Source: Candidatus Gastranaerophilales bacterium (GTDB lineage Bacteria > Cyanobacteriota > Vampirovibrionia > Gastranaerophilales > Gastranaerophilaceae). Taken from it: a stretch of DNA of 64,000 nucleotides. Of this stretch, positions 1 to 64,000 are shown in pieces. A program made the translations under genes and the position numbers. The notes beneath the pieces are model-generated. The model was not told the origin of the DNA. It did no database searches and worked only from the letters and a program-made list of their open reading frames with translations. The DNA lies in assembly GCA_944324175.1 (NCBI GenBank), contig CALUVH010000009.1:1-64000 (forward strand), read 5' to 3'. Position 1 is the stretch's first letter. The number at the start of each line of letters is the position of its first letter.

Positions 1-186
1 TTAAATACGACTCCCTTATATATTCTCTATTTGTCTGCTTGTTCAAGTTCATATTCTGATTATATCGTATTTTTTGATGCTCCGCAAGTGGGCAATAAAA
101 ATTTCATCCATCCACAGGAGAAAAAGCCCATTCGCTCAAGCAAATATAACTTTATTTTTCGTTACAATGTAAAAATTTCAGGCACT
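1..186. other. Gene-free left edge
   Basis: No convincing coding frame is seen. The short open frames here lack ribosome-binding sites and run through the terminator on the right. The stretch is AT-rich and could hold the promoter of a gene lying left of the window. Confidence 0.4.
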
Positions 187-216
187 AAAAAGCCCCTTAT
201 TAGCAAGGGGCTTTTT
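187..216 (-). terminator. Intrinsic terminator of the signalling operon
   Basis: Arms AGCCCCTT (191-198) and AAGGGGCT (205-212) form an 8-bp stem with a 6-base loop. An A-tract lies on one side and a T-tract on the other, so it could work in both directions. It sits just past the stop of the pentapeptide-repeat gene on the minus strand. Confidence 0.85.
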
Positions 217-222
217 GTAATC

Positions 223-753
223 CTAGTAATCACCAACAGATGACTCATCCTCATCTCGAAGTGATGATAAATCATCCTTGCAGGTGACATCAAAACCGTC
301 AGGTAACAAATCATCATCAGGCCATATTGTATCATCATCAAAACGACTCGCGTCAAGATTATACGCCGCTGTTAAATCAGAATTACTCAAATTTGCTTCT
401 GATAAAATGCAACCCGCAAGATCTGAATCTGTAAAGTTACAGTATGTCATTTCTGCGTAACTACAATCAGCACCCGTTAATAGGCTTTCTGAAAAATCAC
501 ATTCTAAAATTCTTGCTCTGGTAAAATCAACTGAAGTTAAATCAGCACCGGAAAAATTAGTTAGCGAAATACTACTATCCGCAAATGAACTTGAATTGAG
601 ATCTACATTACTAAAATCAATTTCATTCAATACGATTCCTGAAAAATCCACTTCACTAAGGTCTACTTCTTCCTGATCTATTTTCCATTCATTGAATCTT
701 TCCGGGTGTTTCCTTAACAACTCGATTAATTCTTCTTTAGTATAATCAATCAT
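223..753 (-). CDS. Pentapeptide-repeat protein
   Basis: 176 residues. After an N-terminal helix (about 1-30) the chain is a run of five-residue repeats of the A(D/N)Lxx / VDFSx type from about residue 30 to 140, for example GADLTSVDF and EANLSNSDL. Such repeats fold into a right-handed square beta-helix. The tail is very acidic (many D and E). The family has no single function: some members mimic DNA, others are scaffolds. AAGGAG lies just before the ATG. It is the last gene of a five-gene minus-strand operon with HD-GYP, TPR and response-regulator genes, so a role in that signalling output is possible but unproven. No signal peptide, so probably cytoplasmic. Confidence 0.85.
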   Translation of the reverse strand: MIDYTKEELIELLRKHPERFNEWKIDQEEVDLSEVDFSGIVLNEIDFSNVDLNSSSFADSSISLTNFSGADLTSVDFTRARILECDFSESLLTGADCSYAEMTYCNFTDSDLAGCILSEANLSNSDLTAAYNLDASRFDDDTIWPDDDLLPDGFDVTCKDDLSSLRDEDESSVGDY

Positions 754-774
754 AAATTCTCCTTAAAATTATCT

Positions 775-1392
775 TCAACTGCTAATTAAATCCATTTGCA
801 TCGCCAAAAGTGTTGCTTGAGTGCGACTTGTTACTTTTAATTTTTTGAATATGTTATTCAAGTGCGTCTTTACAGTAACCTCTTTTACAAACAACTTTTC
901 AGCTATTTCTTTGTTACTCGCCCCTTGGGTAAGCATCTTTAATACTTCCAGTTCTCTTTGCGTGAGCGGATCTTTTTTTGAATTAACATCAAAACTCATA
1001 TCTTTTGAACTCATCGGCTGTTGTCTTTTAGAACGTCTCAATACAGCTTCCATTCTCGCAAGTAAGTTCGGCAACATAAACGGTTTTGTTATGTAATCAT
1101 CGGCACCGCTTCGCAAGTATGATACCATTTTTTCATCATCTGCAACTGCTGTCAACATTATTACGGGTAAATTTTTGGTATTTATATCTTTTCGAATAGC
1201 TTTTAAAGTCTCCCAGCCGTTCATATTAGGCATCATAACATCAAGTAAAACAATGTCAAATTTGTTAATGGAATTTGACAATACACTCAAAGCCTGAACT
1301 CCATCAGTCGCTACTTCTACGTTATAACCGTAAAAAGGCAGGGCATCTTTTAAATATTTTGAATTGTCATCAACCAGCAAAACATTTACCAT
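775..1392 (-). CDS. Response regulator, REC plus LuxR-type HTH
   Basis: 205 residues from the chosen ATG, which has AAAGGA about 11 bases upstream. An in-frame TTG at 1419 would add nine residues and overlap the upstream gene. The receiver domain (about 1-120) has the acidic pair D8/D9, phospho-acceptor D51 in LLDVMMP, T81 and K103 in ITKPF. A NarL/LuxR-type DNA-binding domain follows (about 140-200) with LTQRELEVLKML and SNKEIAEKLFVKEVTVKTH. It should be a phosphorylation-controlled transcription factor. No histidine kinase is encoded nearby. A second regulator of the same class lies directly upstream, so the two may act on the same or linked targets. Confidence 0.93.
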   Translation of the reverse strand: MVNVLLVDDNSKYLKDALPFYGYNVEVATDGVQALSVLSNSINKFDIVLLDVMMPNMNGWETLKAIRKDINTKNLPVIMLTAVADDEKMVSYLRSGADDYITKPFMLPNLLARMEAVLRRSKRQQPMSSKDMSFDVNSKKDPLTQRELEVLKMLTQGASNKEIAEKLFVKEVTVKTHLNNIFKKLKVTSRTQATLLAMQMDLISS

Positions 1393-1411
1393 TTGTTTTT
1401 TAATCCTTTGA

Positions 1412-2059
1412 TTAAACAATCTTATTTTTCAAAGCCTTTAATGCAGCTTGAAGTCTGTCGTCTACTTCCAATTTTTGCAAGATGTTTGCAACGTGAGCCT
1501 TTGTTGTGTTTATACTTATGACCAAAATCTGAGCTATTTCCATGTTACTGTAACCCTCTGTCATCAGTTTTAATATCTGAGCTTCGCGGGTAGTTAAGTC
1601 ATAATCTTTTTTTGCACTTCCATTATCTATAGATGGTACGTTTGATGTCGCTTTTAGCACAATATGAGCAACACTCGGATCAAACCAAGCTGCACCATCC
1701 GCTACTGACTGTACAACATGCACTAATCGTTTTGGATTAATTTCTTTTGAACAATACGCATTAGCTCCTGCACGCAAACTGTTTAACACCTCTTTTTCAT
1801 CATTATGAGAGGTCAAAATTATCACTTTTACATCCTTATTAGAGGAACGGATTTGTCTTGTTGCTTCTATACCGTTCATTTTAGGTAGTCCTAAATCCAT
1901 TATCACAACATCAATATGGTTGTTATTAAAAATTTCAATAGCATGCTCTGCTGAATCAGCTTCATAAATTGTATCAACGTAGTCCACACCTTCAAAAGTT
2001 GTCTTGAGTCCAAATCTCGTTAATTCATGATCTTCGACTATTAAAATATTTATTTTCAT
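1412..2059 (-). CDS. Response regulator, NarL/LuxR family
   Basis: 215 residues. The receiver domain carries E9/D10, phospho-acceptor D55 in IMDLGLPKMNG, T83 and K105. The C-terminal LuxR-type helix-turn-helix has LTTREAQILKLMTEG and SNMEIAQILVISINTTKAH. All phosphorylation residues are present, so it should be a phosphorylation-controlled transcription factor. Its ATG overlaps the stop of the TPR gene upstream (ATGA), which implies translational coupling. Tandem response regulators next to a c-di-GMP phosphodiesterase-type protein suggest one signalling module. The partner kinase is not in the window. Confidence 0.93.
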   Translation of the reverse strand: MKINILIVEDHELTRFGLKTTFEGVDYVDTIYEADSAEHAIEIFNNNHIDVVIMDLGLPKMNGIEATRQIRSSNKDVKVIILTSHNDEKEVLNSLRAGANAYCSKEINPKRLVHVVQSVADGAAWFDPSVAHIVLKATSNVPSIDNGSAKKDYDLTTREAQILKLMTEGYSNMEIAQILVISINTTKAHVANILQKLEVDDRLQAALKALKNKIV

Positions 2060-3600
2060 ATATTAAGTTCCTCTTTAGCGGGTAAATATTCAGGGTTTAA
2101 TATCAAACTCTTTTTAAAATTGTTTACTGCTTCATCTTGCAAGCCCTGATTTTTATTAATTAACCCTAAATAATAATAGTATCTAAAATCATTTTCGTCA
2201 ATATATTTTGCAGTTGCAAGGTATACTTTTGCAGAGTCAAAATTTTGACGTTCGATTTCAACACGGGCCAGATCTATCCAGCCATCTTTACAGTTGTTAT
2301 TAAGAGCTACACATTTTTTCAAATAGGCTAACTGTTTTGTCGCATCGCTAAGTGCGATATAATAATAAGCAGCATAAGAATTATTATAAGCCTTCAAAAC
2401 CTTCGTAAAAATGTCCAACGCCTTGTCTTTTTTATCAAGTTTGTAATATGTCTTAGCTAATTTTATTGTATTATCAGGTGATGACTTATCTTTTGAGGCT
2501 TTTGAATAATAATCAAGCGCTTTTTTCAAATCGTTCTCCCTATATGCTAAATCACCCATAACCGATAGTGCAAATATTTCTCCGCCATCTATTTTAAGAG
2601 CTTTTGTAGCTGCATCCTGCGCTTTATCGTAATCCTTCATATCAAAGTAGACTCTTGAAAGTAATGAATACACTTGTGCATTCATTTTATTTTTATTACT
2701 TATCGCCCCTTGAAGCGTTCTCACTGCCTTCGTGTTTTCACCTTCGTAGTAATAATAAAAACCAAGGTGATAATTCTTCTGTGCTTCGTTTTTCTTTGTT
2801 TTGTATAAGATAAATTGCTCAAGAGAATTAACTTTTCTGGTAAATTCAGTTGAATATAGTGGTTGTTGTTTTATATAAGCCACGATTTTTAACGCATCTT
2901 GAGGTTTTTTCCCTTGTGAAATAATTTCAGCTTGAAGTTTTTTATAATTCAGATTTTTGTCATTCATTGACACAGCAATATCTATATATGTTTTAGCGTT
3001 TTCAATATCCCCTGATTTTAAAAGTCCGAGTGCAACAACATAATTCGCATAATCTGAATTTTTCAAAAGAGTTGTATTTTTTATCAATTCTGTAGATGCC
3101 TCGCGACTTTGGGCATTATATACGATATTTGAATACATTTCTCCCAGATAAATTTCATCATCGGAACGTAGTTTTTTACTCGGAAAATAATAACGCTTGA
3201 CATCTTCTACTATAATATCCGTGACTTCCTTATCTTGCATTTTTGACATAGCCAATTCTGATAAGTTGAAAAAACCTAAATCAGCCATACGCTCCGCCAT
3301 TTGCATGTATGCATAATCATTTTTCGGGGTAGTCTCAATTAAAACTCTAAAGTCAGCGTATGAAGACTTTACATTACTTTGGATAAATCTATCAAGTGCT
3401 ATGGCGTATTGATTTTTTACATCATTTTTAGACAAAGTAGCACGTTTGGGTGGAATACCAATAAGGTTTTTTGGGGTTAAATCCAACATATCAACAGGGT
3501 TTACCGGCTGGATTTGCATAGGTAAATCCAAAGCCATAGCAGGTATTCCAACTGCTATCAGTATTGATATTAATGCTAGCTTTGTCCCTGTTTTTATCAA
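2056..3600 (-). CDS. Secreted TPR-repeat protein
   Basis: 514 residues. A signal peptide is visible at residues 1-23 (MIKTGTK, then a hydrophobic run ending AMA). The rest is mostly helical, with tetratricopeptide repeats clearest from about residue 270 to the end, for example AYYYIALSDATKQLAYLKK and FDSAKVYLATAKYI. It is probably periplasmic or outer-membrane associated and acts as a protein-binding scaffold; TPR proteins rarely have catalytic activity. It lies 3 bases below the GAF/HD-GYP gene and overlaps the response regulator below by ATGA, so these genes are cotranscribed. The interaction partner cannot be read from the sequence. Confidence 0.85.
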   Translation of the reverse strand: MIKTGTKLALISILIAVGIPAMALDLPMQIQPVNPVDMLDLTPKNLIGIPPKRATLSKNDVKNQYAIALDRFIQSNVKSSYADFRVLIETTPKNDYAYMQMAERMADLGFFNLSELAMSKMQDKEVTDIIVEDVKRYYFPSKKLRSDDEIYLGEMYSNIVYNAQSREASTELIKNTTLLKNSDYANYVVALGLLKSGDIENAKTYIDIAVSMNDKNLNYKKLQAEIISQGKKPQDALKIVAYIKQQPLYSTEFTRKVNSLEQFILYKTKKNEAQKNYHLGFYYYYEGENTKAVRTLQGAISNKNKMNAQVYSLLSRVYFDMKDYDKAQDAATKALKIDGGEIFALSVMGDLAYRENDLKKALDYYSKASKDKSSPDNTIKLAKTYYKLDKKDKALDIFTKVLKAYNNSYAAYYYIALSDATKQLAYLKKCVALNNNCKDGWIDLARVEIERQNFDSAKVYLATAKYIDENDFRYYYYLGLINKNQGLQDEAVNNFKKSLILNPEYLPAKEELNI

Positions 3601-3603
3601 TTT

Positions 3604-5343
3604 CTAACCCTCGTTACTTATTACATTCCCTGAATAGTAATAATTAAACAATTCAAGTATATGTTTTTGCTCATTTGTTACATTTTCATTATTGATAAAA
3701 TTATATATATCATCAAGATTATAATTTCTCAAAAGCTCCTGATCTTCTTGTTTTAGACTGTTATGATTTTCAGTCAAAAATACTTTAATTATTTTATCCA
3801 AAGAAATTTTCAAAAACACATCTACAATATTTTTATCAAAATGAGTACCGCTATCTTTTTTTAGAATACTAATAACATTTCCTATAGGCATTTTGTCACG
3901 ATAGTGTCTTCGAGATGTAATTGCGTCAAATACGTCAGAAACAGCCAATATTCTACCACCATATGGGATGTCCTCACCTTTCAGGTGCCTATAATAACCT
4001 GAACCATCATATTTTTCATGATGAGAGCAGGCTATTTCTGTTATCATTCTGAAACCTTCAGTCATGTTTATTTTTTCTAAGATATTGTGAGTAATTTTCA
4101 CATGCTCTTGAATATGTTTGTATTCTTCATCGGTTAACTTACCCTCTTTTTGTAAGACTGAATCTCTTATCCCTATTTTGCCGATATCATGTAGTATTGC
4201 AGCCTTTTCAATTATTTCTTTATCTTTTTCATCTAATCCCAATTCTTCAACAATGAGCATAGAATATAATTTAACTCTTGTAGAATGACCTGCTGTAATC
4301 TTATCACGGGCATCAATAGATGTTGCAAGAGTATCTATAAAACTTTCAAATAGTTGCTTTTGTTCTTTGTACAATTCCTTTTGTTGTTCAAACAGTTGAG
4401 CATTTTCAAGTGCTATACTTGCACTACCACCGATTGCAACGAGCAAATCTTCATCATTTTTGGTGAATACACCATCAATCTTATTCAACACCTGAAAAGC
4501 ACCTATTATTTCCTGATTATTATTTTTTATTGGCATGCATAAAATTGTCTTTGTTCTATAGCCGGTTTCTTTATCAACTTCAGGATTAAAACGAGGATCA
4601 GCATAAGCCTCTTCAATATTTATGGATTCACCAGTTTTCACCACATAGCCAGCTAACCCTTTGTCTGCAGGAAAACGTATTTCTGTATCATCCAAGCCTA
4701 ATGCAACTTTTGACCAAAGCTCATCCTTTTCTTTATCCCAAATAAAAACAGTACAACGATCTGCCTGAATAGCGTTTTTCGTCTCCTCAGCTATCACCTT
4801 CAACAAAACATTAATATCGGTCAAAGCTGTAATTGAACGACCAATTTTTACAAGTGACACCAACGGATCACTTTTCATTGGCATTGAATATTCCATTCCA
4901 TTATTAATTTGACGTATCCTTAAATTAACCTCTGATACAAAATTATATTCATCATTTTTGCTAAACGTTTCCTGCGCATTATTGTAATGTCGCAATGCCA
5001 CAGAATTATTACCTTCTACAAAGTTAATTGTACCGAGTGCGTACTGATAAAATGCGTATGCCGTATCACTTTTTGAAAATTCTGCCATACAAGCACCATC
5101 ATTAACTAATGATAAAGCTTCATTGTAATAATTCTTATCATTTAAATATTTGCACATCCCTTCCATGCACAAACATATTGAAATATACTCACTTAACGTA
5201 GAATTTTTCAATTTTGCCATTGCTTGAGAAAATTTTTCATAAGCCCCTACATAATCCTTTTCACAAAGCGCTGAAATAGCCTGTAAAATTATTTCTTTGG
5301 CTTCGTTTCTTAATTCCAATTCGCCATTAACTGCTTGTTCCAT
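3604..5343 (-). CDS. GAF / HD-GYP cyclic-di-GMP phosphodiesterase-like protein
   Basis: 579 residues in three parts: an N-terminal TPR-like helical region (about 1-150), a GAF sensory domain (about 170-315) and an HD-GYP domain (about 335-520). The HD-GYP part keeps metal-binding residues: GHSTRV, ILHDIGKIGI with HD at 385-386, and SHHEKYDGSG. The signature GYP is GYY here (449-451). HD-GYP enzymes hydrolyse cyclic di-GMP, and GAF domains often bind small ligands or cyclic nucleotides. There is no signal peptide, so the protein is probably a soluble cytoplasmic sensor-enzyme. It is the first gene of the minus-strand signalling operon. A GGDEF protein that could make the substrate lies at 27324-29216. 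Confidence 0.92.
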   Translation of the reverse strand: MEQAVNGELELRNEAKEIILQAISALCEKDYVGAYEKFSQAMAKLKNSTLSEYISICLCMEGMCKYLNDKNYYNEALSLVNDGACMAEFSKSDTAYAFYQYALGTINFVEGNNSVALRHYNNAQETFSKNDEYNFVSEVNLRIRQINNGMEYSMPMKSDPLVSLVKIGRSITALTDINVLLKVIAEETKNAIQADRCTVFIWDKEKDELWSKVALGLDDTEIRFPADKGLAGYVVKTGESINIEEAYADPRFNPEVDKETGYRTKTILCMPIKNNNQEIIGAFQVLNKIDGVFTKNDEDLLVAIGGSASIALENAQLFEQQKELYKEQKQLFESFIDTLATSIDARDKITAGHSTRVKLYSMLIVEELGLDEKDKEIIEKAAILHDIGKIGIRDSVLQKEGKLTDEEYKHIQEHVKITHNILEKINMTEGFRMITEIACSHHEKYDGSGYYRHLKGEDIPYGGRILAVSDVFDAITSRRHYRDKMPIGNVISILKKDSGTHFDKNIVDVFLKISLDKIIKVFLTENHNSLKQEDQELLRNYNLDDIYNFINNENVTNEQKHILELFNYYYSGNVISNEG

Positions 5344-5387
5344 TGAATATCCTTTTTGATAAATTAACCTACATATATTTTTATTGT

Positions 5388-5393
5388 ATTATA
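5388..5393 (-). promoter_or_regulatory. Candidate -10 box for the signalling operon
   Basis: TATAAT reads on the minus strand about 45 bases before the HD-GYP start. The -35 region is weak (AGACTT at a 17-base spacing), so only the -10 is supported. Confidence 0.4.
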
Positions 5394-5459
5394 CTATAGA
5401 TAATAAAACAAAGTCTATTTGATGTAGATTATAAATTAAATTTAAAAAAAAGGGGAAAT

Positions 5460-6146
5460 ATGAAAAAAATCACTATATTAATTCCTGTGTATAATGAAGT
5501 GAATACGCTAATGGAAATGCTCAAAAAAGTTGAACAGACAAATTTTTGCAATTTAGAAAAAGAGATAATCTTGATTGATGACTGCTCAACAGATGGAACA
5601 AAAGAACTATATCCTAATATTTCCCATAAAATTCTCTACCATAACCATAATCAAGGTAAGGGCGCAGCACTTAGAACTGGACTTACAGAAGCAACTGGTG
5701 ATATTATAGTCATACAAGATGCTGACTTAGAATATGAGCCTGAAGATTATGAACCTTTGATAAAATTAATACTGGAAGACAAGGCTGATGTGTGCTATGG
5801 AACAAGACTTTCAGGAGGTAAGCCTTCTCGCTCGTTTATGTTTACACACCTGCTTGGAAACAAATTTTTATCCCTCCTTACAAACATACTGTATGGTTCA
5901 ACATTAACTGACATGGAAACTTGTTATAAGGCATTCAGAGCAGATTTTATCAAAGATATAAAAATAAGATCCAACAGATTCGACTTTGAACCTGAAATTA
6001 CGGCAAAAGTTTTAAAAAAACACGCAAGATTATATGAATTACCAGTGTCATACTACGGTAGAGAATTCAGTGAAGGGAAAAAAATAACTTGGAAAGATGG
6101 TATATTCGCTATCATTGCATTAATAAAGTATCGATTTATTGATTAA
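5460..6146 (+). CDS. Family 2 glycosyltransferase, dolichol-phosphate-mannose-synthase-like
   Basis: 228 residues. The GT-A fold begins with ITILIPVYNEVNTL, followed by LIDDCSTDGT, NQGKGAALRTGL and the metal-binding IQDADLEYEP (DAD motif). Late in the protein SNRFDFEPEITAKVLK matches the acceptor-side motif of polyprenyl-phosphate glycosyltransferases. There are no C-terminal membrane spans, so it is the short soluble-type form. It probably transfers a sugar from a nucleotide sugar to a polyprenyl phosphate for envelope glycan synthesis. An AGGGGAAAT ribosome-binding site lies just before the ATG. It is divergent from the signalling operon and followed by a 106-base gap, so it is probably monocistronic. 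Confidence 0.9.
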   Translation: MKKITILIPVYNEVNTLMEMLKKVEQTNFCNLEKEIILIDDCSTDGTKELYPNISHKILYHNHNQGKGAALRTGLTEATGDIIVIQDADLEYEPEDYEPLIKLILEDKADVCYGTRLSGGKPSRSFMFTHLLGNKFLSLLTNILYGSTLTDMETCYKAFRADFIKDIKIRSNRFDFEPEITAKVLKKHARLYELPVSYYGREFSEGKKITWKDGIFAIIALIKYRFID

Positions 6147-6252
6147 AATTCTATTTCAAATTTGATACAAACGAATGAAATTGGCTATTTTTTGTTGACA
6201 TAATCCAAAATATAAACTAATATTCTTTTATAGGAAATATGGGAGAGTAAAA

Positions 6253-6780
6253 ATGTCAGATAATTTTGATACAATAAAATGTCCTGCTTGCCAAAAAGAA
6301 ATGAAAAAAATATTTATACCAAGTGAAGGTATTAATGTGGATATTTGCTTAGATGGATGTGGCGGAATTTACTTTGATAACAGAGAATTCAAATATTTTG
6401 ACGAGCAACATGAAAACATTGATGAAATTATAAAAGCTGTAGAAGGTAAAACTTTTGAAAAAACTGACGAAACGCTTCCTCGTACTTGCCCTGTATGTGG
6501 TGCAAGAATGGTCAAAAACTTCGCAAGCGTGAAAAAGGAAGTTCAAATAGATGAATGCTATGCTTGTGGTGGTAAATTTTTGGATCACGGAGAATTAAGC
6601 AAAATTCGTGCCCAATACAAAACTGAAGAAGAGCGAACTGCCGATTCTATGAAACTTTTATATGATACCGTCGGTATAAAATTAAAAGCATTAGACGCTG
6701 AAAGAGAAGAACTGGCAAGAAAACGCTCACCTTTGAAAAAATTATTTGATCATTTGGTCGGTATGGATTCAAAAATATAA
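6253..6780 (+). CDS. Double zinc-ribbon (zf-TFIIB-like) protein
   Basis: 175 residues with two copies of the same zinc-ribbon pattern. The first runs CPACQKEM ... CLDGCGGIYFDNREF (about 9-45). The second runs CPVCGARMVK ... CYACGGKFLDHGEL (about 79-117). Each has a CxxC pair, a second Cys pair and the GG(I/K)(Y/F)(F/L)D ending seen in the zf-TFIIB family. The remainder is a charged helix. Members are common in bacteria but their function is unknown; nucleic-acid or protein binding is usually supposed. There is a weak GGGAG before the ATG. The neighbours (glycosyltransferase, LptF-like permease) give no clear clue. Confidence 0.88.
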   Translation: MSDNFDTIKCPACQKEMKKIFIPSEGINVDICLDGCGGIYFDNREFKYFDEQHENIDEIIKAVEGKTFEKTDETLPRTCPVCGARMVKNFASVKKEVQIDECYACGGKFLDHGELSKIRAQYKTEEERTADSMKLLYDTVGIKLKALDAEREELARKRSPLKKLFDHLVGMDSKI

Positions 6781-6840
6781 TTTTTATAAAAATTATTTAA
6801 CATATTTGCTAATCATTTTTTTTTAATTTATCATGCACTT

Positions 6841-7965
6841 ATGCTAGAAGTTATAAAGAAAAAATATAATCAAATCACAATACTTGATAAATATATATTA
6901 AGACAGATTATTGAGATGTTTATAATGGGTGTGTGCGTGTTTACGTCAATAATTTTTGCCTCAGACACATTCATCACTCTTATTAAACAAATTTCCATGT
7001 TCGGAATACCTTTTAAAGTCGCACTCATGATGATTATTTTAAATTTGCCATCAGTAATCGTCATGACAATTCCTATGGGAGTATTACTTGCGACTGTAAT
7101 GACTTTGAACAGATTGAGTTTAGCTTCAGAAATTACAGTAATGCGAGCATGTGGCATCGGACTCAATCGCATTGCAAAACCAATTTTTATATTCGCAATA
7201 GTGATGTCCGTATTCAGTTTTGTCATAAATGAAAGCGTTGTACCTGTTATGACAAAACAATCAAAAGACCTTGCTCTATGGTCACTCGGACAAAAAAATA
7301 TCCCTGAAGGAAAACAAAATTTTGTATTCAAAGAAACCAATGAATTTGGACAACTTAAAAGATTATTTTATGTAGGCTACTGCGAAGACAAAATTCTATA
7401 CAACATTACTGTACTTGACACTAACGATGACAACACAATTCAAGTACTACAGGCAGACGAAGGTAAGACATCTCCTGAAGGATGGGATTTTGAAAAAGGT
7501 GCAGTCTACACAATTGGCGACAAGGGAAAAGTTTTGAATACGACTCTTTTTGATAATTCAACCGTTAAATTTGGAGTAGATTTATCAAAAGAATTAAATA
7601 AAAACGTCGCAAAAGAAATGAATTTTTCAAAGTTAATAAAATATATAAAACATAATCAGCTGGATCAAGATAAAAAGAATGAAATTGTAATTGAATTATT
7701 CGACAAAATTGCACTTCCTCTTACGACTTTAGCATTAGTTTTAATCGGGGTGCCGCTAGCAATCACTCCTCCTAGAGTTAGATATAATCGAGGCTTTTTG
7801 TTTAGTATTTTGATTATTTTTGCATATTATTTGATAAGAGCACTTTCAATATCATTTGGTGAAGCCGGTGCATTACATCCATTCTTGGCAGCATGGATGC
7901 CTAACATTATACTAACAGCATTAGGAACACTTCTGTATTACAAAAAAGTATTTACTATAGAATAA
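6841..7965 (+). CDS. lptF: LptF/LptG-family permease (YjgP/YjgQ)
   Basis: 374 residues. The family layout is present: two or three N-terminal membrane helices (about 20-120, including IPMGVLLATVMTLNRLS and MRACGI), a periplasmic beta-rich domain (about 150-260) and three C-terminal helices (about 280-370, including LPLTTLALVLIGVPLAI). LptF/G proteins form the membrane part of the ABC machine that lifts lipopolysaccharide from the inner membrane to the Lpt bridge. This suggests an outer membrane with LPS, in line with the heptosyltransferase-like gene at 26227-27288. LptF and LptG cannot be told apart here. Cyanobacterial relatives often occur as single copies. No Shine-Dalgarno sequence is evident. 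Confidence 0.88.
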   Translation: MLEVIKKKYNQITILDKYILRQIIEMFIMGVCVFTSIIFASDTFITLIKQISMFGIPFKVALMMIILNLPSVIVMTIPMGVLLATVMTLNRLSLASEITVMRACGIGLNRIAKPIFIFAIVMSVFSFVINESVVPVMTKQSKDLALWSLGQKNIPEGKQNFVFKETNEFGQLKRLFYVGYCEDKILYNITVLDTNDDNTIQVLQADEGKTSPEGWDFEKGAVYTIGDKGKVLNTTLFDNSTVKFGVDLSKELNKNVAKEMNFSKLIKYIKHNQLDQDKKNEIVIELFDKIALPLTTLALVLIGVPLAITPPRVRYNRGFLFSILIIFAYYLIRALSISFGEAGALHPFLAAWMPNIILTALGTLLYYKKVFTIE

Positions 7966-8029
7966 AATATGCTTGATATTGAACTTTTTTTATCATAGAC
8001 TTATCTTAAAGACTAGCTAAGGAGATAAT

Positions 8030-9493
8030 ATGAACGAGCTTTTAAAAAAATCGGCTACAGAACAAAGTAAAGCCTTAAAAAATAAAGAAGTTTCCGCTGT
8101 AGAGTTAACAACTGCAGCATTAGAAAGAATTAATAAATTAGATGAAAAACTTGGAGCTTTCAACTCTTTAACTCAAGATACAGCACTTGAGACAGCCAAA
8201 AAAGTTGATGAAAAAATAGCACACAACGAAGAATTACCACTTTTAGCAGGTATCCCGCTTGCACTAAAAGATAACATGAATTTGATAGGTTCAAAAACTA
8301 CGGCTTCAAGCAAAATTCTTGAAAACTTCGTATCACCGTTTAACGCGACCATTACTGATAAATTGTTAGGGAATCTGGTACCGATTTTAGGTAAAGCTAA
8401 TTTAGACGAGTTTGCAATGGGTTCATCAAATGAAAACTCAGCTTTTAAAAAAGTTCATAATCCTTGGGATTTGAACAAAGTACCGGGAGGCTCATCAGGA
8501 GGTTCAGCAGCGAGCGTTGCATCTTGTGAAGTCACACTGTCTTTAGGCTCAGATACGGGTGGTTCAATTCGTCTACCTGCATCGTTTTGCGGAATTGTAG
8601 GTATGAAACCGACATATGGACGTGTTTCTCGTTATGGTCTTATCGCATTTGCATCATCTTTGGACCAGATTGGTCCTTTTGCAAGAACAGTAGAAGATGC
8701 AGCTAACCTTTTAGAAGTTATTTCAGGACATGATCCAAAAGACAGCACCTCTTTAAACTTGCCTGTTGAGCATTATGCTCAAAATTTAAACAACGACATA
8801 AAGGGTATGAAAGTCGGTATAATAAAAGAATTAATGAGTGAAGGGCTTTCTGAAGATGTTCAAAAAGCTATGGAAAAAGCTATTGAGGATTACAAAAAAT
8901 TGGGCTGTGAAATTGTAGAAATTTCTTTGCCTAATTTAAAATATTCAATCGGAATATACTACATCCTGGCAACTGCAGAATGCTCATCAAACTTAGCAAG
9001 ATTTGACGGTGTAAGATACGGCTATAGGACAGCTGATGCTAAAAATCTTCTCGAAATGTACACAAAAACACGTGCAGAAGGTTTCGGACCGGAGGTAAAG
9101 CGTCGTATAATGCTTGGAACATACGCTTTATCATCAGGATATTACGACGCATACTACAAAAAGGCACAACAAATGCGTGCACTTGTTACAAAAGATTTCA
9201 TAGAAGCATTTAAAAAAGCTGATATATTGATTTCTCCGACCTGTCCGAATACAGCATTTGAATTGGGAGCAAAAGCATCAGATCCGTTAGCTATGTATTT
9301 GACAGATATTGCAACTATTTCAGCGAACTTAGCAGGTATCCCCGGAATGAGTGTTCCTGCGGGATTTGACAAAGATGGTATGCCGATTGGCTTACAAATT
9401 CTTGCACCGCAACTGCAGGAGAGTCGCTTATTTAATGCGGCACACAAATTTGAAAGAGCTAATGACTATTATTTGAAATTGGCTAATATCTAG
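8030..9493 (+). CDS. gatA: Glutamyl-tRNA(Gln)/aspartyl-tRNA(Asn) amidotransferase subunit A
   Basis: 487 residues, the usual length. It has the amidase signature with the Ser-cisSer-Lys triad: the Lys in GIPLALKDNMN, then PGGSSGGSAASVAS and SDTGGSIRLPASF. It releases ammonia from glutamine, and GatB uses the ammonia to convert Glu-tRNA(Gln) to Gln-tRNA(Gln) in the cytoplasm. Its presence implies indirect charging of glutamine and/or asparagine tRNA. gatB and gatC are not adjacent, so the subunits are dispersed, as in cyanobacteria. AAGGAG lies just before the ATG, and a strong terminator follows the stop. Confidence 0.97.
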   Translation: MNELLKKSATEQSKALKNKEVSAVELTTAALERINKLDEKLGAFNSLTQDTALETAKKVDEKIAHNEELPLLAGIPLALKDNMNLIGSKTTASSKILENFVSPFNATITDKLLGNLVPILGKANLDEFAMGSSNENSAFKKVHNPWDLNKVPGGSSGGSAASVASCEVTLSLGSDTGGSIRLPASFCGIVGMKPTYGRVSRYGLIAFASSLDQIGPFARTVEDAANLLEVISGHDPKDSTSLNLPVEHYAQNLNNDIKGMKVGIIKELMSEGLSEDVQKAMEKAIEDYKKLGCEIVEISLPNLKYSIGIYYILATAECSSNLARFDGVRYGYRTADAKNLLEMYTKTRAEGFGPEVKRRIMLGTYALSSGYYDAYYKKAQQMRALVTKDFIEAFKKADILISPTCPNTAFELGAKASDPLAMYLTDIATISANLAGIPGMSVPAGFDKDGMPIGLQILAPQLQESRLFNAAHKFERANDYYLKLANI

Positions 9494-9499
9494 TTTTTC

Positions 9500-9526
9500 G
9501 GCGGGCGAATTTTTCCCCGCCTTTTT
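9500..9526 (+). terminator. Intrinsic terminator after gatA
   Basis: Stem GGCGGG (9500-9505) pairs with CCCGCC (9516-9521), followed by five T. Confidence 0.85.
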
Positions 9527-9563
9527 AACAGGTCTTAATCCGGGAGTTTGGAGGTGTATATAA

Positions 9564-9977
9564 ATGACAATAAATACCGAATATCTTGAAAGATGTATCG
9601 AAACACTTAAAAAATCTTATACCCTTATCAAAACAGTTGATGAAGGTTCTATTGATTATGAAATGTATCGTAATTCTCTTGTTAAAAGTTTTGAAATAAC
9701 TCTAGAGCAAAGCGGAAAACTCTTAAAAAAGAAATTAATTCCTTATTTTGCAACCAAAAAAGCTGTTGATATGCTGACATTTAAAGATATATTTAGAGAA
9801 GCACACAAACATTCTTTACTAAATCAATATGAGGTTGAACGCTGGTTTAAATATCGTGATAACAGAAATAATACAGCACATGATTATGGTAAAGCCTTTG
9901 CTGAAGAAACGTTACTTTTAATGGAAGATTTTTTTAAGGATGTTTACCACTTAAAGGAAATAATCCAAAATGGATAG
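9564..9977 (+). CDS. hepT: HEPN-domain toxin, HepT/HI0074-like
   Basis: 137 helical residues with the HEPN RNase signature RNNTAHDY (about 112-119), which fits the RX4HXY motif of HepT toxins. In the best-studied HepT/MntA system the HEPN protein is a ribonuclease toxin, and the partner nucleotidyltransferase neutralises it by adding AMP to the motif tyrosine. Both the His and the Tyr are present here. GGAGG lies 10 bases before the ATG. The stop overlaps the start of the nucleotidyltransferase gene by 8 bases, the usual toxin-antitoxin arrangement. Toxin activity is inferred from the family, not shown. Confidence 0.88.
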   Translation: MTINTEYLERCIETLKKSYTLIKTVDEGSIDYEMYRNSLVKSFEITLEQSGKLLKKKLIPYFATKKAVDMLTFKDIFREAHKHSLLNQYEVERWFKYRDNRNNTAHDYGKAFAEETLLLMEDFFKDVYHLKEIIQNG

Positions 9978-10266
9978 ACTTTTTATTGAGCCAGAATATT
10001 TAAATATGTTGATAGATATTTTTAACAAATATTGTCCCAAAGCTGAAATTTGGGCTTACGGCAGTAGAATCAAAGGCGAAGCCCACAGTGGAAGCGATTT
10101 GGATTTAGTCATAAAAGATTTCGGTGATGAGAATCTTTATCTTTTTGAACTGAAAGAATTATTGTCTCAAAGCAATATTCCCTTTATCGTAGATATTCAC
10201 GAATTTAACAAACTCCCGAACTCATTTCAAGATGAGATAAAAAAAGATTATATTGTTATTTTTTAA
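9970..10266 (+). CDS. mntA: Minimal nucleotidyltransferase antitoxin, MntA-like
   Basis: 98 residues with the minimal nucleotidyltransferase motif GSX10DXD (GSRIKGEAHSGSDLDLVI, about 31-48) and a later acidic residue in VDIHEF (about 75-80). This is the full catalytic set of the MNT fold. Together with the upstream HEPN gene it forms a type VII-like toxin-antitoxin pair, in which the MNT enzyme would AMPylate the toxin tyrosine using ATP. It starts inside the end of hepT, so the two are translationally coupled. The pair stands alone between a terminator and unrelated small genes, as expected for a mobile accessory module. Confidence 0.88.
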   Translation: MDRLFIEPEYLNMLIDIFNKYCPKAEIWAYGSRIKGEAHSGSDLDLVIKDFGDENLYLFELKELLSQSNIPFIVDIHEFNKLPNSFQDEIKKDYIVIF

Positions 10267-10295
10267 AGGATAAGAGAAACAATAATTTACAGCCT

Positions 10296-10529
10296 TTATT
10301 TATAGTAATTATTAATATCCTGAATAATTTGCTGATGTTCATATGCAAGAATTGCGGCCACTTCCAAATTTCCCTGCGCTCTTGCCAGTTGTACCTGTCT
10401 TAACTTTAAATTCGCATTGCGTTTTAAGTCCGCCAAACTTTTAGGCTGCTTAATTTGGCTTTTTAAATATTCCTGAGTTTTATCGTAGTTTTGATTTGGA
10501 ATATTATTACCTGCTTGAATACCATTCAT
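10296..10529 (-). CDS. Small protein of unknown function
   Basis: 77 residues, hydrophilic and mostly helical, with a Q/N-rich N-terminus (MNGIQAGNNIPNQNYD) and a central helix rich in Ala, Arg and Gln (about 32-70). No signal peptide, cysteine or catalytic motif is seen. It lies 13 bases after the 113-residue gene on the same strand, so they are probably cotranscribed. There is no strong Shine-Dalgarno sequence; only a weak GGGGA lies some way upstream. I do not recognise a family. The simple coding-like frame and operon position are the support for it being real. Confidence 0.6.
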   Translation of the reverse strand: MNGIQAGNNIPNQNYDKTQEYLKSQIKQPKSLADLKRNANLKLRQVQLARAQGNLEVAAILAYEHQQIIQDINNYYK

Positions 10530-10542
10530 CCAAAATTATCCC

Positions 10543-10884
10543 CTACGCCATCATTTTCTTTTTATCTATATCAAAAATACTCTTTTCCATTGGAATAATT
10601 GAAGGAAAATTTTCTTTTTTGTTGTTGTTATTTTTTTCTTCATTCTTTATGCCTGTTGCATCAGCAACTTGCGCACGCATATTATCATTTTTTATAGAAT
10701 TTACAAATGATTTTCCTTCTTTTTCAGCAGCAAAAACTGACAAATTTTTATCATTTAAAGCAGCTAATCTCGCTAAATCTACAGTATCACTTTTTTTATA
10801 ATCAGACTTTCCTGTCAAAATTTTTATCTTGGCCGGAGGAAAATTCGGGTCATACTGAAATAAATCTCTTACTGTAATACTCAT
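10543..10884 (-). CDS. Small hydrophilic protein of unknown function
   Basis: 113 residues. It starts MSITVRDLFQYDPNFPPAKI and contains a central Asn/Lys low-complexity stretch (EEKNNNNKKEN, about 77-90). There are no membrane segments, cysteines or catalytic motifs. AAGGAG is placed well before the ATG, so translation is likely. The gene heads a two-gene minus-strand unit with the 77-residue gene. Its upstream region contains a six-copy TCCTA repeat about 70 bases before the start, which could influence expression. No family recognised. Confidence 0.65.
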   Translation of the reverse strand: MSITVRDLFQYDPNFPPAKIKILTGKSDYKKSDTVDLARLAALNDKNLSVFAAEKEGKSFVNSIKNDNMRAQVADATGIKNEEKNNNNKKENFPSIIPMEKSIFDIDKKKMMA

Positions 10885-10955
10885 AATAAACTCCTTTCTT
10901 TAAGTCCTTATATTTAAATAAAAACCAGAATGGACAAATTATTTACAGCTCACCC

Positions 10956-10985
10956 TCCTATCCTATCCTATCCTATCCTATCCTA
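10956..10985. repeat. Six-copy TCCTA tandem repeat
   Basis: Six perfect, uninterrupted copies of TCCTA. It lies between the dnaK terminator and the start of the 113-residue gene, within the latter's likely promoter region. Confidence 0.95.
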
Positions 10986-11045
10986 TGAGAGAGTATGACA
11001 GGTTTTCAGACTATTTTAAACTCATCTTTACAATTTATTACATAC

Positions 11046-11086
11046 AAAAAAAACGAACCTGAATTTATATCAAGTTCGTTTTTTAT
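11046..11086 (-). terminator. Intrinsic terminator after dnaK
   Basis: AACGAACCTGA (11052-11062) pairs with TCAAGTTCGTT (11070-11080) with one mismatch. A- and T-tracts flank both sides. It lies 16 bases past the dnaK stop on the minus strand. Confidence 0.8.
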
Positions 11087-11101
11087 TTTTAGATTTTTGA
11101 A

Positions 11102-12937
11102 TTATTCTTTAGTATATTCTGCGTCAATTACATCATCATCTTTGTTATCGGTTGAAGATGATGTGCTTTCGCTATTTGCAGATTGAGCAGCGTCTTCTTT
11201 TTGAACAGCTTCATAAGCTTTTTGAGAAATACTAAACATGGTTTGTTGTAATTCTTCTGACAATTTTTTCAATTCATCAGTAGGTTTGTTTTCATCAATA
11301 GCTTTTTGTAAAGCTTCTTTCTGTTCATCAAGTTTTTTCTTATCAGCTTCATCAATTTTACCTTCAAAATCTTTTACAATTCTTTCAGCAGAACCGATCA
11401 AGCTTGCAGCGTTGTTTTTGACTTCAGCTTCTTCTTTTTTCTTTTTATCTTCAGCAGCATTAGCTTCAGCTTCTTTAACCATTTTGTCGATATCTGCTTC
11501 TGACAAGTTAGAAGAGTTAGTAATTGTTATTTTTTGTTCTTTATTAGTTGCCTTATCCTTAGCAGAAACATTTACAATACCGTTAGCATCAATATCGAAC
11601 GTGACTTCGATTTGAGGCAAGCCTCTCATTGCAGGAGGAATACCATCAAGTCTAAACATTCCTAAAGATTTGTTATCCTTAGCCATAGGTCTTTCACCTT
11701 GCAATACATGGATATCAACTGCAGTTTGATTGTTCTCAGCGGTTGAGAATACTTGAGATTTAGAAACAGGAATAGTTGTGTTTCTAGGAACCAAAGGAGT
11801 CATTACACCACCAAGAGTTTCAATACCCAATGTCAAAGGAGTAACGTCTAACAATACGATATCTTTAACTTCACCAGCCAATACACCTGCTTGAACTGCT
11901 GCACCGACAGCAACTACTTCATCAGGGTTAACTGATTGGTTAGGTTCTTTACCTGTATATTCTTTTACCAACTGCTGAACAGCAGGTATTCTTGAAGAAC
12001 CGCCGACTAATACTACTTCGTTGATATCTGCCTTAGTTACACCAGCATCTTTAAGTGCGTTCTCAACCGGTGTTTTACATCTGTTTAATAAATCACGACT
12101 TAAATCTTCGAACTTAGCTCTTGTTAAATTCAAATCCAAATGTTTAGGACCGTTAGCATCAGCAGTAATGAAAGGCAAATTGATGTTCGTTTCCATAACA
12201 GAAGATAATTCACATTTTGCTTTTTCAGCAGCTTCTTTTACACGTTGCATAGCTTGCTTATCATTACGAAGATCAATTCCTTCTTGTTTTTTAAACTCAT
12301 CGCACATCCAATCCATAATCTTTTGGTCAAAGTCATCACCACCTAAGTGAGTATCACCTGATGTAGAAAGTACTTCATGAACCCCGTCACCGATTTCCAA
12401 AATAGATACATCGAATGTACCACCACCTAAGTCAAATACCAAAACTTTTTCTGGTTTTTCTTTTTCTAGCCCATAAGCTAAAGCTGCAGCAGTCGGCTCG
12501 TTGACAATACGTAATACATCCAATCCTGCAATTTTACCAGCATCTTTTGTCGCTTGTCTTTGAGCATCATTAAAGTATGCTGGAACTGTGATAACGGCAG
12601 ATGTAACTTTTTCACCCAAATATGCACTTGCATCATCAGCTAATTTTCTTAAAATCATAGCTGAAATTTCTTGCGGTGTATACTCCTTACCATCAATACT
12701 TACTTTGTAATCGTCACCCATATGTCTTTTGATAGATGCGATAGTCTTATCAGGGTTCAAAATAGCCTGACGCTTTGCAAGTTGACCGACCAATCTTTCG
12801 CCGTTTTTAGAAAAACCGACAATAGAAGGAGTCGTACGGGATCCTTCAGCGTTCGCAATAACAGTCGGTTTACCACCTTCCATGACCGCTACAACTGAGT
12901 TTGTAGTACCTAAGTCAATACCAATAGTTTTTGCCAT
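11102..12937 (-). CDS. dnaK: Chaperone DnaK (Hsp70)
   Basis: 611 residues, the family length. The N-terminal actin-like ATPase has [26 protein letters not shown] and [14 protein letters not shown]. The beta-sandwich substrate domain begins near residue 380, and the helical lid ends in the acidic tail [12 protein letters not shown]. It binds exposed hydrophobic peptides in an ATP cycle driven by DnaJ and GrpE in the cytoplasm. AAAGGAG precedes the ATG. grpE and dnaJ are not adjacent, so this is a stand-alone dnaK as often in cyanobacteria, which can carry several paralogues. I see no CIRCE element (TTAGCACTC-N9-GAGTGCTAA) in the 230 bases upstream, so its heat regulation is not of the HrcA type. 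Confidence 0.98.
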
Positions 12938-13117
12938 AATTTTTATCTCCTTTACTCAAATTAATTTGCATTAATCTTTAATCTATATATTTGTTATAAC
13001 ACTGATTCTTTAAAAACTTAAAAAAATAAACAAAAAATTAATATTTCAAAAATATACACATAACCCCTGATAAATAAAGTTACTTTTTATAAATAAATAG
13101 CAAAATGATTATCTTTG

Positions 13118-13126
13118 TGCTATAAT
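13118..13126 (+). promoter_or_regulatory. Extended -10 box for gyrA
   Basis: TGCTATAAT lies about 42 bases before the gyrA start codon. The -35 position (TAGCAA) is weak, as is common with an extended -10. Confidence 0.55.
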
Positions 13127-13167
13127 CATTACATAGGGTATTATTGACTTGGAAAAAGGAGAAGATT

Positions 13168-15720
13168 TTGGCTCAACAAAACATGTTTGAAGACGGTAAA
13201 ATTATTCCCGTTAATATAAGAGAAGAAATGAAACGCTCATATATAGATTATGCTATGAGCGTAATTGTAGGTCGTGCATTACCTGACGTAAGGGATGGTC
13301 TAAAGCCTGTACACAGACGTATATTATACGCAATGAACGAACTAGGTATGGCACCTGATAAACCATTTAAGAAATGCGCACGTATCGTAGGTGAAGTACT
13401 TGGTAAATATCACCCTCACGGTGATACAGCGGTATATGAAGCTTTGGTACGTATGGCTCAAGATTTTTCGACTCGATACTTAACCGTAGATGGACATGGT
13501 AACTTCGGGTCAGTGGACGGTGATGGAGCTGCTGCAATGCGTTATACAGAAGCAAGAATGAATAAAATCACACCGTCAATGCTTGCAGACATCGACTGTG
13601 AGACCGTAGAATTTGTACCGAACTTTGACGGTTCACTACAAGAACCTTCCGTACTACCGGTAAGATTACCAATGCTATTGCTTAACGGTGTTTCAGGGAT
13701 TGCCGTAGGTATGGCAACAAATATTCCACCTCACAACTTAGGAGAAATTGTTGACGGTACAATAGCTCTGATAGAAAATCCTAACATAACAGTTGCGGAA
13801 CTAATGGAATACATTAAAGGACCTGATTTTCCAACCGCTGCCACAATCATTGGCTTAAACGACATAAGACAAGCTTATGAAACAGGTCGCGGTTCAATAA
13901 AAATGCAAGCAGTAGCAGGCTTTGAAGAAATTGCAGGCGGTGGCGGACGTCAATCACGTACTGCAATTGTAGTTACTGAAATTCCTTATCAAGTAAACAA
14001 AGCCATGCTTATAGAAAAAATAGCAGAACTTGTTAAAGACCAAAGAATTAACGGAATTTCAGATATTCGTGATGAATCCGATAGAGAGGGTATGCGAATA
14101 GTTATTGAGCTTAAACGTGACGCAAAACCTGATGTTGTAAAAAACAACTTATTTAAATATACACAACTTTCTACCACTTTTGGCGTAAATATGCTTGCAC
14201 TTTGCGGTAAACAACCACGATTACTTAATTTACATCAAGTACTAAGTGAGTTTGTTGAACACAGAGTAGAAATTGTCACACGAAGAACTATTTTCTTCCT
14301 TAAAAAAGCGAAAATTCGTGCTCACATATTGGCAGGTTTAATAATAGCACTGGGCTCAATCGATGAAGTAATTGAGTTGATTAAAAACTCAAAAACAACC
14401 GATGAAGCAAGAGTAGGGCTGATGTCCCGCTTTGGACTTGATGCTGACCAGTCTAATGCGATATTGGAAATGCAATTACGCAGATTAACAGGCTTAGAGC
14501 AAGACAAAGTCAAAGCTGAATATGATGAATTGATAAAGAAAATCGCAGAATACGAGGAAATTCTTGCAAGCAGACAAAAAATTCTTGACATCATCAAAAA
14601 AGAACTTCTTGAAGATAAAGAAAAATATGGCGATGATAGAAAAACTCAAATTTTACCTGATCAGGGCGAAGTAACAATAGAAGATTTAACTCCAAATACA
14701 CCTATGGCCGTATTTATAACTCACCAAGGTTATTTGAAACGTATTTCACTTGACACTTTCGAGCGTCAAAACCGTGCAACAAGAGGTAAATCAGGCATTA
14801 AAACAAAAGAAGATGATGACATTCAACATTTCTTTACTGCAATGATGCATGACAAAGTTTTATTCTTCTCTTCTAAAGGTACGGTATATAGCTTGAGCGT
14901 ATATGACTTCCCTGAAGGCGGACGTCAAGCTAAAGGATTACCAATAATAAATGTATTACCGATAGATCAAGATGAAAGAATTACAGCTGTTGTCCCTGTA
15001 AGTACATTCTCTCATGATTTGAATTTAATCATGCTTACAAAACAAGGTTCTATCAAACGTATTGAACTTGATAACTTTGCAAACATAAGAAGAAATGGAA
15101 TAATAGCTATAGGACTTTCTGAAGGCGATGAATTAAATTGGGTGAAACTTGCTAATGCGCACGATGAAATAATAATCGGTACATCTTGCGGTATGGCAAT
15201 AAGATTCCCAATCGAAGACTTACGTCCGCTTGGAAGAAGTGCAAAAGGTGTGACATCCATGAAACTTCGCACAGGGGATGAAATTGTCGGATGCGACATC
15301 GTACCTAGAGATTACGATGCAGATTTACTTGTAGTTACTTCAGACGGTTTCGGTAAACGTACCAAAATCTCTGAATTTAGAACTCAAAACAGAGGCGGTA
15401 TCGGACTTATCGCAACAAAATTCAAATCAAGCGCATCGAGACTCGTTGCCTTAACCATAGTCAAAGAATCCGACGACATTATGATGGTGACAGCAAATGG
15501 AGTTGTTACAAGACTTAATGCCGGTTCTATCTCACGTCAGGGTAGACCTGCAACAGGCGTTAGAGCCCAAAATCTCATGGATAATGATTCTGTTGTATCT
15601 GTAAATAAAATTATTAACCCTGATGAAGATGAACAAATCGTTAAAGATGTACAAGCAATGGATACTCAAGAAAAAGAACTGAACATATCACAGACAAGCT
15701 TGCTAGATAGCGAAAATTAG
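13168..15720 (+). CDS. gyrA: DNA gyrase subunit A
   Basis: 850 residues from the chosen TTG, which has AAGGAG six bases upstream; an in-frame TTG at 13144 has none. The winged-helix/tower part carries the catalytic tyrosine in AMRYTEARM (Y126). The C-terminal beta-pinwheel contains a GyrA-box-like [10 protein letters not shown] that looks cyanobacterial rather than the classic QRRGGKG. It cuts and rejoins DNA with GyrB to introduce negative supercoils. The quinolone positions equivalent to E. coli S83 and D87 are T87 and E91 here. gyrB is not in the window. A strong terminator follows the stop, so the gene is monocistronic. Confidence 0.97.
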
Positions 15721-15744
15721 TAAGTAAAACAACTGATAAATTAT

Positions 15745-15774
15745 AAAAAAGCTCCTAAATTAGGAGCTTTTTTA
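15745..15774 (+). terminator. Intrinsic terminator after gyrA
   Basis: Perfect AGCTCCTA (15750-15757) / TAGGAGCT (15761-15768) stem flanked by an A-tract and a T-tract, so probably bidirectional. Confidence 0.9.
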
Positions 15775-15889
15775 TTGCGATTTGTAATGTAAAGAAATTG
15801 TAACATTAAACAATTAAAAAAGGCAATTTTCTCGCAGATATATATTTTATATATATGTAAGTAATAACAAGAGAGAAGAGAGAACAATC

Positions 15890-16132
15890 ATGACAGCTAA
15901 TTCATTTGGAACAGTAACAAGAAGAAGAAAACCGGTAGCAAAAGAATTTAATATTGAAGATATAAAATACTTAGAAAAAAAAGATAGAAGAATGCGTTTT
16001 AACAATGCACAAGATCCTATCTATTACGTGTTTGAATGCATTGAAAACCGTCCTATAAAGACATTAGCAAAAGAATTTGTAAGAGATTCATTCTTTGAAA
16101 TAGCAAGTTTCGTAACAAAAGTTGTAAGATAA
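15890..16132 (+). CDS. Small basic protein of unknown function
   Basis: 80 residues, rich in Arg and Lys, beginning MTANSFGTVTRRRKPVAKEF. The middle is hydrophilic (EDIKYLEKKDRRMRFNNAQD) and the end is amphipathic (FVRDSFFEIASFVTKVVR). No known motif, cysteine or signal peptide. A GAGAGAAGAGAGA purine run precedes the ATG. It sits between the gyrA terminator and another terminator, so it is its own transcription unit. Charge suggests nucleic-acid or membrane-surface contact, but that is a guess. Confidence 0.7.
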   Translation: MTANSFGTVTRRRKPVAKEFNIEDIKYLEKKDRRMRFNNAQDPIYYVFECIENRPIKTLAKEFVRDSFFEIASFVTKVVR

Positions 16133-16169
16133 GTTGGAAAATCATAAGGAAATTAGGAACATAGGAATA

Positions 16170-16198
16170 AAAGATGACTGGAATGTCATCTTTTTTTA
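16170..16198 (+). terminator. Intrinsic terminator after the 80-residue gene
   Basis: AAAGATGAC (16170-16178) pairs with GTCATCTTT (16185-16193), followed by a T-tract. Confidence 0.8.
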
Positions 16199-16200
16199 TT

Positions 16201-16330
16201 CACAAGATCCGACGCACCAGAATAAACGGAGTAGGTGGAGCGTCGGATCCAAAGCCCGCAGAGACTATATAAAAGCAGGCTTTTACAAAGTCTTATAGAA
16301 AAATAGCCGTTTGCACGGCTGAACTCATAT
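16201..16330 (+). ncRNA. Candidate structured RNA of unknown class
   Basis: GATCCGACGC (16206-16215) pairs perfectly with GCGTCGGATC (16240-16249) over 10 bp. A second nested set is AGACT (16262-16266) with AGTCT further on, enclosing an AAAG/CTTT hairpin. A third hairpin is AGCCGT (16304-16309) with ACGGCT (16314-16319). No match to a tRNA, tmRNA, SRP, RNase P or known riboswitch was recognised. On the minus strand the third hairpin is followed by a T-tract and would look like a terminator, so the strand is uncertain. No promoter is obvious on the plus strand. Confidence 0.4.
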
Positions 16331-16568
16331 TGGTAAAAGGTTAGTGTGTAGGAGAAAATAAAGAAAAAGAAAATGGTTTATACTACATGTATGCCACTCT
16401 TGTATATATCTATAACATATACAATACATATATTTTACAATTCTTAATGTTTTTATAAACATAAAGTTTTTTATTGGAAAATACTTTCTAATTTAAAATA
16501 CACAAACAATTCTCCCTTGTATAATTTCAAATCATAAAACTACACTTAAATAATTCAAAATTTTAGCT

Positions 16569-16596
16569 TTGTATAAAAACAACTTTGTGGTAAAAT
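16569..16596 (+). promoter_or_regulatory. Candidate promoter for the YqaA-like gene
   Basis: TTGTAT (16569-16574) and TAAAAT (16591-16596) are 16 bases apart, about 40 bases before the start codon. Confidence 0.4.
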
Positions 16597-16634
16597 CAGT
16601 CTATATATAGAAATGTATGATGAGGAATGGTTGA

Positions 16635-17207
16635 ATGCATGAATTGCTTATGAGGATGAATGATTTATTCCAAAGTCTTGGAGTACAGGGGCTTGCTTTG
16701 AATTCATTTATAGAAAGTTTTTTTTTAGTACCTCCTCCTGATTTTCTTTTGATTACCATGGATTTGGCAAAACCTCAAAAGGCTTTGTATTATGCAACTG
16801 TATGCACGGTTGCGTCGTTATTTGGTGGTATGGTAGGATATGCGCTCGGATATTGGGGTGGCAGACCTGTTTTTAACTTTCTATTCAGGAATAAACATGA
16901 ACAGTTTGCAGGCGTTGAAAAACTCTACAACGAATATGGCTCTTTGGCAGTATTTTTCTCTGCATTTACGCCTATCCCTTATAAAATTTTCACCATAGCA
17001 AGTGGAATTTTAGGGATGAATTTTATAAAATTTTGTATTGCGAGCTTTTTCGGTCGCGGTCTCAGATTTTTCATCGTAAGTATTGTACTTATGTTGTTTG
17101 GAGAAACAATTAAACATTACATTGAATGGGTTATTCTCGGAGTAACGCTGGTCATTATTGCGTTTTTTGTTGTACTATATAAAAAACGTCATTTTCTTAA
17201 AAAATAA
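16635..17207 (+). CDS. VTT/DedA-related membrane protein, YqaA-like
   Basis: 190 residues with four or five hydrophobic segments (about 15-40, 55-80, 105-130, 135-155 and 165-185). The central glycine-rich GYALGYWGGRPVFNFLF and the FTPIPYKIFTIASG / FGRGLRFF signature place it in the SNARE-associated (VTT/DedA) superfamily, closest to short YqaA-type proteins. DedA-family members are inner-membrane proteins, some proposed to flip lipids or to help proton-motive-force homeostasis. Their exact role varies and is not settled here. TGAGGAA lies about 8 bases before the ATG. Confidence 0.88.
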   Translation: MHELLMRMNDLFQSLGVQGLALNSFIESFFLVPPPDFLLITMDLAKPQKALYYATVCTVASLFGGMVGYALGYWGGRPVFNFLFRNKHEQFAGVEKLYNEYGSLAVFFSAFTPIPYKIFTIASGILGMNFIKFCIASFFGRGLRFFIVSIVLMLFGETIKHYIEWVILGVTLVIIAFFVVLYKKRHFLKK

Positions 17208-17286
17208 ATTCATATGATTGAATTATATATTTAATTATTGATTTAATGTATAATATCATTAAATAACTAACTAGAGGGAAGTTCAT

Positions 17287-18438
17287 ATGAATAAGAAAAT
17301 CATTTTATTATTATCAGCAATACTTACATTATCCACTGTAGCTTGTTTTGCAAACAATCTTGAACCGTTGGATTTCAGTAAGGATAGTACATCTAGTAAA
17401 AAAGAGACAAAACAAAGTGCCAGTGGCTTTGGTTCATCATTAGACACAAAAACTCAATACTATAAAAATCCGTCACTACATAATGCCATTTCAAAATTCA
17501 AAAAAGCTAATTATTCAGGTTGCTTGCAAGAGCTTTTTTCATATGTGCAGCTAAAACCTAATGACGCTGTTGCATATTATTACATGGCAATGGCTTTCAC
17601 AAAAATCGGTGACAGTAATGCTGCGGTAAAGGCTTATGATAGAGTAATTAATCTGTCAAAAGATCCTACACTTTCTGAATATGCAACCAAAGGTAAAGAT
17701 TGTTTAACCAACGGACCAACTTGTCAAGCTGAAGGCGCAGAGGGCAGCTCAAAATCGACTACGGCCTCTACAGCTCCTAAAAAAGAAGAAAAAACAGAAC
17801 TGTCTAAAGAAGAACAACTAGAACAGTTTATCAAATCACCTTATGGTAACGGGCTTTCTCCAGAGTTAGAAAAACAAATTAAGGAAGAAAAGCTAAAACG
17901 TATACAAGAAACAATTAACAAAAAAGATAAGCTGGAAAATCAAGATATTGAAAGGATTAGAAAATTTGATATTGAAAACTCTTCTGAGCTTAAAATAAAC
18001 GAAAAAATTGCTAAGACTGAACCTGATGATAGGGAAATTTTAAAAGCAATAAAAACTTTGCGTGATGCCGGTATGAATGTTTCAGTACAAGCAGTTCCGT
18101 CAAAGTCTAATTCTTCTGGTTCAGGTGCGGTGACTGGAGCAACTACATCTGATGCATTATCATCAGATACAGTTAAGATGCCTCAACAAGATACACAGCA
18201 ACCAATAAATCCTGCGGCTGCAATGGCTGGTGGATATATTGATCCTCAAATGGCTCAAATGAGCATGATGTTAGGCAATAATAACAATAACAATAATGGT
18301 ATGATGAATATGTTACCTTTTTTGATGCAACAGCAACAAAGTGGTCAAAATATTGATCCACAAGTCATGCAAGCGATTATGATGCAACAGATGATGCCTT
18401 CCATGGATTTTGGACTAGGTAATAATAACAACAACTAA
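17287..18438 (+). CDS. Secreted TPR protein with Asn/Gln/Met-rich tail
   Basis: 383 residues. A signal peptide (about 1-22, ending VACFANN) shows export. A TPR-like region covers about 60-140 (AVAYYYMAMAFTKIGDSNAA), then a charged coiled-coil-like linker (about 160-255), then a low-complexity tail from about 300. The tail contains a seven-Asn run, QQQQ, many Met, and ends in five Asn. The tail resembles prion-like, aggregation-prone sequence, but that is only composition. AGAGGGA precedes the ATG. Six bases after its stop lies a second TPR gene with which it is surely cotranscribed. No specific partner can be named. Confidence 0.85.
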   Translation: MNKKIILLLSAILTLSTVACFANNLEPLDFSKDSTSSKKETKQSASGFGSSLDTKTQYYKNPSLHNAISKFKKANYSGCLQELFSYVQLKPNDAVAYYYMAMAFTKIGDSNAAVKAYDRVINLSKDPTLSEYATKGKDCLTNGPTCQAEGAEGSSKSTTASTAPKKEEKTELSKEEQLEQFIKSPYGNGLSPELEKQIKEEKLKRIQETINKKDKLENQDIERIRKFDIENSSELKINEKIAKTEPDDREILKAIKTLRDAGMNVSVQAVPSKSNSSGSGAVTGATTSDALSSDTVKMPQQDTQQPINPAAAMAGGYIDPQMAQMSMMLGNNNNNNNGMMNMLPFLMQQQQSGQNIDPQVMQAIMMQQMMPSMDFGLGNNNNN

Positions 18439-18444
18439 AAAAAT

Positions 18445-19050
18445 ATGAAATTAGATTATGATAAAGCAAAAGAAAACTTTTTGGCATCTCAATTTGAGGG
18501 GTGTCAAAAGTTTTTTGCAGAGCACGGTTGTTTTTTAGAACTTGCTTACTATGAAATTATTTCAGATAATTTGCCTCATGCTAAAGAATTATTTAACAAA
18601 ATAAAAGAAATTGATATAAGAGCAGACTGGGGATTGTATTTAATCTCAATGATTGAATTGAAAGTTTCACGTTACCCTACCTATTTTGAATTACGTAATT
18701 TTTTAGAAATTGATTTAAACATACTTATAAAAAATGGTAAAGGTCAGTACGTGCAAAATATTCTCGGGTATTCTGAATTTATGAGTCAGATTAATCCTGA
18801 AGTGTATAAGTTTATTGGGCGAGTCTTTTATAACAACGGACTTAAAGAAGAAGGAATGTATGTCTTTGAAAAAGCTAAGGAAATTTTTTATCAAGATCCT
18901 GAACTACATTATCTTATCGCTTTAGCATACAAAGAAAAGGGAGATAACCAAAAGGCTTTGCACTATGCAAAGACCTGTCAAGAGATACTACCAGAATACT
19001 GTCCTGCTGTTATGTTAGAAAAAACGTTACAATCCGTTGAACAAAATTAG
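18445..19050 (+). CDS. TPR-repeat protein
   Basis: 201 residues, no signal peptide, wholly helical. The C-terminal half has a clear TPR pair (about 135-195: FIGRVFYNNGLKEEGMYVF and YLIALAYKEKGDNQKALHYA). It is probably a cytoplasmic scaffold protein. It starts six bases after the secreted TPR protein with no separate ribosome-binding site, which suggests coupled translation and a shared function. The DAHP synthase promoter begins inside its last codons. Partner and pathway are not visible from the sequence. Confidence 0.8.
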   Translation: MKLDYDKAKENFLASQFEGCQKFFAEHGCFLELAYYEIISDNLPHAKELFNKIKEIDIRADWGLYLISMIELKVSRYPTYFELRNFLEIDLNILIKNGKGQYVQNILGYSEFMSQINPEVYKFIGRVFYNNGLKEEGMYVFEKAKEIFYQDPELHYLIALAYKEKGDNQKALHYAKTCQEILPEYCPAVMLEKTLQSVEQN

Positions 19051-19065
19051 TGTTTATGCTACACT
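19037..19065 (+). promoter_or_regulatory. Promoter for DAHP synthase
   Basis: TTGAAC (19037-19042) and TACACT (19060-19065) are 17 bases apart, with an extended -10 TGC directly before the -10. It overlaps the stop codon of the TPR gene. Confidence 0.6.
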
Positions 19066-19099
19066 TGTCGTGCTTAGTTAGAATAGACAGGAGACAAGT

Positions 19100-20149
19100 A
19101 TGATTATTGTAATGGAGCGCAACGCTACCGAAGACAACATAAAAAAAGTTACTGGAGTATTGCAGGAGCACGGTTTCAAGTACATGATTAACCGAGGTGA
19201 AATTCACACTGTAATTGACGCATTTGGAGATAAAACAACTCTCACCCCAGGTAGATTATCGGCATTTGAAGGTGTAAAAGAGATTAAAGTAATTCGTGAA
19301 CCTTTCAGACTAGCTTCTAGAGACAGACAACAAGATGACACTGTAATAGAATTTTCAAACGGAGTAAAAATTGGAGGAGGGAATCGTCCGGTAGCAATGG
19401 TCGGACCTTGCTCTGTCGAAAAGGATTATGACGGACTTTTACAAGTAGCTGTAGCAGCAAAAGAGATGGGGTGTGAATTTTTGCGTGGAGGTGCATTCAA
19501 ACCTCGCACATCACCTTATGATTTTCAAGGTTATGAAGAGCAAGCGCTCAAATATTTGAAACGCGCAAGTGAGGAAACAGGGCTTTTGACAGTAACCGAA
19601 GTTATGGATTCTGTTGATTTGCCAATGATTTGTGACTATGTAGATGTGGTGCAAATCGGAGCGAGAAATGTCCAAAATTTCAAATTATTGCATGCTGTGG
19701 GTAAGTGCAACAAGCCTGTTATATTGAAACGCGGACTAGCTAGTACAATTCGTGAATTTTTACTTGCAGCTGAGCATATTATGTATTATGGGAACCATAA
19801 CGTAATTTTATGTGAGCGTGGAATTAGAAGTTTTGACAGTGCTTTTACAAGAAATGTTATGGACATAGCGTCAATACCTGTGATAAAAAAATATTCACAC
19901 TTGCCAATAATTGTAGATCCTAGTCATGGAACAGGACAGAGATATTTAATAGAGCCGATGGCAAAAGCAGGACTTGTGGTGGGTGCTGATGGAGTTATGA
20001 TAGAAGTGCATCACGATCCTGAAAACGCATTATCTGATGGTAAGCAAAGTTTACCAATCCCAATGTTTAAAGATGTTATGGGAAGGATAAATCAAATGAA
20101 CAACAGGCTGCATTATGAGCGTAAGTGCTTGTCTGCGAATGTTGAATAA
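19100..20149 (+). CDS. aroF: 3-deoxy-7-phosphoheptulonate synthase (DAHP synthase, type I beta)
   Basis: 349 residues. A ferredoxin-like regulatory domain (about 1-75, starting MIIVMERNATEDNI) precedes the KDPG-type TIM barrel. Barrel motifs are MVGPCSVE, FLRGGAFKPRTSPYDFQG, QIGARNVQNF, VILKRGL and IVDPSHGTG. This is the Thermotoga/Bacillus-type layout. It joins phosphoenolpyruvate and erythrose 4-phosphate in the first step of the shikimate pathway, and the N-terminal domain in relatives gives inhibition by aromatic amino acids. CAGGAG precedes the ATG. Prephenate dehydratase (54352-55197) is the other aromatic gene in the window. It is monocistronic with its own promoter and terminator. Confidence 0.96.
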   Translation: MIIVMERNATEDNIKKVTGVLQEHGFKYMINRGEIHTVIDAFGDKTTLTPGRLSAFEGVKEIKVIREPFRLASRDRQQDDTVIEFSNGVKIGGGNRPVAMVGPCSVEKDYDGLLQVAVAAKEMGCEFLRGGAFKPRTSPYDFQGYEEQALKYLKRASEETGLLTVTEVMDSVDLPMICDYVDVVQIGARNVQNFKLLHAVGKCNKPVILKRGLASTIREFLLAAEHIMYYGNHNVILCERGIRSFDSAFTRNVMDIASIPVIKKYSHLPIIVDPSHGTGQRYLIEPMAKAGLVVGADGVMIEVHHDPENALSDGKQSLPIPMFKDVMGRINQMNNRLHYERKCLSANVE

Positions 20150-20152
20150 AAT

Positions 20153-20179
20153 AAAAAATCCCATTATTGGGATTTTTTT
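20153..20179. terminator. Bidirectional terminator between aroF and the XRE gene
   Basis: AAAAAATCCCA (20153-20163) and TGGGATTTTTT pair around a TTAT loop. It serves the convergent genes on both sides. Confidence 0.88.
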
Positions 20180-20420
20180 ATGACTCAGAATTTAGTTTAG
20201 TTGCGTCTATGCCTTTAAAAAATTCATCCACTTGTATTTTTAAAATGTTTGCCATTTTAAACAATGTAATTGCAGTTGGAGAGATAAGCCCTTGTTCCAG
20301 TTTGCTAACGTAGCTCAGACTCATATTTATTAACTCTGCGAATTCTTCTTGAGTTATGTCCTTGCGCATTCTTTCTGCCTTGATATTTCGTCCTAATATG
20401 TATTTGAAGTCTTTTACCAT
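20178..20420 (-). CDS. XRE-family transcriptional regulator
   Basis: 80 residues from the ATG at 20420. An in-frame TTG at 20444 would add eight residues. A Cro/C1-type helix-turn-helix spans nearly the whole protein: ITQEEFAELINMSLSYVSKLEQG and TLFKMANILKIQVDEFF. It is a small cytoplasmic DNA-binding regulator, dimeric by analogy. TATAAT lies exactly six bases before the ATG with no ribosome-binding site, which argues for a leaderless mRNA and for this start. It is divergent from the prepilin-like gene at 20532, a natural candidate target. That link is inference. Confidence 0.85.
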   Translation of the reverse strand: MVKDFKYILGRNIKAERMRKDITQEEFAELINMSLSYVSKLEQGLISPTAITLFKMANILKIQVDEFFKGIDATKLNSES

Positions 20421-20426
20421 GTCTAA

Positions 20427-20432
20427 ATTATA
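20427..20432 (-). promoter_or_regulatory. -10 box placed for a leaderless XRE transcript
   Basis: TATAAT on the minus strand with six bases to the ATG. The -35 is weak. Confidence 0.5.
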
Positions 20433-20531
20433 TATGCTTGACAAATATAAAATAAGTGAATATAATACTATCTAGTATCATTATATTGATATAAAAGGTC
20501 AGCATATTGATATTATCTAAGGAGGTAATTA

Positions 20532-21284
20532 ATGCGAAAAATATTTCAATATAAGTCTGAATTTACAAATTATAAAACAGCTTTTACGCTATCAGAAATT
20601 CTTATCAGCATACTAATTATTGGTATAGTCGCAGCATTATTAATACCAGCGATTATACAAAAATATACCTATAAAATGACAGAGACGCGACTTGCAAGAT
20701 TTTATTCACTAATAAATCAAGCGATATCAATGTCTATAATTGATAACGGTGCACCTGAAACTTGGGATTATTGGATTAGTGATGAATATGATGATGAGGA
20801 TAATCTTTTAAATCAAAATGAAGCAACAGATGTTGCTTTCCAAAAGTATTTGGCTCCCTATCTTAAAATCATCGATAAAAGGGAAGTTATAGATGGGGAT
20901 GGTGATAAAAGAATATTATATTACTTAGCTGATGGAAGTGCGTTTGCTTATGTTAGACATCAAATACGAGATTGGGAATTTTTCCCTCACAAGGCTGAAA
21001 AATGCATTGTTTTAAAAAAGGTTGATACGGCTGGTATTTGTAGATTTTGTTTTGAATTTTATCCTGTTAATGTTTCAAACATGGGGTCTGATGAGTTGTG
21101 GAAATATCTTCTTAATAAAGGTTTAGAACCATCTCTCCATAGATGGGATGGTAACCTTGAAACTTTGTTTAACAGTGAGCGATATGGTTGTAATCCAGGT
21201 CTGTCTGGTAGTTATTGTACTGCGATAATAGCTCTGAATTCTTGGAAAATTCCTGACAATTATCCAAGAAAAATAAAATATTAG
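20532..21284 (+). CDS. Prepilin-like (type IV pilin/type II pseudopilin) protein
   Basis: 250 residues. The N-terminus has the class III signal: a basic leader, then KTAFTLSEILISILIIGIVA (about 17-36) with the conserved Glu at +5 of the mature chain. The -1 residue is Ala rather than Gly. The globular part has several cysteines (about 158, 170, 173, 218, 228). Such proteins are processed by a prepilin peptidase and assembled in the inner membrane into pili or secretion pseudopili. No pilus or secretion operon is adjacent, so this is an orphan minor-pilin-type gene. Strong AAGGAGG before the ATG. A small XRE regulator is divergent from it. Confidence 0.88.
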   Translation: MRKIFQYKSEFTNYKTAFTLSEILISILIIGIVAALLIPAIIQKYTYKMTETRLARFYSLINQAISMSIIDNGAPETWDYWISDEYDDEDNLLNQNEATDVAFQKYLAPYLKIIDKREVIDGDGDKRILYYLADGSAFAYVRHQIRDWEFFPHKAEKCIVLKKVDTAGICRFCFEFYPVNVSNMGSDELWKYLLNKGLEPSLHRWDGNLETLFNSERYGCNPGLSGSYCTAIIALNSWKIPDNYPRKIKY

Positions 21285-21300
21285 AATAAAGGACTAGTTA

Positions 21301-23115
21301 CTATGATTGGCGTTGGAAAAAACCAGCGATTTGCTTATGTGGAATTGTTTTTGTAATTGGCCTTCCATGAGGGCAGGTGTAAGGCATTTTTGTTGTACGC
21401 CATTTTTTTATAATTTCTTGCATTTGCCAGGTGGAAAGCTTTTGTCCTGCTTTTACGGCTGCTTTACAAGATGTTGTAATGAGGATTTTTTCTTCTAAGT
21501 TATCAATATCACCTTCAATATTCTCAAGTATATCTGTGAGAATTTCTTGCAGGTTGACTTTAGCTATCATTTGAGGAAGTTTGGTGAATTTAAGTTGGTT
21601 TTCTGACGTGAATTCTATACCATAGCCAAATTTTTCAAACTTATTTAAGTTTTCTTTTATGAGCTCTGCTTCTGTTGGGGTAACGGCTAGGGCGTCTGAT
21701 AAAAACAGCAGTTGAGAGGTCGGCTCTTTTTGAGCTTTTAACTTTTCATAGATGTAGCGTTCTTCAGCGATATGCTGGTCTACAATTTCTAAGCCGTCTT
21801 CTTTTTCTATCAAAATGTAGGTGTTTTTATATTGCCCGATAATATTTTCTTCTTCACAATTTTGTATAGTTGTAGGAGAAAAAATCTGTTTTTGTTCGGT
21901 CTCATTTACCTTGGGTGTCGAATAAAAAGTTTTTACTTGAGGTGCTGACTCAGTCGGGTATTCAACATCAAATTTAGTAAAATTACTACTAGAAGAGAAA
22001 GGCAAAACATTTTCTTTTATTTCGGTATTTGAAGCTGTTTTTTCCAAATCACTTATAGAAGCTAAATTATTTTTTTCAAATTCTATAGCATTTGATTTAA
22101 AATCATTTATCAAATTATCAGCTGGTGAAAAATTTGACAATCCGCCTGTAATAGCAGTCATTATAAAATTGAAAATTTGATTTATGTTTTTGTACCTAAC
22201 TTCTTTTTTAGTCGGGTGGACATTTACATCAACATCAGTTGGAGGAATTTCAAGGTTAAGTACGACAAGCGGATATTTTCCGTTTGCAATCAGATTTTTA
22301 TAGGCAGTATCAATCGCTTTTTGAAAAATTGGGCATTTAACCGTTCTTGAATTGATGTAGGTGTGATACCCCTTTTTACTTGAACGAGTGTAGTCAGGAG
22401 TTGTTACATAGCCTGTAATTTTTAGTCCGAAGCTTGGGTCTTCTCTTTTAATTTCTTTCAAATGATCTGCTACATCCGCTGAATATATCTCTTTTATTGT
22501 CTGTAACAAGTAGTTTTGTCCGGAGGTTTTAAGCGCAGTTTTACCATTTTTTTTAAGCTCAAGAGCAACCTCAGGATGGGCTATTGCAAGTGATTGGACA
22601 AGCTCTTGGATATATGAAAATTCAGTATTTGGGTTTCTTAAAAACTTTAGTCGCGCTGGCAGGTTATAAAATAAATCTTTAACTTCCATTATCGTACCGA
22701 CAGCGCAACCAGTCTCAACTTGGCTTACTTCAGAATTTTCGCATTTTACCTTTGTTCCTGTCTCAAAATCATTAGTTCTTGTGATACAAGTGAGTTTCGC
22801 TATTGAAATTATGCTGGATAAAGCTTCCCCACGGAAACCGAGTGTTGTGATTGAATACAAATCTTCATCCGTAGCAATTTTACTTGTAGCATGCTTTGAA
22901 AATGCAAGTACGATATCATCAGGATGAATACCACAACCGTTGTCTGCAACACGGATATTCCGACAATCATTCGTTATTTCAATACTTATTTTTTTTGCAC
23001 CGGCGTCAACAGAATTTTCAACAAGCTCCTTTACCACAGAAGCAGGTCGTTCGATTACCTCACCTGCAGCAATTTGGTTTATTAAATGCTTTGAAAGCTG
23101 TTTTATCCTTGCCAT
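21301..23115 (-). CDS. mutL: DNA mismatch repair protein MutL
   Basis: 604 residues. The GHKL ATPase has ELVENSVDAGA, DNGCGIHPDD and TLGFRGEALSSI. The C-terminal domain has DQHIAEERYIYE, which fits the MutL endonuclease motif DQHA-x2-E-x4-E with Ala replaced by Ile. It also has ACKAAVKAGQKLS and the final CPHGRP. This indicates the nicking type of MutL found in bacteria without MutH. It links MutS mismatch recognition to strand removal. A weak AGGA lies before the ATG. mutS is not in the window. It lies 10 bases from the PiT-like gene upstream on the same strand. Confidence 0.96.
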   Translation of the reverse strand: MARIKQLSKHLINQIAAGEVIERPASVVKELVENSVDAGAKKISIEITNDCRNIRVADNGCGIHPDDIVLAFSKHATSKIATDEDLYSITTLGFRGEALSSIISIAKLTCITRTNDFETGTKVKCENSEVSQVETGCAVGTIMEVKDLFYNLPARLKFLRNPNTEFSYIQELVQSLAIAHPEVALELKKNGKTALKTSGQNYLLQTIKEIYSADVADHLKEIKREDPSFGLKITGYVTTPDYTRSSKKGYHTYINSRTVKCPIFQKAIDTAYKNLIANGKYPLVVLNLEIPPTDVDVNVHPTKKEVRYKNINQIFNFIMTAITGGLSNFSPADNLINDFKSNAIEFEKNNLASISDLEKTASNTEIKENVLPFSSSSNFTKFDVEYPTESAPQVKTFYSTPKVNETEQKQIFSPTTIQNCEEENIIGQYKNTYILIEKEDGLEIVDQHIAEERYIYEKLKAQKEPTSQLLFLSDALAVTPTEAELIKENLNKFEKFGYGIEFTSENQLKFTKLPQMIAKVNLQEILTDILENIEGDIDNLEEKILITTSCKAAVKAGQKLSTWQMQEIIKKWRTTKMPYTCPHGRPITKTIPHKQIAGFFQRQS

Positions 23116-23125
23116 TTTACATATC

Positions 23126-24145
23126 CTATGAATTTAAAAAGTGCATAATAAAGAAATCTTTAACAAGTCCAAATTGTGTCAGAAGTATTACTACAACAAT
23201 TGATACAACAAGCCCAAGCGTTACCTTATATAAATCTTTTAAGATGTGTTTATACATCTTTTTAGGTGATTCAAAGCGTAATCGCTGATACAGAGCAATT
23301 TCCCTACCTGCAAGTAACCCGATAAACACCCAAGTTGTAGACATTGGAACATTGTTTAAATTTATAAAATACAACAAAAGAAAGGCATAAATTAAGTCGA
23401 TAATTGTAGCTGAACGTGGATCTTGCACATTAGTTTTCATTTTGACAATGTTTTGAATATCGCCACCACGATTATAAGTTAAATAGCCTAAAAAGAGAGT
23501 ACAAGCCGTAAGTACAAATATTAAAGTACCAAAAGAAGCATGTCTTGGCAGATACACGAAAAGCTTTGCAGAATCTTGCATAAGCCATTGTGACCATATA
23601 AAGGCGGTTGAACACCATTTTGCTGCCATCCACCACTTTGAAATCTTTGTATTACCAGACTTTTTTTGAGTGTAATAAAAATATCTTTCAATCGGTCTAC
23701 CGATTATGTTGTAGATTATAATAGCAACTATAAATGCGATGACGTACCCCAGTACCGATTTTGTAAGCATCATCCATATTACCGCAGTATCACTCACCGA
23801 AAATACACTTAGTACCAGAAATGTTGTAGCGACAGGTATCCCATATCTTGTCAAAATTATCAGAATTATTGGAGGCAGCAAATGTACAAATGTAAACTCA
23901 TTGCATACGGGTATTCTCGTCAAAAGCCCGAATGACATATCACCTTTGTTAAAATACCAACCGAGTCCAATGGTTAAAATTAGTACAATAGAAGAAAATG
24001 CCCATAAATATACAAAAGGCGTTTTTTTGTTCGCACTTAAAAAAGTACCCAAAGTTTGAATAATATCATTTGACACGCAAGCGTACATCGAGAGTAAAAA
24101 CCCGAGTACCATGTAAATATTATTCATTGTAATAGCTTCCAACAA
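23126..24145 (-). CDS. Divergent PiT-type phosphate permease-like membrane protein
   Basis: 339 residues with about nine or ten membrane spans. Two half-site signatures resemble the PiT (PHO4) family: SNDIIQTLGTF near the N-terminus (PiT: GANDxxNxxGT) and NNVPMSTTWVFIG near the C-terminus (PiT: PxSTTHxxxG). The changes W for H and Q for N are unusual, so substrate and activity are uncertain. PiT proteins import phosphate with protons or sodium across the inner membrane. The start is a TTG with GGAGG nine bases upstream; the first ATG (24127) is too far from it. It is cotranscribed with mutL below. Confidence 0.72.
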   Translation of the reverse strand: MLEAITMNNIYMVLGFLLSMYACVSNDIIQTLGTFLSANKKTPFVYLWAFSSIVLILTIGLGWYFNKGDMSFGLLTRIPVCNEFTFVHLLPPIILIILTRYGIPVATTFLVLSVFSVSDTAVIWMMLTKSVLGYVIAFIVAIIIYNIIGRPIERYFYYTQKKSGNTKISKWWMAAKWCSTAFIWSQWLMQDSAKLFVYLPRHASFGTLIFVLTACTLFLGYLTYNRGGDIQNIVKMKTNVQDPRSATIIDLIYAFLLLYFINLNNVPMSTTWVFIGLLAGREIALYQRLRFESPKKMYKHILKDLYKVTLGLVVSIVVVILLTQFGLVKDFFIMHFLNS

Positions 24146-24263
24146 GTGTAAAATCCTCCATTGCTAATTTACAACAAAAATAAATTCATCTAAATGTTTG
24201 ATTACAAATTTGAAACATTTCTATAAAATGACCGTATACGATTTGAAAATGGGGAGAGATCAA

Positions 24264-25136
24264 GTGGTCAGAGCAAAGACAAATACGAAGTTAAAACCGA
24301 TAAAAAAAACAGATTTAAAAGTTGTAAAACCGGTTAAAACGACAAAATACAGCGATATTAATTTGAACGCTTGGAGAGATTACGAACATATAAAAACTGA
24401 TACATTGTGGGAATTTCCTTCAAGATTAAAAGAAGGTGGACATTCTAACGAATATCACGGCAACTATATTCCACAAATTGCCCAGCAATTATACGAACGG
24501 TTTACCAAGAAAAACGATGTCGTTCTGGATTTATTCTTTGGTTCAGGAACTTCAGGTATTGAAGCCATAAACATGGGACGCCGTTGCATTGGTGTTGAAT
24601 TAAAAGACGATTTGGCAGAAAAAGTATCTGAAAAATTCACCCCAAAACAACTTGTAACAGATGTCAATATAATTTGTGCAGATTCTGCAAGTGAACTTGC
24701 AAAAGAAAAAATCCAAGCAAGACTCGATATTATGGGTGAAGAAAAAGCCCAATTACTAATCCTTCATCCGCCTTATGATGACATTATAAAATTTTCAGAC
24801 AAAAAAGAAGACCTATCGAACTGCGCAACAACCGAAGAATTTTATGAGCTATTCAAAAAGGTTGCCCAAAATGGTTATGACTTACTCGAAAAAGGTCGTT
24901 TTGCCGCGCTAATTATCGGAGATAAGTATGCAAATTCTCAGCATATTCCACTCGGTTTTGAATGCATGCGCCGTATGAACGAACTTGGTTTTATCACAAA
25001 AGCTATCATAATAAAAGATATGCAAGGCAATGAACGTGCTAAAGGTAAAACCGCTAACTTGTGGCGCTATCGCGCTTTAGCTGGTGGTTTCTATATATTT
25101 AAACATGAGTATGTAATGCTTTTCCAAAAAGTTTAG
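24264..25136 (+). CDS. Site-specific DNA methyltransferase (N6-adenine/N4-cytosine type)
   Basis: 290 residues from GTG at 24264, which has GGGGAGAG five bases upstream; upstream in-frame ATGs lack a site. The SAM-binding motif I is VVLDLFFGSGTSGIEA, followed by RRCIGVELKDD. The catalytic motif IV is LILHPPYDD (HPPY rather than the common DPPY). Motif order is I then IV. No target-recognition domain of size is visible. No restriction enzyme, specificity subunit or Vsr gene is adjacent, so it is an orphan enzyme that may act in regulation or housekeeping. RNA methylation cannot be excluded from the sequence alone. Confidence 0.85.
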   Translation: MVRAKTNTKLKPIKKTDLKVVKPVKTTKYSDINLNAWRDYEHIKTDTLWEFPSRLKEGGHSNEYHGNYIPQIAQQLYERFTKKNDVVLDLFFGSGTSGIEAINMGRRCIGVELKDDLAEKVSEKFTPKQLVTDVNIICADSASELAKEKIQARLDIMGEEKAQLLILHPPYDDIIKFSDKKEDLSNCATTEEFYELFKKVAQNGYDLLEKGRFAALIIGDKYANSQHIPLGFECMRRMNELGFITKAIIIKDMQGNERAKGKTANLWRYRALAGGFYIFKHEYVMLFQKV

Positions 25137-25248
25137 AATTCCATTTTGAACTCATGCTACAAAACATTGATTTAGATACCAACTTTAAATAATTTAAAAA
25201 CTTTTTGTTGGTCTTTATTAATACAGTAGAATAATATTTTTTTTTATG

Positions 25249-25254
25249 TATAAT
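25249..25254 (+). promoter_or_regulatory. -10 box for the ROK gene
   Basis: TATAAT lies eight bases before the ATG. No Shine-Dalgarno sequence is present, so a 0-3 base leader is likely. Confidence 0.45.
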
Positions 25255-25262
25255 GAAATTGT

Positions 25263-26222
25263 ATGAAAAAATATGCAATTGGAATAGATTTAGGCGGAAC
25301 AAAAATTCTAACGGCACTCGTAAACAAAGAAACAGGTGAAGTCGTTAGTTTCGTGAAGAAAAAGACGAAAAAAGAAAAAGGACCGAGGAATATAATCCGT
25401 AAAATGGTTGAGAGCATAGATGAACTACTCAATGATTGTGAGCTTACTCAACAGGAGATTAGTTCAATAGGTATAGGTGCAGCCGGTCAAAATGACAGAG
25501 AAAATTGTACACTTATCGCTGCCCCTAATCTTGATTGTTATGACTTAAATTTCAAAGAGGCTATAGGGAAACATTTTGCTATCCCTGTATTTTTAGGAAA
25601 TGATGTTGAAATAGCAACAATAGGTGAAATGAAATTTGGTGCAGCCAAAGGGTATGATGATTTTGTATGTATTTTTGTCGGCACAGGAGTTGGCTCTGCA
25701 ATAGTTAAAAATGGACAATTAATAAAAGGTGCAACAGGTACAGCAGGTGAAATAGGTCATGTTATTGTTGATCTCAACGGACGTCCATGCGCTTGCGGCG
25801 CACATGGCTGTCTTGAAGCCTACGCCTCAAGAACTGCCATAGAAACTAGAATTGAAGGTGCTTTAAAAAAAGGTCGAAAATCCTGTATATTGGAATACTT
25901 GGAAAACGGAAAGTCAATTACCTCAAGTATGATCCAAAAATCAATAGAAAGAGATGATGAGCTTGTGATCCAATGTGTTACAGAAGCATCTGAATACCTT
26001 TCAGGCGGTATTGCAAGTGTAATAAATTTTATTAACCCTCAGCTAATTGTCCTTGGTGGCGGATTAATAGAAGCTGTTGATTATTTTTATCAAAAAACAA
26101 TAAAAAAAGCACGGGCAAAATCATTACCTGTACCGGCTCAAAAAATAGAATTTAGAAAAGCAGCTCTTGGTGATTTTTCAGGTGTTATAGGTGCAGCATT
26201 TTTAGAAGACAGAGGATACTAA
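25263..26222 (+). CDS. ROK-family sugar kinase (probable glucokinase)
   Basis: 319 residues. The ATP-binding start is AIGIDLGGTKILTAL. The ROK signature and zinc site are seen in GEIGHVIVDLNGRPCACG and AHGCLEAYAS. GIGAAGQND and LGNDVEIATIGE cover the sugar site, including the catalytic aspartate of NDVE. It probably phosphorylates glucose or a close hexose with ATP in the cytoplasm. The sugar cannot be fixed from sequence, and ROK repressors are excluded because no HTH is present. It stands before a glycosyltransferase family 9 gene four bases downstream, so they form one operon running on to ispD. Confidence 0.92.
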   Translation: MKKYAIGIDLGGTKILTALVNKETGEVVSFVKKKTKKEKGPRNIIRKMVESIDELLNDCELTQQEISSIGIGAAGQNDRENCTLIAAPNLDCYDLNFKEAIGKHFAIPVFLGNDVEIATIGEMKFGAAKGYDDFVCIFVGTGVGSAIVKNGQLIKGATGTAGEIGHVIVDLNGRPCACGAHGCLEAYASRTAIETRIEGALKKGRKSCILEYLENGKSITSSMIQKSIERDDELVIQCVTEASEYLSGGIASVINFINPQLIVLGGGLIEAVDYFYQKTIKKARAKSLPVPAQKIEFRKAALGDFSGVIGAAFLEDRGY

Positions 26223-26226
26223 AGTC

Positions 26227-27288
26227 ATGTCTGAAAACAAAAAAGGAAAAATCTTACTTATAAAATTAACTTCACTGGGAGATGTAATATATAACATTCC
26301 TCTGGCAAACTCCTTAAAAGACGCCGGTTATGAAGTCAGCTGGCTCGTGTCTGAAAAGGGATATGACGTTGTAAATAATAATCCCGCCGTAACCAAAACT
26401 TTTTTAGCACCAATGGGAAAATGGAAAAAACAAAAAAATCCAATAGCTAATTTTACGGAATACTTAAAAATCTTGAAAGAAATTAGAAAAGAAAAATATG
26501 ACATTGCCATTGATACACAGCAAATGTTCAAAAGTCTTATTTGGATGTTATTTTGCGGAGCAAAACGTAGAATTATGTTTCAAGGCGGTAGGGACCTCTC
26601 CTTTCTTGGAGCTAACGAAATTATCCCCAAAAAATTTGATAAAAATAAACATTGTGTAGACAACTTTTTGGAATTTGCCAAATATTTGAATGTTGAACCT
26701 AAAGTAAAATTTAGCCTTCCTGCTTCAAGTAAAGACACTATTCAAAAAGTCGACAAATTGCTGGAACCTATTAATAAATCAAAACCGATAGTTATAATAT
26801 CACCTGCAACGACAAGACATCTAAAACACTGGCATAAAAAAAATTGGCTCGAACTTATTGAAGGGATAAAGGATTCTTGTTCTTTAGTTTTTACAGCAGG
26901 AGAAAAAGAGAAAAAGATTATTGAAGAAATAGGTGGAAATAACTTTTTAAATCTATCAGGAAAAACTAATATTAAGGACTTAATAGAACTATTTTCAAGA
27001 GCCAAAATTGTAATAACTCCGGATTCAGGTAGCGCGCAAATGGCTTGGGCATTAAATAAACCTTCAGTAATTACTATTTTTACGATGACACCTTGGCATA
27101 TGTATGGCCCTTTTGAAGATGGTAAAAAATATTTTAAAGTACATGGTAAAAAAACTTGTCAACCATGTTATCTGCAAAAGTGTCCTAACCAAGATGAGAA
27201 TTTTGAAATCTGCAGAAAATTACCCGAAGCAAAAGAAATTATAAATATTGTAAACAATTTGTTAAAAAATACCGAAAATGGTGTATAA
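26227..27288 (+). CDS. Glycosyltransferase family 9 (LPS heptosyltransferase-like)
   Basis: 353 residues with the GT-B layout of ADP-heptose transferases: N-terminal ILLIKLTSLGDVIYNIPLAN and C-terminal ITPDSGSAQMAWALNKPSV, where the D and the SGS region contact the nucleotide sugar. A cysteine cluster CQPCYLQKCP near residue 310 is usual in this family. It probably adds heptose or a similar sugar to the lipid A-proximal core. This agrees with an LPS outer membrane and with the LptF-like permease at 6841-7965. It is in an operon between the ROK kinase and the GGDEF gene. Confidence 0.9.
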   Translation: MSENKKGKILLIKLTSLGDVIYNIPLANSLKDAGYEVSWLVSEKGYDVVNNNPAVTKTFLAPMGKWKKQKNPIANFTEYLKILKEIRKEKYDIAIDTQQMFKSLIWMLFCGAKRRIMFQGGRDLSFLGANEIIPKKFDKNKHCVDNFLEFAKYLNVEPKVKFSLPASSKDTIQKVDKLLEPINKSKPIVIISPATTRHLKHWHKKNWLELIEGIKDSCSLVFTAGEKEKKIIEEIGGNNFLNLSGKTNIKDLIELFSRAKIVITPDSGSAQMAWALNKPSVITIFTMTPWHMYGPFEDGKKYFKVHGKKTCQPCYLQKCPNQDENFEICRKLPEAKEIINIVNNLLKNTENGV

Positions 27289-27323
27289 TAATTACAGATA
27301 TACAAAATAGCGTTCAGGGGCAA

Positions 27324-29216
27324 ATGGGTTTTTTCGATAAAATAAAAGAGTTCAGCATAAAAATTTCCGAGGTAGAAAACAGTATCTACGGCGGAAAGAC
27401 AGATTACCTTGAAATATATGAAAGAAATTTGCAACTTGAAAAAGAAATTGAGCAAAGAACCAAAGAGCTCAACGTTGCAAATAAAAGGATTTTAACCCTT
27501 CAACATATACTAGATATGATGAATTCTGCAAAACCTTTACAAAGTGTTTTGGAAAACATAGTTAATAATATTCAAGGTGAACTCGGATACCTGCATAGCA
27601 ACATTATTAGAGTAAATTCCGACGAAAACGGTGATTACATGTCTGTTTTGGCTCAATCAAAGGATCTTGCAATTCAAAGGGTCAATAGTATAATCCACAA
27701 TCCTATGCAAAAAAGGCGACTTGCTTTCTCTTCTGATAGTTTCTATGCAGAAGCTTTACAAGACAAAAAAATTGTTCAAACGAGAAATTTTGAAAAGGCA
27801 TTAAGATCTATTCTACCTGACTTAGATGACGAAATAATAAAAGAAGCAATACAAAATAAAATGAGTAAATCACTTATAATTATTCCACTTTATACAAGGA
27901 ATAATCCTTTTGGACTATTTTGTGTTTTTTCGTCTCGCGAGGAATTATCAAAAACTGAAACAGATTTTTTGTCGACATATGCACAACAAATTGAAGTAGC
28001 AATTACAATAGCTGATTTATTTGAGACCGTCAAATCACAAGCTGTTACAGATAGTCTTACGGGCCTATACAATCGCCGATACTTTGAAGAATATCTGGCT
28101 AAAGAAGTCACACGTGCACAACGTCAAAATCAACCGTTTAGTATAATAGGTCTTGATTTGGATTTTCTTAAAAAAATTAACGATGTACACGGTCATGCAT
28201 ATGGTGACCTAGCTATAAAAACAATTGCCAATATACTCAAAAAAAATGCTCGCTCTATAGATATCGCAGCTCGTATGGGAGGAGAAGAATTTAACGTCCT
28301 GCTACCCGGGGTAGATTCTAAAGGTGCAATGATAGCTGCTGAACGTATAAGAAAAGCCATTGAATCAGAAGAAATTGAAACAATTGGTCATATAACTGCC
28401 AGCATTGGTGTAGCCTCATATCTTGAACATTCTGACAATATTGAAGAAGTTATGGAATTAACCGATCAGGCAATGTATTTGTCCAAAAGAAACGGTAGAA
28501 ATCAAGTTACACTAGCTAAACCTATTGCTGAAACAAGTTGGCAAGAAATTGCTGTCAATACATTTATTGACATTCTTACAAAACACAATATCCCAATTGA
28601 CAACAATTTATCAAATGAAATTTGTGAAAAACTCAAAAATAATACCCAAACAAAAGATGTATTATATTCTGTTGCAGATATGATAAACAGTATTTATAAC
28701 CCTTTACATTCTGAAGGCATTATGAAATCAAAAGTCTTATTAGCTGTAAGTCTTGCTAAACGATTTGATTTATCGAAAGAAGAAATAGACAACTTAAGAA
28801 TTGCAACACTTTTATATGACATAGGGAATTTAATGCTTCCAAAAGAAATTCTACTAAAACGCGGTCCACTCACAGATGTTGAACATATAAAAATGCAAGA
28901 ACATCCTCTTATTGCCGCAAGAGAAATTCTTAAGCCTATATCCTATATTCAGGATATTATTCCAATAATCGAGCATCACCACGAAAATTGGGACGGAACC
29001 GGATACCCAGGTAAAATTTCAAAAGAAGAAATTCCAATGACTTCTCAAATAATTTTAATCGTAGATGCCTACTTCGCCTTGACAGAGCAACGCCCATATA
29101 GAGCTAAACTTAGTCCTAAGGAAGCTATTGAAATAATAAAAAAAGAGTCCGGCAAAAAGTGGAATCAAGCGCTAGTACAAGAATTTGTATCATTCATCGA
29201 CCACGATTTGAGTTAG
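27324..29216 (+). CDS. Diguanylate cyclase (GGDEF) with degenerate HD-GYP domain
   Basis: 630 residues. Order: an N-terminal coiled coil (about 30-65), a GAF-like sensory region (about 70-230), a GGDEF domain (about 240-400) and an HD-GYP-related domain (about 430-625). The cyclase active site is intact: RMGGEEF (GGEEF at 319-323), with an inhibitory-site RSID at 310-313. In the HD-GYP part the usual HDIGK is LYDIGN (Y498, D499) and the early metal histidine is missing, while HHENWDGTGYP is kept. It is therefore probably a c-di-GMP synthase whose C-terminal domain binds rather than cleaves. It has no membrane segment and lies 35 bases after the glycosyltransferase. Confidence 0.92.
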   Translation: MGFFDKIKEFSIKISEVENSIYGGKTDYLEIYERNLQLEKEIEQRTKELNVANKRILTLQHILDMMNSAKPLQSVLENIVNNIQGELGYLHSNIIRVNSDENGDYMSVLAQSKDLAIQRVNSIIHNPMQKRRLAFSSDSFYAEALQDKKIVQTRNFEKALRSILPDLDDEIIKEAIQNKMSKSLIIIPLYTRNNPFGLFCVFSSREELSKTETDFLSTYAQQIEVAITIADLFETVKSQAVTDSLTGLYNRRYFEEYLAKEVTRAQRQNQPFSIIGLDLDFLKKINDVHGHAYGDLAIKTIANILKKNARSIDIAARMGGEEFNVLLPGVDSKGAMIAAERIRKAIESEEIETIGHITASIGVASYLEHSDNIEEVMELTDQAMYLSKRNGRNQVTLAKPIAETSWQEIAVNTFIDILTKHNIPIDNNLSNEICEKLKNNTQTKDVLYSVADMINSIYNPLHSEGIMKSKVLLAVSLAKRFDLSKEEIDNLRIATLLYDIGNLMLPKEILLKRGPLTDVEHIKMQEHPLIAAREILKPISYIQDIIPIIEHHHENWDGTGYPGKISKEEIPMTSQIILIVDAYFALTEQRPYRAKLSPKEAIEIIKKESGKKWNQALVQEFVSFIDHDLS

Positions 29217-29220
29217 TATC

Positions 29221-30135
29221 ATGAAAGAAAAAGATTTTATAAACACAATAAAAAAACTCCTTAACTCCAAATATATAGGCGATGATTGTGCATATTTAAA
29301 AGATCTAGGAATCGTAATTACTCAAGATAGTCTAGTGGAAGATGTACATTTTTCACGAGAATTTGCAAGCGCTTATCAAATAGGTTACAAAGCTGTAATG
29401 GTTAATATAAGTGATGTTTTAGCAAGTGGAGCTGAACCTGCATATCTGACAATTTCACTTTCTTTACCAAATGAAATTGAAAATAATTTTATAAAAGACT
29501 TCTACAAAGGAGCACAGGCTGCAAGCAATGGTGCAGAAATTGTTGGAGGAGATATCACGGGAGCCGAAAAAATTTACATCTCAGTTACCGCCATAGGAAA
29601 AACCACAGGGAGGAAAATTTCCTCTAGATCACAGGCTAAAATAGGTCAGAAAATTATTGTATCTGACATACATGGCTCAAGTGCCGCAGGATTACAAAAA
29701 CTACTTTCCGGTAAAAAAACTCTTGATAAATTTACACGAGCGCACCTTTTACCAACATCACAAATAGAGTTTTCACAAAAAATTGCACAAAATATCAAAG
29801 AAGATTATGCAATGATGGACACATCAGATGGTTTAATGGATGCGTTAATGCAAATCGCAAATTCAAGCAATGTACTTTTAAGTATTGATTTTGAAAAAAT
29901 TCCATACGATAATGAAATCAAACAGTTTGAAAACTGGGAAGATTTAATTCTATACGGTGGAGAAGATTACAAGTTAGTCGCAACCGTTCCTGATGAATGT
30001 ACATACGATTTTACAGTCATCGGTGAAGTAAAATCAGGAAGGGGAGTAGAAATAAATTATTCAGATAAGCAAATTCTATATACCCAAAAAGATATTGAAA
30101 ATAAGCTTTATAATCACTTTAAGGAGAAGTCATGA
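29221..30135 (+). CDS. thiL: Thiamine-monophosphate kinase
   Basis: 304 residues with AIR-synthase-type motifs: IGDDCAYLK near the start, ITQDSLVEDVHF, GYKAVMVNISDVLASGAEP, GGDITGAE and a later MDTSDGLMDAL and YGGEDYKL. ThiL phosphorylates thiamine monophosphate with ATP to make the cofactor thiamine diphosphate. It is four bases below the GGDEF gene, and its stop overlaps the ispD start (ATGA). No other thiamine genes are nearby. No Shine-Dalgarno sequence is clear, so coupling to the gene above is likely. Confidence 0.95.
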   Translation: MKEKDFINTIKKLLNSKYIGDDCAYLKDLGIVITQDSLVEDVHFSREFASAYQIGYKAVMVNISDVLASGAEPAYLTISLSLPNEIENNFIKDFYKGAQAASNGAEIVGGDITGAEKIYISVTAIGKTTGRKISSRSQAKIGQKIIVSDIHGSSAAGLQKLLSGKKTLDKFTRAHLLPTSQIEFSQKIAQNIKEDYAMMDTSDGLMDALMQIANSSNVLLSIDFEKIPYDNEIKQFENWEDLILYGGEDYKLVATVPDECTYDFTVIGEVKSGRGVEINYSDKQILYTQKDIENKLYNHFKEKS

Positions 30136-30782
30136 AAATTAATGCAATAATTCCTGCGGGCGGAAATTCTTCGAGATTTGGAACTAAAAACAAATTAATA
30201 GAAAAAATCAACGGTAAAGAAGTAATACGCTACACTGTTGAGATTTTTGAACAATCCAATGTTGATGAAATAATTATATGTGCTAACTCTTCAATTATGG
30301 AAGAATTAAAAGAAATTTTCAAAGACTTCAAAAAGGTAAGAATCATCAATGGCGGAGAAAACCGTCAACAGTCTGTATTTAATGGTCTTCGCGCCAGTGA
30401 ATGTGATTATGTCCTAATACATGATGCTGCCAGACCAATGATATCAATTGATATTGTAAACAGGGCTATTGAATTGGTACAAGAAAAAAAGGCTATAACT
30501 GTTGCTACAAAAACAATTGACACAATAAAAGAAGTCCAAGATGGCAAAATTATTAGAACTATTGACCGCTCAAAACTTTACAACACCCAAACTCCACAAG
30601 CTTTTGAATATGGAATGATTATGAATGCCCATCTCAAACTAATAGGACAAGATTTTACAGATGATGCAGGAATGCTCGAAAAGCTCGGTGCAACAGTATA
30701 TATACTTGATGGTAGTTACAAAAACATAAAAATAACAACCCAAAATGATATTGATATAGCTAAGATTTATCTTCAACAATAA
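30132..30782 (+). CDS. ispD: 2-C-methyl-D-erythritol 4-phosphate cytidylyltransferase
   Basis: 216 residues. The nucleotide-binding start is AIIPAGGNSSRFGTKNKL. LIHDAARPMI holds the metal-binding aspartate region, and NTQTPQAFEYGMI and FTDDAGMLEKLG are IspD hallmarks. It makes CDP-methylerythritol from CTP and MEP, the third step of the MEP isoprenoid pathway, which feeds the polyprenyl synthase at 41448-42293. Its ATG overlaps the thiL stop by ATGA. AAGGAGAAG lies before the start, inside the thiL end. It is the last gene of the plus-strand operon that starts at the ROK gene and converges on miaB. Confidence 0.95.
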   Translation: MKINAIIPAGGNSSRFGTKNKLIEKINGKEVIRYTVEIFEQSNVDEIIICANSSIMEELKEIFKDFKKVRIINGGENRQQSVFNGLRASECDYVLIHDAARPMISIDIVNRAIELVQEKKAITVATKTIDTIKEVQDGKIIRTIDRSKLYNTQTPQAFEYGMIMNAHLKLIGQDFTDDAGMLEKLGATVYILDGSYKNIKITTQNDIDIAKIYLQQ

Positions 30783-30801
30783 TAAGAGATCTACACAATT
30801 T

Positions 30802-32133
30802 CTATCTGTATATCAATTCACCATTGATGTACCAAGTCTTTGCACCTGTAATTTTTACATCAACAAATTCACCTGTAAGATCTCTATCACAAGGGATGTG
30901 AACTATTTTATTGTTTCTTGTACGCCCTGTGATAACATTCTTACCTTTATGGTTTTCAAATCCTTCAATGAGAACTTCCATTTCGCGTCCTACAAATTTT
31001 TGGTTAGATTTAAGGCAGTTGACTCTCACTTGCTCATTTAGTCGAGCAAGTCTTTCGAATTTAACATCTTCAGGGATATACCTATCCACCCACTTAGCTG
31101 CAACCGTCTTTTCTCTAGGCGAATACGCTGCAGTATTAGAATAATCTAATTCAAATTCATCAATTGCAGTAAGAGTTTCGACAAACTGTTCCTCGGTCTC
31201 TCCGGGAAATCCTGCGATGAAATCACTTGTAATAGTAACATCAGATACTTTTTCACGAACTTTTTTAACAATTTTTGCATAAGTTTCACGATCATAACGT
31301 CTATTCATAGCCTTAAGTACTGGAGAAGAACCTGACTGCATAGGAATATGAAAATATTCACAAACCTTATCTAATTCTACGACCGTATCAATTAATTCAT
31401 CCGTTATATCCGTTGGGTAAGAGGTCACAAATCTTATACGAAATTTACCTTCCAATGAATTCAAATCTCGCAAAAGTTGCGCGAGTCGATAATTTTTATC
31501 TTCAAAATCTTTACCGTAACTATCAACATTTTGTCCCAACAGAGTAATTTCCTTAAACCCTTGCGCAAGTGCATCTTTTGCTTCTTTTATAATTATTTCA
31601 GGCTCTCTTGAACGCTCGCGACCTCTTGTGTATGGGACTATACAATACGTACAAAAATTATTACATCCTTCCGTAATAGGTATCCAAGCATTAACACTTT
31701 TTACACGACTTATTTCATAATCTTTTTCTTTATCAGCTTCTGTTTTGTGAGTCTCTTCACATTCGCATACGCGTTCCCCCTGATTAATCCTTTTTATAAT
31801 ATCAGGCAGCCTGTAAATTGTATGGGTACCAAGAACAAAATCTACATAATGACAACGTTTCAAAACTCCCTCTGCTTTTTGCTGAGCAACGCAACCGCAA
31901 AAACCTATTTTTAAATCAGGTCTGTTTTTCTTCCATTTTCCCCATAACCCAATTGCACTAAATGCTTTGTCTTCGCTTAACTGCCTTATTGAGCAAGTAT
32001 TTATCATCAATAAATCAGCATTCTCAGGTATTTTTGTTTCTTCATATCCAAAATGAGAAAGCATCCCAAGCATTCTTTCTGTATCTGACTTATTCATCTG
32101 ACATCCCATTGTCTCTATATAAACTTGTTTCAT
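30802..32133 (-). CDS. miaB: tRNA-2-methylthio-N6-dimethylallyladenosine synthase
   Basis: 443 residues from the ATG at 32133. An in-frame ATG at 32145 adds four residues but has no better site. The N-terminal MTTase domain has YIETMGCQMNKSDTE, MINTCSIR and GFCGCVAQ, the three cysteines of the auxiliary iron-sulphur cluster. The radical-SAM core has EGCNNFCTYCIVPYTRG. A TRAM domain lies at the end (about 375-440). It methylthiolates i6A37 in tRNAs that read codons starting with U. The Cys-rich MGCQMN and SIRQ motifs favour MiaB over RimO and MtaB. No partner gene is near. Confidence 0.95.
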   Translation of the reverse strand: MKQVYIETMGCQMNKSDTERMLGMLSHFGYEETKIPENADLLMINTCSIRQLSEDKAFSAIGLWGKWKKNRPDLKIGFCGCVAQQKAEGVLKRCHYVDFVLGTHTIYRLPDIIKRINQGERVCECEETHKTEADKEKDYEISRVKSVNAWIPITEGCNNFCTYCIVPYTRGRERSREPEIIIKEAKDALAQGFKEITLLGQNVDSYGKDFEDKNYRLAQLLRDLNSLEGKFRIRFVTSYPTDITDELIDTVVELDKVCEYFHIPMQSGSSPVLKAMNRRYDRETYAKIVKKVREKVSDVTITSDFIAGFPGETEEQFVETLTAIDEFELDYSNTAAYSPREKTVAAKWVDRYIPEDVKFERLARLNEQVRVNCLKSNQKFVGREMEVLIEGFENHKGKNVITGRTRNNKIVHIPCDRDLTGEFVDVKITGAKTWYINGELIYR

Positions 32134-32254
32134 ATGATATCCCATTAACTATTTGAACTACTATCAACATTATAATACAAATATCGTAATATCTTGACTT
32201 TTATACATAGAAATTATATTCTAATAATATGTAGTCGGCATTAGGAGTAATGAT

Positions 32255-33928
32255 ATGGGATTAAGGAAACACAACGTTTTAACATTGCTGGAAGACAGGA
32301 CAAATAACTATTCTGAAAGAGTTGCTTTGGGAATTAAAAACCAACTTGGCTGGAGAGAATTTACTTATAAGGGTTTAAGTTTGTTATCAAAAAAAGTAGC
32401 CTGCTATCTTATGGACGAGGTAGGTGTTCAAAAAGGAGATAGCCTGGCTATTTTGTCTGAATCAAAACCTGAATTTGGTGTTGCTGTGTTTGCCTCAATT
32501 ATATCAGGTCTTACGACTGTACCATTAGATGTTAAATTAACCAAGTATGAATTAAGAAATATACTTGCGGATTGTGAACCTAAAGTCATGCTTGTATCAA
32601 TGGCTAATGTAAAGAAAGCTATTGAATTACAAAAAGAAATTCCTTCAATAAAAGAGATTTTGGTGATGGATGAACCGCCTTGTACAGCAGGCTTAAAAAG
32701 TATTTATGAATTACCGAATGAGTACGAACACAAATGGGTTATGAGAAGCTCAAAAGCAACAGCTTTTATCATTTACACCTCAGGAACAACAGGCTCTCCA
32801 AAAGGTGTAGAAATAACTTTTTCAAATATGTTTGCCCAATTGGATGATCTTAGTGAAGCCTTCGGAAGCTTTTTACCAAACCGACCTATCAACATACTTT
32901 CAATTTTACCAATGAACCATCTATTTGAAATGACAGTCGGATTTTCAACATTTATGAATTTTGGATCTTCCATTTATTACACTCAAAGTCTTAAACCTAA
33001 AGATATCTTAAGTCTTATGAGAGAAAAGCGTATTGAATTTATGATTGTAGTACCGGCGTTTTTAAAACTGCTCAAAACTGCTATAGAAAATGACATCGCA
33101 AGTAAGCCAAAACCAATAAGAACAGCTTTTAAAACAATGCTTGCAATAGCTAAATTCATTCCTTTCGATTCTGTAAAAAAATTAATGTTCAAAAGAATTC
33201 ATGCAAAATTTGGCGGTTGCTTCCTTGGTTGCATGTCCGGCGGCGCTCCGCTTGATTTGGCTGTGGGAGAATTTTTTAACCGCATCGGAATAAAAGTTTA
33301 TCAAGGCTATGGACTTTCAGAAGTTAGCCCTGTAGCTTCAGTAAATACTAAAAAAAGCTATGATCTCGCATCTGTAGGACCATTATTAAAAAGTTTCCAA
33401 GCCAAAATTGATGAAAACACAGGAGAATTACTTCTCAAAGGTCCTGCAGTAATGAAAGGATATCACAATCAACCGGAACTGACAGCAGCTGCGTTCACAG
33501 AAGATGGCTGGCTGCACACAGGTGATATCGCTGAAATTAGACGTAACGGACATTTATATATCACGGGCAGAATTAAAAATTTAATTGTACTATCTGGTGG
33601 TAAAAAAGTTTTTCCAGAAGAGGTTGAAGCTGTTTTAGAAAAAAGTCCATACTTCAACGAAGTATGTGTATTGGGAGTATCAAGAACATTCGGTGCAAAA
33701 GACGGTACCGAAGAAGTTGTAGCAGTAGTTGTGCCTTCAGACGAAATAGCACAAAAATACGATAAAGATACAATAGAAAAACTCCTTCGCGACGAAGTAA
33801 AACGTCTGTCTTTGCAGCTTACCCAATATAAACGACCTGTAAATATTGTCGTATCACACGAACCTTTACCGAGAACAGCAACAAGAAAAGTTAAACGTAA
33901 AGAAGTTAAAGAATTAGTAACAGCATAA
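32255..33928 (+). CDS. AMP-dependent acyl-CoA synthetase/ligase
   Basis: 557 residues of the ANL superfamily. Motifs in order are TAFIIYTSGTTGSPKGVE (P-loop, about 170-187), YQGYGLSEVSPVAS, GWLHTGDIAEIRRNGHLYI and GRIKNLIVLSGGKKVFPEE. The C-terminal catalytic lysine region is TRKVKRKEV. It activates a carboxylic acid, most probably a long-chain fatty acid, as acyl-AMP and then acyl-CoA or acyl-ACP. No membrane span is seen. AGGAG stands eight bases before the ATG. It could alternatively be an acyl-ACP synthetase, as in cyanobacteria, or an o-succinylbenzoate-CoA ligase relative; the exact substrate is unknown. It is monocistronic with a terminator. Confidence 0.9.
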   Translation: MGLRKHNVLTLLEDRTNNYSERVALGIKNQLGWREFTYKGLSLLSKKVACYLMDEVGVQKGDSLAILSESKPEFGVAVFASIISGLTTVPLDVKLTKYELRNILADCEPKVMLVSMANVKKAIELQKEIPSIKEILVMDEPPCTAGLKSIYELPNEYEHKWVMRSSKATAFIIYTSGTTGSPKGVEITFSNMFAQLDDLSEAFGSFLPNRPINILSILPMNHLFEMTVGFSTFMNFGSSIYYTQSLKPKDILSLMREKRIEFMIVVPAFLKLLKTAIENDIASKPKPIRTAFKTMLAIAKFIPFDSVKKLMFKRIHAKFGGCFLGCMSGGAPLDLAVGEFFNRIGIKVYQGYGLSEVSPVASVNTKKSYDLASVGPLLKSFQAKIDENTGELLLKGPAVMKGYHNQPELTAAAFTEDGWLHTGDIAEIRRNGHLYITGRIKNLIVLSGGKKVFPEEVEAVLEKSPYFNEVCVLGVSRTFGAKDGTEEVVAVVVPSDEIAQKYDKDTIEKLLRDEVKRLSLQLTQYKRPVNIVVSHEPLPRTATRKVKRKEVKELVTA

Positions 33929-33934
33929 AAAAGA

Positions 33935-33963
33935 AGTCCCGAAATTCCTCGGGACTCTTTTTT
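33935..33963. terminator. Bidirectional terminator between acyl-CoA ligase and rubrerythrin
   Basis: AGTCCCGA (33935-33942) pairs with TCGGGACT (33949-33956). A- and T-tracts are on both sides, and the genes converge here. Confidence 0.88.
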
Positions 33964-33978
33964 AAAGTTTTTTGTGTA

Positions 33979-34515
33979 CTATGAAAAATATCTTTTCAAT
34001 AGACCATCAAAACCTTTACCATGACGAGCTTCATCTTTAGCCATTTCATGAACTGTATCATGAATTGCATCATAGCCTAGTTCTTTTGCACGTTTTGCAA
34101 TAGCTAATTTGCCTTCACAAGCACCATGCTCAGCTTCAGCACGTAACTCTAGATTTTTCTTTGTTGAATCCGTTACGACTTCACCTAAAAGTTCAGCAAA
34201 TTTAGCCGCGTGTTCAGCCTCTTCAAATGCATATCTTTTATAAGCTTCTGCAACTTCTGGATAGCCTTCTCTTTCTGCTACTCTAGCCATAGCAAGGTAC
34301 ATACCAACTTCTGTACATTCACCTGTAAAGTGAGCTCTCAAACCATCCATTACTTCTTTATCTTCAACTTTTCCATCGCCTACGTTGTGTTCACAAGCGT
34401 AAACTTTTTCACCACCACCAACTTCTTTAAAAGTTGTAGCTCCGCATAAAGGACATCTTTCAGGTGCCTTGTCTGCTTCTGTTGACCAACCACATACTGT
34501 GCATACGTATTTCAT
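33979..34515 (-). CDS. rbr: Reverse rubrerythrin (rubredoxin domain first)
   Basis: 178 residues. A rubredoxin-like iron site lies at the N-terminus (YVCTVCGW and [10 protein letters not shown], four cysteines at about 5, 8, 21 and 24). The four-helix di-iron domain follows, with [39 protein letters not shown] and [10 protein letters not shown]. In classic rubrerythrin the rubredoxin is at the C-terminus. This reversed order matches the revRbr of clostridia, an NADH-linked hydrogen peroxide reductase. It protects anaerobes from oxygen and peroxide, which supports an anaerobic host. A purine-rich AAAGGCGG precedes the ATG. It is monocistronic. Confidence 0.93.
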
Positions 34516-34646
34516 ATCTTACCGCCTTTCTTTAGTACATGATTTATTATAAAACGAAATTTATAATTTGTAAAGTAGGAATTATTATCATTTTTAACAT
34601 TTATTTACATTTTAGTTGTGTAATTAGAATTTTTAATACATATAAC

Positions 34647-34674
34647 AAAAGCCGGTTTTGAAACCGGCTTTTTG
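34647..34674 (-). terminator. Terminator at the end of the ribosomal operon
   Basis: GCCGGTTT (34651-34658) and AAACCGGC (34661-34668) flanked by A- and T-tracts. It lies just past the rpsI stop on the minus strand. Confidence 0.9.
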
Positions 34675-34682
34675 TTTGAATA

Positions 34683-35078
34683 TTAACGTTTTGAGAATTG
34701 GAAGCGTTTTCTAGCACGTTTACGACCGTATTTTTTACGTTCTTTAACACGTGGATCACGAGTCAAAAGACCTTCCAAACGTAGAACATTTTTATATTCT
34801 TCGTTCATTTCTACCAATGCTCTTGAAATACCATGTCTGATAGCACCACATTGAGCGACAATTCCGCCACCTACTGCCTTGACTCTTACATCGTATTTTT
34901 CTTGGTTGTCAGTCAAAACTAAAGGTCTGTATACCAACATTTCGATAGCTGGTCTGTTGCCGATATAATCTTTCAATTTTTTACCGTTAACAAAAATTCT
35001 GCCTTGACCTTTAACTAACTTAACAACTGCAATAGAGGTTTTTCTACGACCAGTTGCCATAACTTCTTTATTAGCCAT
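34683..35078 (-). CDS. rpsI: 30S ribosomal protein S9
   Basis: 131 residues. Family features are ATGRRKTSIAVVKLVKGQGRI near the start (see residues 8-28), GGGIVAQCGAIRHGISRAL in the middle and the basic end KYGRKRARKRFQFSKR, whose final SKR/FSKR tail reaches the P-site tRNA. It is part of the small-subunit head. The start overlaps the rplM stop by one base (TAATG), and an AAGGAGGT site lies within the end of rplM. It is the last gene of the minus-strand operon and is followed by a strong terminator. Pairing with rplM is nearly universal. Confidence 0.98.
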   Translation of the reverse strand: MANKEVMATGRRKTSIAVVKLVKGQGRIFVNGKKLKDYIGNRPAIEMLVYRPLVLTDNQEKYDVRVKAVGGGIVAQCGAIRHGISRALVEMNEEYKNVLRLEGLLTRDPRVKERKKYGRKRARKRFQFSKR

Positions 35079-35521
35079 TAGTTATTACCTCCTTCTTTTT
35101 CAAGAACAATCGGTTTTTGAGCTGCATGCGGATGTTCAGAACCGTTATACACTTTCAATTTAGTAAATTGTTGTGCACCTAAAGTATTATGTTGCAACAT
35201 ACCTTTTACAGCTTTTTCGATTAACAATCTTGCGTCTTTTTCACGTAATTCTTTTACGCTTGCTGCCTTCAATCCACCAGGATATCCTGTGTGATGATAA
35301 TAAATTTTATCAGTTTCCTTATTACCTGATACTCGAACTTTTTCAGCGTTGATGACGATAACAAAGTCACCTGTATCAACATTCGGAGTATATTCAGGTT
35401 TGTTCTTTCCTCTTAAAATATTAGCAATTCTGGTAGCTAATCTGCCGAGAATTTCTCCATCGGCATCAATTAAATACCATTTTCTTTCTACTTCTAGAGG
35501 TTTTGCTGAATATGTTTTCAT
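35078..35521 (-). CDS. rplM: 50S ribosomal protein L13
   Basis: 147 residues. Motifs are [19 protein letters not shown], the central [32 protein letters not shown] and [10 protein letters not shown]-like [13 protein letters not shown], then [14 protein letters not shown]13 binds 23S rRNA early in large-subunit assembly. It lies 25 bases after truA, and its stop overlaps the rpsI start (TAATG). The order truA-rplM-rpsI in the same operon as rpoA is typical of cyanobacteria and many firmicutes. Length and motifs leave no real doubt. Confidence 0.98.
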
Positions 35522-35546
35522 GCTTATTCTCCATTTATTTTGTTTT

Positions 35547-36314
35547 TTAGTAATCTACTTTCATTAAAGTCAATCCATATGGACTAACAGTTTGTCCCGC
35601 TTTCGTGCGGTCCTTCGCCTCGAGAACATATCTCATATGCTCACTTGACAAGTTATGCCCTTCTATCTCTAAAAGGGTTCCGACAATAGTCCTCACCATA
35701 TTGTACAAAAACCTGTTTCCTACAATATCAATAATGACTCTGTCATCGACCTTGTGGACTTCAGCCCTACTAATAATACAGACTTTGCTCGGGTTCAGCG
35801 TACCGGAGCTTTTAAAACTGGTAAAATCGTGTTCACCTAGCAAATAATCCAAAGATTCTTGCATCCTTTCGATACTTACAGGAAACTTAACACGCATCAA
35901 ATCGCCATCAAACGCGTTGTGACATTTACGATTTATAAATTCATACCTGTAATAACGTGATTTTGCTGACTTTTGAGCATGAAACGACTTATCTACCTGT
36001 CTTAAATCGGATACAGAAATGTCATTTGGCAAGATTTCATTCAATGAGTAAAGAAACTTTGAAGCAACAAATTGTTTCTCTAAATCAAAATGAACGACTT
36101 GTCCTTTTGCGTTGACCCCTCTATCCGTTCTTCCGGAAAAGACTGTCTTAATCGGTCGTATATCTGTTGCGGATTTCCCGCATATCAATGTTCGAATTGC
36201 TCGTTCAAGTTCACCTTGCACTGTCGGAATCGATATTTCTTTACCATTTTCAAATTGAATCTGACTTCCTGCATAGTTTTTTCCAATATACTGAACTTGA
36301 AGTGCATAGCGCAT
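35547..36314 (-). CDS. truA: tRNA pseudouridine(38-40) synthase TruA
   Basis: 255 residues, the usual length. The catalytic aspartate is in [18 protein letters not shown] (about residues 60-77). It begins [18 protein letters not shown], and the C-terminal half has [19 protein letters not shown] and [18 protein letters not shown]. It converts uridines 38-40 of the tRNA anticodon stem-loop to pseudouridine. It sits eight bases after rplQ within the ribosomal operon, a common position that ties tRNA modification to ribosome supply. It is missing no known active-site residue. Confidence 0.97.
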
Positions 36315-36322
36315 GGCTTTTA

Positions 36323-36751
36323 TTACACCAACTGTATTAAAGCCATCTCGGAAGCATCACCACGTCTCGGAGGCAATCTGAAAATTCTTGTATAGCCACC
36401 ATTACGATCTGTGTATTTTTTACCGATAACTACAAACAATTTTCTTAAAACTGTTTGTGAAGCAAGCTTTTTATCAGCCTGAGGAGCTTCAAACACTTCC
36501 CCTGTAGCTAAATCAATGTAGCTTCCTGTTTCTTTGTTATAGATAAACTTTGCAGCTTGACGGATGTTATGCAAGCCACCTTTTTTTGCAAGGGTGATAA
36601 TCTCTTCAGCGTATGGACGAAGTGCTTTTGCTCTTGCCATTGTAGTTTTGATTTCACCGTGTACAAAAAGTTCAGTCGCCAATGAACGCAACAAAGCCTT
36701 TCTTTGGTCTTGTGCTTTTCCTAGCGTATGTTTTTTTGTCATGTGTCTCAT
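36323..36751 (-). CDS. rplQ: 50S ribosomal protein L17
   Basis: 142 residues. The family core is present: MRHMTKKHTLGKAQDQRKAL, LVHGEIKTTMARAKALRP-like LFVHGEIKTTMARAKALRPY, EIITLAKKGGLHNIRQAAKF, and the end GGYTRIFRLPPRRGDASEMA. L17 lies near the peptide exit tunnel. It is longer than the usual 116-130 residues because of a roughly 20-residue insertion around residues 70-90 (YNKETGSYIDLATGEVFEAP). It follows rpoA by 86 bases and precedes truA. The rpoA-rplQ pairing is universal in bacteria. Confidence 0.97.
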   Translation of the reverse strand: MRHMTKKHTLGKAQDQRKALLRSLATELFVHGEIKTTMARAKALRPYAEEIITLAKKGGLHNIRQAAKFIYNKETGSYIDLATGEVFEAPQADKKLASQTVLRKLFVVIGKKYTDRNGGYTRIFRLPPRRGDASEMALIQLV

Positions 36752-36837
36752 TTTTACTTATCCTTTATTATTTTAATTGTTATTTCTGTTTTCACACTCC
36801 TTGTCATTTTTGAGTGAACAAGAATGACAATAAGCGA

Positions 36838-37806
36838 CTAACCGATTTCGCCTTCCATTTCAGGATTTGGAGCTAAATCCAATCCAAAATGATGAAGTCT
36901 TTCGATTACTTCATCAGAAGATTTTTTGCCAAAGTTTTTGATATTTAACAAATCATGTTCTGATTTTTTCAACAATTCAGCCATAGAATTGATACTTGCG
37001 CGTTTTAGACAATTATATGCTCTTACTGACAATTCTAATTCTTCAATTGTCATACTTGGCACGTTTGTATCATCTTCTACTTCTTCCACAATTGCTGAAG
37101 TTTGTGCAACAGCTGGTTGACCAGCTATCGCAGAGATTTGCATAAAGTGTTCAATCAACAAATTAGATGCTTGACTCAATGCATTTGTAACATCAATTGA
37201 ACCATTTGACCAAATTTCTAAAGTCAATTTGTCAAAATCAATTGAATCACCTACACGCGTATTTTCAACTGTGTAGCTTACACGTTTAATAGGCATAAAA
37301 GTAGCATCAATAGGCAATACATCAATTGAAATACCTTTTGAATCTCTAGGTACATCGTTTGCTACATAACCTTTTCCGGTTTCTACAATAACGTCAGCAT
37401 GGAAACTACCACCTTCTGCTACTGTACAAATTAACCAGTCAGGATTAACAACCTTAACACCTGCAGGCAACTGGATATCACTTGCCAATACAGCGCCAGG
37501 CTTATCTACATCAATTCTTAAATGTTGAGGTTCCTTAGATTCTGTCTTTACAACCAAACCCTTTAAATTCAACATTACATCAATTACATCCTCCAACACA
37601 CCAGGAATTGCTGTGTATTCATGAGTAATGCCCTCAATTCTAGCTGATGTAACTGCTGTACCTTCAAGACTTGATAATAATACTCGTCTTAAAGAGTTCC
37701 CGATGGTCGTACCAAAACCCTTTTCCAAAGGTTCAACTACAAATTTACCATATTGCGAACCATCTGAACTTGTTGTTGTATTAACACATTTAATTTTTAA
37801 TTCCAT
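36838..37806 (-). CDS. rpoA: DNA-directed RNA polymerase subunit alpha
   Basis: 322 residues. The N-terminal dimerisation domain has FVVEPLEKGFGTTIGNSLRR and LLSSLEGTAVTSARI; the insert domain follows to about residue 225. After a linker (about 228-245) comes the C-terminal domain (about 248-310) with LELSVRAYNCLKRASINSM and LLNIKNFGKKSSDEV, which contacts UP elements and activators. Two alpha subunits nucleate assembly of the polymerase. It is located between rpsD and rplQ in the usual order, and AGGAG-type sequences precede its ATG. Confidence 0.98.
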   Translation of the reverse strand: MELKIKCVNTTTSSDGSQYGKFVVEPLEKGFGTTIGNSLRRVLLSSLEGTAVTSARIEGITHEYTAIPGVLEDVIDVMLNLKGLVVKTESKEPQHLRIDVDKPGAVLASDIQLPAGVKVVNPDWLICTVAEGGSFHADVIVETGKGYVANDVPRDSKGISIDVLPIDATFMPIKRVSYTVENTRVGDSIDFDKLTLEIWSNGSIDVTNALSQASNLLIEHFMQISAIAGQPAVAQTSAIVEEVEDDTNVPSMTIEELELSVRAYNCLKRASINSMAELLKKSEHDLLNIKNFGKKSSDEVIERLHHFGLDLAPNPEMEGEIG

Positions 37807-37892
37807 GTTTTATCTCCTAGTTTTTTTTAATAACTATACGTGGATTTCTCCGGTTGTGTTTTAAAAATAGCTCATCACTATTTACGAACAAC

Positions 37893-38495
37893 CTACTTAG
37901 AGTAGTACTCAATTACAAGTTGTTCTTTAAAGTCAGGATCTAATTCTTCTCTTTCTGGAATTCTATCGAAAGTAATTTTCAATTCTTCCTTATCAATTGT
38001 CATCCAAGCCGGTGCACAAGCCATATCAATAAGCTCTGTTACTCCTTTTATGAAAGCAGCACTTTTTGATCTAACTGTTATTACATCACCTGCTTTTACC
38101 AGATATGATGGAATATCTACTTTTTTACCATTTACAAGCACATGACCATGATTTACAATTTGTCTTGTTTGCTTGCGGGTTATACCCAATCCAGCCCTGA
38201 ACAAAATATTGTCTAATCTTGATTCTAAAAGTTGCAAAAGTATAGTGCCTGTAACACCTTTTTTTCTTGATGCTTCAGTGTAGTATTTTGCGAATTGCTT
38301 TTCACTTACCAAGTATGTAAATCTAATCTTTTGTTTTTCAGCCAAATGTAATGCATATTCAGAAAGTTTCTTTCTCACAGCACCATGTTGACCAGAAGCT
38401 GTTTGACGCATTGAAGAAGTTAACTTACGATTTGACAAATCTTTTACCTTCTTGTTGCGGAATAATTTGTTATTTGGTCCGGTATATCTAGCCAT
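37893..38495 (-). CDS. rpsD: 30S ribosomal protein S4
   Basis: 200 residues, beginning MARYTGPNNKLFRNKKVKDL. It is a short form without the N-terminal zinc-binding cysteines. The S4 RNA-binding domain is ESRLDNILFRAGLGITRKQ, with VNHGHVLVNGKKVDIPSYLV. S4 starts assembly of the small-subunit body by binding 16S rRNA and in many bacteria represses its own operon. It is located between rpsK and rpoA. Cyanobacteria usually keep rpsD elsewhere, so this order is more like that of firmicutes and proteobacteria. A GC-rich hairpin lies in the 129-base gap upstream (38522-38565). Confidence 0.98.
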   Translation of the reverse strand: MARYTGPNNKLFRNKKVKDLSNRKLTSSMRQTASGQHGAVRKKLSEYALHLAEKQKIRFTYLVSEKQFAKYYTEASRKKGVTGTILLQLLESRLDNILFRAGLGITRKQTRQIVNHGHVLVNGKKVDIPSYLVKAGDVITVRSKSAAFIKGVTELIDMACAPAWMTIDKEELKITFDRIPEREELDPDFKEQLVIEYYSK

Positions 38496-38521
38496 TTTTA
38501 ATTTTTCTCCTTTTACTTTGT

Positions 38522-38565
38522 GCGGGGCATCTATGGTTTGCTTTTGGCTTTGAGCAAGCCCCCGC
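38522..38565 (-). promoter_or_regulatory. Hairpin leader upstream of rpsD, possible S4 autoregulation site
   Basis: In an otherwise AT-rich 129-base gap, GCGGGG (38522-38527) pairs with CCCCGC (38560-38565) around a loop with further self-complementary pieces (GCTT/AAGC and TTGC/GCAA). It ends about 30 bases before the rpsD start. No T-tract follows, so it is not a terminator. Confidence 0.4.
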
Positions 38566-38624
38566 GGTTTACATTAACATATTTCGAGCATAGCTCATTT
38601 GGTATAATTCCACGATAACATCAA

Positions 38625-39011
38625 TTATACACGACGTTTTTTAGGTGGACGGCAACCGTTGTGTGGGATTGGAGTTACATCTTTAATTAAGGTAATTTCC
38701 AAACCTGCTGCTTGAATAGCTCTTATAGCAGTTTCTCTTCCTGACCCAGGTCCTTTAATATGAACTTCAACTTTTTTCATACCTTGGTCAATTGATTTTT
38801 TTGCTACTAATTCTGCTGCTGATTGAGCTGCGAAAGGTGTACCTTTTCTAGCTCCTTTAAAACCGGTAGCTCCAGCTGTTGCCCAAGCAATAGCATTACC
38901 TTGAGTATCGGTTGATGTTACAATTGTATTGTTAAAGGTTGATTGTATATGTACAACACCTTGCAATACGTTTTTCTTTTCTTTTTTCTTAGTTTTTTGT
39001 GGTCTTGCCAT
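38625..39011 (-). CDS. rpsK: 30S ribosomal protein S11
   Basis: 128 residues. Motifs are [56 protein letters not shown] and [18 protein letters not shown] at the end. S11 forms part of the platform near the mRNA exit and the Shine-Dalgarno helix. It is in the standard place between rpsM and rpsD, with an 83-base gap from rpsM that contains only an AT-rich weak hairpin. All conserved sequence is present. Confidence 0.98.
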
Positions 39012-39094
39012 TTCTATTTCCTTTATATTTTTTCACTTTTAAGTAATCTGATTTAAAGATTTTGTTTTTCGTTTGAAAAATCAAACAAAATTAA

Positions 39095-39460
39095 CTATTT
39101 TTTCTTTGCAACCGCACCGTTCTTTTTACCACGGCGAGTTCTTGCATTAGTTTTTGTTCTTTGACCTCTGCAAGGCAGGTTACGTTTATGGCGCATGCCC
39201 CTGTAAGAGCCGATTTCTTGCAAACGTTTAATATGCATAGTAACTTCACGTCTTAAATCACCTTCAATGTGATAGTTTGCAAGTTCGTTACGTAAACTTT
39301 TAATATCTTCTTCAGTTAAATCATCTGTTCTTAAATCAGGTGAAATACCTGTTGCTGCAAGTATTTTTTTACTTCTTGTAGGACCTATGCCATATATATA
39401 GGTCAATGCAATTTCCATTCTCTTGTTACGAGGTAAATCTACCCCTGCTAATCTTGCCAT
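39095..39460 (-). CDS. rpsM: 30S ribosomal protein S13
   Basis: 121 residues, starting [20 protein letters not shown], then [38 protein letters not shown] and [20 protein letters not shown], with a basic tail [12 protein letters not shown]13 sits in the 30S head and touches the P-site tRNA and the 50S bridge. It follows rpmJ after a 138-base spacer, which is long for this operon. AAAGGAGAAAA precedes the ATG. Confidence 0.98.
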
Positions 39461-39598
39461 TTTAAATTTTCTCCTTTTGTTACTTTGTTGTTAGATTTTT
39501 TTATGTAAGAGGCTTAAATACTTCCTCTCCACTCACTGATGCCCGCGAGTTCGGCGCCTTAGTATACTTTAAAGTGCATTGAGCACCCTATACCAAAG

Positions 39599-39712
39599 TT
39601 ACCCCTGACGTTGTTTGTGCTTAGGGTTTTCACAAATCACGGCAATTCTGCCTTTTCTTTTGATACATTTGCATTTGTCGCAAATAGGTTTTACTGATGA
39701 TCTTACTTTCAT
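39599..39712 (-). CDS. rpmJ: 50S ribosomal protein L36
   Basis: 37 residues, identified by translating the minus strand between infA and rpsM. The sequence begins [20 protein letters not shown] and ends [17 protein letters not shown]. The zinc-ribbon residues are C11, C14, C27 and H32, so this is the zinc-containing (C+) form. L36 is the smallest large-subunit protein and stabilises the 23S rRNA near the factor-binding region. It is positioned directly after infA, as in nearly all bacteria. The match leaves little doubt despite the short length. Confidence 0.97.
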
Positions 39713-39749
39713 TTCTTTTTTCCTTTATTTTTCGTTATTTCGTGAGATT

Positions 39750-39965
39750 TTATTTTAAACGGAAGGTAATTCTTCCACGGGTCAAGTCATAGGGAGTCAT
39801 CTCTACCTTTACCCTATCACCTGGTAATATTCTTATAAAATTTTTTCTAATCTTGCCTGATATGTGTGCCAAAATTTCATGATCATTCTCCAACTTTACT
39901 CTGAACATGGCATTAGGCATTGATTCTATTATTGTACCTTCAATTTCTATAACATCTTTTGACAT
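39750..39965 (-). CDS. infA: Translation initiation factor IF-1
   Basis: 71 residues of the S1-like OB fold: [40 protein letters not shown] and [20 protein letters not shown], ending [10 protein letters not shown]-1 binds the ribosomal A site during initiation and assists IF-2 and IF-3. It is the first gene of the minus-strand ribosomal run. The genes usually found before it (secY, adk, map) are absent; a 465-base gene-free stretch and a divergent unknown gene are upstream. The operon therefore starts here. Confidence 0.98.
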
Positions 39966-40439
39966 GTTTTCCTCTTTTGAAAATTTTACTTATGCACTTT
40001 CAAGTAAACAGATACAGACTTTAACTGTGACATCTGTATTTATATGTTTTATTAAGTTATCAAAACGCAATGGGCAACTGTACTTTTATCCGTTTACCCT
40101 TTCGGCTAGAATGGTCATTTTACCATACTTATTCAATAATACTCGCAAAATATTTGTTTGCAAGTAATTTATGGGGTTTTTCCACCCAAAAAACGAGTTT
40201 TTATTTTTTTGTTTTTATAAAAACGGCACACATTCAAGTTTTACTTGCATGTTGTTTGGAGGCTTTTTATGCAAGTTTCAGACTTTATTGTAAATTTTTC
40301 TTAACATTTTAATGTTTTAATATTTATAAAAACATCCACTATGTTAACCAATGTTACAAAATCGAAAAGAATTGAATTTGCAAGGGAATAATATACTTAG
40401 TATATATAGAAGAGTTGAAAGAGTCTAGGAGTGCTTGAG
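39966..40439. other. Gene-free stretch upstream of infA
   Basis: It should contain the promoter of the ribosomal operon on the minus strand and that of the 126-residue gene on the plus strand. The best -10 for infA is TGGTAAAAT reading from 40125 to 40117 on the minus strand, with no good -35. An 11-codon frame at 40269-40304 has GGAGG eight bases upstream, but there is no other support. Otherwise AT-rich. Confidence 0.4.
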
Positions 40440-40820
40440 ATGGCATACAACAAAGTTGAAGATATAAAATCTTTAGATGAATTGGAAAGAGCGCAAGCTG
40501 CAGCCCAAGCACAGGGCAATTCTGTAGTAAACTACAATGAATGGAGTCAAATACTGAAAGATCTTGAAGAAGCAGGGGTAGAATCAAGCGGAAACTTTTC
40601 TGCAGATAAAGCTAAAGTACAAGAAATAAAAGCAACGGTTCAAGAATATATTGATAACCTCAAAACAGAAGAAGCTCAAAAACAACAAAAACAAGAAAAT
40701 CAAAAAACGAAAGCAGTCTCTGAAACCGACAACGAGCAAAATTTAAAAGCAACCATGGCCAACGCAACAAGCTCAGTTATAATGGCTGATTACATGAAAT
40801 ATTATCATTTGCTATTCTAG
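40440..40820 (+). CDS. Small helical protein of unknown function
   Basis: 126 residues from the ATG with AGGAG eight bases upstream; a GTG at 40431 would overlap that site. The sequence is hydrophilic and helical (MAYNKVEDIKSLDELERAQ), with a Gln/Lys-rich coiled-coil stretch (EEAQKQQKQENQKTK, about 79-93) and a more hydrophobic C-terminus (VIMADYMKYYHLLF). No signal peptide or motif. It converges with lepB: the two stop codons share the four bases CTAG at 40817-40820. I do not recognise the family; it may be specific to this lineage. Confidence 0.7.
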   Translation: MAYNKVEDIKSLDELERAQAAAQAQGNSVVNYNEWSQILKDLEEAGVESSGNFSADKAKVQEIKATVQEYIDNLKTEEAQKQQKQENQKTKAVSETDNEQNLKATMANATSSVIMADYMKYYHLLF

Positions 40821-41455
40821 TTGTGTGTTAAAGATTTACACCTTGTAAAAGGCCAAAACAAGAATACAGCACGACCGATAAATCTATCTTGAGGCAATGT
40901 TCCCCAGTATCTGCTGTCTTTTGAATTACCTCGATTATCACCCATCATAAAATATTGTCCTTCAGGAATAACAAAAGGTCCGCAATACATTTCTTCACTA
41001 CAGTATGAATAATCATAAGCGCTACTTATATAAGGTTCCTCAAGCGGCTTATCGTTAATGTATACAGTGAATTTTCCCAACATATCAGTTTTAATTTCAA
41101 ATTTTTCTCCAGGGAGCCCAACCACACGTTTTATGTAAGCAACATCTTTGCAAAAAAAGCCTGTTAAACGTGTGAATATCTTCCAAGGAGAGTTTTTTAA
41201 CTCTTCAAATGGCGGATAAAATACCATTATATCACCTCTTTTAGGTGTCGTATAAAATCTTGAATATCTTTCAACAAAAATTCTATCGCCCTCTATTATT
41301 GTCGGACGCATTGAACCGGATGGGATCCAACGAATTTCGCCTATAAAAAATTTAATAATTATAATCATTACAACTACAAAAACAACTGTATCTACAGTTT
41401 CTTTTATTGCCGGCTTATATTTTTCATATTTTTGCATCAAATCTTCTTTATTCAT
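40817..41455 (-). CDS. lepB: Signal peptidase I
   Basis: 212 residues with one N-terminal membrane anchor (about 20-40). The catalytic serine is S48 in IPSGSMRPT and the catalytic lysine K109 in VAYIKRVVGLPGE. The later box MMGDNRGNSKDSRYWG is the family's fourth motif. It cleaves signal peptides from exported proteins, such as the TPR and TolC-like proteins in this window, on the outer face of the inner membrane. Its start overlaps the polyprenyl synthase stop by eight bases, so translation is coupled. Confidence 0.96.
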   Translation of the reverse strand: MNKEDLMQKYEKYKPAIKETVDTVVFVVVMIIIIKFFIGEIRWIPSGSMRPTIIEGDRIFVERYSRFYTTPKRGDIMVFYPPFEELKNSPWKIFTRLTGFFCKDVAYIKRVVGLPGEKFEIKTDMLGKFTVYINDKPLEEPYISSAYDYSYCSEEMYCGPFVIPEGQYFMMGDNRGNSKDSRYWGTLPQDRFIGRAVFLFWPFTRCKSLTHN

Positions 41456-42293
41456 TTTTATATAATTCCGTAAGTTCTAGTAAAGCTCTTTTAAAAACAT
41501 TGTCCTGCCAATTTCGTAGACTCAACTGAGCAAGTTTAACATAATTATTTAACAAATCAGCTGTTTTTTCAATAGCTAAATTTTCAATACTACCTGACAG
41601 AATAACTGGAGCATTGTAAATTCCGCTTTCGATGTCAGAATTTGTAGTTAGCACATTTTTCAAATCGTCCTTTATTTGAAATGCCATACCAAAATTTTTT
41701 GCAAAATCAATAGCTGAATCGAATTTTTTTAAACCTGATAAAATAAACGAAGATTCAACTGCTGTTATAAAAAGTTTTGCAGTTTTATTTTCGGTTTTCA
41801 AAAGGTATTCCTCCATGGTAGGTATCTTATTTTTACTAAAATACTGAAAAAATTCACCTTTACACATTTGAGATAAGGTTTTAGTAAAACTATCTAAAAT
41901 CAAATTATTATCAAGCTCCTTCACATAATCCATTGCGCAAGAAAGCAAGTAATCACCTGCAATGACAGCCAGTTTTGAATCAAATAATTTATTGATAGTT
42001 CGTTCATTTCGCCTTATTTCAGCATCATCAATAACATCATCATGAATCAATGATGCACTATGCACAAGTTCTATCGCGGTCAAAAGCTTGTAATGATTTT
42101 TATCCAGTTCATAATTTTTTGCACGCAAAAGTAAAATTGCAACTAAAGGACGAATTCTTTTTGCGGGTGCTTCTAAAAAAGCTTCCAACTTAGAACGTAA
42201 AATTCCGGTCAGAGATAATTTTTCAGACAAACCAGATATAACCACATCTATATCAGCTTTAACTAATCCGTATATTTGAGAATAATCCTTCAT
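41448..42293 (-). CDS. Polyprenyl (trans-isoprenyl) diphosphate synthase
   Basis: 281 residues. The first aspartate-rich motif is IHDDVIDDAEIRRNE (DDVID at 85-89). The second is QIKDDLKN, where the usual DDxxD reads DDxxN. KRIRPLVAILL gives the lysine-arginine diphosphate site. It condenses isopentenyl diphosphate with allylic diphosphates to give a longer chain used for quinones or carrier lipids. The product length is not obvious. IspD (30132-30782) belongs to the pathway supplying its substrates. TATAAT (minus strand, 42306-42301) lies seven bases before the ATG with no Shine-Dalgarno sequence. Confidence 0.9.
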   Translation of the reverse strand: MKDYSQIYGLVKADIDVVISGLSEKLSLTGILRSKLEAFLEAPAKRIRPLVAILLLRAKNYELDKNHYKLLTAIELVHSASLIHDDVIDDAEIRRNERTINKLFDSKLAVIAGDYLLSCAMDYVKELDNNLILDSFTKTLSQMCKGEFFQYFSKNKIPTMEEYLLKTENKTAKLFITAVESSFILSGLKKFDSAIDFAKNFGMAFQIKDDLKNVLTTNSDIESGIYNAPVILSGSIENLAIEKTADLLNNYVKLAQLSLRNWQDNVFKRALLELTELYKNE

Positions 42294-42607
42294 AATAAGT
42301 ATTATAACAGGAAAATAATTTTAAAAAATTTAGTTTTTATATTTCAATACACAAAAATAATATTTTGTCTTTCCGTATTTTCAAAAATTTAAAACTAAAA
42401 AAAAACGACTAGCAAGTAAGCTGGTCGTTGGAAAATCAATAGGAAAAAGGAAAAAGGGAAAGGAAATTTTTTTCAATTAATCTTACGAACATTTTCATAA
42501 GACTTTTTATACTTTTACCACGGGCAGAATATCCTAAATATATTCCGCCAACTGAGTATTCGGTCATTGAACAGGGGGGAAATTCCCTATTCAATTTCAT
42601 TTTCTGA
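42294..42607. other. Gene-free stretch between two minus-strand units
   Basis: From the right: an apparent 3' untranslated region of the gene at 42608-43645, then its terminator (42397-42429), then AT-rich sequence with the extended -10 (TGTTATAAT, minus, 42309-42301) of the polyprenyl synthase. A 66-codon minus frame (42436-42636) has no ribosome-binding site and overlaps the upstream gene, so it is not called. Confidence 0.6.
42397..42429 (-). terminator. Intrinsic terminator of the 42608-43645 unit
   Basis: Minus strand: AACGACCAGC and GCTAGTCGTT pair (42420-42429 with 42404-42413) around a six-base loop, followed by a run of about nine T. Confidence 0.85.
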
Positions 42608-43645
42608 TTAACCGAATGTTTTAAATGTTGATTCAACGTTTTTCTCGATAACTTTAGTTACAGCATCCATTTCAGTAGATATTGCATCTTGTTCTGTATC
42701 AAGTTGTTTTAATCTCAATTCTAAGTTTTTATCCTCAGCTTGTACGATCTCAATTTTTGCGTTAATTTCTTCAATTGCTTGATCGTATTGATACTTTTCA
42801 TACTCATACTGGTTCATCGCATCTTCGTATGCAGCTTGGTCTGTAGTAGTATTTGTTGTTAATGAGTAAGTAATTAATTGACCTGTAGCATCCGGAATTG
42901 AAATGTTGATATAACGGCCTGTTGAATCCTTTTCAACTTTACAATCTGTGACAGCCTTAACTTCTTCTGTCTTAGTTTCACTTCCAATTGTGTAACAAGG
43001 GATGTTAGACAATGAAGAGTTATTAGTGTTATAATCAGCATTATCAACATCTGATTTTTTGTAGAAGTATGGAGTCCATTCACCGGTTGTGGTGTCTTGT
43101 ACATACCTTACATACCACTCAGTAGCCTGACCACCATTATATTTGTTATTTAACAGTGTGATGTACTCTTTTTCTTCTTCCATCAAACCATCAATTTGAT
43201 CTGACTCTAATTGACTTAAATATGCATCATTTTTAATAAAATCCGCACTTGGTTTAGTACCTGCAGTACTCATTACACGCAACTCATTTGCACCTATGTA
43301 ATATTTACCGCCATTTCTGGTAACAATACTAGTCGCAGCAGATACAGGTGAAAAATCATCAGTCCATTGTTTTAAGTAACTAACTGTATATGATCCATCT
43401 GTATTAGCAATCATTCCGGTAATAGTGTTAGTCAATGCTCCATCTGTAAATGAGTAAACTGTTTTCGTATAATTATCGACAGAAGGAGGAGTCGGCACTG
43501 ACATACCTAACAAATCACTATAGTAATTAGCAGATTGGTTAGACAAAGCAGTTCTTTGCTGGTTGATCTGTTGACCTTCGAATTCAAGATTGGTCTTCCT
43601 TGCTGTCAAGCCTAAAAATCTTGCTTGTGATGCTGCCATTCCCAT
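42608..43645 (-). CDS. Protein with conserved ASQAR N-terminus and coiled-coil C-terminus, unknown function
   Basis: 345 residues. The N-terminus MGMAASQARFLGLTARKTN leads into a Q-rich helix (to about 50). The middle (about 60-250) is Ser/Thr/Tyr-rich and looks like beta structure. The C-terminal 70 residues are a charged coiled coil ending in TKVIEKNVESTFKTFG. Both ends match the protein at 49285-50958, while the middles do not match. There is no classical signal peptide or membrane segment. Conserved helical ends with a variable centre recall filament subunits such as flagellins, but no homology is claimed. AAAGGAAGA precedes the start, and a direct-repeat promoter is upstream. Confidence 0.82.
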   Translation of the reverse strand: MGMAASQARFLGLTARKTNLEFEGQQINQQRTALSNQSANYYSDLLGMSVPTPPSVDNYTKTVYSFTDGALTNTITGMIANTDGSYTVSYLKQWTDDFSPVSAATSIVTRNGGKYYIGANELRVMSTAGTKPSADFIKNDAYLSQLESDQIDGLMEEEKEYITLLNNKYNGGQATEWYVRYVQDTTTGEWTPYFYKKSDVDNADYNTNNSSLSNIPCYTIGSETKTEEVKAVTDCKVEKDSTGRYINISIPDATGQLITYSLTTNTTTDQAAYEDAMNQYEYEKYQYDQAIEEINAKIEIVQAEDKNLELRLKQLDTEQDAISTEMDAVTKVIEKNVESTFKTFG

Positions 43646-43710
43646 AATTCTGTCTTCCTTTCATTTGTTTTCGTAACTCGTATTTTTCATGTCGGCACAT
43701 GTTTTTTAAA

Positions 43711-43738
43711 ACTTTAAACATGACTTTAAACATGTTAA
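43711..43738 (-). promoter_or_regulatory. Promoter with 12-base tandem direct repeat
   Basis: ACTTTAAACATG occurs twice back to back (43711-43722 and 43723-43734). On the minus strand TTAACA (43738-43733) and TAAAGT (43716-43711) are 16 bases apart inside the repeats. It drives the 42608-43645 gene. Confidence 0.45.
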
Positions 43739-43764
43739 GATTTTGTTACAATTAACATTTGAAA

Positions 43765-44301
43765 CTATTTTCGAAATCTATCCGAAAGGTACGCCAGAAT
43801 TGCACCTCCAACCTCTTCATTAGGATCAAAATCTGATTGTGGCGGGTTAACAGAATTACGTATTAACATGGCAACTAAAGGACCAAATGCATCGGGAACT
43901 TGAATTTTTCTATAAATACCTGCTAAGAATGTTTGAATATTAGGTGAATTGGTTTGGTTAAAACGAGAGAGTATAGGATACATTTTATCTACACCTTTCA
44001 CACCGTTATCAATCAACCTGTCCACTATATATAAAGTCTCTGTAATCTGAGCTTCATTATTAGAATGGACCAAAATATCTGATAAGTATGGAAGCGCTTG
44101 CTCTTTTTGTTTTACAAAACTATCTACTTTATTTTGATCAAAAAGACAATAATTCCTTTGATTATTGGGCATTTGAGGTGCTAAATAAGTGTTCATACCA
44201 TCTCTATATGGTACTTGTGCATTTAATATTTTACCGTTACTTAATAAATTACCTAAAGACATTGTATTGCTATTAAAACCGCTCACTGCTTGAATACTCA
44301 T
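43765..44301 (-). CDS. Helical protein of unknown function
   Basis: 178 residues. After a Ser/Asn-rich start (MSIQAVSGFNSNTMSLGNLL), the main part (about 70-178) is made of amphipathic helices that read like a HEAT/ARM-type helical repeat: ALPYLSDILVHSN, TLYIVDRLIDNG, IQTFLAGIYRKI and FGPLVAMLIRNS. No signal peptide, membrane span or catalytic motif is seen. AGAGGAGG lies before the ATG, and it is 12 bases below the 508-residue gene, so the two are cotranscribed. Helical-repeat proteins usually bind other proteins. I do not recognise a family. Confidence 0.75.
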   Translation of the reverse strand: MSIQAVSGFNSNTMSLGNLLSNGKILNAQVPYRDGMNTYLAPQMPNNQRNYCLFDQNKVDSFVKQKEQALPYLSDILVHSNNEAQITETLYIVDRLIDNGVKGVDKMYPILSRFNQTNSPNIQTFLAGIYRKIQVPDAFGPLVAMLIRNSVNPPQSDFDPNEEVGGAILAYLSDRFRK

Positions 44302-44313
44302 AAGACCTCCTCT

Positions 44314-45840
44314 TTAAGAATAAACAAACGGAGGTCCGTTTTTTACTTCAAATAATATATTATCTGCCATTGTCTTAAGTTGTTCTTTTGGCTTGCCTTT
44401 CCTTACCTGATTATAAAACTCCTCCATTAATGGCTGAATTGCAGCATCTTTTTTAGATTTAAAATTACGCAACTCAGTAGATACAAGACGTTTTTGTAAA
44501 TCAAGCTCTGTTTGCGCATTAATTTTTTTTACTTGCACTTCCTTAATTGCATCACCAGTAAGCTTTCCTCCGTAAGATATAGCTGCAGCACCGGTCATTC
44601 CAAAAAACAACTGTCTAAATTGCTTATTTTTAGTATCTAACAGCCAGTTATAAAAATATGCACGGTAATCATCAACAAAAGATGAAAATGCAACCTTTGG
44701 AGTGCCATCCCCACCAATATTCGGATTCACTTTTATTGTTGATGTATTTATTTTAATTACTGTATCTTTGATAAATTTTTCAATATCTTCTTGCTTGTTC
44801 CATTTAACACCTTTCATTAAACGTCTAATCGTTTCTTCTGAAGCATCCATGGATAAAAACATATTTTCTAAATTCTGCGCATCAACTTCACGCGTTTGCT
44901 CATTTGAACTTTTTACCAATTTGGATATAATTTTTTCACTTTCAGCTATGCAATCTTTTATATACCCTCTACTTTTACTCAAATTCTTCAATGATAAATA
45001 TGTAAGTCCTATTATTCCGCCGACAGTTGCTGCTCCCATTAAAAAATATAAGAACGGATTCATTTTCTCATCTTTTCTGTCTTTAACTTCATTTGTATGA
45101 TTTTTAATTCCTAAAAACGGTATATGAACAGACTTACCAAAATTTGTTAAAATTCCCTCTGGTTCCTCTTGGATATATTTATTTAATATTTTGGTCTTTT
45201 CAGATAATGTACTTCTTATTATTTGAATTTTTCCTGCAAAGGACTGTGTTTCAACATCTATAAGTTTTTCTTGCAAATCTTTTTGAATATCTGCTTCACG
45301 CTTTTTCACCCAAATATCTTTAAATCCATCCAAAAAAGTTTTACCCATAAATGCGGCTGCAGTAAGCGCAAAAACTCCTGTTCCAGCTAATATCGTTTTT
45401 GGAGTCGGGTTGGTAACAATCTGAAAAACAGCTTGAGAAATTTCACTATTTACCGTAACAATACGAGTAAGAGTAGGTATCCACTTTTCTTTTAAATGAT
45501 TTTTCATCAAATCAGCAGCAACTTTTGTATTGTGTTGAATAAACATGGACAGACCTGCAATTACTCCCATTACACCAAGCGATACTGCACTTATCGGTAT
45601 TAAGCTTTTTTCTTTTTGATTTTTATTCTCACCGAGAAGTGACGGGAGTTTAACTTTGTCAGAGATTATTAATGTATCTACTGTATCATCCAAATTTAAA
45701 ACGTTTTTTTCATAATTGTCTTTGATAAAATTATTTACGAGCACACCTTCTTTAGTGTAACTATTTGTACGCTTTTGGGTAGTAGTCAAATTTCTTTGTT
45801 GTCTAACGGTTTCATTATCTTGAAATGTCGTTACATTCAT
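44314..45840 (-). CDS. Membrane protein of unknown function
   Basis: 508 residues. Clear hydrophobic segments are at about 82-101 (IPISAVSLGVMGVIAGLSMF), about 150-166 (ILAGTGVFALTAAAFMG), about 265-285 (FLYFLMGAATVGGIIGLTYL) and about 410-425. Long charged helices lie between them and could form coiled coils. No signal peptide, ATPase motif or known domain is seen. It begins inside the last codons of the 237-residue gene (26-base overlap in another frame), so the two are translationally linked. It belongs to the run of unknown genes under the DtxR-type regulator. Function unknown. Confidence 0.78.
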   Translation of the reverse strand: MNVTTFQDNETVRQQRNLTTTQKRTNSYTKEGVLVNNFIKDNYEKNVLNLDDTVDTLIISDKVKLPSLLGENKNQKEKSLIPISAVSLGVMGVIAGLSMFIQHNTKVAADLMKNHLKEKWIPTLTRIVTVNSEISQAVFQIVTNPTPKTILAGTGVFALTAAAFMGKTFLDGFKDIWVKKREADIQKDLQEKLIDVETQSFAGKIQIIRSTLSEKTKILNKYIQEEPEGILTNFGKSVHIPFLGIKNHTNEVKDRKDEKMNPFLYFLMGAATVGGIIGLTYLSLKNLSKSRGYIKDCIAESEKIISKLVKSSNEQTREVDAQNLENMFLSMDASEETIRRLMKGVKWNKQEDIEKFIKDTVIKINTSTIKVNPNIGGDGTPKVAFSSFVDDYRAYFYNWLLDTKNKQFRQLFFGMTGAAAISYGGKLTGDAIKEVQVKKINAQTELDLQKRLVSTELRNFKSKKDAAIQPLMEEFYNQVRKGKPKEQLKTMADNILFEVKNGPPFVYS

Positions 45841-46528
45841 TTTCTATTAAATCCTTTTCATTTTCACCCGTGAGTTTATTATACAATTCATGTATAAATG
45901 TTTTTAGTTCAAAGGCTTTTTTCGTCTCATCAATTTGCTTATCATCATTATCCGCATCTAGTGGTTTAAAAATTGAGAATAGCGATTTTACCTTCTTTTT
46001 TAATTCATTTAGAGTTTCAGAAACCTTCTTTTGAACTGCAGCCTTTAATTCGCCATATACCGCCGTAAGTTTATCTGAAATATCAGCAAGCTTTTGAGAT
46101 ATACTTTGTACTAAGTTTGTCAGATTAGTAGGAAGATTTTTTAACATATTTACAGCATTAGCAAATACAGTATTTAGGACAAAATTTATAGGTCTAGCGA
46201 TAATGGCAGGAGTATTTGCAGTAAAAAATTGGGACAAACCAACAAGTCTTTGATGAGCATTTGCCATTGTTTGTTGAAATGCTTGAATATTTTGTATAAA
46301 GTTTTGCGCATCCTGCTCTCGAGCTAATTTTGCATTCTGTTGAGCCTTCAAAAAAGCACCAATAGCTGCACACTCATTCCAACTCATTTCACCGGGCTTA
46401 GCTGAAAAATCTGCTTTTTTCATGCCACCGCCTCCCATGCCGTTACATATTGGGCATGCTCCAAGCGGTAATCCATGTGGACAAGTCCCTATTCTTGCGT
46501 TATTCGGTTGTATAGTTGCTAATTGCAT
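45815..46528 (-). CDS. Protein with CPHG...CPIC zinc-knuckle-like N-terminus, unknown function
   Basis: 237 residues. Near the N-terminus CPHGLPLGACPICNG (about 16-30) has three cysteines and a histidine spaced like a small metal site, followed by GGGGMKKADFS and MSWNECAA. The rest is helical, with a moderately hydrophobic stretch (about 105-130) and coiled-coil-prone sequence (about 135-200). No signal peptide. AGAGGA before the ATG lies inside a hairpin (46536-46553) that would block it. The gene has its own promoter and long leader. It overlaps the next gene by 26 bases. No family recognised. Confidence 0.78.
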   Translation of the reverse strand: MQLATIQPNNARIGTCPHGLPLGACPICNGMGGGGMKKADFSAKPGEMSWNECAAIGAFLKAQQNAKLAREQDAQNFIQNIQAFQQTMANAHQRLVGLSQFFTANTPAIIARPINFVLNTVFANAVNMLKNLPTNLTNLVQSISQKLADISDKLTAVYGELKAAVQKKVSETLNELKKKVKSLFSIFKPLDADNDDKQIDETKKAFELKTFIHELYNKLTGENEKDLIENECNDISR

Positions 46529-46655
46529 TAAAAAATCCTCTTTTCAAAGAGGACACTGAAAAAAAGTTCTTGTCGATGGTCAAAAAGCACGTGACCAAAG
46601 CTTTTCTTCGAGTGTTCCGACTATTACGGCTGCGGCTACAGTTGAAGATCTTCAC
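46500..46655 (-). CDS. Possible leader peptide overlapping the start of the 237-residue gene
   Basis: 51 codons from a GTG with AGAGGA six bases upstream at the 5' end of the leader. The product would begin VKIFNCSRSRNSRNTRRK and run out of frame into the first codons of the main gene, ending 29 bases inside it. An overlapping ATG-AAG-TGA (46660-46652) is an alternative two-codon frame at the same site. Its translation would open or close the leader hairpins. There is no protein homology to support it, so the call is speculative. Confidence 0.25.
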   Translation of the reverse strand: MKIFNCSRSRNSRNTRRKALVTCFLTIDKNFFSVSSLKRGFFNAISNYTTE

Positions 46656-46673
46656 TTCATTTCCTCTTTGAAA
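46529..46673 (-). promoter_or_regulatory. Attenuator-like leader with alternative hairpins
   Basis: On the minus strand TCCTCTTT (46553-46546) pairs with AAAGAGGA (46543-46536), is followed by six T and covers the ribosome-binding site of the 237-residue gene. The same TCCTCTTTGAAAA (46553-46541) is also perfectly complementary over 13 bases to TTTTCAAAGAGGA (46674-46662) at the start of the leader. The two pairings exclude each other. Between them are other helices, such as TGAAGATCTTCA, and GGTCA with TGACC. The inverted repeat could also be an inversion site, but no recombinase is near. Confidence 0.55.
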
Positions 46674-46702
46674 ATCGTAAAATAAATCCATACCAGTGTC
46701 AA
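46674..46702 (-). promoter_or_regulatory. Promoter of the 237-residue gene
   Basis: On the minus strand TTGACA (46702-46697) and TACGAT (46679-46674) are 17 bases apart. The predicted transcript starts near 46667, giving a leader of about 140 bases. Confidence 0.65.
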
Positions 46703-46747
46703 TATTTACCAACGAGATGTTAAAATTTATAAAACAACGCTCGGTAG

Positions 46748-47770
46748 TTAATCATTTTTAATGCTACCGTTTCTATATCCAATACCCGCTCGATAACCGG
46801 ATATAAAATACATTAAAGGAAGAACCGGTTCTATCCACTTGAATCCCGATAGTATACCTGCCGTCGCAATATCATCAGCGTGCAATGCTATATCTAAAGT
46901 TTCAGGTTTCCTTTCTGTATAAAGTCCCTTAGCTGACTTTTGTCCAAATATCGGATCTATTATTTTTTTACTCAGGTAATTTGCGATATAACTTCCTCCA
47001 ATTATACCCATTGCAGTTATACCTCCAAGTATCGTAAAAAGATTTTGTATAGGAGTTAGAGGTTTTATAATTTTATATTTTTGTAGCTGCTTTGCTCCAA
47101 ACATTGCTAAAGCTGCTCCAACATTACAAAGACATATATTAGCAAAATATTGATAAAAACCTTCTTTAATTTTATTAGCAGTATTTTTTCTTGAAGAAGT
47201 CCCTGTAAACTTATCTGCCAAAATTCCTCCCAAAATTCCTCCAACAACCGGCACTGCCCCCAAAGCTGATAAACGACCTATCTCTTTAAATTCCTCTTCC
47301 TTTTTACTTACATCAGGCAAAATCACCTCAAATAAATCTTTTTTTGCTTTATTCTGAGGCAATTTTGCTGATAATAAGGCAATATCCTTCAGAGAAAGGT
47401 GAGTGATTTTAGGTTTGGTCAATACATGTAGAAGGTTATTGTCTTGTATAGTTATATCTTGCAAATATTTATCTACTGCTTTACTTTGTCTTAATAAAAC
47501 ATCTTCAATAGACTCACTCTCCATTAATCCGTTAAAGATTTTTCTCCCTCTTATTGTCAATCCTCTTGTACCCAACAAAGTGGCGATAACTGTACTTCCT
47601 ACTATTAAAAAGTTTTTGATACCTCGCTTTTTATCATCATTTCGGTGTCTATAGGTATCAACTATTCCATATATCCCCCCAGTACCCACCAAAAAAGTCG
47701 GCATTTTTTTATTCAATTTATTTAAAATTAGCGGCTGATCTACAAATTTTGCTATTGTTTGAATTTTCAT
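46748..47770 (-). CDS. Membrane protein of unknown function under DtxR-type control
   Basis: 340 residues. Several glycine-rich hydrophobic segments are visible: about 24-40, 51-66 (FLIVGSTVIATLLGTRG), 170-190 (GAVPVVGGILGGILAD), 212-230 and 243-268 (FTILGGITAMGIIGGSYIAN), plus one near the C-terminus. Charged loops separate them. No transporter motif, signal peptide or catalytic residue is recognised. The promoter directly upstream carries a tandem metal-regulator operator, and the DtxR-type gene lies immediately beyond it. A role in metal handling is therefore likely, although the protein resembles no known metal transporter. GAG-type purine sequence before the ATG is weak. Confidence 0.78.
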   Translation of the reverse strand: MKIQTIAKFVDQPLILNKLNKKMPTFLVGTGGIYGIVDTYRHRNDDKKRGIKNFLIVGSTVIATLLGTRGLTIRGRKIFNGLMESESIEDVLLRQSKAVDKYLQDITIQDNNLLHVLTKPKITHLSLKDIALLSAKLPQNKAKKDLFEVILPDVSKKEEEFKEIGRLSALGAVPVVGGILGGILADKFTGTSSRKNTANKIKEGFYQYFANICLCNVGAALAMFGAKQLQKYKIIKPLTPIQNLFTILGGITAMGIIGGSYIANYLSKKIIDPIFGQKSAKGLYTERKPETLDIALHADDIATAGILSGFKWIEPVLPLMYFISGYRAGIGYRNGSIKND

Positions 47771-47783
47771 ATTTTACTCTTTT

Positions 47784-47846
47784 GTTAGTCTTATCTAACT
47801 TTTGTTAGACAAGACTAACTTTATGCAAAAAAAATATATTTGTCAA
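47784..47846 (-). promoter_or_regulatory. Promoter with two tandem DtxR-type operators
   Basis: On the minus strand TTGACA (47846-47841) and TAAAGT (47823-47818) are 17 bases apart. Just on and past the -10 lie two 16-base palindromes of the form GTTAG-N6-CTAAC (47784-47799 and 47804-47819) separated by four bases. The two also mirror each other (15 of 16 bases). Position and half-sites fit a DtxR/IdeR-type repressor blocking transcription. Confidence 0.75.
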
Positions 47847-47847
47847 G

Positions 47848-48279
47848 TTACTTACACAATTTCTTATTTATTTTTTCTGCAAACCCCTTATCTTCTTTGG
47901 CATAATCTTTAATAAATGAATATAATAGCAAAAATTTTTCATACAATTCATCAGATAATATATGTTCCATTTTACAAGCATTTTCAGTAGCTTGTTGAGG
48001 TGATAAATTTAAGATTTCTTGAAAAAACGCAGTCATGGAATTATGCCGATCTAAAATTTTTCTAGCCAATCCTTCACCTAACTTGGTCAAAGTAATAGAT
48101 GAGTATGGTGCATAATTTATCAATTTTTTTTCTGACAACAAATTCAAAGCCGCAGTTACTGAAGCTTTTTTTACATTCAAAGCCTCAGAGATTTCAGTAA
48201 CTTTCGCAACCCCTTGCTTCAAAACTTGCTTATAAATTTCTTCTAAATAATCTTCCTGACTGTACGATAATTTTTCCAT
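47848..48279 (-). CDS. DtxR/MntR-family metal-dependent repressor
   Basis: 143 residues from the ATG at 48279; the frame is open 21 codons further up but without a site. An N-terminal winged helix (about 1-65: SQEDYLEEIYK, KVTEISEALNVKKASVTAAL) is followed by the metal-binding dimerisation domain (about 70-143) with DRHNSMTAFF and NACKMEHILSDELYEK. There is no SH3 domain. Metal ligands look mixed: Asp in SQED as in MntR, Cys in ACKMEH as in DtxR. A TACAAT box lies seven bases before the ATG. The operator pair downstream indicates control of the next gene. Confidence 0.9.
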   Translation of the reverse strand: MEKLSYSQEDYLEEIYKQVLKQGVAKVTEISEALNVKKASVTAALNLLSEKKLINYAPYSSITLTKLGEGLARKILDRHNSMTAFFQEILNLSPQQATENACKMEHILSDELYEKFLLLYSFIKDYAKEDKGFAEKINKKLCK

Positions 48280-48286
48280 ACCATTA

Positions 48287-48295
48287 ATTGTAGCA
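48287..48295 (-). promoter_or_regulatory. Extended -10 box for the DtxR-type gene
   Basis: TGCTACAAT on the minus strand ends seven bases before the ATG; no ribosome-binding site. Confidence 0.4.
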
Positions 48296-48398
48296 CAAAA
48301 CAGATACTTTTTAATCTTTTTTGTAACTATAAATTTAAACAATGATAACTAATAAATTTTAAAATGTTAATCTTTCTTAAAATTAATCACAAATAATA

Positions 48399-48427
48399 TT
48401 GGAAATTTTTCATTAATGGAGTAGAAT
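48399..48427 (+). promoter_or_regulatory. Promoter for a leaderless acyltransferase transcript
   Basis: TTGGAA (48399-48404) and TAGAAT (48422-48427) are 17 bases apart, and the -10 ends six bases before the ATG at 48434. Confidence 0.5.
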
Positions 48428-48433
48428 TACTTT

Positions 48434-49255
48434 ATGAGTGTAGAAGAACAATTATATTCTGACATCCCTCCAACAAAGTTGAGGAATAAAGAGGAGAAAT
48501 TCAAACCGGCAAAAACAAATAGGTTTTGGCTAGGGGTCGCGAGTTTTTTCTTTTTTAACATGCTCCAAAATCGTTTTTATGCATTTCGATATACCGGTTT
48601 TGAACAATTTACCAAAGAGGATGAAAACATTCCAACAATAATTTTTGCACCACATTGCAATTGGTGGGACGGAATCGTTCTGTATAACATAACTCACAGA
48701 ATTTTTCATAAAGAAATTCGCTTAATGGTAGAAGAACTTAACAGATTTCCATTGTTAAGACGTGGGGGAGCATTCAGTGTAAACAAAAAATCACCTCAGT
48801 CTGCTATGAAAGCATTAAAATACTCTGTCGATGTACTTGGAAACACCAAAAATATATTGGGAATATTTCCTCAAGGTATTATTAGACCTCCTCACTTTAG
48901 ACCTGTTGTATTTCAAACCGGTTTGGCTTATATTGCTCAAAACACAGCTAAAAAATATGGAAAGGTAAATTTAGTACCTGTTGCTGTTGAATATACATTT
49001 TTAAGAGATAATCGTCCTGAAGTTATTGTTAAATTTGGCGACAAGATAACTCTTGACAACTCAAATGTTAACAGAAAAGATCTTACACATAATCTTGAAA
49101 ATGCTTTGACAAAAGCTTGTGATTCTCTATTTACTGAAATTTCAAAAGGAGATTTCTCAAATTATAAAATTTTATTCAAACAACATCTCAAATGGTATCG
49201 TAGAATTGAACAACGACTTAAACGAATTGATTTACCTGTAACCTCAGGGATATAA
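48434..49255 (+). CDS. 1-acyl-glycerol-3-phosphate acyltransferase-like (PlsC family)
   Basis: 273 residues. The catalytic HX4D motif is APHCNWWDGIVLY (H and D about residues 75 and 80). The phosphate-site motif is FPQGIIRPP (about 150), in place of the usual FPEGTR. A hydrophobic stretch precedes the HX4D motif (about 35-45). It probably transfers an acyl chain to a lysophospholipid or related acceptor at the inner membrane. The acyl donor and acceptor are not fixed by the sequence; the WWDG variant is seen in PlsC-like proteins of bacteria with unusual lipids. It is divergent from the DtxR-type regulator and has its own promoter. Confidence 0.88.
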   Translation: MSVEEQLYSDIPPTKLRNKEEKFKPAKTNRFWLGVASFFFFNMLQNRFYAFRYTGFEQFTKEDENIPTIIFAPHCNWWDGIVLYNITHRIFHKEIRLMVEELNRFPLLRRGGAFSVNKKSPQSAMKALKYSVDVLGNTKNILGIFPQGIIRPPHFRPVVFQTGLAYIAQNTAKKYGKVNLVPVAVEYTFLRDNRPEVIVKFGDKITLDNSNVNRKDLTHNLENALTKACDSLFTEISKGDFSNYKILFKQHLKWYRRIEQRLKRIDLPVTSGI

Positions 49256-49280
49256 AAAACTCCTCAAAAATTGAGGAGCT
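49253..49280 (-). terminator. Terminator of the 49285-50958 gene
   Basis: CTCCTCAA (49260-49267) and TTGAGGAG (49271-49278) pair with a three-base loop. On the minus strand a T6 run follows. It also separates this gene from the convergent acyltransferase. Confidence 0.85.
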
Positions 49281-49284
49281 AAGT

Positions 49285-50958
49285 TTATGCATTATATCGT
49301 TTGAAAGATTTTTCTATATTTTTGTCAATTACTGATTTTACGCTATCATACTCAGTTGTCAGTGATGAAATTTCTGTATCTAAATTCTTCATTTTTAAAT
49401 CTATTTCATCTTCTTTACTTGTCAATCGAGCTTTTTGGTTAGTATATTTTGCTTCAGCTTGCGCTATTGCACTATCATCTGATACCTCTTTTATAAATGT
49501 ATTTGTTGAGTAATTACCTTGATAATAATATCCGTCATCACTAATTGATGAAACGTACATCATACCATTTTTTAGCATTTCTTGTAAGTATTCTTGATCT
49601 TTTATCTCAGAATTTTCGCTCCAACCCATTGCACATAATTGGTTGAACAAGGTATCGTAGAATAAGCCTGTTTTAGCATCCTCTTCTGAAACACTTGAAC
49701 CTGCATTAATTCTGTAAATAAATGTTGGATCATCAGTAACAATATTAGAGTTTGATTTCTGACCTATTATAGCATCATAGTTATTTGTACTTGCTTCTTT
49801 ATTCATATATTGAGCATAGTAAGTCAAGAATGTATCTACAACTGAATTCAAATTGATAGCAGTATCTGATCTACTATGTTTTACAACAACAGGACCATGG
49901 TTCCAGAAAGCACCATAAACAAATCCGACATAATCACCTGAGGTAGCTGCATCCTTAACTGTTCCAACACAATTGTAACCACCTGAAGCTTTAGCTTTCT
50001 TTTTCCAGTAAACTCTTGTACCGACAGTATCTAAGTGCATATCTCTTGGATCTTGTCTTCTATTACCATTGTTATCAACAATTTCAGATGGATCATATAG
50101 CTCTTTTGTCTTAATAGTGGCATATTTTAAAGCATTTTCTGTTATAGGGTCTACCGCGAGAACAGAAGCAAATGCTTCATATAAATCGTCTATAAAACCA
50201 CCATCTTGTACTAACATAGTTGCAATCCCTTTTGTAACTGTAGCTGGAGCTCTGCAATTCTTTTGAGCTTGTGCAAAAGCTATATATTGCTCATCATCTT
50301 TCAATAAATCTGCTAAATTAAATGATGTTTGTTGGGAATTAGATACATTATTTGATCCTGCACCAATGTATAACATATCATATGTGCCTTCCATACAACC
50401 AGGATTTAATTCTACTTGTACAGAACCTAAAGCTTCTATTAAGCCTTCCAAATTTGTTTCCACATACTGTGTTGAAATTAAATCTGTACTTCCTAAACCA
50501 GCAGCTTGGTTATAAGTTGTTGATAGAATTGAATCTCTCGTTTTTTTAGATATTACACCAGCTGTAAATAACCCCTCAATAAATTTATTACGCATTTCTT
50601 CACTTGGCATACCGTTCAAACCTTCTTGTGGTACACCTGCAGCCCTTGCTGCCGCTGCAATAGCCGGATCAAGAACTACACGTCCTTGTTGGTTAGTTAT
50701 TAATGTAGGCAAATAATCATTTAATGCTGAAGGTGTCATCAATAAACTGTATGTAAGCGGATTTGATGTATCACCTTTGCCATAAAAATCATAGTATAGT
50801 TGAGTTTGATTTAAGGAATTTTGATATTCATTTGAAATCTCATTCATTTCACGAGAAAGCGCAATTTTTTGGTGTGACAATCTCATAGATTGGTATTCAC
50901 AATCCGCCTTTCGTGATGTTATGGTTAATAATCTTGCTTGTGATGCTGATAAGCCCAT
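49285..50958 (-). CDS. Large paralogue with ASQAR N-terminus and coiled-coil C-terminus, unknown function
   Basis: 557 residues from the ATG at 50958; an in-frame TTG seven codons up is less likely. The N-terminus MGLSASQARLLTITSRKAD and the C-terminus LDTEISSLTTEYDSVKSVID then KNIEKSFKRYNA match the ends of the 42608-43645 protein. The centre (about 60-480) is different and much longer, rich in Asn, Ser, Thr and Tyr, with beta-like character. There is no signal peptide or membrane span. It could be a secreted or surface protein exported by an unrecognised route, or an internal structural protein. It has its own terminator. Confidence 0.82.
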   Translation of the reverse strand: MGLSASQARLLTITSRKADCEYQSMRLSHQKIALSREMNEISNEYQNSLNQTQLYYDFYGKGDTSNPLTYSLLMTPSALNDYLPTLITNQQGRVVLDPAIAAAARAAGVPQEGLNGMPSEEMRNKFIEGLFTAGVISKKTRDSILSTTYNQAAGLGSTDLISTQYVETNLEGLIEALGSVQVELNPGCMEGTYDMLYIGAGSNNVSNSQQTSFNLADLLKDDEQYIAFAQAQKNCRAPATVTKGIATMLVQDGGFIDDLYEAFASVLAVDPITENALKYATIKTKELYDPSEIVDNNGNRRQDPRDMHLDTVGTRVYWKKKAKASGGYNCVGTVKDAATSGDYVGFVYGAFWNHGPVVVKHSRSDTAINLNSVVDTFLTYYAQYMNKEASTNNYDAIIGQKSNSNIVTDDPTFIYRINAGSSVSEEDAKTGLFYDTLFNQLCAMGWSENSEIKDQEYLQEMLKNGMMYVSSISDDGYYYQGNYSTNTFIKEVSDDSAIAQAEAKYTNQKARLTSKEDEIDLKMKNLDTEISSLTTEYDSVKSVIDKNIEKSFKRYNA

Positions 50959-51199
50959 TATCGACCTGAATCCTTTCAAACTTTATATACAAACTTAGTA
51001 ACATTAGTTGAGTATACATGGTCTAGTACGGATTTTATTGGTTAATTCTTTAAGAAATCTCATTCTAATTTTACAATTATTTACAAAACGATTATGATAT
51101 TTTTTACTAACTTTTGTAAACAAAATTCTTTATATCGCAATTTCAAGCATAAAAAATACTTTATATAAGAGTAGTGTAGTTTTAAAAAGGTTATTTGTA

Positions 51200-51895
51200 G
51201 TGTTTAGTCCAGTCGCATCAGCAATATTTACATTTAGAAATATAGATAAGACCGAAAATGGTGAAATAGGAAGAGCTCCTGTTGCACTGGGTCAAGCAGT
51301 TGGAGTCTTGGGCGAAATTTCAAAATATGATAATGCTATTGCAGTCAGTGCTAAAAATGTATTGTCAGTATTCAGTGATTTATCTAAAGAAAATAAATTT
51401 ATGAATTATGCTGGGAAATTTGCTAAATTCGCAAGTGACAACGTTAATCCTTTAATCGCCGTATCTGGCGGTGTAAAGGTTTTAATGTCTGACGACAAAC
51501 AATCCACTGCAATAACAGAAGCAGCAGCATTATCTACAATGTTTGGCGGAGAAGCTCTTGTCAAAAAACATTATGATAAAATTCTAAATTCAACTGTAAT
51601 TCAAAATGGTTTAAAAAAAGCAGCTTCTACAAAATATTTAAAACCTATTTTTGAATTTATTGAAAGTAAAAAATGGGGAGGAGCAACTGGAGCAGTAATC
51701 AAAGGACTTTTATTCTTAGCCGGATCAATGACTTCTTATGAAGTAGGACATGCTATAGGCAAAAAAACAGCAAAATATATAAAAGATAAACAAAATGCAT
51801 CCTCAACTCAGAACCTAAATCTTGAAGAAATTTACAAAAATGCAATGGGAGAAACTCCTCAGGTAATTCCTCAAAAAATCAATCATATAGCCTAA
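51200..51895 (+). CDS. Glycine/alanine-rich helical protein of unknown function
   Basis: 231 residues from a GTG with AAAGGT eight bases upstream. The first part (MFSPVASAIFTFRNIDKTEN) is followed by repeated Ala/Gly-rich amphipathic helices (VALGQAVGVLGEIS, LIAVSGGVKVLMS, GAVIKGLLFLAGSM). There are no clear full membrane spans except perhaps about 165-180. No motif or signal peptide is recognised. It lies just beyond the cluster of unknown genes (42608-50958) but on the other strand, and 34 bases before the SpoIID-like gene. It looks like another lineage-specific protein. Confidence 0.75.
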   Translation: MFSPVASAIFTFRNIDKTENGEIGRAPVALGQAVGVLGEISKYDNAIAVSAKNVLSVFSDLSKENKFMNYAGKFAKFASDNVNPLIAVSGGVKVLMSDDKQSTAITEAAALSTMFGGEALVKKHYDKILNSTVIQNGLKKAASTKYLKPIFEFIESKKWGGATGAVIKGLLFLAGSMTSYEVGHAIGKKTAKYIKDKQNASSTQNLNLEEIYKNAMGETPQVIPQKINHIA

Positions 51896-51914
51896 ACACT
51901 TTTTATAACAGCTA

Positions 51915-51923
51915 TGCTATAAT
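51915..51923 (+). promoter_or_regulatory. Extended -10 box of the SpoIID-like gene
   Basis: TGCTATAAT ends six bases before the ATG; TAAACA at 51895-51900 is a fair -35 with 17-base spacing. There is no ribosome-binding site. Confidence 0.55.
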
Positions 51924-51929
51924 GATTAT

Positions 51930-52796
51930 ATGAAAAGGATTATATTACTTATATCAATGTTTTTAATTGCTAATCCCTGTTTTGCGATAAAAATAGGGTT
52001 ATTAGTCAATAGCGAAGATGTTCCGCTGGGTACATCCGTAAAAGGTACAATAATCGACGCTAATACAAATCATACAATATTTGAAACAGAAGCAATGAAG
52101 GGTTATGAGCTAAAACCGTATAACAATGTTTTAGCAATAAAAATTGACGGTAAATTTTATAAAATTAACTCAGATAACATCGTCATAAAAACATTAACCC
52201 CTGGATATGTTTGCACAAAAAGCAAATGGTATCGTGGTATTTTGATTATTCAAAATAAGGGAGGAAAATTAACAGTAATAAATGATTTGGATATCGACGA
52301 TTATATAAAAGGTGTAGTTCCTGCAGAAATGCCATCAAGTTGGGAATTAGAAGCTCATAAAGCACAAGCAATTGCAGCAAGAAGTTATGCCATAGCAAAT
52401 CTTGGTAAAAGAGCAAGTCTGGGTTTTGATTTAAAAGACACCCCCGAAGATCAAGCCTATGGAGGCGCTTCAGCTGAAACACAAAGGACAAATAAAGCCG
52501 TAGAAGAGACAAAGGGCATTGTACTCACTTATGATATGAAAGTAATTACAGCATATTACTCAGCTTCTGCAGGTGGTCAAAGCGTTTCAGCAAGCGATGT
52601 ATGGGGAGGCAATTTACCATATTTAAGATCCGTACCTTCATTCGACGATAATGTCAAAAAAAATGGGCATGGAGTCGGAATGTCACAACACGGAGCGAAT
52701 AATCTAGCTAAACAAGGCTATAATGGTTATCAAATTTTACAATATTTTTACAAAGATGTTACCTTTGCAAGGCTAAATCCTGAATATTACAAATAG
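51930..52796 (+). CDS. SpoIID/LytB-domain peptidoglycan-associated protein
   Basis: 288 residues. A signal peptide covers about 1-20 (ISMFLIANPCFA). The SpoIID domain has VVPAEMPSSWELEAHKAQAI, AARSYAIANLG, VITAYYSASAGGQSVSA and the end HGVGMSQHGANNLAKQG. In sporulating bacteria SpoIID is a lytic transglycosylase that trims glycan strands stripped of stem peptides. Homologues also occur in non-sporulating cyanobacteria. The catalytic glutamate is that of PAEMPSSW. It probably acts on periplasmic peptidoglycan during growth or division. The gene is likely leaderless, since the -10 lies right before the ATG. Confidence 0.92.
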   Translation: MKRIILLISMFLIANPCFAIKIGLLVNSEDVPLGTSVKGTIIDANTNHTIFETEAMKGYELKPYNNVLAIKIDGKFYKINSDNIVIKTLTPGYVCTKSKWYRGILIIQNKGGKLTVINDLDIDDYIKGVVPAEMPSSWELEAHKAQAIAARSYAIANLGKRASLGFDLKDTPEDQAYGGASAETQRTNKAVEETKGIVLTYDMKVITAYYSASAGGQSVSASDVWGGNLPYLRSVPSFDDNVKKNGHGVGMSQHGANNLAKQGYNGYQILQYFYKDVTFARLNPEYYK

Positions 52797-52889
52797 CAAA
52801 AAAGCTTGAAAATACAGGTCATTTAACCATTTAAAGGGCTGATATCTAGTGTATATAAGGTCTAAAGAAAAAAAAATATCTGAAACCCC

Positions 52890-52917
52890 TTGCCAAAACA
52901 AAATAAAATGATATAAT
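52890..52917 (+). promoter_or_regulatory. Promoter of the HU gene
   Basis: TTGCCA (52890-52895) and TATAAT (52912-52917) with 16-base spacing and an extended TGA before the -10. The transcript would carry a leader of about 75 bases. Confidence 0.65.
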
Positions 52918-52998
52918 AAGTTTGTCGAATAGAAGTGCATGCGGGAGAAGAGAGAATGGTCTTTTAATACCGTAGGCAAAAAAAGAAGGAGGTTCGTA

Positions 52999-53271
52999 AT
53001 GAACAAAGAAGAATTGGTAAAAGAAGTTGCTAAAAAAGCAAAAGTTTCACAAAAAGCAACAGCTGACGTAATTGCAGCTACTATCGAAACTATTGAAAAA
53101 ACTGTTGCTAAAGGCAAAAAAGTTACATTAGTAGGTTTCGGAACTTTTGAACCACGCAAAAGAGCAGCTAGAACAGGACGCAACCCTCAAACAGGTGCTA
53201 CTTTGAAAATTGCTGCAAAAACTGTTCCTGCATTTTCTGCTGGTAAAAAATTCAGAGAAGCTGTTAAATAG
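52999..53271 (+). CDS. hup: HU-family DNA-binding protein
   Basis: 90 residues from the ATG with AAGGAGG seven bases upstream; the frame is open 20 codons earlier, but that segment belongs to the leader. The sequence starts MNKEELVKEVAKKAKVSQKA and contains the HU signature VGFGTFEPRKRAARTGRNPQ with the DNA-bending proline, ending in a basic helix. HU bends and compacts DNA as a dimer in the nucleoid. It has its own strong promoter and a perfect terminator. The IHF-type variants differ in the arm, and HU is the better fit. Confidence 0.97.
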   Translation: MNKEELVKEVAKKAKVSQKATADVIAATIETIEKTVAKGKKVTLVGFGTFEPRKRAARTGRNPQTGATLKIAAKTVPAFSAGKKFREAVK

Positions 53272-53289
53272 TTTTTCAAATTTTGTTAT

Positions 53290-53325
53290 AAAAAGTACGA
53301 TGTTAAATATAACATCGTACTTTTT
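53290..53325. terminator. Perfect bidirectional terminator after HU
   Basis: 16-base arms AAAAAGTACGATGTTA (53290-53305) and TAACATCGTACTTTTT (53310-53325) around AATA. It serves HU and the convergent dehydrogenase. Confidence 0.95.
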
Positions 53326-53343
53326 GTTTGCATTATCTTGAAT

Positions 53344-54309
53344 CTAAAACTTCAATAAAACTTTCAATACATCTTTTTGTTTATTTTTTTCAAAAGCTTC
53401 AACTGCATCATCTACATTGTAAGTTGCAGAAATAAGAGGCGAAAAATCAATTCTTTCATTTTTCAAAAGCCTCAAAGCTGGTCCGAATTGTCCACAACGA
53501 GAGCCTAAAACTGTAATTTCATCAATGACAATCGGCGCTAAATTAAATTCTTTAGACGCCGCAACTGTACTTTTTAGAACGAGCACTCCACGTGGTCTGG
53601 TAAGTGCTAACGCAGTTTCAAAACCTGATATAGAACCTGTTGCCTCGACTACAACATCGTATTTTTTAACAATTGAAAAATCGCTCAATAAAGAAGTTTT
53701 AACCCCTTGAGCTTTTGCAATATCCAATTTATTTTGGTGCTTACCAACCAAAGTAACATCAATATTTTGAGCATTCAAAGTTAAAGCCGTAATCAATCCG
53801 AGTTTTCCATCACCAAGCACCACGACCTTTTCAAAAGGTTTGATGTGAAGTTGTTCAGTGATTTCACAAGCAGCAGCAAGAGGTTCAACAAATACAGCCT
53901 GCTCATCAGTCACATTTTCAGGGACTTCAAACAAAACCTCCAAAGGCATTGTCATATATTCAGCAAAACATCCGTCCTTTTGCCAAATTCCCAAAGTATG
54001 TCGATTAGGACAATGGCGATATAATTTTTCAGCACAATAAGGGCAGTCTGACTCCTTACACCCGTATGAAATTTCAGAAACAACCCTTTTCCCAAGTAGG
54101 GATTTATCCTCATCATTAATTTCCTCAACTATACCGACAGCCTCATGACCCAATATACCAACATATCCCATATAACCTTTTGTAATTTCATAATCAGTGT
54201 TACAAATACCTGCTAAAGTAATTCTTATTAACGCTTCACCTTTTTTAGGAACAGGTTTTTTATAATCATTCACTAGCTTTAATTCTTTATCAAAAACTAC
54301 TGCTTTCAT
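53344..54309 (-). CDS. Zinc-dependent MDR dehydrogenase
   Basis: 321 residues from the second of two tandem ATGs, six bases from AAGGAG. The catalytic zinc site has GICNTDYEI and GILGHEAVGIVEE. The structural zinc lobe has CKESDCPYCAEKLYRHC (four cysteines). The Rossmann part has VVLGDGKLGLITALTL. It oxidises or reduces an alcohol, polyol or threonine with NAD(P). It is shorter than the usual 340-350 residues at the C-terminus. The substrate is not clear; it is most like threonine/sorbitol/galactitol-type members. It is 42 bases after pheA on the same strand. Confidence 0.9.
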   Translation of the reverse strand: MKAVVFDKELKLVNDYKKPVPKKGEALIRITLAGICNTDYEITKGYMGYVGILGHEAVGIVEEINDEDKSLLGKRVVSEISYGCKESDCPYCAEKLYRHCPNRHTLGIWQKDGCFAEYMTMPLEVLFEVPENVTDEQAVFVEPLAAACEITEQLHIKPFEKVVVLGDGKLGLITALTLNAQNIDVTLVGKHQNKLDIAKAQGVKTSLLSDFSIVKKYDVVVEATGSISGFETALALTRPRGVLVLKSTVAASKEFNLAPIVIDEITVLGSRCGQFGPALRLLKNERIDFSPLISATYNVDDAVEAFEKNKQKDVLKVLLKF

Positions 54310-54351
54310 CATCTTCTCCTTTTATCATAAAATCTATACTAACAAAAAAAA

Positions 54352-55197
54352 TTATTTTGAATAAGATCCTAAAAATCTCAAAAAATCAGTTTTGGCAAGG
54401 ACTTGCTCTATTGTTTTGAACGTCTCTTTATTTTTAATATGTCCATCAAAATTAACGATAAATATATATTCACCAAACTTTTGTTTTGAAGGACGTGACG
54501 CAATATAAGAAAGATTGATATTATTTTCCAAAAACACTTTCAACACTTCAAGCAAAGCACCCGGTTCATTTGCAGTTGAAAAAGCAAGAGAAGTCCTATC
54601 ATTTTTAGTCGGTTCAGTTTCAAAATCACCAATCAAGACAAATCTTGTGCGATTTGTCTTGTCATCATTAATATTTTCTTTCAAAACATTCAAATAATAG
54701 GTTTCTGCAGTTTTTTTACTGCCGATTGCAGCGTATGTTAAATTATAATTAACTAAAGAACGAGCCGCCTCTGCAGTCGAAGTCGCTTCTATAATATTAA
54801 CTCTCATCGGTAATTCATTATGAATAAAGTTTTGACACTGTGCCAGAGCTTGAGGATGAGAAATGACATTCATAATACTTGAAATTTCTGTAGTTCTTGC
54901 AAGAAGACAATGATGAATCGGCATAACATATTCAGATAGAATTTTGATGTTAGGATTTTTAGTAAACATAAGGTTGTCTAATGCTTCTGTTACCGTGCCC
55001 TCAATTGAATTTTCAACAGGTAAAACACCAAGGGAATTAGGATTATCGTCAACATATTCAACAACTTGTCGAATGGTTGTCAACGGCATAGGATTTGCAA
55101 AAATACTATATTTATCGCAAAATGACTCAGTCGCCATTTCAGAAAAAGAACCATGAGGTCCAAGATATGCGATAGTTTGTACATCATCAAAATTCAT
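54352..55197 (-). CDS. pheA: Prephenate dehydratase
   Basis: 281 residues. The catalytic domain (about 1-185) has AYLGPHGSFSEMATESF, GVLPVENSIEGTVTEAL and the TRF region in KTNRTRFVLIGD, where the Thr-Arg-Phe is catalytic. The ACT regulatory domain (about 205-281) has NEPGALLEVLKVFLENNINL and ASRPSKQKFGEYIF for phenylalanine feedback. It converts prephenate to phenylpyruvate for phenylalanine synthesis. There is no chorismate-mutase domain, so the enzyme is monofunctional. Together with DAHP synthase (19100-20149) it shows an aromatic amino-acid pathway. A weak ribosome-binding site precedes the ATG. Confidence 0.96.
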   Translation of the reverse strand: MNFDDVQTIAYLGPHGSFSEMATESFCDKYSIFANPMPLTTIRQVVEYVDDNPNSLGVLPVENSIEGTVTEALDNLMFTKNPNIKILSEYVMPIHHCLLARTTEISSIMNVISHPQALAQCQNFIHNELPMRVNIIEATSTAEAARSLVNYNLTYAAIGSKKTAETYYLNVLKENINDDKTNRTRFVLIGDFETEPTKNDRTSLAFSTANEPGALLEVLKVFLENNINLSYIASRPSKQKFGEYIFIVNFDGHIKNKETFKTIEQVLAKTDFLRFLGSYSK

Positions 55198-55256
55198 AAT
55201 TGCACCAGCCTTCTTTTTAGAGTATTATTTGTAATTATAACAGAAAGAGGGAATTT

Positions 55257-56630
55257 ATGGCAAATATAAAATTTGGAACAGATGGTTGGAGAGCGATAGT
55301 TGGGAAAGATTTTAATCAAGAAAATGTAACATTGGTTACAAATGCAATAGGGAAATATGTCTTTGAAAATTTTGGACCGGATAAAAAAATTATAATCGGT
55401 TACGATCCAAGGAATATGGCCAAAGAATTTTCACTCCAAACAGCAAAAATACTGTGTGATTTAGGATTTACAATACTATACAGTGAGGAAATAATCCCAA
55501 CCCCAGTACTTGCATACAATGCTAAACATCTTAATGCATGCGCAATAATGTTTACCGCTTCACACAACCCTCCTGAATATTTGGGGATAAAATTTATACC
55601 CGACTACGCAGGTCCTGCTACAAGCGACATTACCAATGAAATCATTGCTAATATAAATGCACCTACAAAAAAATTTAAGCAAGGTGAAATTATACAATAT
55701 AATTTTAAGCCGGCTTATTATGAACATATAGAAAATCTTATTAATTTTGAAAAATTAAAAAATTTAAAAAGTAAAATTATATTTGATGGTCTGTATGCCG
55801 CAAGCATAGGTTATTTTGACGAATTACTGACAAAGCACAAAATTCCATACCAAAGCTTACATATGTATCATGACCCGAATTTTGGCGGTGGCATGCCTGA
55901 ACCTAAACCGAAATATTTACAAGAACTTATAAAAACAGTAAAAGAGAATAACAATACAGTTGGTCTGGCAAATGACGGAGATAGCGATCGTTTTGGTATC
56001 ATAAACGAAAACGGAGAATATGTATCTCCAAATGAAATTATTGCAATACTTTTAATGCATTTAAAAAAACATAAACACTTGGAAGGCGGAGTAGTAAAAA
56101 CAGTCGGAGCAAGCCTTTTGATAAATAAAATTGCTGAATTATTAAATATTGAAGTAATTGAAACTGCTGTCGGATTTAAGCATGTAGGCGAAGCAATGCG
56201 CAAATTCAATCCAATAATAGGAGGCGAAGAAAGTGGAGGATTAAGCATTCAAGGACACATACCCGAAAAAGATGGAATCCTTGCAAATCTACTAATACTC
56301 GAAGCTATGGCTTGTGAAAATAAATCTTTAACAGAATTACAAAATGATTTATATGCAATTGTTAAATGTAAATTCTACAACGATAGGATTGATAAGCACC
56401 TTGATAACACAGATGAAATTAAACCTATAATCGAAAAATATAAACTTAAAAAAGAAATAGGACAATTCAAAATAAAAGACATCGACACAAAAGATGGTGT
56501 AAAATTATATTTTGAAGATGACACAAGTTGGATGTTAATTCGTCCAAGTGGAACCGAACCTCTTTTAAGGATATACTTTGAAAGCGATAGCACAGAAAAA
56601 ATCGAACAACTCAAATCCTATATAAAATAA
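55257..56630 (+). CDS. Phosphohexomutase (phosphoglucomutase/phosphomannomutase family)
   Basis: 457 residues. Four-domain alpha-D-phosphohexomutase family: the phosphoserine loop FTASHNPPEYLGIKF (about 98-112), the metal loop NDGDSDRFGI, the sugar loop GGEESGGLSIQGHIPEKDGI and the phosphate loop RPSGTEPLLRIY near the end. It interconverts hexose 1- and 6-phosphates through a bisphosphate. The sugar loop GEESGG is typical of phosphoglucomutase/phosphomannomutase rather than GlmM. AGAGGGA precedes the ATG. It is divergent from pheA and runs toward the TPR gene. Confidence 0.93.
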   Translation: MANIKFGTDGWRAIVGKDFNQENVTLVTNAIGKYVFENFGPDKKIIIGYDPRNMAKEFSLQTAKILCDLGFTILYSEEIIPTPVLAYNAKHLNACAIMFTASHNPPEYLGIKFIPDYAGPATSDITNEIIANINAPTKKFKQGEIIQYNFKPAYYEHIENLINFEKLKNLKSKIIFDGLYAASIGYFDELLTKHKIPYQSLHMYHDPNFGGGMPEPKPKYLQELIKTVKENNNTVGLANDGDSDRFGIINENGEYVSPNEIIAILLMHLKKHKHLEGGVVKTVGASLLINKIAELLNIEVIETAVGFKHVGEAMRKFNPIIGGEESGGLSIQGHIPEKDGILANLLILEAMACENKSLTELQNDLYAIVKCKFYNDRIDKHLDNTDEIKPIIEKYKLKKEIGQFKIKDIDTKDGVKLYFEDDTSWMLIRPSGTEPLLRIYFESDSTEKIEQLKSYIK

Positions 56631-56672
56631 CTATTTGGGAAGCAATATCTACTTAAGGATAAAACGAAAATC

Positions 56673-57422
56673 TTATTGGACTATCTTCAAATTATTTTTG
56701 CTGTCAAAACAAGATTTGAGTTTTAACAATCTTGTTTTGACAAACTGCGCTTGATGCGAAAAAGGTTTTTTCTGTAAAAACTTTCTATAGTATCTCAACG
56801 CATCAATTTTTCGTCCCAGCTTGTCAAAACAAATTGCTATGCCCACATAGGCACGGTAATACTCGGGGTTGAGTTTTAATAATTCATTTAAAATTTTTGA
56901 AGCTTCTTGATACCTGTCAAGTTTCATAAGTAAAGTTGATTTATGCTCATAAGCCTTTAAAAAGCCTGATGAATTGTCTATTAATTTTTGATAAATCATC
57001 AAAGCCAAATCATATTCTTCGCACAACTCATGTGCAATTCCTAATTGCAATATAGCCTCAGGTTTTTCAGGGTCTATTTGAATTGCTCTCACAAAATTTT
57101 TAATTGCCCCACAAGGAATTCCCTCTAATAGATGACATACACCAAGCTCAAAAAATGCATCATAATATTCTTCATCAATCTCAGTTGCTTTTTCCAAATA
57201 TCTTATTGCTCGAGCATAATCTTTTAAGTGCTTGCAACACACTCCCAAGCCATAGTATGAATAAGCATCTTTCCTATCAATCAAAATAGAATTAAGATAA
57301 TTTGCAGCAGCTTCTTTGAAAGAATTCTCATTCCTCAACGCATCCGCCTTTATGCAAAAATCATTTATTTTTTTTGTTTTTGCTTTTTTTACAGTTTTTA
57401 TATTCGAAACTTCAACTACCAC
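56673..57422 (-). CDS. TPR-repeat protein
   Basis: 249 residues from a GTG with AGAGGT upstream. It has no signal peptide. A short basic start (MVVEVSNIKTVKKAKTKKIN) is followed by about five or six tetratricopeptide repeats (about 22-240), for example AYSYYGLGVCCKHLKDYARA, AFFELGVCHLLEGIPCGAIK and AYVGIAICFDKLGRKIDALR. Several cysteines lie within the helices. It is a cytoplasmic protein-interaction scaffold, partner unknown. It converges on the phosphohexomutase and is divergent from the secreted paralogue pair. Confidence 0.85.
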   Translation of the reverse strand: MVVEVSNIKTVKKAKTKKINDFCIKADALRNENSFKEAAANYLNSILIDRKDAYSYYGLGVCCKHLKDYARAIRYLEKATEIDEEYYDAFFELGVCHLLEGIPCGAIKNFVRAIQIDPEKPEAILQLGIAHELCEEYDLALMIYQKLIDNSSGFLKAYEHKSTLLMKLDRYQEASKILNELLKLNPEYYRAYVGIAICFDKLGRKIDALRYYRKFLQKKPFSHQAQFVKTRLLKLKSCFDSKNNLKIVQ

Positions 57423-57523
57423 AAATAACCTCTTTTCAATATAATTTTATATTTTTTAACCAATTACCAGAACAATCCAAAGATGTATAACTTCATCAAT
57501 CATTGGATTTATAAATATAATTG

Positions 57524-57532
57524 TGCTATAAC
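57524..57532 (+). promoter_or_regulatory. Extended -10 box of the secreted paralogue operon
   Basis: TGCTATAAC ends six bases before the ATG at 57539; TTGGAT at 57503-57508 is a possible -35 at 18-base spacing. No ribosome-binding site. Confidence 0.5.
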
Positions 57533-57538
57533 ATTATT

Positions 57539-58354
57539 ATGAAGAAGATAGTAGCTATATTTTTATTGATTATATTTTCACTACCTGCAATAGCTTCGGA
57601 AATACATTTACAAGATGTCAACAAGCCTAAAATTGAACTTCCTGAGCCTAAGGTAAATAAAAAGCAATCACTTGTAATGACCGATGAACAAATCATGCAA
57701 GAACTTGTAAAACTGCAAAAAGACAAAGATTTAGAAGACATTGAAAACTTGTGGAAAGGTACTGTTGAAAACAATCAAGTTATAGGTTTTGCACTAAAAA
57801 AACTTGCAACCCCTGAAAGTCAAAGGAGAATTCATTCCTCATTAATGGCAAAAACGCTTTCAGCAATAGTGGCAGGGGCATCTTTTGCTCCATCACTTGT
57901 CGGAGCTGACTACATGACACAAACTGCCGCATATTCAGCTGGACGACTTGCACAAAATTTGATTAACAAAAAAAATATGCCAACAGAAATTCCACTCACT
58001 GATACTGAATTAATTGAGTTGGCAGGACTTGTTGAAAATCTTCAAGATAAAATAATTGAAGCTTATTACAATTATAAAAGTAACCTTTCTCAGCTAAAAG
58101 AGACACGCTCAAGATTACTTTTGTACAATAAAAATTATACAAATGCATTGGAAAATGAAGATATCCTAGAAATTACGATATCTTCAGCATTATACGACAA
58201 CATGCGAATTGAAGAATTTTACTTTATGGAAAATGCCAAGCGTTACCACCTTGAGCTGCAAAGACTTGCCGGCAAAAAAGTTGTGGATAACCTTAACCTA
58301 TATCAATATAACTTTAACGCTACTTTATTAAAGGAAAAGGAGGAAAATAAATGA
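57539..58354 (+). CDS. Secreted coiled-coil protein, first of a tandem pair
   Basis: 271 residues from the ATG that follows the -10 box; an upstream frame extension would add six residues. A signal peptide covers about 1-18 (FLLIIFSLPAIAS). The region LWKGTVENNQVIGFALKKLA (about 70-90) also occurs in the next gene. A glycine/alanine-rich hydrophobic segment (about 105-125) precedes a long coiled coil (about 160-260) with LIELAGLVENLQDKIIEAYY. Its C-terminal half resembles the helical hairpins of TolC-type outer-membrane proteins but is shorter. Its stop overlaps the next start (ATGA). Function unknown. Confidence 0.8.
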   Translation: MKKIVAIFLLIIFSLPAIASEIHLQDVNKPKIELPEPKVNKKQSLVMTDEQIMQELVKLQKDKDLEDIENLWKGTVENNQVIGFALKKLATPESQRRIHSSLMAKTLSAIVAGASFAPSLVGADYMTQTAAYSAGRLAQNLINKKNMPTEIPLTDTELIELAGLVENLQDKIIEAYYNYKSNLSQLKETRSRLLLYNKNYTNALENEDILEITISSALYDNMRIEEFYFMENAKRYHLELQRLAGKKVVDNLNLYQYNFNATLLKEKEENK

Positions 58355-59271
58355 TAAAAAAAATCCTGATCCTTTCTTTTATAATGTCCACAACTTTGCC
58401 ATGTATAGCACTTGAATATAAGGATGTAAACACTCCACGCCCTGCAGCATACAGGCTAGGTTTATCTGATGAACCGGAAAAAGAATACATAGAAGCAAGA
58501 CAGACAGCACAAACTACAGGACAAAAGAAAATCCCTGAAATTCCAACAGTCTTCGTAAAAAAAGAAGAAGTAAACAAATTTAATGTTGATGAAATAACAT
58601 ACGCAGATCTAAGCATCAAACAAATTTCAAAAGAAGTAGCCCAAGAACTTCAACTTGATGAGGAGGAAATGGTTGCAGATTTGTCATTACTATGGCAAGG
58701 AGCTGCAACTCAAAGCGATACAATAAATTTTGCACTATATAAACTTGCAAATCCGGAAGAAGATAAACCAGATGAAAAATCAATCAAAAAGGTTCTGTCA
58801 ACAATTGCAAGTATGTCAACAATTGTAGGTGCAAGTATGGGAAGTCCTGTACTTGCAACAGGCTCAATAATCGGGGGAAATGTTCTTGGAATTATGTCCC
58901 AAGACACAAAGGCTTTAAATTATAAGTATACAAAAGTAACCGATGCTGATATGATTATTCTCGTCAGAAAAATTGAAGACCTACAACAAAAAGCAGTAGA
59001 TTTATACTATAGCTATATGACAGCTCGTAAAAAGCTAAGAATGCTTGAAGAAATGACAGCTGAGCGCAAAAGAATTTATGAAAAATCCCAAGAAAGTACA
59101 CGAGAAATTATTCTTATCACAGATGCATACTATAGAACCTCATTAGATGAGCTAATGAAAGCTCAATCTGACTATTATGCAAAACGCGCAGCGCTTGAAC
59201 AATTTGTCGGAAACGATGTATTCAAGCAGTTTGAAAGCGATGTTATTAAAAGGGAAAAAGATAAAAAATGA
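58351..59271 (+). CDS. Secreted coiled-coil protein, second of a tandem pair
   Basis: 306 residues. A signal peptide covers about 1-20 (ILSFIMSTTLPCIA). A Pro/Thr/Val-rich linker (about 40-75) is followed by a block matching the upstream gene: LWQGAATQSDTINFALYKLA (about 112-131), a hydrophobic Gly/Ser-rich segment (about 145-185) and a long helix. The end YYRTSLDELMKAQSDYYAKR is close in style to the repeat of TolC-type efflux proteins (helix, Ser-Leu, Ala-Gln). It may form part of an envelope complex with its paralogue. AAAGGAGG lies before the ATG. ATGA overlaps on both sides. Confidence 0.8.
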   Translation: MIKKILILSFIMSTTLPCIALEYKDVNTPRPAAYRLGLSDEPEKEYIEARQTAQTTGQKKIPEIPTVFVKKEEVNKFNVDEITYADLSIKQISKEVAQELQLDEEEMVADLSLLWQGAATQSDTINFALYKLANPEEDKPDEKSIKKVLSTIASMSTIVGASMGSPVLATGSIIGGNVLGIMSQDTKALNYKYTKVTDADMIILVRKIEDLQQKAVDLYYSYMTARKKLRMLEEMTAERKRIYEKSQESTREIILITDAYYRTSLDELMKAQSDYYAKRAALEQFVGNDVFKQFESDVIKREKDKK

Positions 59272-59939
59272 AACTAATCCCCTATGAAATAAAAACAGGT
59301 AAAGAGAACATGGAATACGACGCGTATCTTCTTGATTACGCGATAAAAAATCAAATCTCTGAACCTATTTTCCGCTTATACGGTTGGTCTCCTGCCTGCG
59401 TTTCACTCGGACGTAATCAGGATGATAAATTTATTGATTATAAGTTTTTAAGCAAACTCAAAATAGACGTAGTAAGAAGATTAACAGGCGGACGAGCATT
59501 ACTACATGACAATGAAATAACATACTCATACATTACCCCCGTAAATATTTTAAAAAACGGTGAAAATATAACATCCTCCTACAAAGAAATATCTCAAATT
59601 TTGATTAATGCACTGAAAAAAATCGGCATTGAAACAGATTTCGGTTCCTCCAAACGCCCTAATACTCACTTTGACTACTGCATGTTAATATCTACAGGAG
59701 CTGATTTATGCTACCAAGGACGAAAACTCATAGGCTCTGCACAATTCAGAAAAGACAACTACATACTACAACACGGATCCATATTATTTGACTATAATAA
59801 AGAGCTTTTGCAAAAAATATTCAAAGAAAACATTTCAACAGACTCAATAATTTCAATAAAAGAAATTTCACCGGATATAAAAAAAGAAGACGTTATAGAA
59901 TTGTTAAGTAATGTAAAGCACCTAAACCCTTATATTTAA
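59268..59939 (+). CDS. lplA: Lipoate-protein ligase / octanoyltransferase family protein
   Basis: 223 residues of the biotin/lipoate ligase fold. Motifs are RRLTGGRALLHDNEITYSYI (about 71-90), the substrate-binding ISTGADLCYQGRKLIGSAQF and HGSILFDYN. The GRKLIGSAQ lysine is the catalytic or substrate-contacting residue in this family. It attaches lipoate or octanoate to a lysine of lipoyl domains in the cytoplasm. LplA and LipM cannot be separated by sequence alone; the short length, without a C-terminal accessory domain, fits LipM or small LplA. Its start overlaps the stop of the secreted paralogue upstream. Confidence 0.87.
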   Translation: MKLIPYEIKTGKENMEYDAYLLDYAIKNQISEPIFRLYGWSPACVSLGRNQDDKFIDYKFLSKLKIDVVRRLTGGRALLHDNEITYSYITPVNILKNGENITSSYKEISQILINALKKIGIETDFGSSKRPNTHFDYCMLISTGADLCYQGRKLIGSAQFRKDNYILQHGSILFDYNKELLQKIFKENISTDSIISIKEISPDIKKEDVIELLSNVKHLNPYI

Positions 59940-59974
59940 AGGATTTTACATGATTACAATTATAAACAGGCAAT

Positions 59975-60002
59975 TTATTGTTGGCAAAAACCTTTATATA
60001 AT
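59975..60002 (+). promoter_or_regulatory. Candidate promoter for the 405-residue gene
   Basis: TATAAT (59997-60002) with TTATTG (59975-59980) at 16-base spacing; 24 bases before the ATG. Confidence 0.4.
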
Positions 60003-60026
60003 TACGGGGAATCAATTAAGGGGAAA

Positions 60027-61244
60027 ATGACAATGAGTTGCAATTGTATGAATTTAAGACTAAATGCAGCGGGCTATCCATTTACTTGGGCATCAAACTA
60101 CGGCGGACGTATCCAATTCAATACAATGCCTGATTACGTTTCAGCTGACATGGCATTTAGAATTCAAAACAATTGGCTAAGACAGGGTAATATGTTTTCA
60201 GGTTGTTCAGGATTTATGCCGAACTACCCGATGATGCCAGCACAATATCCTGTACAATATCCTATGCAATATCCGCAAATGGGAATGCAATACGGTGATA
60301 ATGGCACCGCAGCGGGATATATTGACGGCAGAAAAACCAGAATTAGCGTGATTTCAGGCAACTCATACCGCAACTTAGAAGCTTGCAAAACTCAACTAGG
60401 GCAACTAATAAATGATCCATCTGTAACAGATGAACAAAAACAAGAAATCAATAAGTTCTTAACAAGAATAAATCAAGTTCAAGCAGAATTACAAAAAGCA
60501 TTCCAAAATGCACAAATGGCAAGCAATCCACAAATATTAGATCAAATTAACAACCAGGTGGAAGCACTCGCAGGAATTGCACAAGAACTGCAAACTTTAC
60601 TTGCAGAAATGCTTCAAACATTAATCGCAGAAGCCGAACAAGGCGAAGGAGAAGGCGAAGGAGAAGGCGAAGGCACACCAGCTCCTACAGCACCTCAAGC
60701 TCCATCAGGAGAACAAGGCGAAGTACAAGTAATTGCACCTGCTAACGGAAATCCTGAAGAAAGCCTTATAACAACAACAAACAAGCACGTATCACCTGAA
60801 GTAAGAAGCATTACAGAAAGAATTTATGATGCTGTAAATAGTATCGGCACAAAAGACACACAATTAAGCGAAGCAATAAATGAAATCAATAAAGACAACG
60901 TGCTGGATGTATTTGATAACTGGAATGCAGGATATGCATCAGGATACATCAACGACGACAAAAACGGATTAATTGAAACAATATATGACGATAAATCACT
61001 TTGGTATAATGGCGGCAATGATGAAGTTGCACATATTCTAAATGCTTTAGTTGAAAAAGCTGCAGAGATAGGAGATGAAGCATTACAAGCTATCACACCG
61101 CTAAAAGCTCAAATCAATTCTGAATTAAACGCTTTTTGGAACACAGATGAAGACGCTGTAGCTGAAGCAATTAACAAAATCGTTTTGATATTGCTAGCTC
61201 ACCAATCTGATAAAACTCCTGCTAAAGAACAAAAAGCAGAATAA
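60027..61244 (+). CDS. Low-complexity protein with PQYP and GE repeats, unknown function
   Basis: 405 residues. N-terminal Cys- and aromatic-rich start (MTMSCNCMNLRLNAAGYPFT), then a Pro/Tyr/Met/Gln stretch (about 65-90: QYPVQYPMQYPQMGMQYG), a helical Gln/Ala-rich region (about 120-200), a (GE)5 tract (about 206-216) and a Pro/Ala linker. The C-terminal helical domain (about 250-395) has SITERIYDAVNSIGTKDTQL and WNAGYASGYINDDKNGL. No signal peptide or known motif. AAGGGG precedes the ATG. A terminator follows. Compositional features suggest a structural or surface-contact protein; the function is unknown. Confidence 0.75.
   Translation: MTMSCNCMNLRLNAAGYPFTWASNYGGRIQFNTMPDYVSADMAFRIQNNWLRQGNMFSGCSGFMPNYPMMPAQYPVQYPMQYPQMGMQYGDNGTAAGYIDGRKTRISVISGNSYRNLEACKTQLGQLINDPSVTDEQKQEINKFLTRINQVQAELQKAFQNAQMASNPQILDQINNQVEALAGIAQELQTLLAEMLQTLIAEAEQGEGEGEGEGEGTPAPTAPQAPSGEQGEVQVIAPANGNPEESLITTTNKHVSPEVRSITERIYDAVNSIGTKDTQLSEAINEINKDNVLDVFDNWNAGYASGYINDDKNGLIETIYDDKSLWYNGGNDEVAHILNALVEKAAEIGDEALQAITPLKAQINSELNAFWNTDEDAVAEAINKIVLILLAHQSDKTPAKEQKAE
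60642..60674 (+). repeat. Six-base tandem repeat encoding a Gly-Glu tract
   Basis: GGCGAA and GGAGAA units alternate five times. It lies in frame within the 405-residue gene and would be prone to slippage; a unit change keeps the frame. Confidence 0.9.
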
Positions 61245-61321
61245 TAAATTTAAAATCGATTCCTCATATTGTAGTAAAAGGTAAAAACCTAAAAAGGTTA
61301 GAATGGTAGTAATGTGAAGTC

Positions 61322-61348
61322 AGCTCCTGAAAAATTCGGGAGCTTTTT
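61322..61348 (+). terminator. Terminator before tyrS
   Basis: AGCTCCTGAA and TTCGGGAGCT pair (61322-61343) with one G-T pair, followed by a T-tract. Confidence 0.85.
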
Positions 61349-61389
61349 ATTATGAGATTTTTTAATAAAAAACATAGATATTATCTTTA

Positions 61390-61398
61390 TGATATAAT
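61390..61398 (+). promoter_or_regulatory. Extended -10 box for tyrS
   Basis: TGATATAAT 23 bases before the tyrS start; -35 is weak. Confidence 0.45.
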
Positions 61399-61421
61399 AA
61401 TTTTACTTAAGGAGAGAAAAA

Positions 61422-62645
61422 ATGGTAGATATAAGACAAGAATTTATAGAACAAGCAACAAAATTATCACGCGGCGCAGAGGTACTACCTGGGGGTATTG
61501 AAGAATTGGCTGTAAAATTACAGCACGCTCATGATACCAATACTCCGCTTAGGGTAAAATTAGGAATGGATCCGACAAGACCTGATCTGCACTTAGGACA
61601 TACCGTTGTTATGAGAAAGTTAAGAGAGTTCCAAAGACTCGGACACAAAGTTGTACTAATCGTAGGAGGTGCAACAGCAATGATAGGTGATCCTTCAGGA
61701 AAATCAGAAACAAGACCTTCATTGACCAAGGAACAAGTTGAAGAAAATGCAAAATCTTATTTTGAGCAAATGTCAAAAGTAGTAGATGTATCAAACGCAG
61801 AAGTAACAAATAATGCTGACTGGCTCCACAAAATGGGATTTACCGAATTATTAAAACTTGCAGCACAAATTACCGTAGCACAAATGATGACTCGCGATGA
61901 CTTTGCGAAACGATATGCAGAAGGTAGACCGATATCTATACATGAGTTTTTCTACCCACTAATGCAAGCCTATGATTCACATGTAATTGATGCTGATATT
62001 GAATTAGGAGGGACAGACCAAAGGTTTAACACACTTTTAGGACGTGATATCCAAGCAGCTTATGGTAAGAAATATCCTCAAATGGTTATGTTACTTCCTC
62101 TAATTGAAGGTACAGACGGACTGGTTAAAATGTCCAAGACATATCCTGAGCATTGTATTTCACTCACCGACTCTGCAAAAGATATGTTTGGAAAACTTAT
62201 GAGTATTCCTGATACTTTAATTATGAAATATTATACTCTGTTAACTGACGTGTCAGATGAAGAGTTGAAACAAATCGAAAATCAATTAAAAGACAGTGCA
62301 GTCAACCCTAGAGATATAAAGCTTAAATTAGCTCATACAATAACTGAAGAATACCATGGAAAACTAGGCGCAGACAAAGCTCAAGAAGAATTTATCAATG
62401 TTGTATCAAATAAAGGGATACCTGAAGATATTCAAGAAATCAAAGTTACACAGGGTAAAGGAATTTTAGACCTGCTTTTAGAGTTAAACTTTGTACAAAG
62501 CAAAGGTGAAGCAAAACGACTAATTCAAGGCGGGGGCGTAAAAATAGACGGCGAAAAAATTGCCGATATGAACTATACAATTAACTTCGAAAAAAGCGTA
62601 ATATTACAAGCAGGAAAACGTAAATTTGCGAAACTGGTAAAATAA
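61422..62645 (+). CDS. tyrS: Tyrosyl-tRNA synthetase
   Basis: 407 residues. Class I features are GMDPTRPDLHLGHTVVMRKL (HIGH motif HLGH, about residues 51-54) and LVKMSKTYPEHC (KMSKS-type loop). The tyrosine pocket has the region around DAD and GTDQRFNTLLGRDIQ. An S4-like RNA-binding domain at the C-terminus (about 345-405) reads LLELNFVQSKGEAKRLIQGG. This is the TyrS type 2 (TyrZ-like) form. It charges tRNA-Tyr. AAGGAGAG precedes the ATG. The stop overlaps the next start (TAATG). No T-box leader is present. Confidence 0.96.
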   Translation: MVDIRQEFIEQATKLSRGAEVLPGGIEELAVKLQHAHDTNTPLRVKLGMDPTRPDLHLGHTVVMRKLREFQRLGHKVVLIVGGATAMIGDPSGKSETRPSLTKEQVEENAKSYFEQMSKVVDVSNAEVTNNADWLHKMGFTELLKLAAQITVAQMMTRDDFAKRYAEGRPISIHEFFYPLMQAYDSHVIDADIELGGTDQRFNTLLGRDIQAAYGKKYPQMVMLLPLIEGTDGLVKMSKTYPEHCISLTDSAKDMFGKLMSIPDTLIMKYYTLLTDVSDEELKQIENQLKDSAVNPRDIKLKLAHTITEEYHGKLGADKAQEEFINVVSNKGIPEDIQEIKVTQGKGILDLLLELNFVQSKGEAKRLIQGGGVKIDGEKIADMNYTINFEKSVILQAGKRKFAKLVK

Positions 62646-63301
62646 TGTTCAAAATTTTAAAACGCGGAATAATAAAGGTAAAAGAAGACATACAGGTAAT
62701 CTATGACAAAGATCCGGCAGCAAATAATCTGTTAGAGGTCATTTTGTGTTACCCCGGTCTTCATGCACTAATAGCATATCGTTTTGCGCATAGGCTTTAC
62801 AAATGGCATATACCGCTAATTCCAAGAGTTATCTCATATATCACAAGGATTATCACAGGGATTGAAATTCATCCGGCAGCGAAAATAGGTAGAAGATTTT
62901 TCATCGACCACGGTGAAGGGGTTGTAATCGGAGCAACAACCGTAATAGGTGATGATGTATTGATATACCAACAGGTAACCTTGGGAGGCACAGGTAAAGA
63001 ACAAGGTAAACGTCACCCGACTTTGGGTCATGGGGTTATTGTGGGTGCAGGCGCAAAAGTTCTAGGAAATATAACTTTAGGGGATTATGTTCGAGTTGGG
63101 GCAGGCTCCGTCGTTGTTGAAGATGTACCTGAATACTCAACAGTAGTAGGTGTACCGGGAAGAATAGTGCACAGAAAAATACGAGATAAAAACGGGGTTT
63201 TGATGCATAACCGAATACCTGATCCAGTTAAATGTGAACTTAACCGACTTAAATATGAAGTCCAAGAGCTAAAGGAAAGACTTGAGCAAAAACAATTATA
63301 G
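62645..63301 (+). CDS. cysE: Serine O-acetyltransferase
   Basis: 218 residues. The N-terminal helical part ends near residue 70. The left-handed parallel beta-helix (about 75-190) has hexapeptide repeats: FIDHGEGVVIGATTVIGDD, VTLGGTGKEQGKRHPTLG, GVIVGAGAKVLGNITLGD and VRVGAGSVVVEDVPEYSTVV. The His-Asp pair of the active site is in DHGEGV and RHPTLG. It acetylates serine with acetyl-CoA, giving O-acetylserine for cysteine synthesis. It is the short EpsC-like form with a C-terminal coiled coil. It overlaps the tyrS stop by one base, so it is cotranscribed with tyrS. Confidence 0.93.
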   Translation: MFKILKRGIIKVKEDIQVIYDKDPAANNLLEVILCYPGLHALIAYRFAHRLYKWHIPLIPRVISYITRIITGIEIHPAAKIGRRFFIDHGEGVVIGATTVIGDDVLIYQQVTLGGTGKEQGKRHPTLGHGVIVGAGAKVLGNITLGDYVRVGAGSVVVEDVPEYSTVVGVPGRIVHRKIRDKNGVLMHNRIPDPVKCELNRLKYEVQELKERLEQKQL

Positions 63302-63339
63302 TTGCCCTGTTTATCTTTTTTATATCTAAATAGAATTTT

Positions 63340-63990
63340 TTAAGTATTGAAAATTCTATCACCTGCATCCCCCATACCAGGGACAATATAGCCTTTTTCA
63401 TTCAAATGATCATCGACAGCAGCAGTAATAATTTCAATATCGGGATAATGATTTTGAATGTTTTCTATTCCTTGAGGTGCAGCAATTATGCAAATCACTT
63501 TTATATTGTCAATTGGAATACCTTTATCAGCATAAAGTTTAATTGCTTCAATGAGAGAATTCCCTGTCGCTAACATAGGATCGGTTATGTAAATGTAGAA
63601 TTTTTCAGGATTAGGTGCTTCCATAGGAACTTTGTTATAATACCAAACAGGTTTTAATGTTTTTTCATCCCGATACATTCCTATATGTCTTATACATGCC
63701 TGCGGTAAGATGTCAATAGCTTCATCTGTAAAAATTAAACCCGCTCTTAAAATAGGAGATATAATCAAATTTATGTTGGGGTCAATTGTTTTCGTTGTAA
63801 ATGTGGTCAAAGGAGTGGTGACATCAACATCCACAAGCGGTAGATTTTTTGAAGCTTCATAAAGTAAACATCTCGTGATTTTTCTTGTAGCAATTCTAAC
63901 ACCTTGACTGTCTGTATTTCTATCTCGCATCGTGCAAAGATTTTGACAGACTACCGGAGTATTAATTACACGTACTTTTTCACTATTCAT
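63340..63990 (-). CDS. upp: Uracil phosphoribosyltransferase
   Basis: 216 residues. The PRPP-binding motif is ITDPMLATGNS, where the family usually has DPMLATGGS. Other signatures are ISPILRAGLIFTDEAI, KVICIIAAPQGIENIQ and PGMGDAGDRIFNT at the C-terminus. It salvages uracil to UMP with PRPP. The start codon lies ten bases from the right edge; upstream GAGTGG is a possible ribosome-binding site, and the promoter is outside the window. It converges with the cysE unit. Confidence 0.95.
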   Translation of the reverse strand: MNSEKVRVINTPVVCQNLCTMRDRNTDSQGVRIATRKITRCLLYEASKNLPLVDVDVTTPLTTFTTKTIDPNINLIISPILRAGLIFTDEAIDILPQACIRHIGMYRDEKTLKPVWYYNKVPMEAPNPEKFYIYITDPMLATGNSLIEAIKLYADKGIPIDNIKVICIIAAPQGIENIQNHYPDIEIITAAVDDHLNEKGYIVPGMGDAGDRIFNT

Positions 63991-64000
63991 TTTTCCACTC

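Follow-up and report, generated by a model that had tools for sequence, protein, structure and literature searches.

The AdoCbl-II cobalamin riboswitches (Rfam family RF01689) were reported from marine sequences as the AdoCbl-variant (PMC2864571). In the env8 hydroxocobalamin riboswitch the aptamer is combined with a hairpin, P13, a kissing loop forms between L5 and L13, and the SD sequence is occluded when ligand is bound (PMC10907184). The kissing loop also stabilises P13 in the Priestia megaterium metE and E. coli btuB riboswitches, favouring an RBS or terminator hairpin, and other cobalamin riboswitch models use aptamer bases (PMC10653944). We found no paper that links the Gastranaerophilales lineage with cobalamin riboswitches.

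The window, which is the whole stretch of 64,000 nucleotides that was analysed, contains on its minus strand a leader running up to the ATG (46528) of gene A (Table 1). By its sequence, this leader belongs to the AdoCbl-II family. A scan of the whole window with cmscan and Rfam 15 gives RF01689 as the sole match, over the full length of the model (1-81), scoring 45.7 bits where the gathering score is 36.5, and in the position and orientation expected relative to gene A. The first-pass annotation had correctly recognised the geometry of an attenuator or riboswitch, and erred in recognising no riboswitch class that matches it: the RF01689 match clears the curated threshold by a wide margin and has the right place and orientation. 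The alignment reveals the helices P4, P5 and P6 and the GGAAA / CCGUAA / GGAA core, and the leader has the L5-L13 kissing loop and downstream P13 hairpin expected of AdoCbl-II, with only three kissing pairs (AGC/GCU). P1 and P2 are weak or missing, and P3 is short, with three pairs. The classical Cobalamin model (RF00174) aligns weakly (46545-46708, 25.4 bits, under the 31.5 cut-off), which does not place the leader in that family. Neither a second RF01689 match nor a separate RF00174 match was found when the genome was searched. A U1A_PIE candidate at 46832-46895 (21.9 bits, far under its threshold) was dismissed as chance. The leader would be expected to bind a cobalamin, and the family name leaves unsettled whether this is AdoCbl, MeCbl or hydroxocobalamin.

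Table 1. Coordinates of the leader elements and operon genes, numbered along the window
Feature	Position	Strand	Remarks
-35 box TTGACA	46697..46702	-	sequence
-10 box TACGAT	46674..46679	-	17-nt spacer from -35; sequence
AdoCbl-II cobalamin riboswitch aptamer	46604..46675	-	cmscan RF01689
5' segment TTTTCAAAGAGGA	46662..46674	-	holds P3 5' strand GAG (46666-46664) and start of conserved core; putative alternative anti-SD partner (helix H3)
Loop L5, UAGCCG	46633..46638	-	AGC (46637-46635) can kiss GCU in L13
P3 3' strand CACUC and GAAGAAAAG	46601..46614	-	5' strand of H4 (anti-P3; continuation of P13)
P13 hairpin UGGUCA-CGUGCUUUU-UGACCA	46577..46597	-	loop L13 at 46591-46583
CUUUUUUUCAGUG	46554..46566	-	3' strand of H4; immediately precedes anti-SD
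Anti-SD UCCUCUUU	46546..46553	-	common to SD hairpin (H2) and putative alternative pairing with 5' segment (H3)
SD arm AAGAGGA (46542-46536) and U6 tract (46535-46530)	46530..46542	-	sequence
Gene A, 237 aa	45815..46528	-	N-terminal CPHGxPxGxCPxC motif, remainder helical
Gene B, 508 aa	44314..45840	-	26-nt overlap with A; helical by prediction, several hydrophobic segments
Gene C, 178 aa	43765..44301	-	third conserved operon gene

Homologous loci are found in Candidatus Gastranaerophilales / Melainabacteria, several of them from gut and rumen samples. RF01689 is carried by 82 of 99 related genomes and gene A, detected with a profile, is found in 70. Cross-matching the two tables places RF01689 directly upstream of 64 of the 69 clear A genes, a count that includes three weaker RF01689 matches; the five A genes without it are those of G061, G064, G067, G077 and G080. 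Two genomes that lack gene A, one from the same genus (G004) and one from the same family (G030), also lack the riboswitch. The gene A motif is present in the next gene for 61 of 112 RF01689 match regions, and the A-B-C operon is the commonest target of the AdoCbl-II riboswitch in the genomes examined. The other targets in relatives, NrdD, MetE (the B12-independent methionine synthase), a TonB receptor and the RNR large chain (one of these is the first gene after RF01689 in L037, L045, L085, L052, L094 and L116), sketch a B12 regulon for the order. These are mostly genes that B12 usually represses, among them those for the anaerobic RNR NrdD, MetE and the TonB receptor, which supports an off response of the operon in the window as well. 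Two less typical neighbours of AdoCbl-II are a porin of the OprB family and a radical SAM protein that carries a domain for B12 binding (L128:1183-2526, L102:1076-2476). The aptamers of L177, L180, L182, L200 and L203 carry an extra hairpin in the P6 region, between the CCGU and GGAA core segments; in L214, upstream of 468, gene A keeps a hairpin before its start and there is no recognisable aptamer core.

Immediately before gene A, UCCUCUU (46553-46547) and AAGAGGA (46542-46536) form a 7-bp stem around a UGAA loop, followed by six T (46535-46530), one A and the ATG. The 13-base complement of the segment TTTTCAAAGAGGA (46674-46662) lies at 46553-46541, the arms being about 108 bp apart. Shuffling the leader 500 times with its dinucleotides preserved produced inverted repeats of at most 11, none of them (0/500) reaching 13; the 13-nt inverted repeat is beyond chance. 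A second and longer complementarity, between CACU(C)GAAGAAAAG (46614-46601) and CUUUUUUUCAGUG (46566-46554), gives the helix H4. The first-pass annotation had described the hairpin with T6 that buries the SD of the 237-residue gene, the 13-base complementarity of an upstream segment, and a promoter TTGACA-17-TACGAT with a leader of about 140 nt, all of which are present in the sequence; H4 is absent from it.

The promoter bears on how much of the repeat is transcribed. TTGAC-16/17/18-TANNNT occurs at the equivalent place in 78 of 94 related leaders, and the -10 box mostly ends 9-14 nt ahead of the GGAAA core. Since the -10 box of the window ends at 46674, the transcript is predicted to start near 46670-46667. 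The RNA would begin at the P3 5' strand or a few bases before it. The repeat's UUUUC end probably lies outside the RNA or barely at its tip, which would leave about 6-9 pairs in the RNA.

We consider it likely that the leader is an AdoCbl-II riboswitch that shuts the A-B-C operon once B12 is abundant inside the cell, and that it does so through competing folds of the P3 strands and the SD. Without ligand, the downstream AGUG-UCCUCUUU would capture both P3 strands: AGUG and the preceding CUUUUUUUC would pair with CACUCGAAGAAAAG (H4), UCCUCUUU would pair with the 5' AAAGAGGA (H3), and the two helices together would leave the SD AAGAGGA free. Ligand binding would let P3 and the four-way core form and P13 dock on the aptamer via the L5-L13 kissing loop; this would exclude H3 and the end of H4, and UCCUCUU would fold onto the SD. 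The SD hairpin with its U6 would block translation and may also act as an intrinsic terminator, ending transcription ahead of the start codon. Ligand binding, the off sign with B12, the level of control (translation or transcription) and the action of H3 in cells are inferred. In energy computations, the nascent RNA, cut off ahead of the SD arm, adopts the H3+H4 fold at every transcript start tried. At full length the on and off folds are separated by a few kcal/mol, a figure that includes no contribution from ligand or kissing loop.

Covariation was assessed in a set of 57 distinct leaders and pairing in a wider parsed set of 94 distinct leaders. P4, P13, L5-L13 and H4 are conserved and covary. 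In the 57 leaders standard pairs occupy 92.9% of the cells, compared with 87.0% after shuffling and no more than 51.5% after sliding the partner, and both sides have changed in 105 cells versus 32; P4 and P13 carry this signal, and all five counted pairs of P13 change on both sides in relatives. The complementarity of L5 and L13 is higher within leaders than between them (0 of 10,000 permutations reach the observed value), and the mean duplex energy of H4 is -8.25 versus -5.53 kcal/mol (sd 0.20; again 0 of 10,000), in tests that take the leaders as they stand, with the relatedness among them retained. The same result, 0 of 10,000, is obtained for H4 in the 22 leaders without a UCCUC anti-SD and for the five-base P3 3' strand alone against the flank of the anti-SD. 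Matched changes of strand and flank are seen in distant leaders (CACU/AGUG, UACUU/AAGUA, AACUU/AAGUU, UGCUC/GGGCA). Part of H4 prolongs P13 outwards and can coexist with P3; CACU/AGUG is the one portion that excludes it. For H3 the energy over the 94 leaders is -8.71 versus -8.03 (0 of 10,000 permutations). Within the leaders without UCCUC, 301 of 10,000 permutations reach the observed value, which is not clearly significant, and under a poorer choice of the SD hairpin these leaders give no H3 signal. The SD hairpin hardly varies, four of its six pairs being invariant in the 57 leaders; in a set of 60 diverse leaders it could be identified in 45, with a U-run after it in 34 of the 45, and about a quarter of the diverse leaders have no clear SD hairpin. 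The comparison of leaders, the check proposed at the outset, supports P4, P13, L5-L13 and H4. Among the pairings originally singled out, H3 stands over all 94 leaders and is weak in the non-UCCUC subset, and the SD hairpin is nearly invariant.

The same riboswitch could also exert its control through P13 and the SD hairpin only, a mechanism put forward for E. coli btuB and env8, with a 5' segment that never pairs with the anti-SD and a 13-nt repeat that is a by-product of the SD-like, purine-rich core. Because the aptamer dictates GAGGAAA and GAGGA often serves as an SD, complementarity to UCCUC comes free; the GAGGA core is conserved for ligand binding, so it may supply part of H3 at no cost. 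The weak H3 signal in the non-UCCUC leaders points in the same direction, as does the computed fold that combines H4 with the SD hairpin, whose stability comes close to that of the on fold (H4+H3). However, H3 beats the permutations over all 94 leaders, and the match reaches past GAGGA in L088 (UGUAAGGA with UCCUUACG) and L056 (AUAAGAGGA with UCCUCUUAU). We regard control without H3 as unlikely. Scarcely probable, by comparison, is that the leader represents a chance match or a non-regulatory relic of a riboswitch. The weak or missing P1/P2 and the three-pair P3 would fit a relic, but the core positions are kept, the synteny with gene A holds in 64 of 69 cases, and the 57 leaders covary.

Two further readings come from the first-pass annotation. 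A GTG frame does begin in the leader, and a ribosome translating it was suggested to select the fold. Yet this frame runs for 1 to 52 codons in 92 leaders, 10 of which stop after one codon; neither its length nor its end is conserved, so that the conserved short frame of a peptide-leader attenuator is not found, and the frame crosses RNA that matches the riboswitch model end to end. A ribosome-driven attenuator is thus highly improbable. The perfect 13-bp inverted repeat, with its arms about 108 bp apart, was alternatively suggested as the possible boundary of an invertible DNA segment, which would mean phase variation. The arms, however, lie inside the RNA switch, which accounts for the repeat; the orientation of aptamer to gene is constant in all leaders examined from related genomes; and within the genus the 5' arm differs outside AGAGGA (ATTTTTATAGAGGA in L048 and L061), which makes the repeat shorter. 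We give inversion hardly any credence, and retain the AdoCbl-II switch with competing P3-strand and SD folds as the preferred reading.

The operon under this switch encodes three uncharacterised proteins. A homologue of B follows A in nearly all loci, often in overlapping frames, and a homologue of C lies downstream of A in about 50 of 60. Searches of A, B and C against Pfam, NCBIfam and PHROGs returned no family above cut-off, only weak coiled-coil-type matches, and profile searches against the PDB found nothing convincing. The AlphaFold models (mean pLDDT 46 for A and 62 for B) are too poor for interpretation, and Foldseek with the gene B model gave no match at E <= 0.001. We found no paralogue of gene A in its own genome and no phage relative. 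By eye, protein B (44314-45840, minus) appears to repeat a module, a hydrophobic hairpin followed by VKK..A..Q..LQ..L, which suggests an internal duplication. Near the operon lies a gene for a DtxR/MntR-family metal-dependent repressor (47848-48342, minus), with an uncharacterised protein encoded between the two (46748-47770, minus). The proteins at 42608-43645 and 49285-50979 (both minus) have similar N-termini, MGMAASQARFLGLTARK and MGLSASQARLLTITSRK; one of them is directly behind gene C and is kept there in closer relatives only.

The sole RNR large subunit found in the genome is the B12-dependent NrdJ (998.5 bits, cut-off 961), and single-family searches of this 97%-complete genome did not find NrdD, a TonB receptor plug or a BtuC-type (FecCD) permease. 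The bacterium seems to need B12 for DNA synthesis, yet to be without the usual importer genes that were searched for. Because of this demand, the failure of the searches to find these importers and the position of the genome's only cobalamin riboswitch before A-B-C, we tentatively put the operon forward as a candidate system for B12 acquisition (uptake or salvage) unlike BtuB-BtuFCD, a role that it may well not have. Against it stand the few relatives that hold both gene A and a TonB receptor, the 97% completeness of the genome, and the scope of the importer searches, which covered the TonB plug and FecCD. Mutual exclusion of A-B-C and TonB receptors was considered and found weakly supported: receptors are rare overall (15 of 99 relatives), and within the family they occur in 6 of 54 genomes with A versus 2 of 6 without. 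The link between riboswitch and operon ties the three proteins to B12 and makes their function directly testable. The switch is ordinary in kind; its target operon is less so, and is the part worth following.

Compared with AdoCbl-II riboswitches as described, the leader in the window has the same core sequence, the same P3-P6 layout, a place upstream of a gene and a score above gathering; it differs in its gut and rumen lineage, its position near the transcript start, its having little or no P1/P2, and its A-B-C operon target. It shares with env8 the aptamer and P13 with an L5-L13 kissing loop, and an SD that is occluded in the bound form, as we propose for the window; in env8, however, the SD lies in the P13 loop, whereas in the window the SD hairpin is an element distinct from P13 and a U6 follows it. 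As in metE and btuB, the kissing loop would stabilise P13 and favour the occluding or terminating hairpin, but the metE antiterminator uses the 3' side of P13, whereas the alternative helices in the window use both P3 strands. The 94 parsed leaders are a natural set for a cobalamin aptamer that hands both P3 strands to its expression platform. Since other cobalamin riboswitch models also draw on aptamer bases (PMC10653944), the riboswitch in the window is a member of a known family whose expression platform is a variant and not a new principle.
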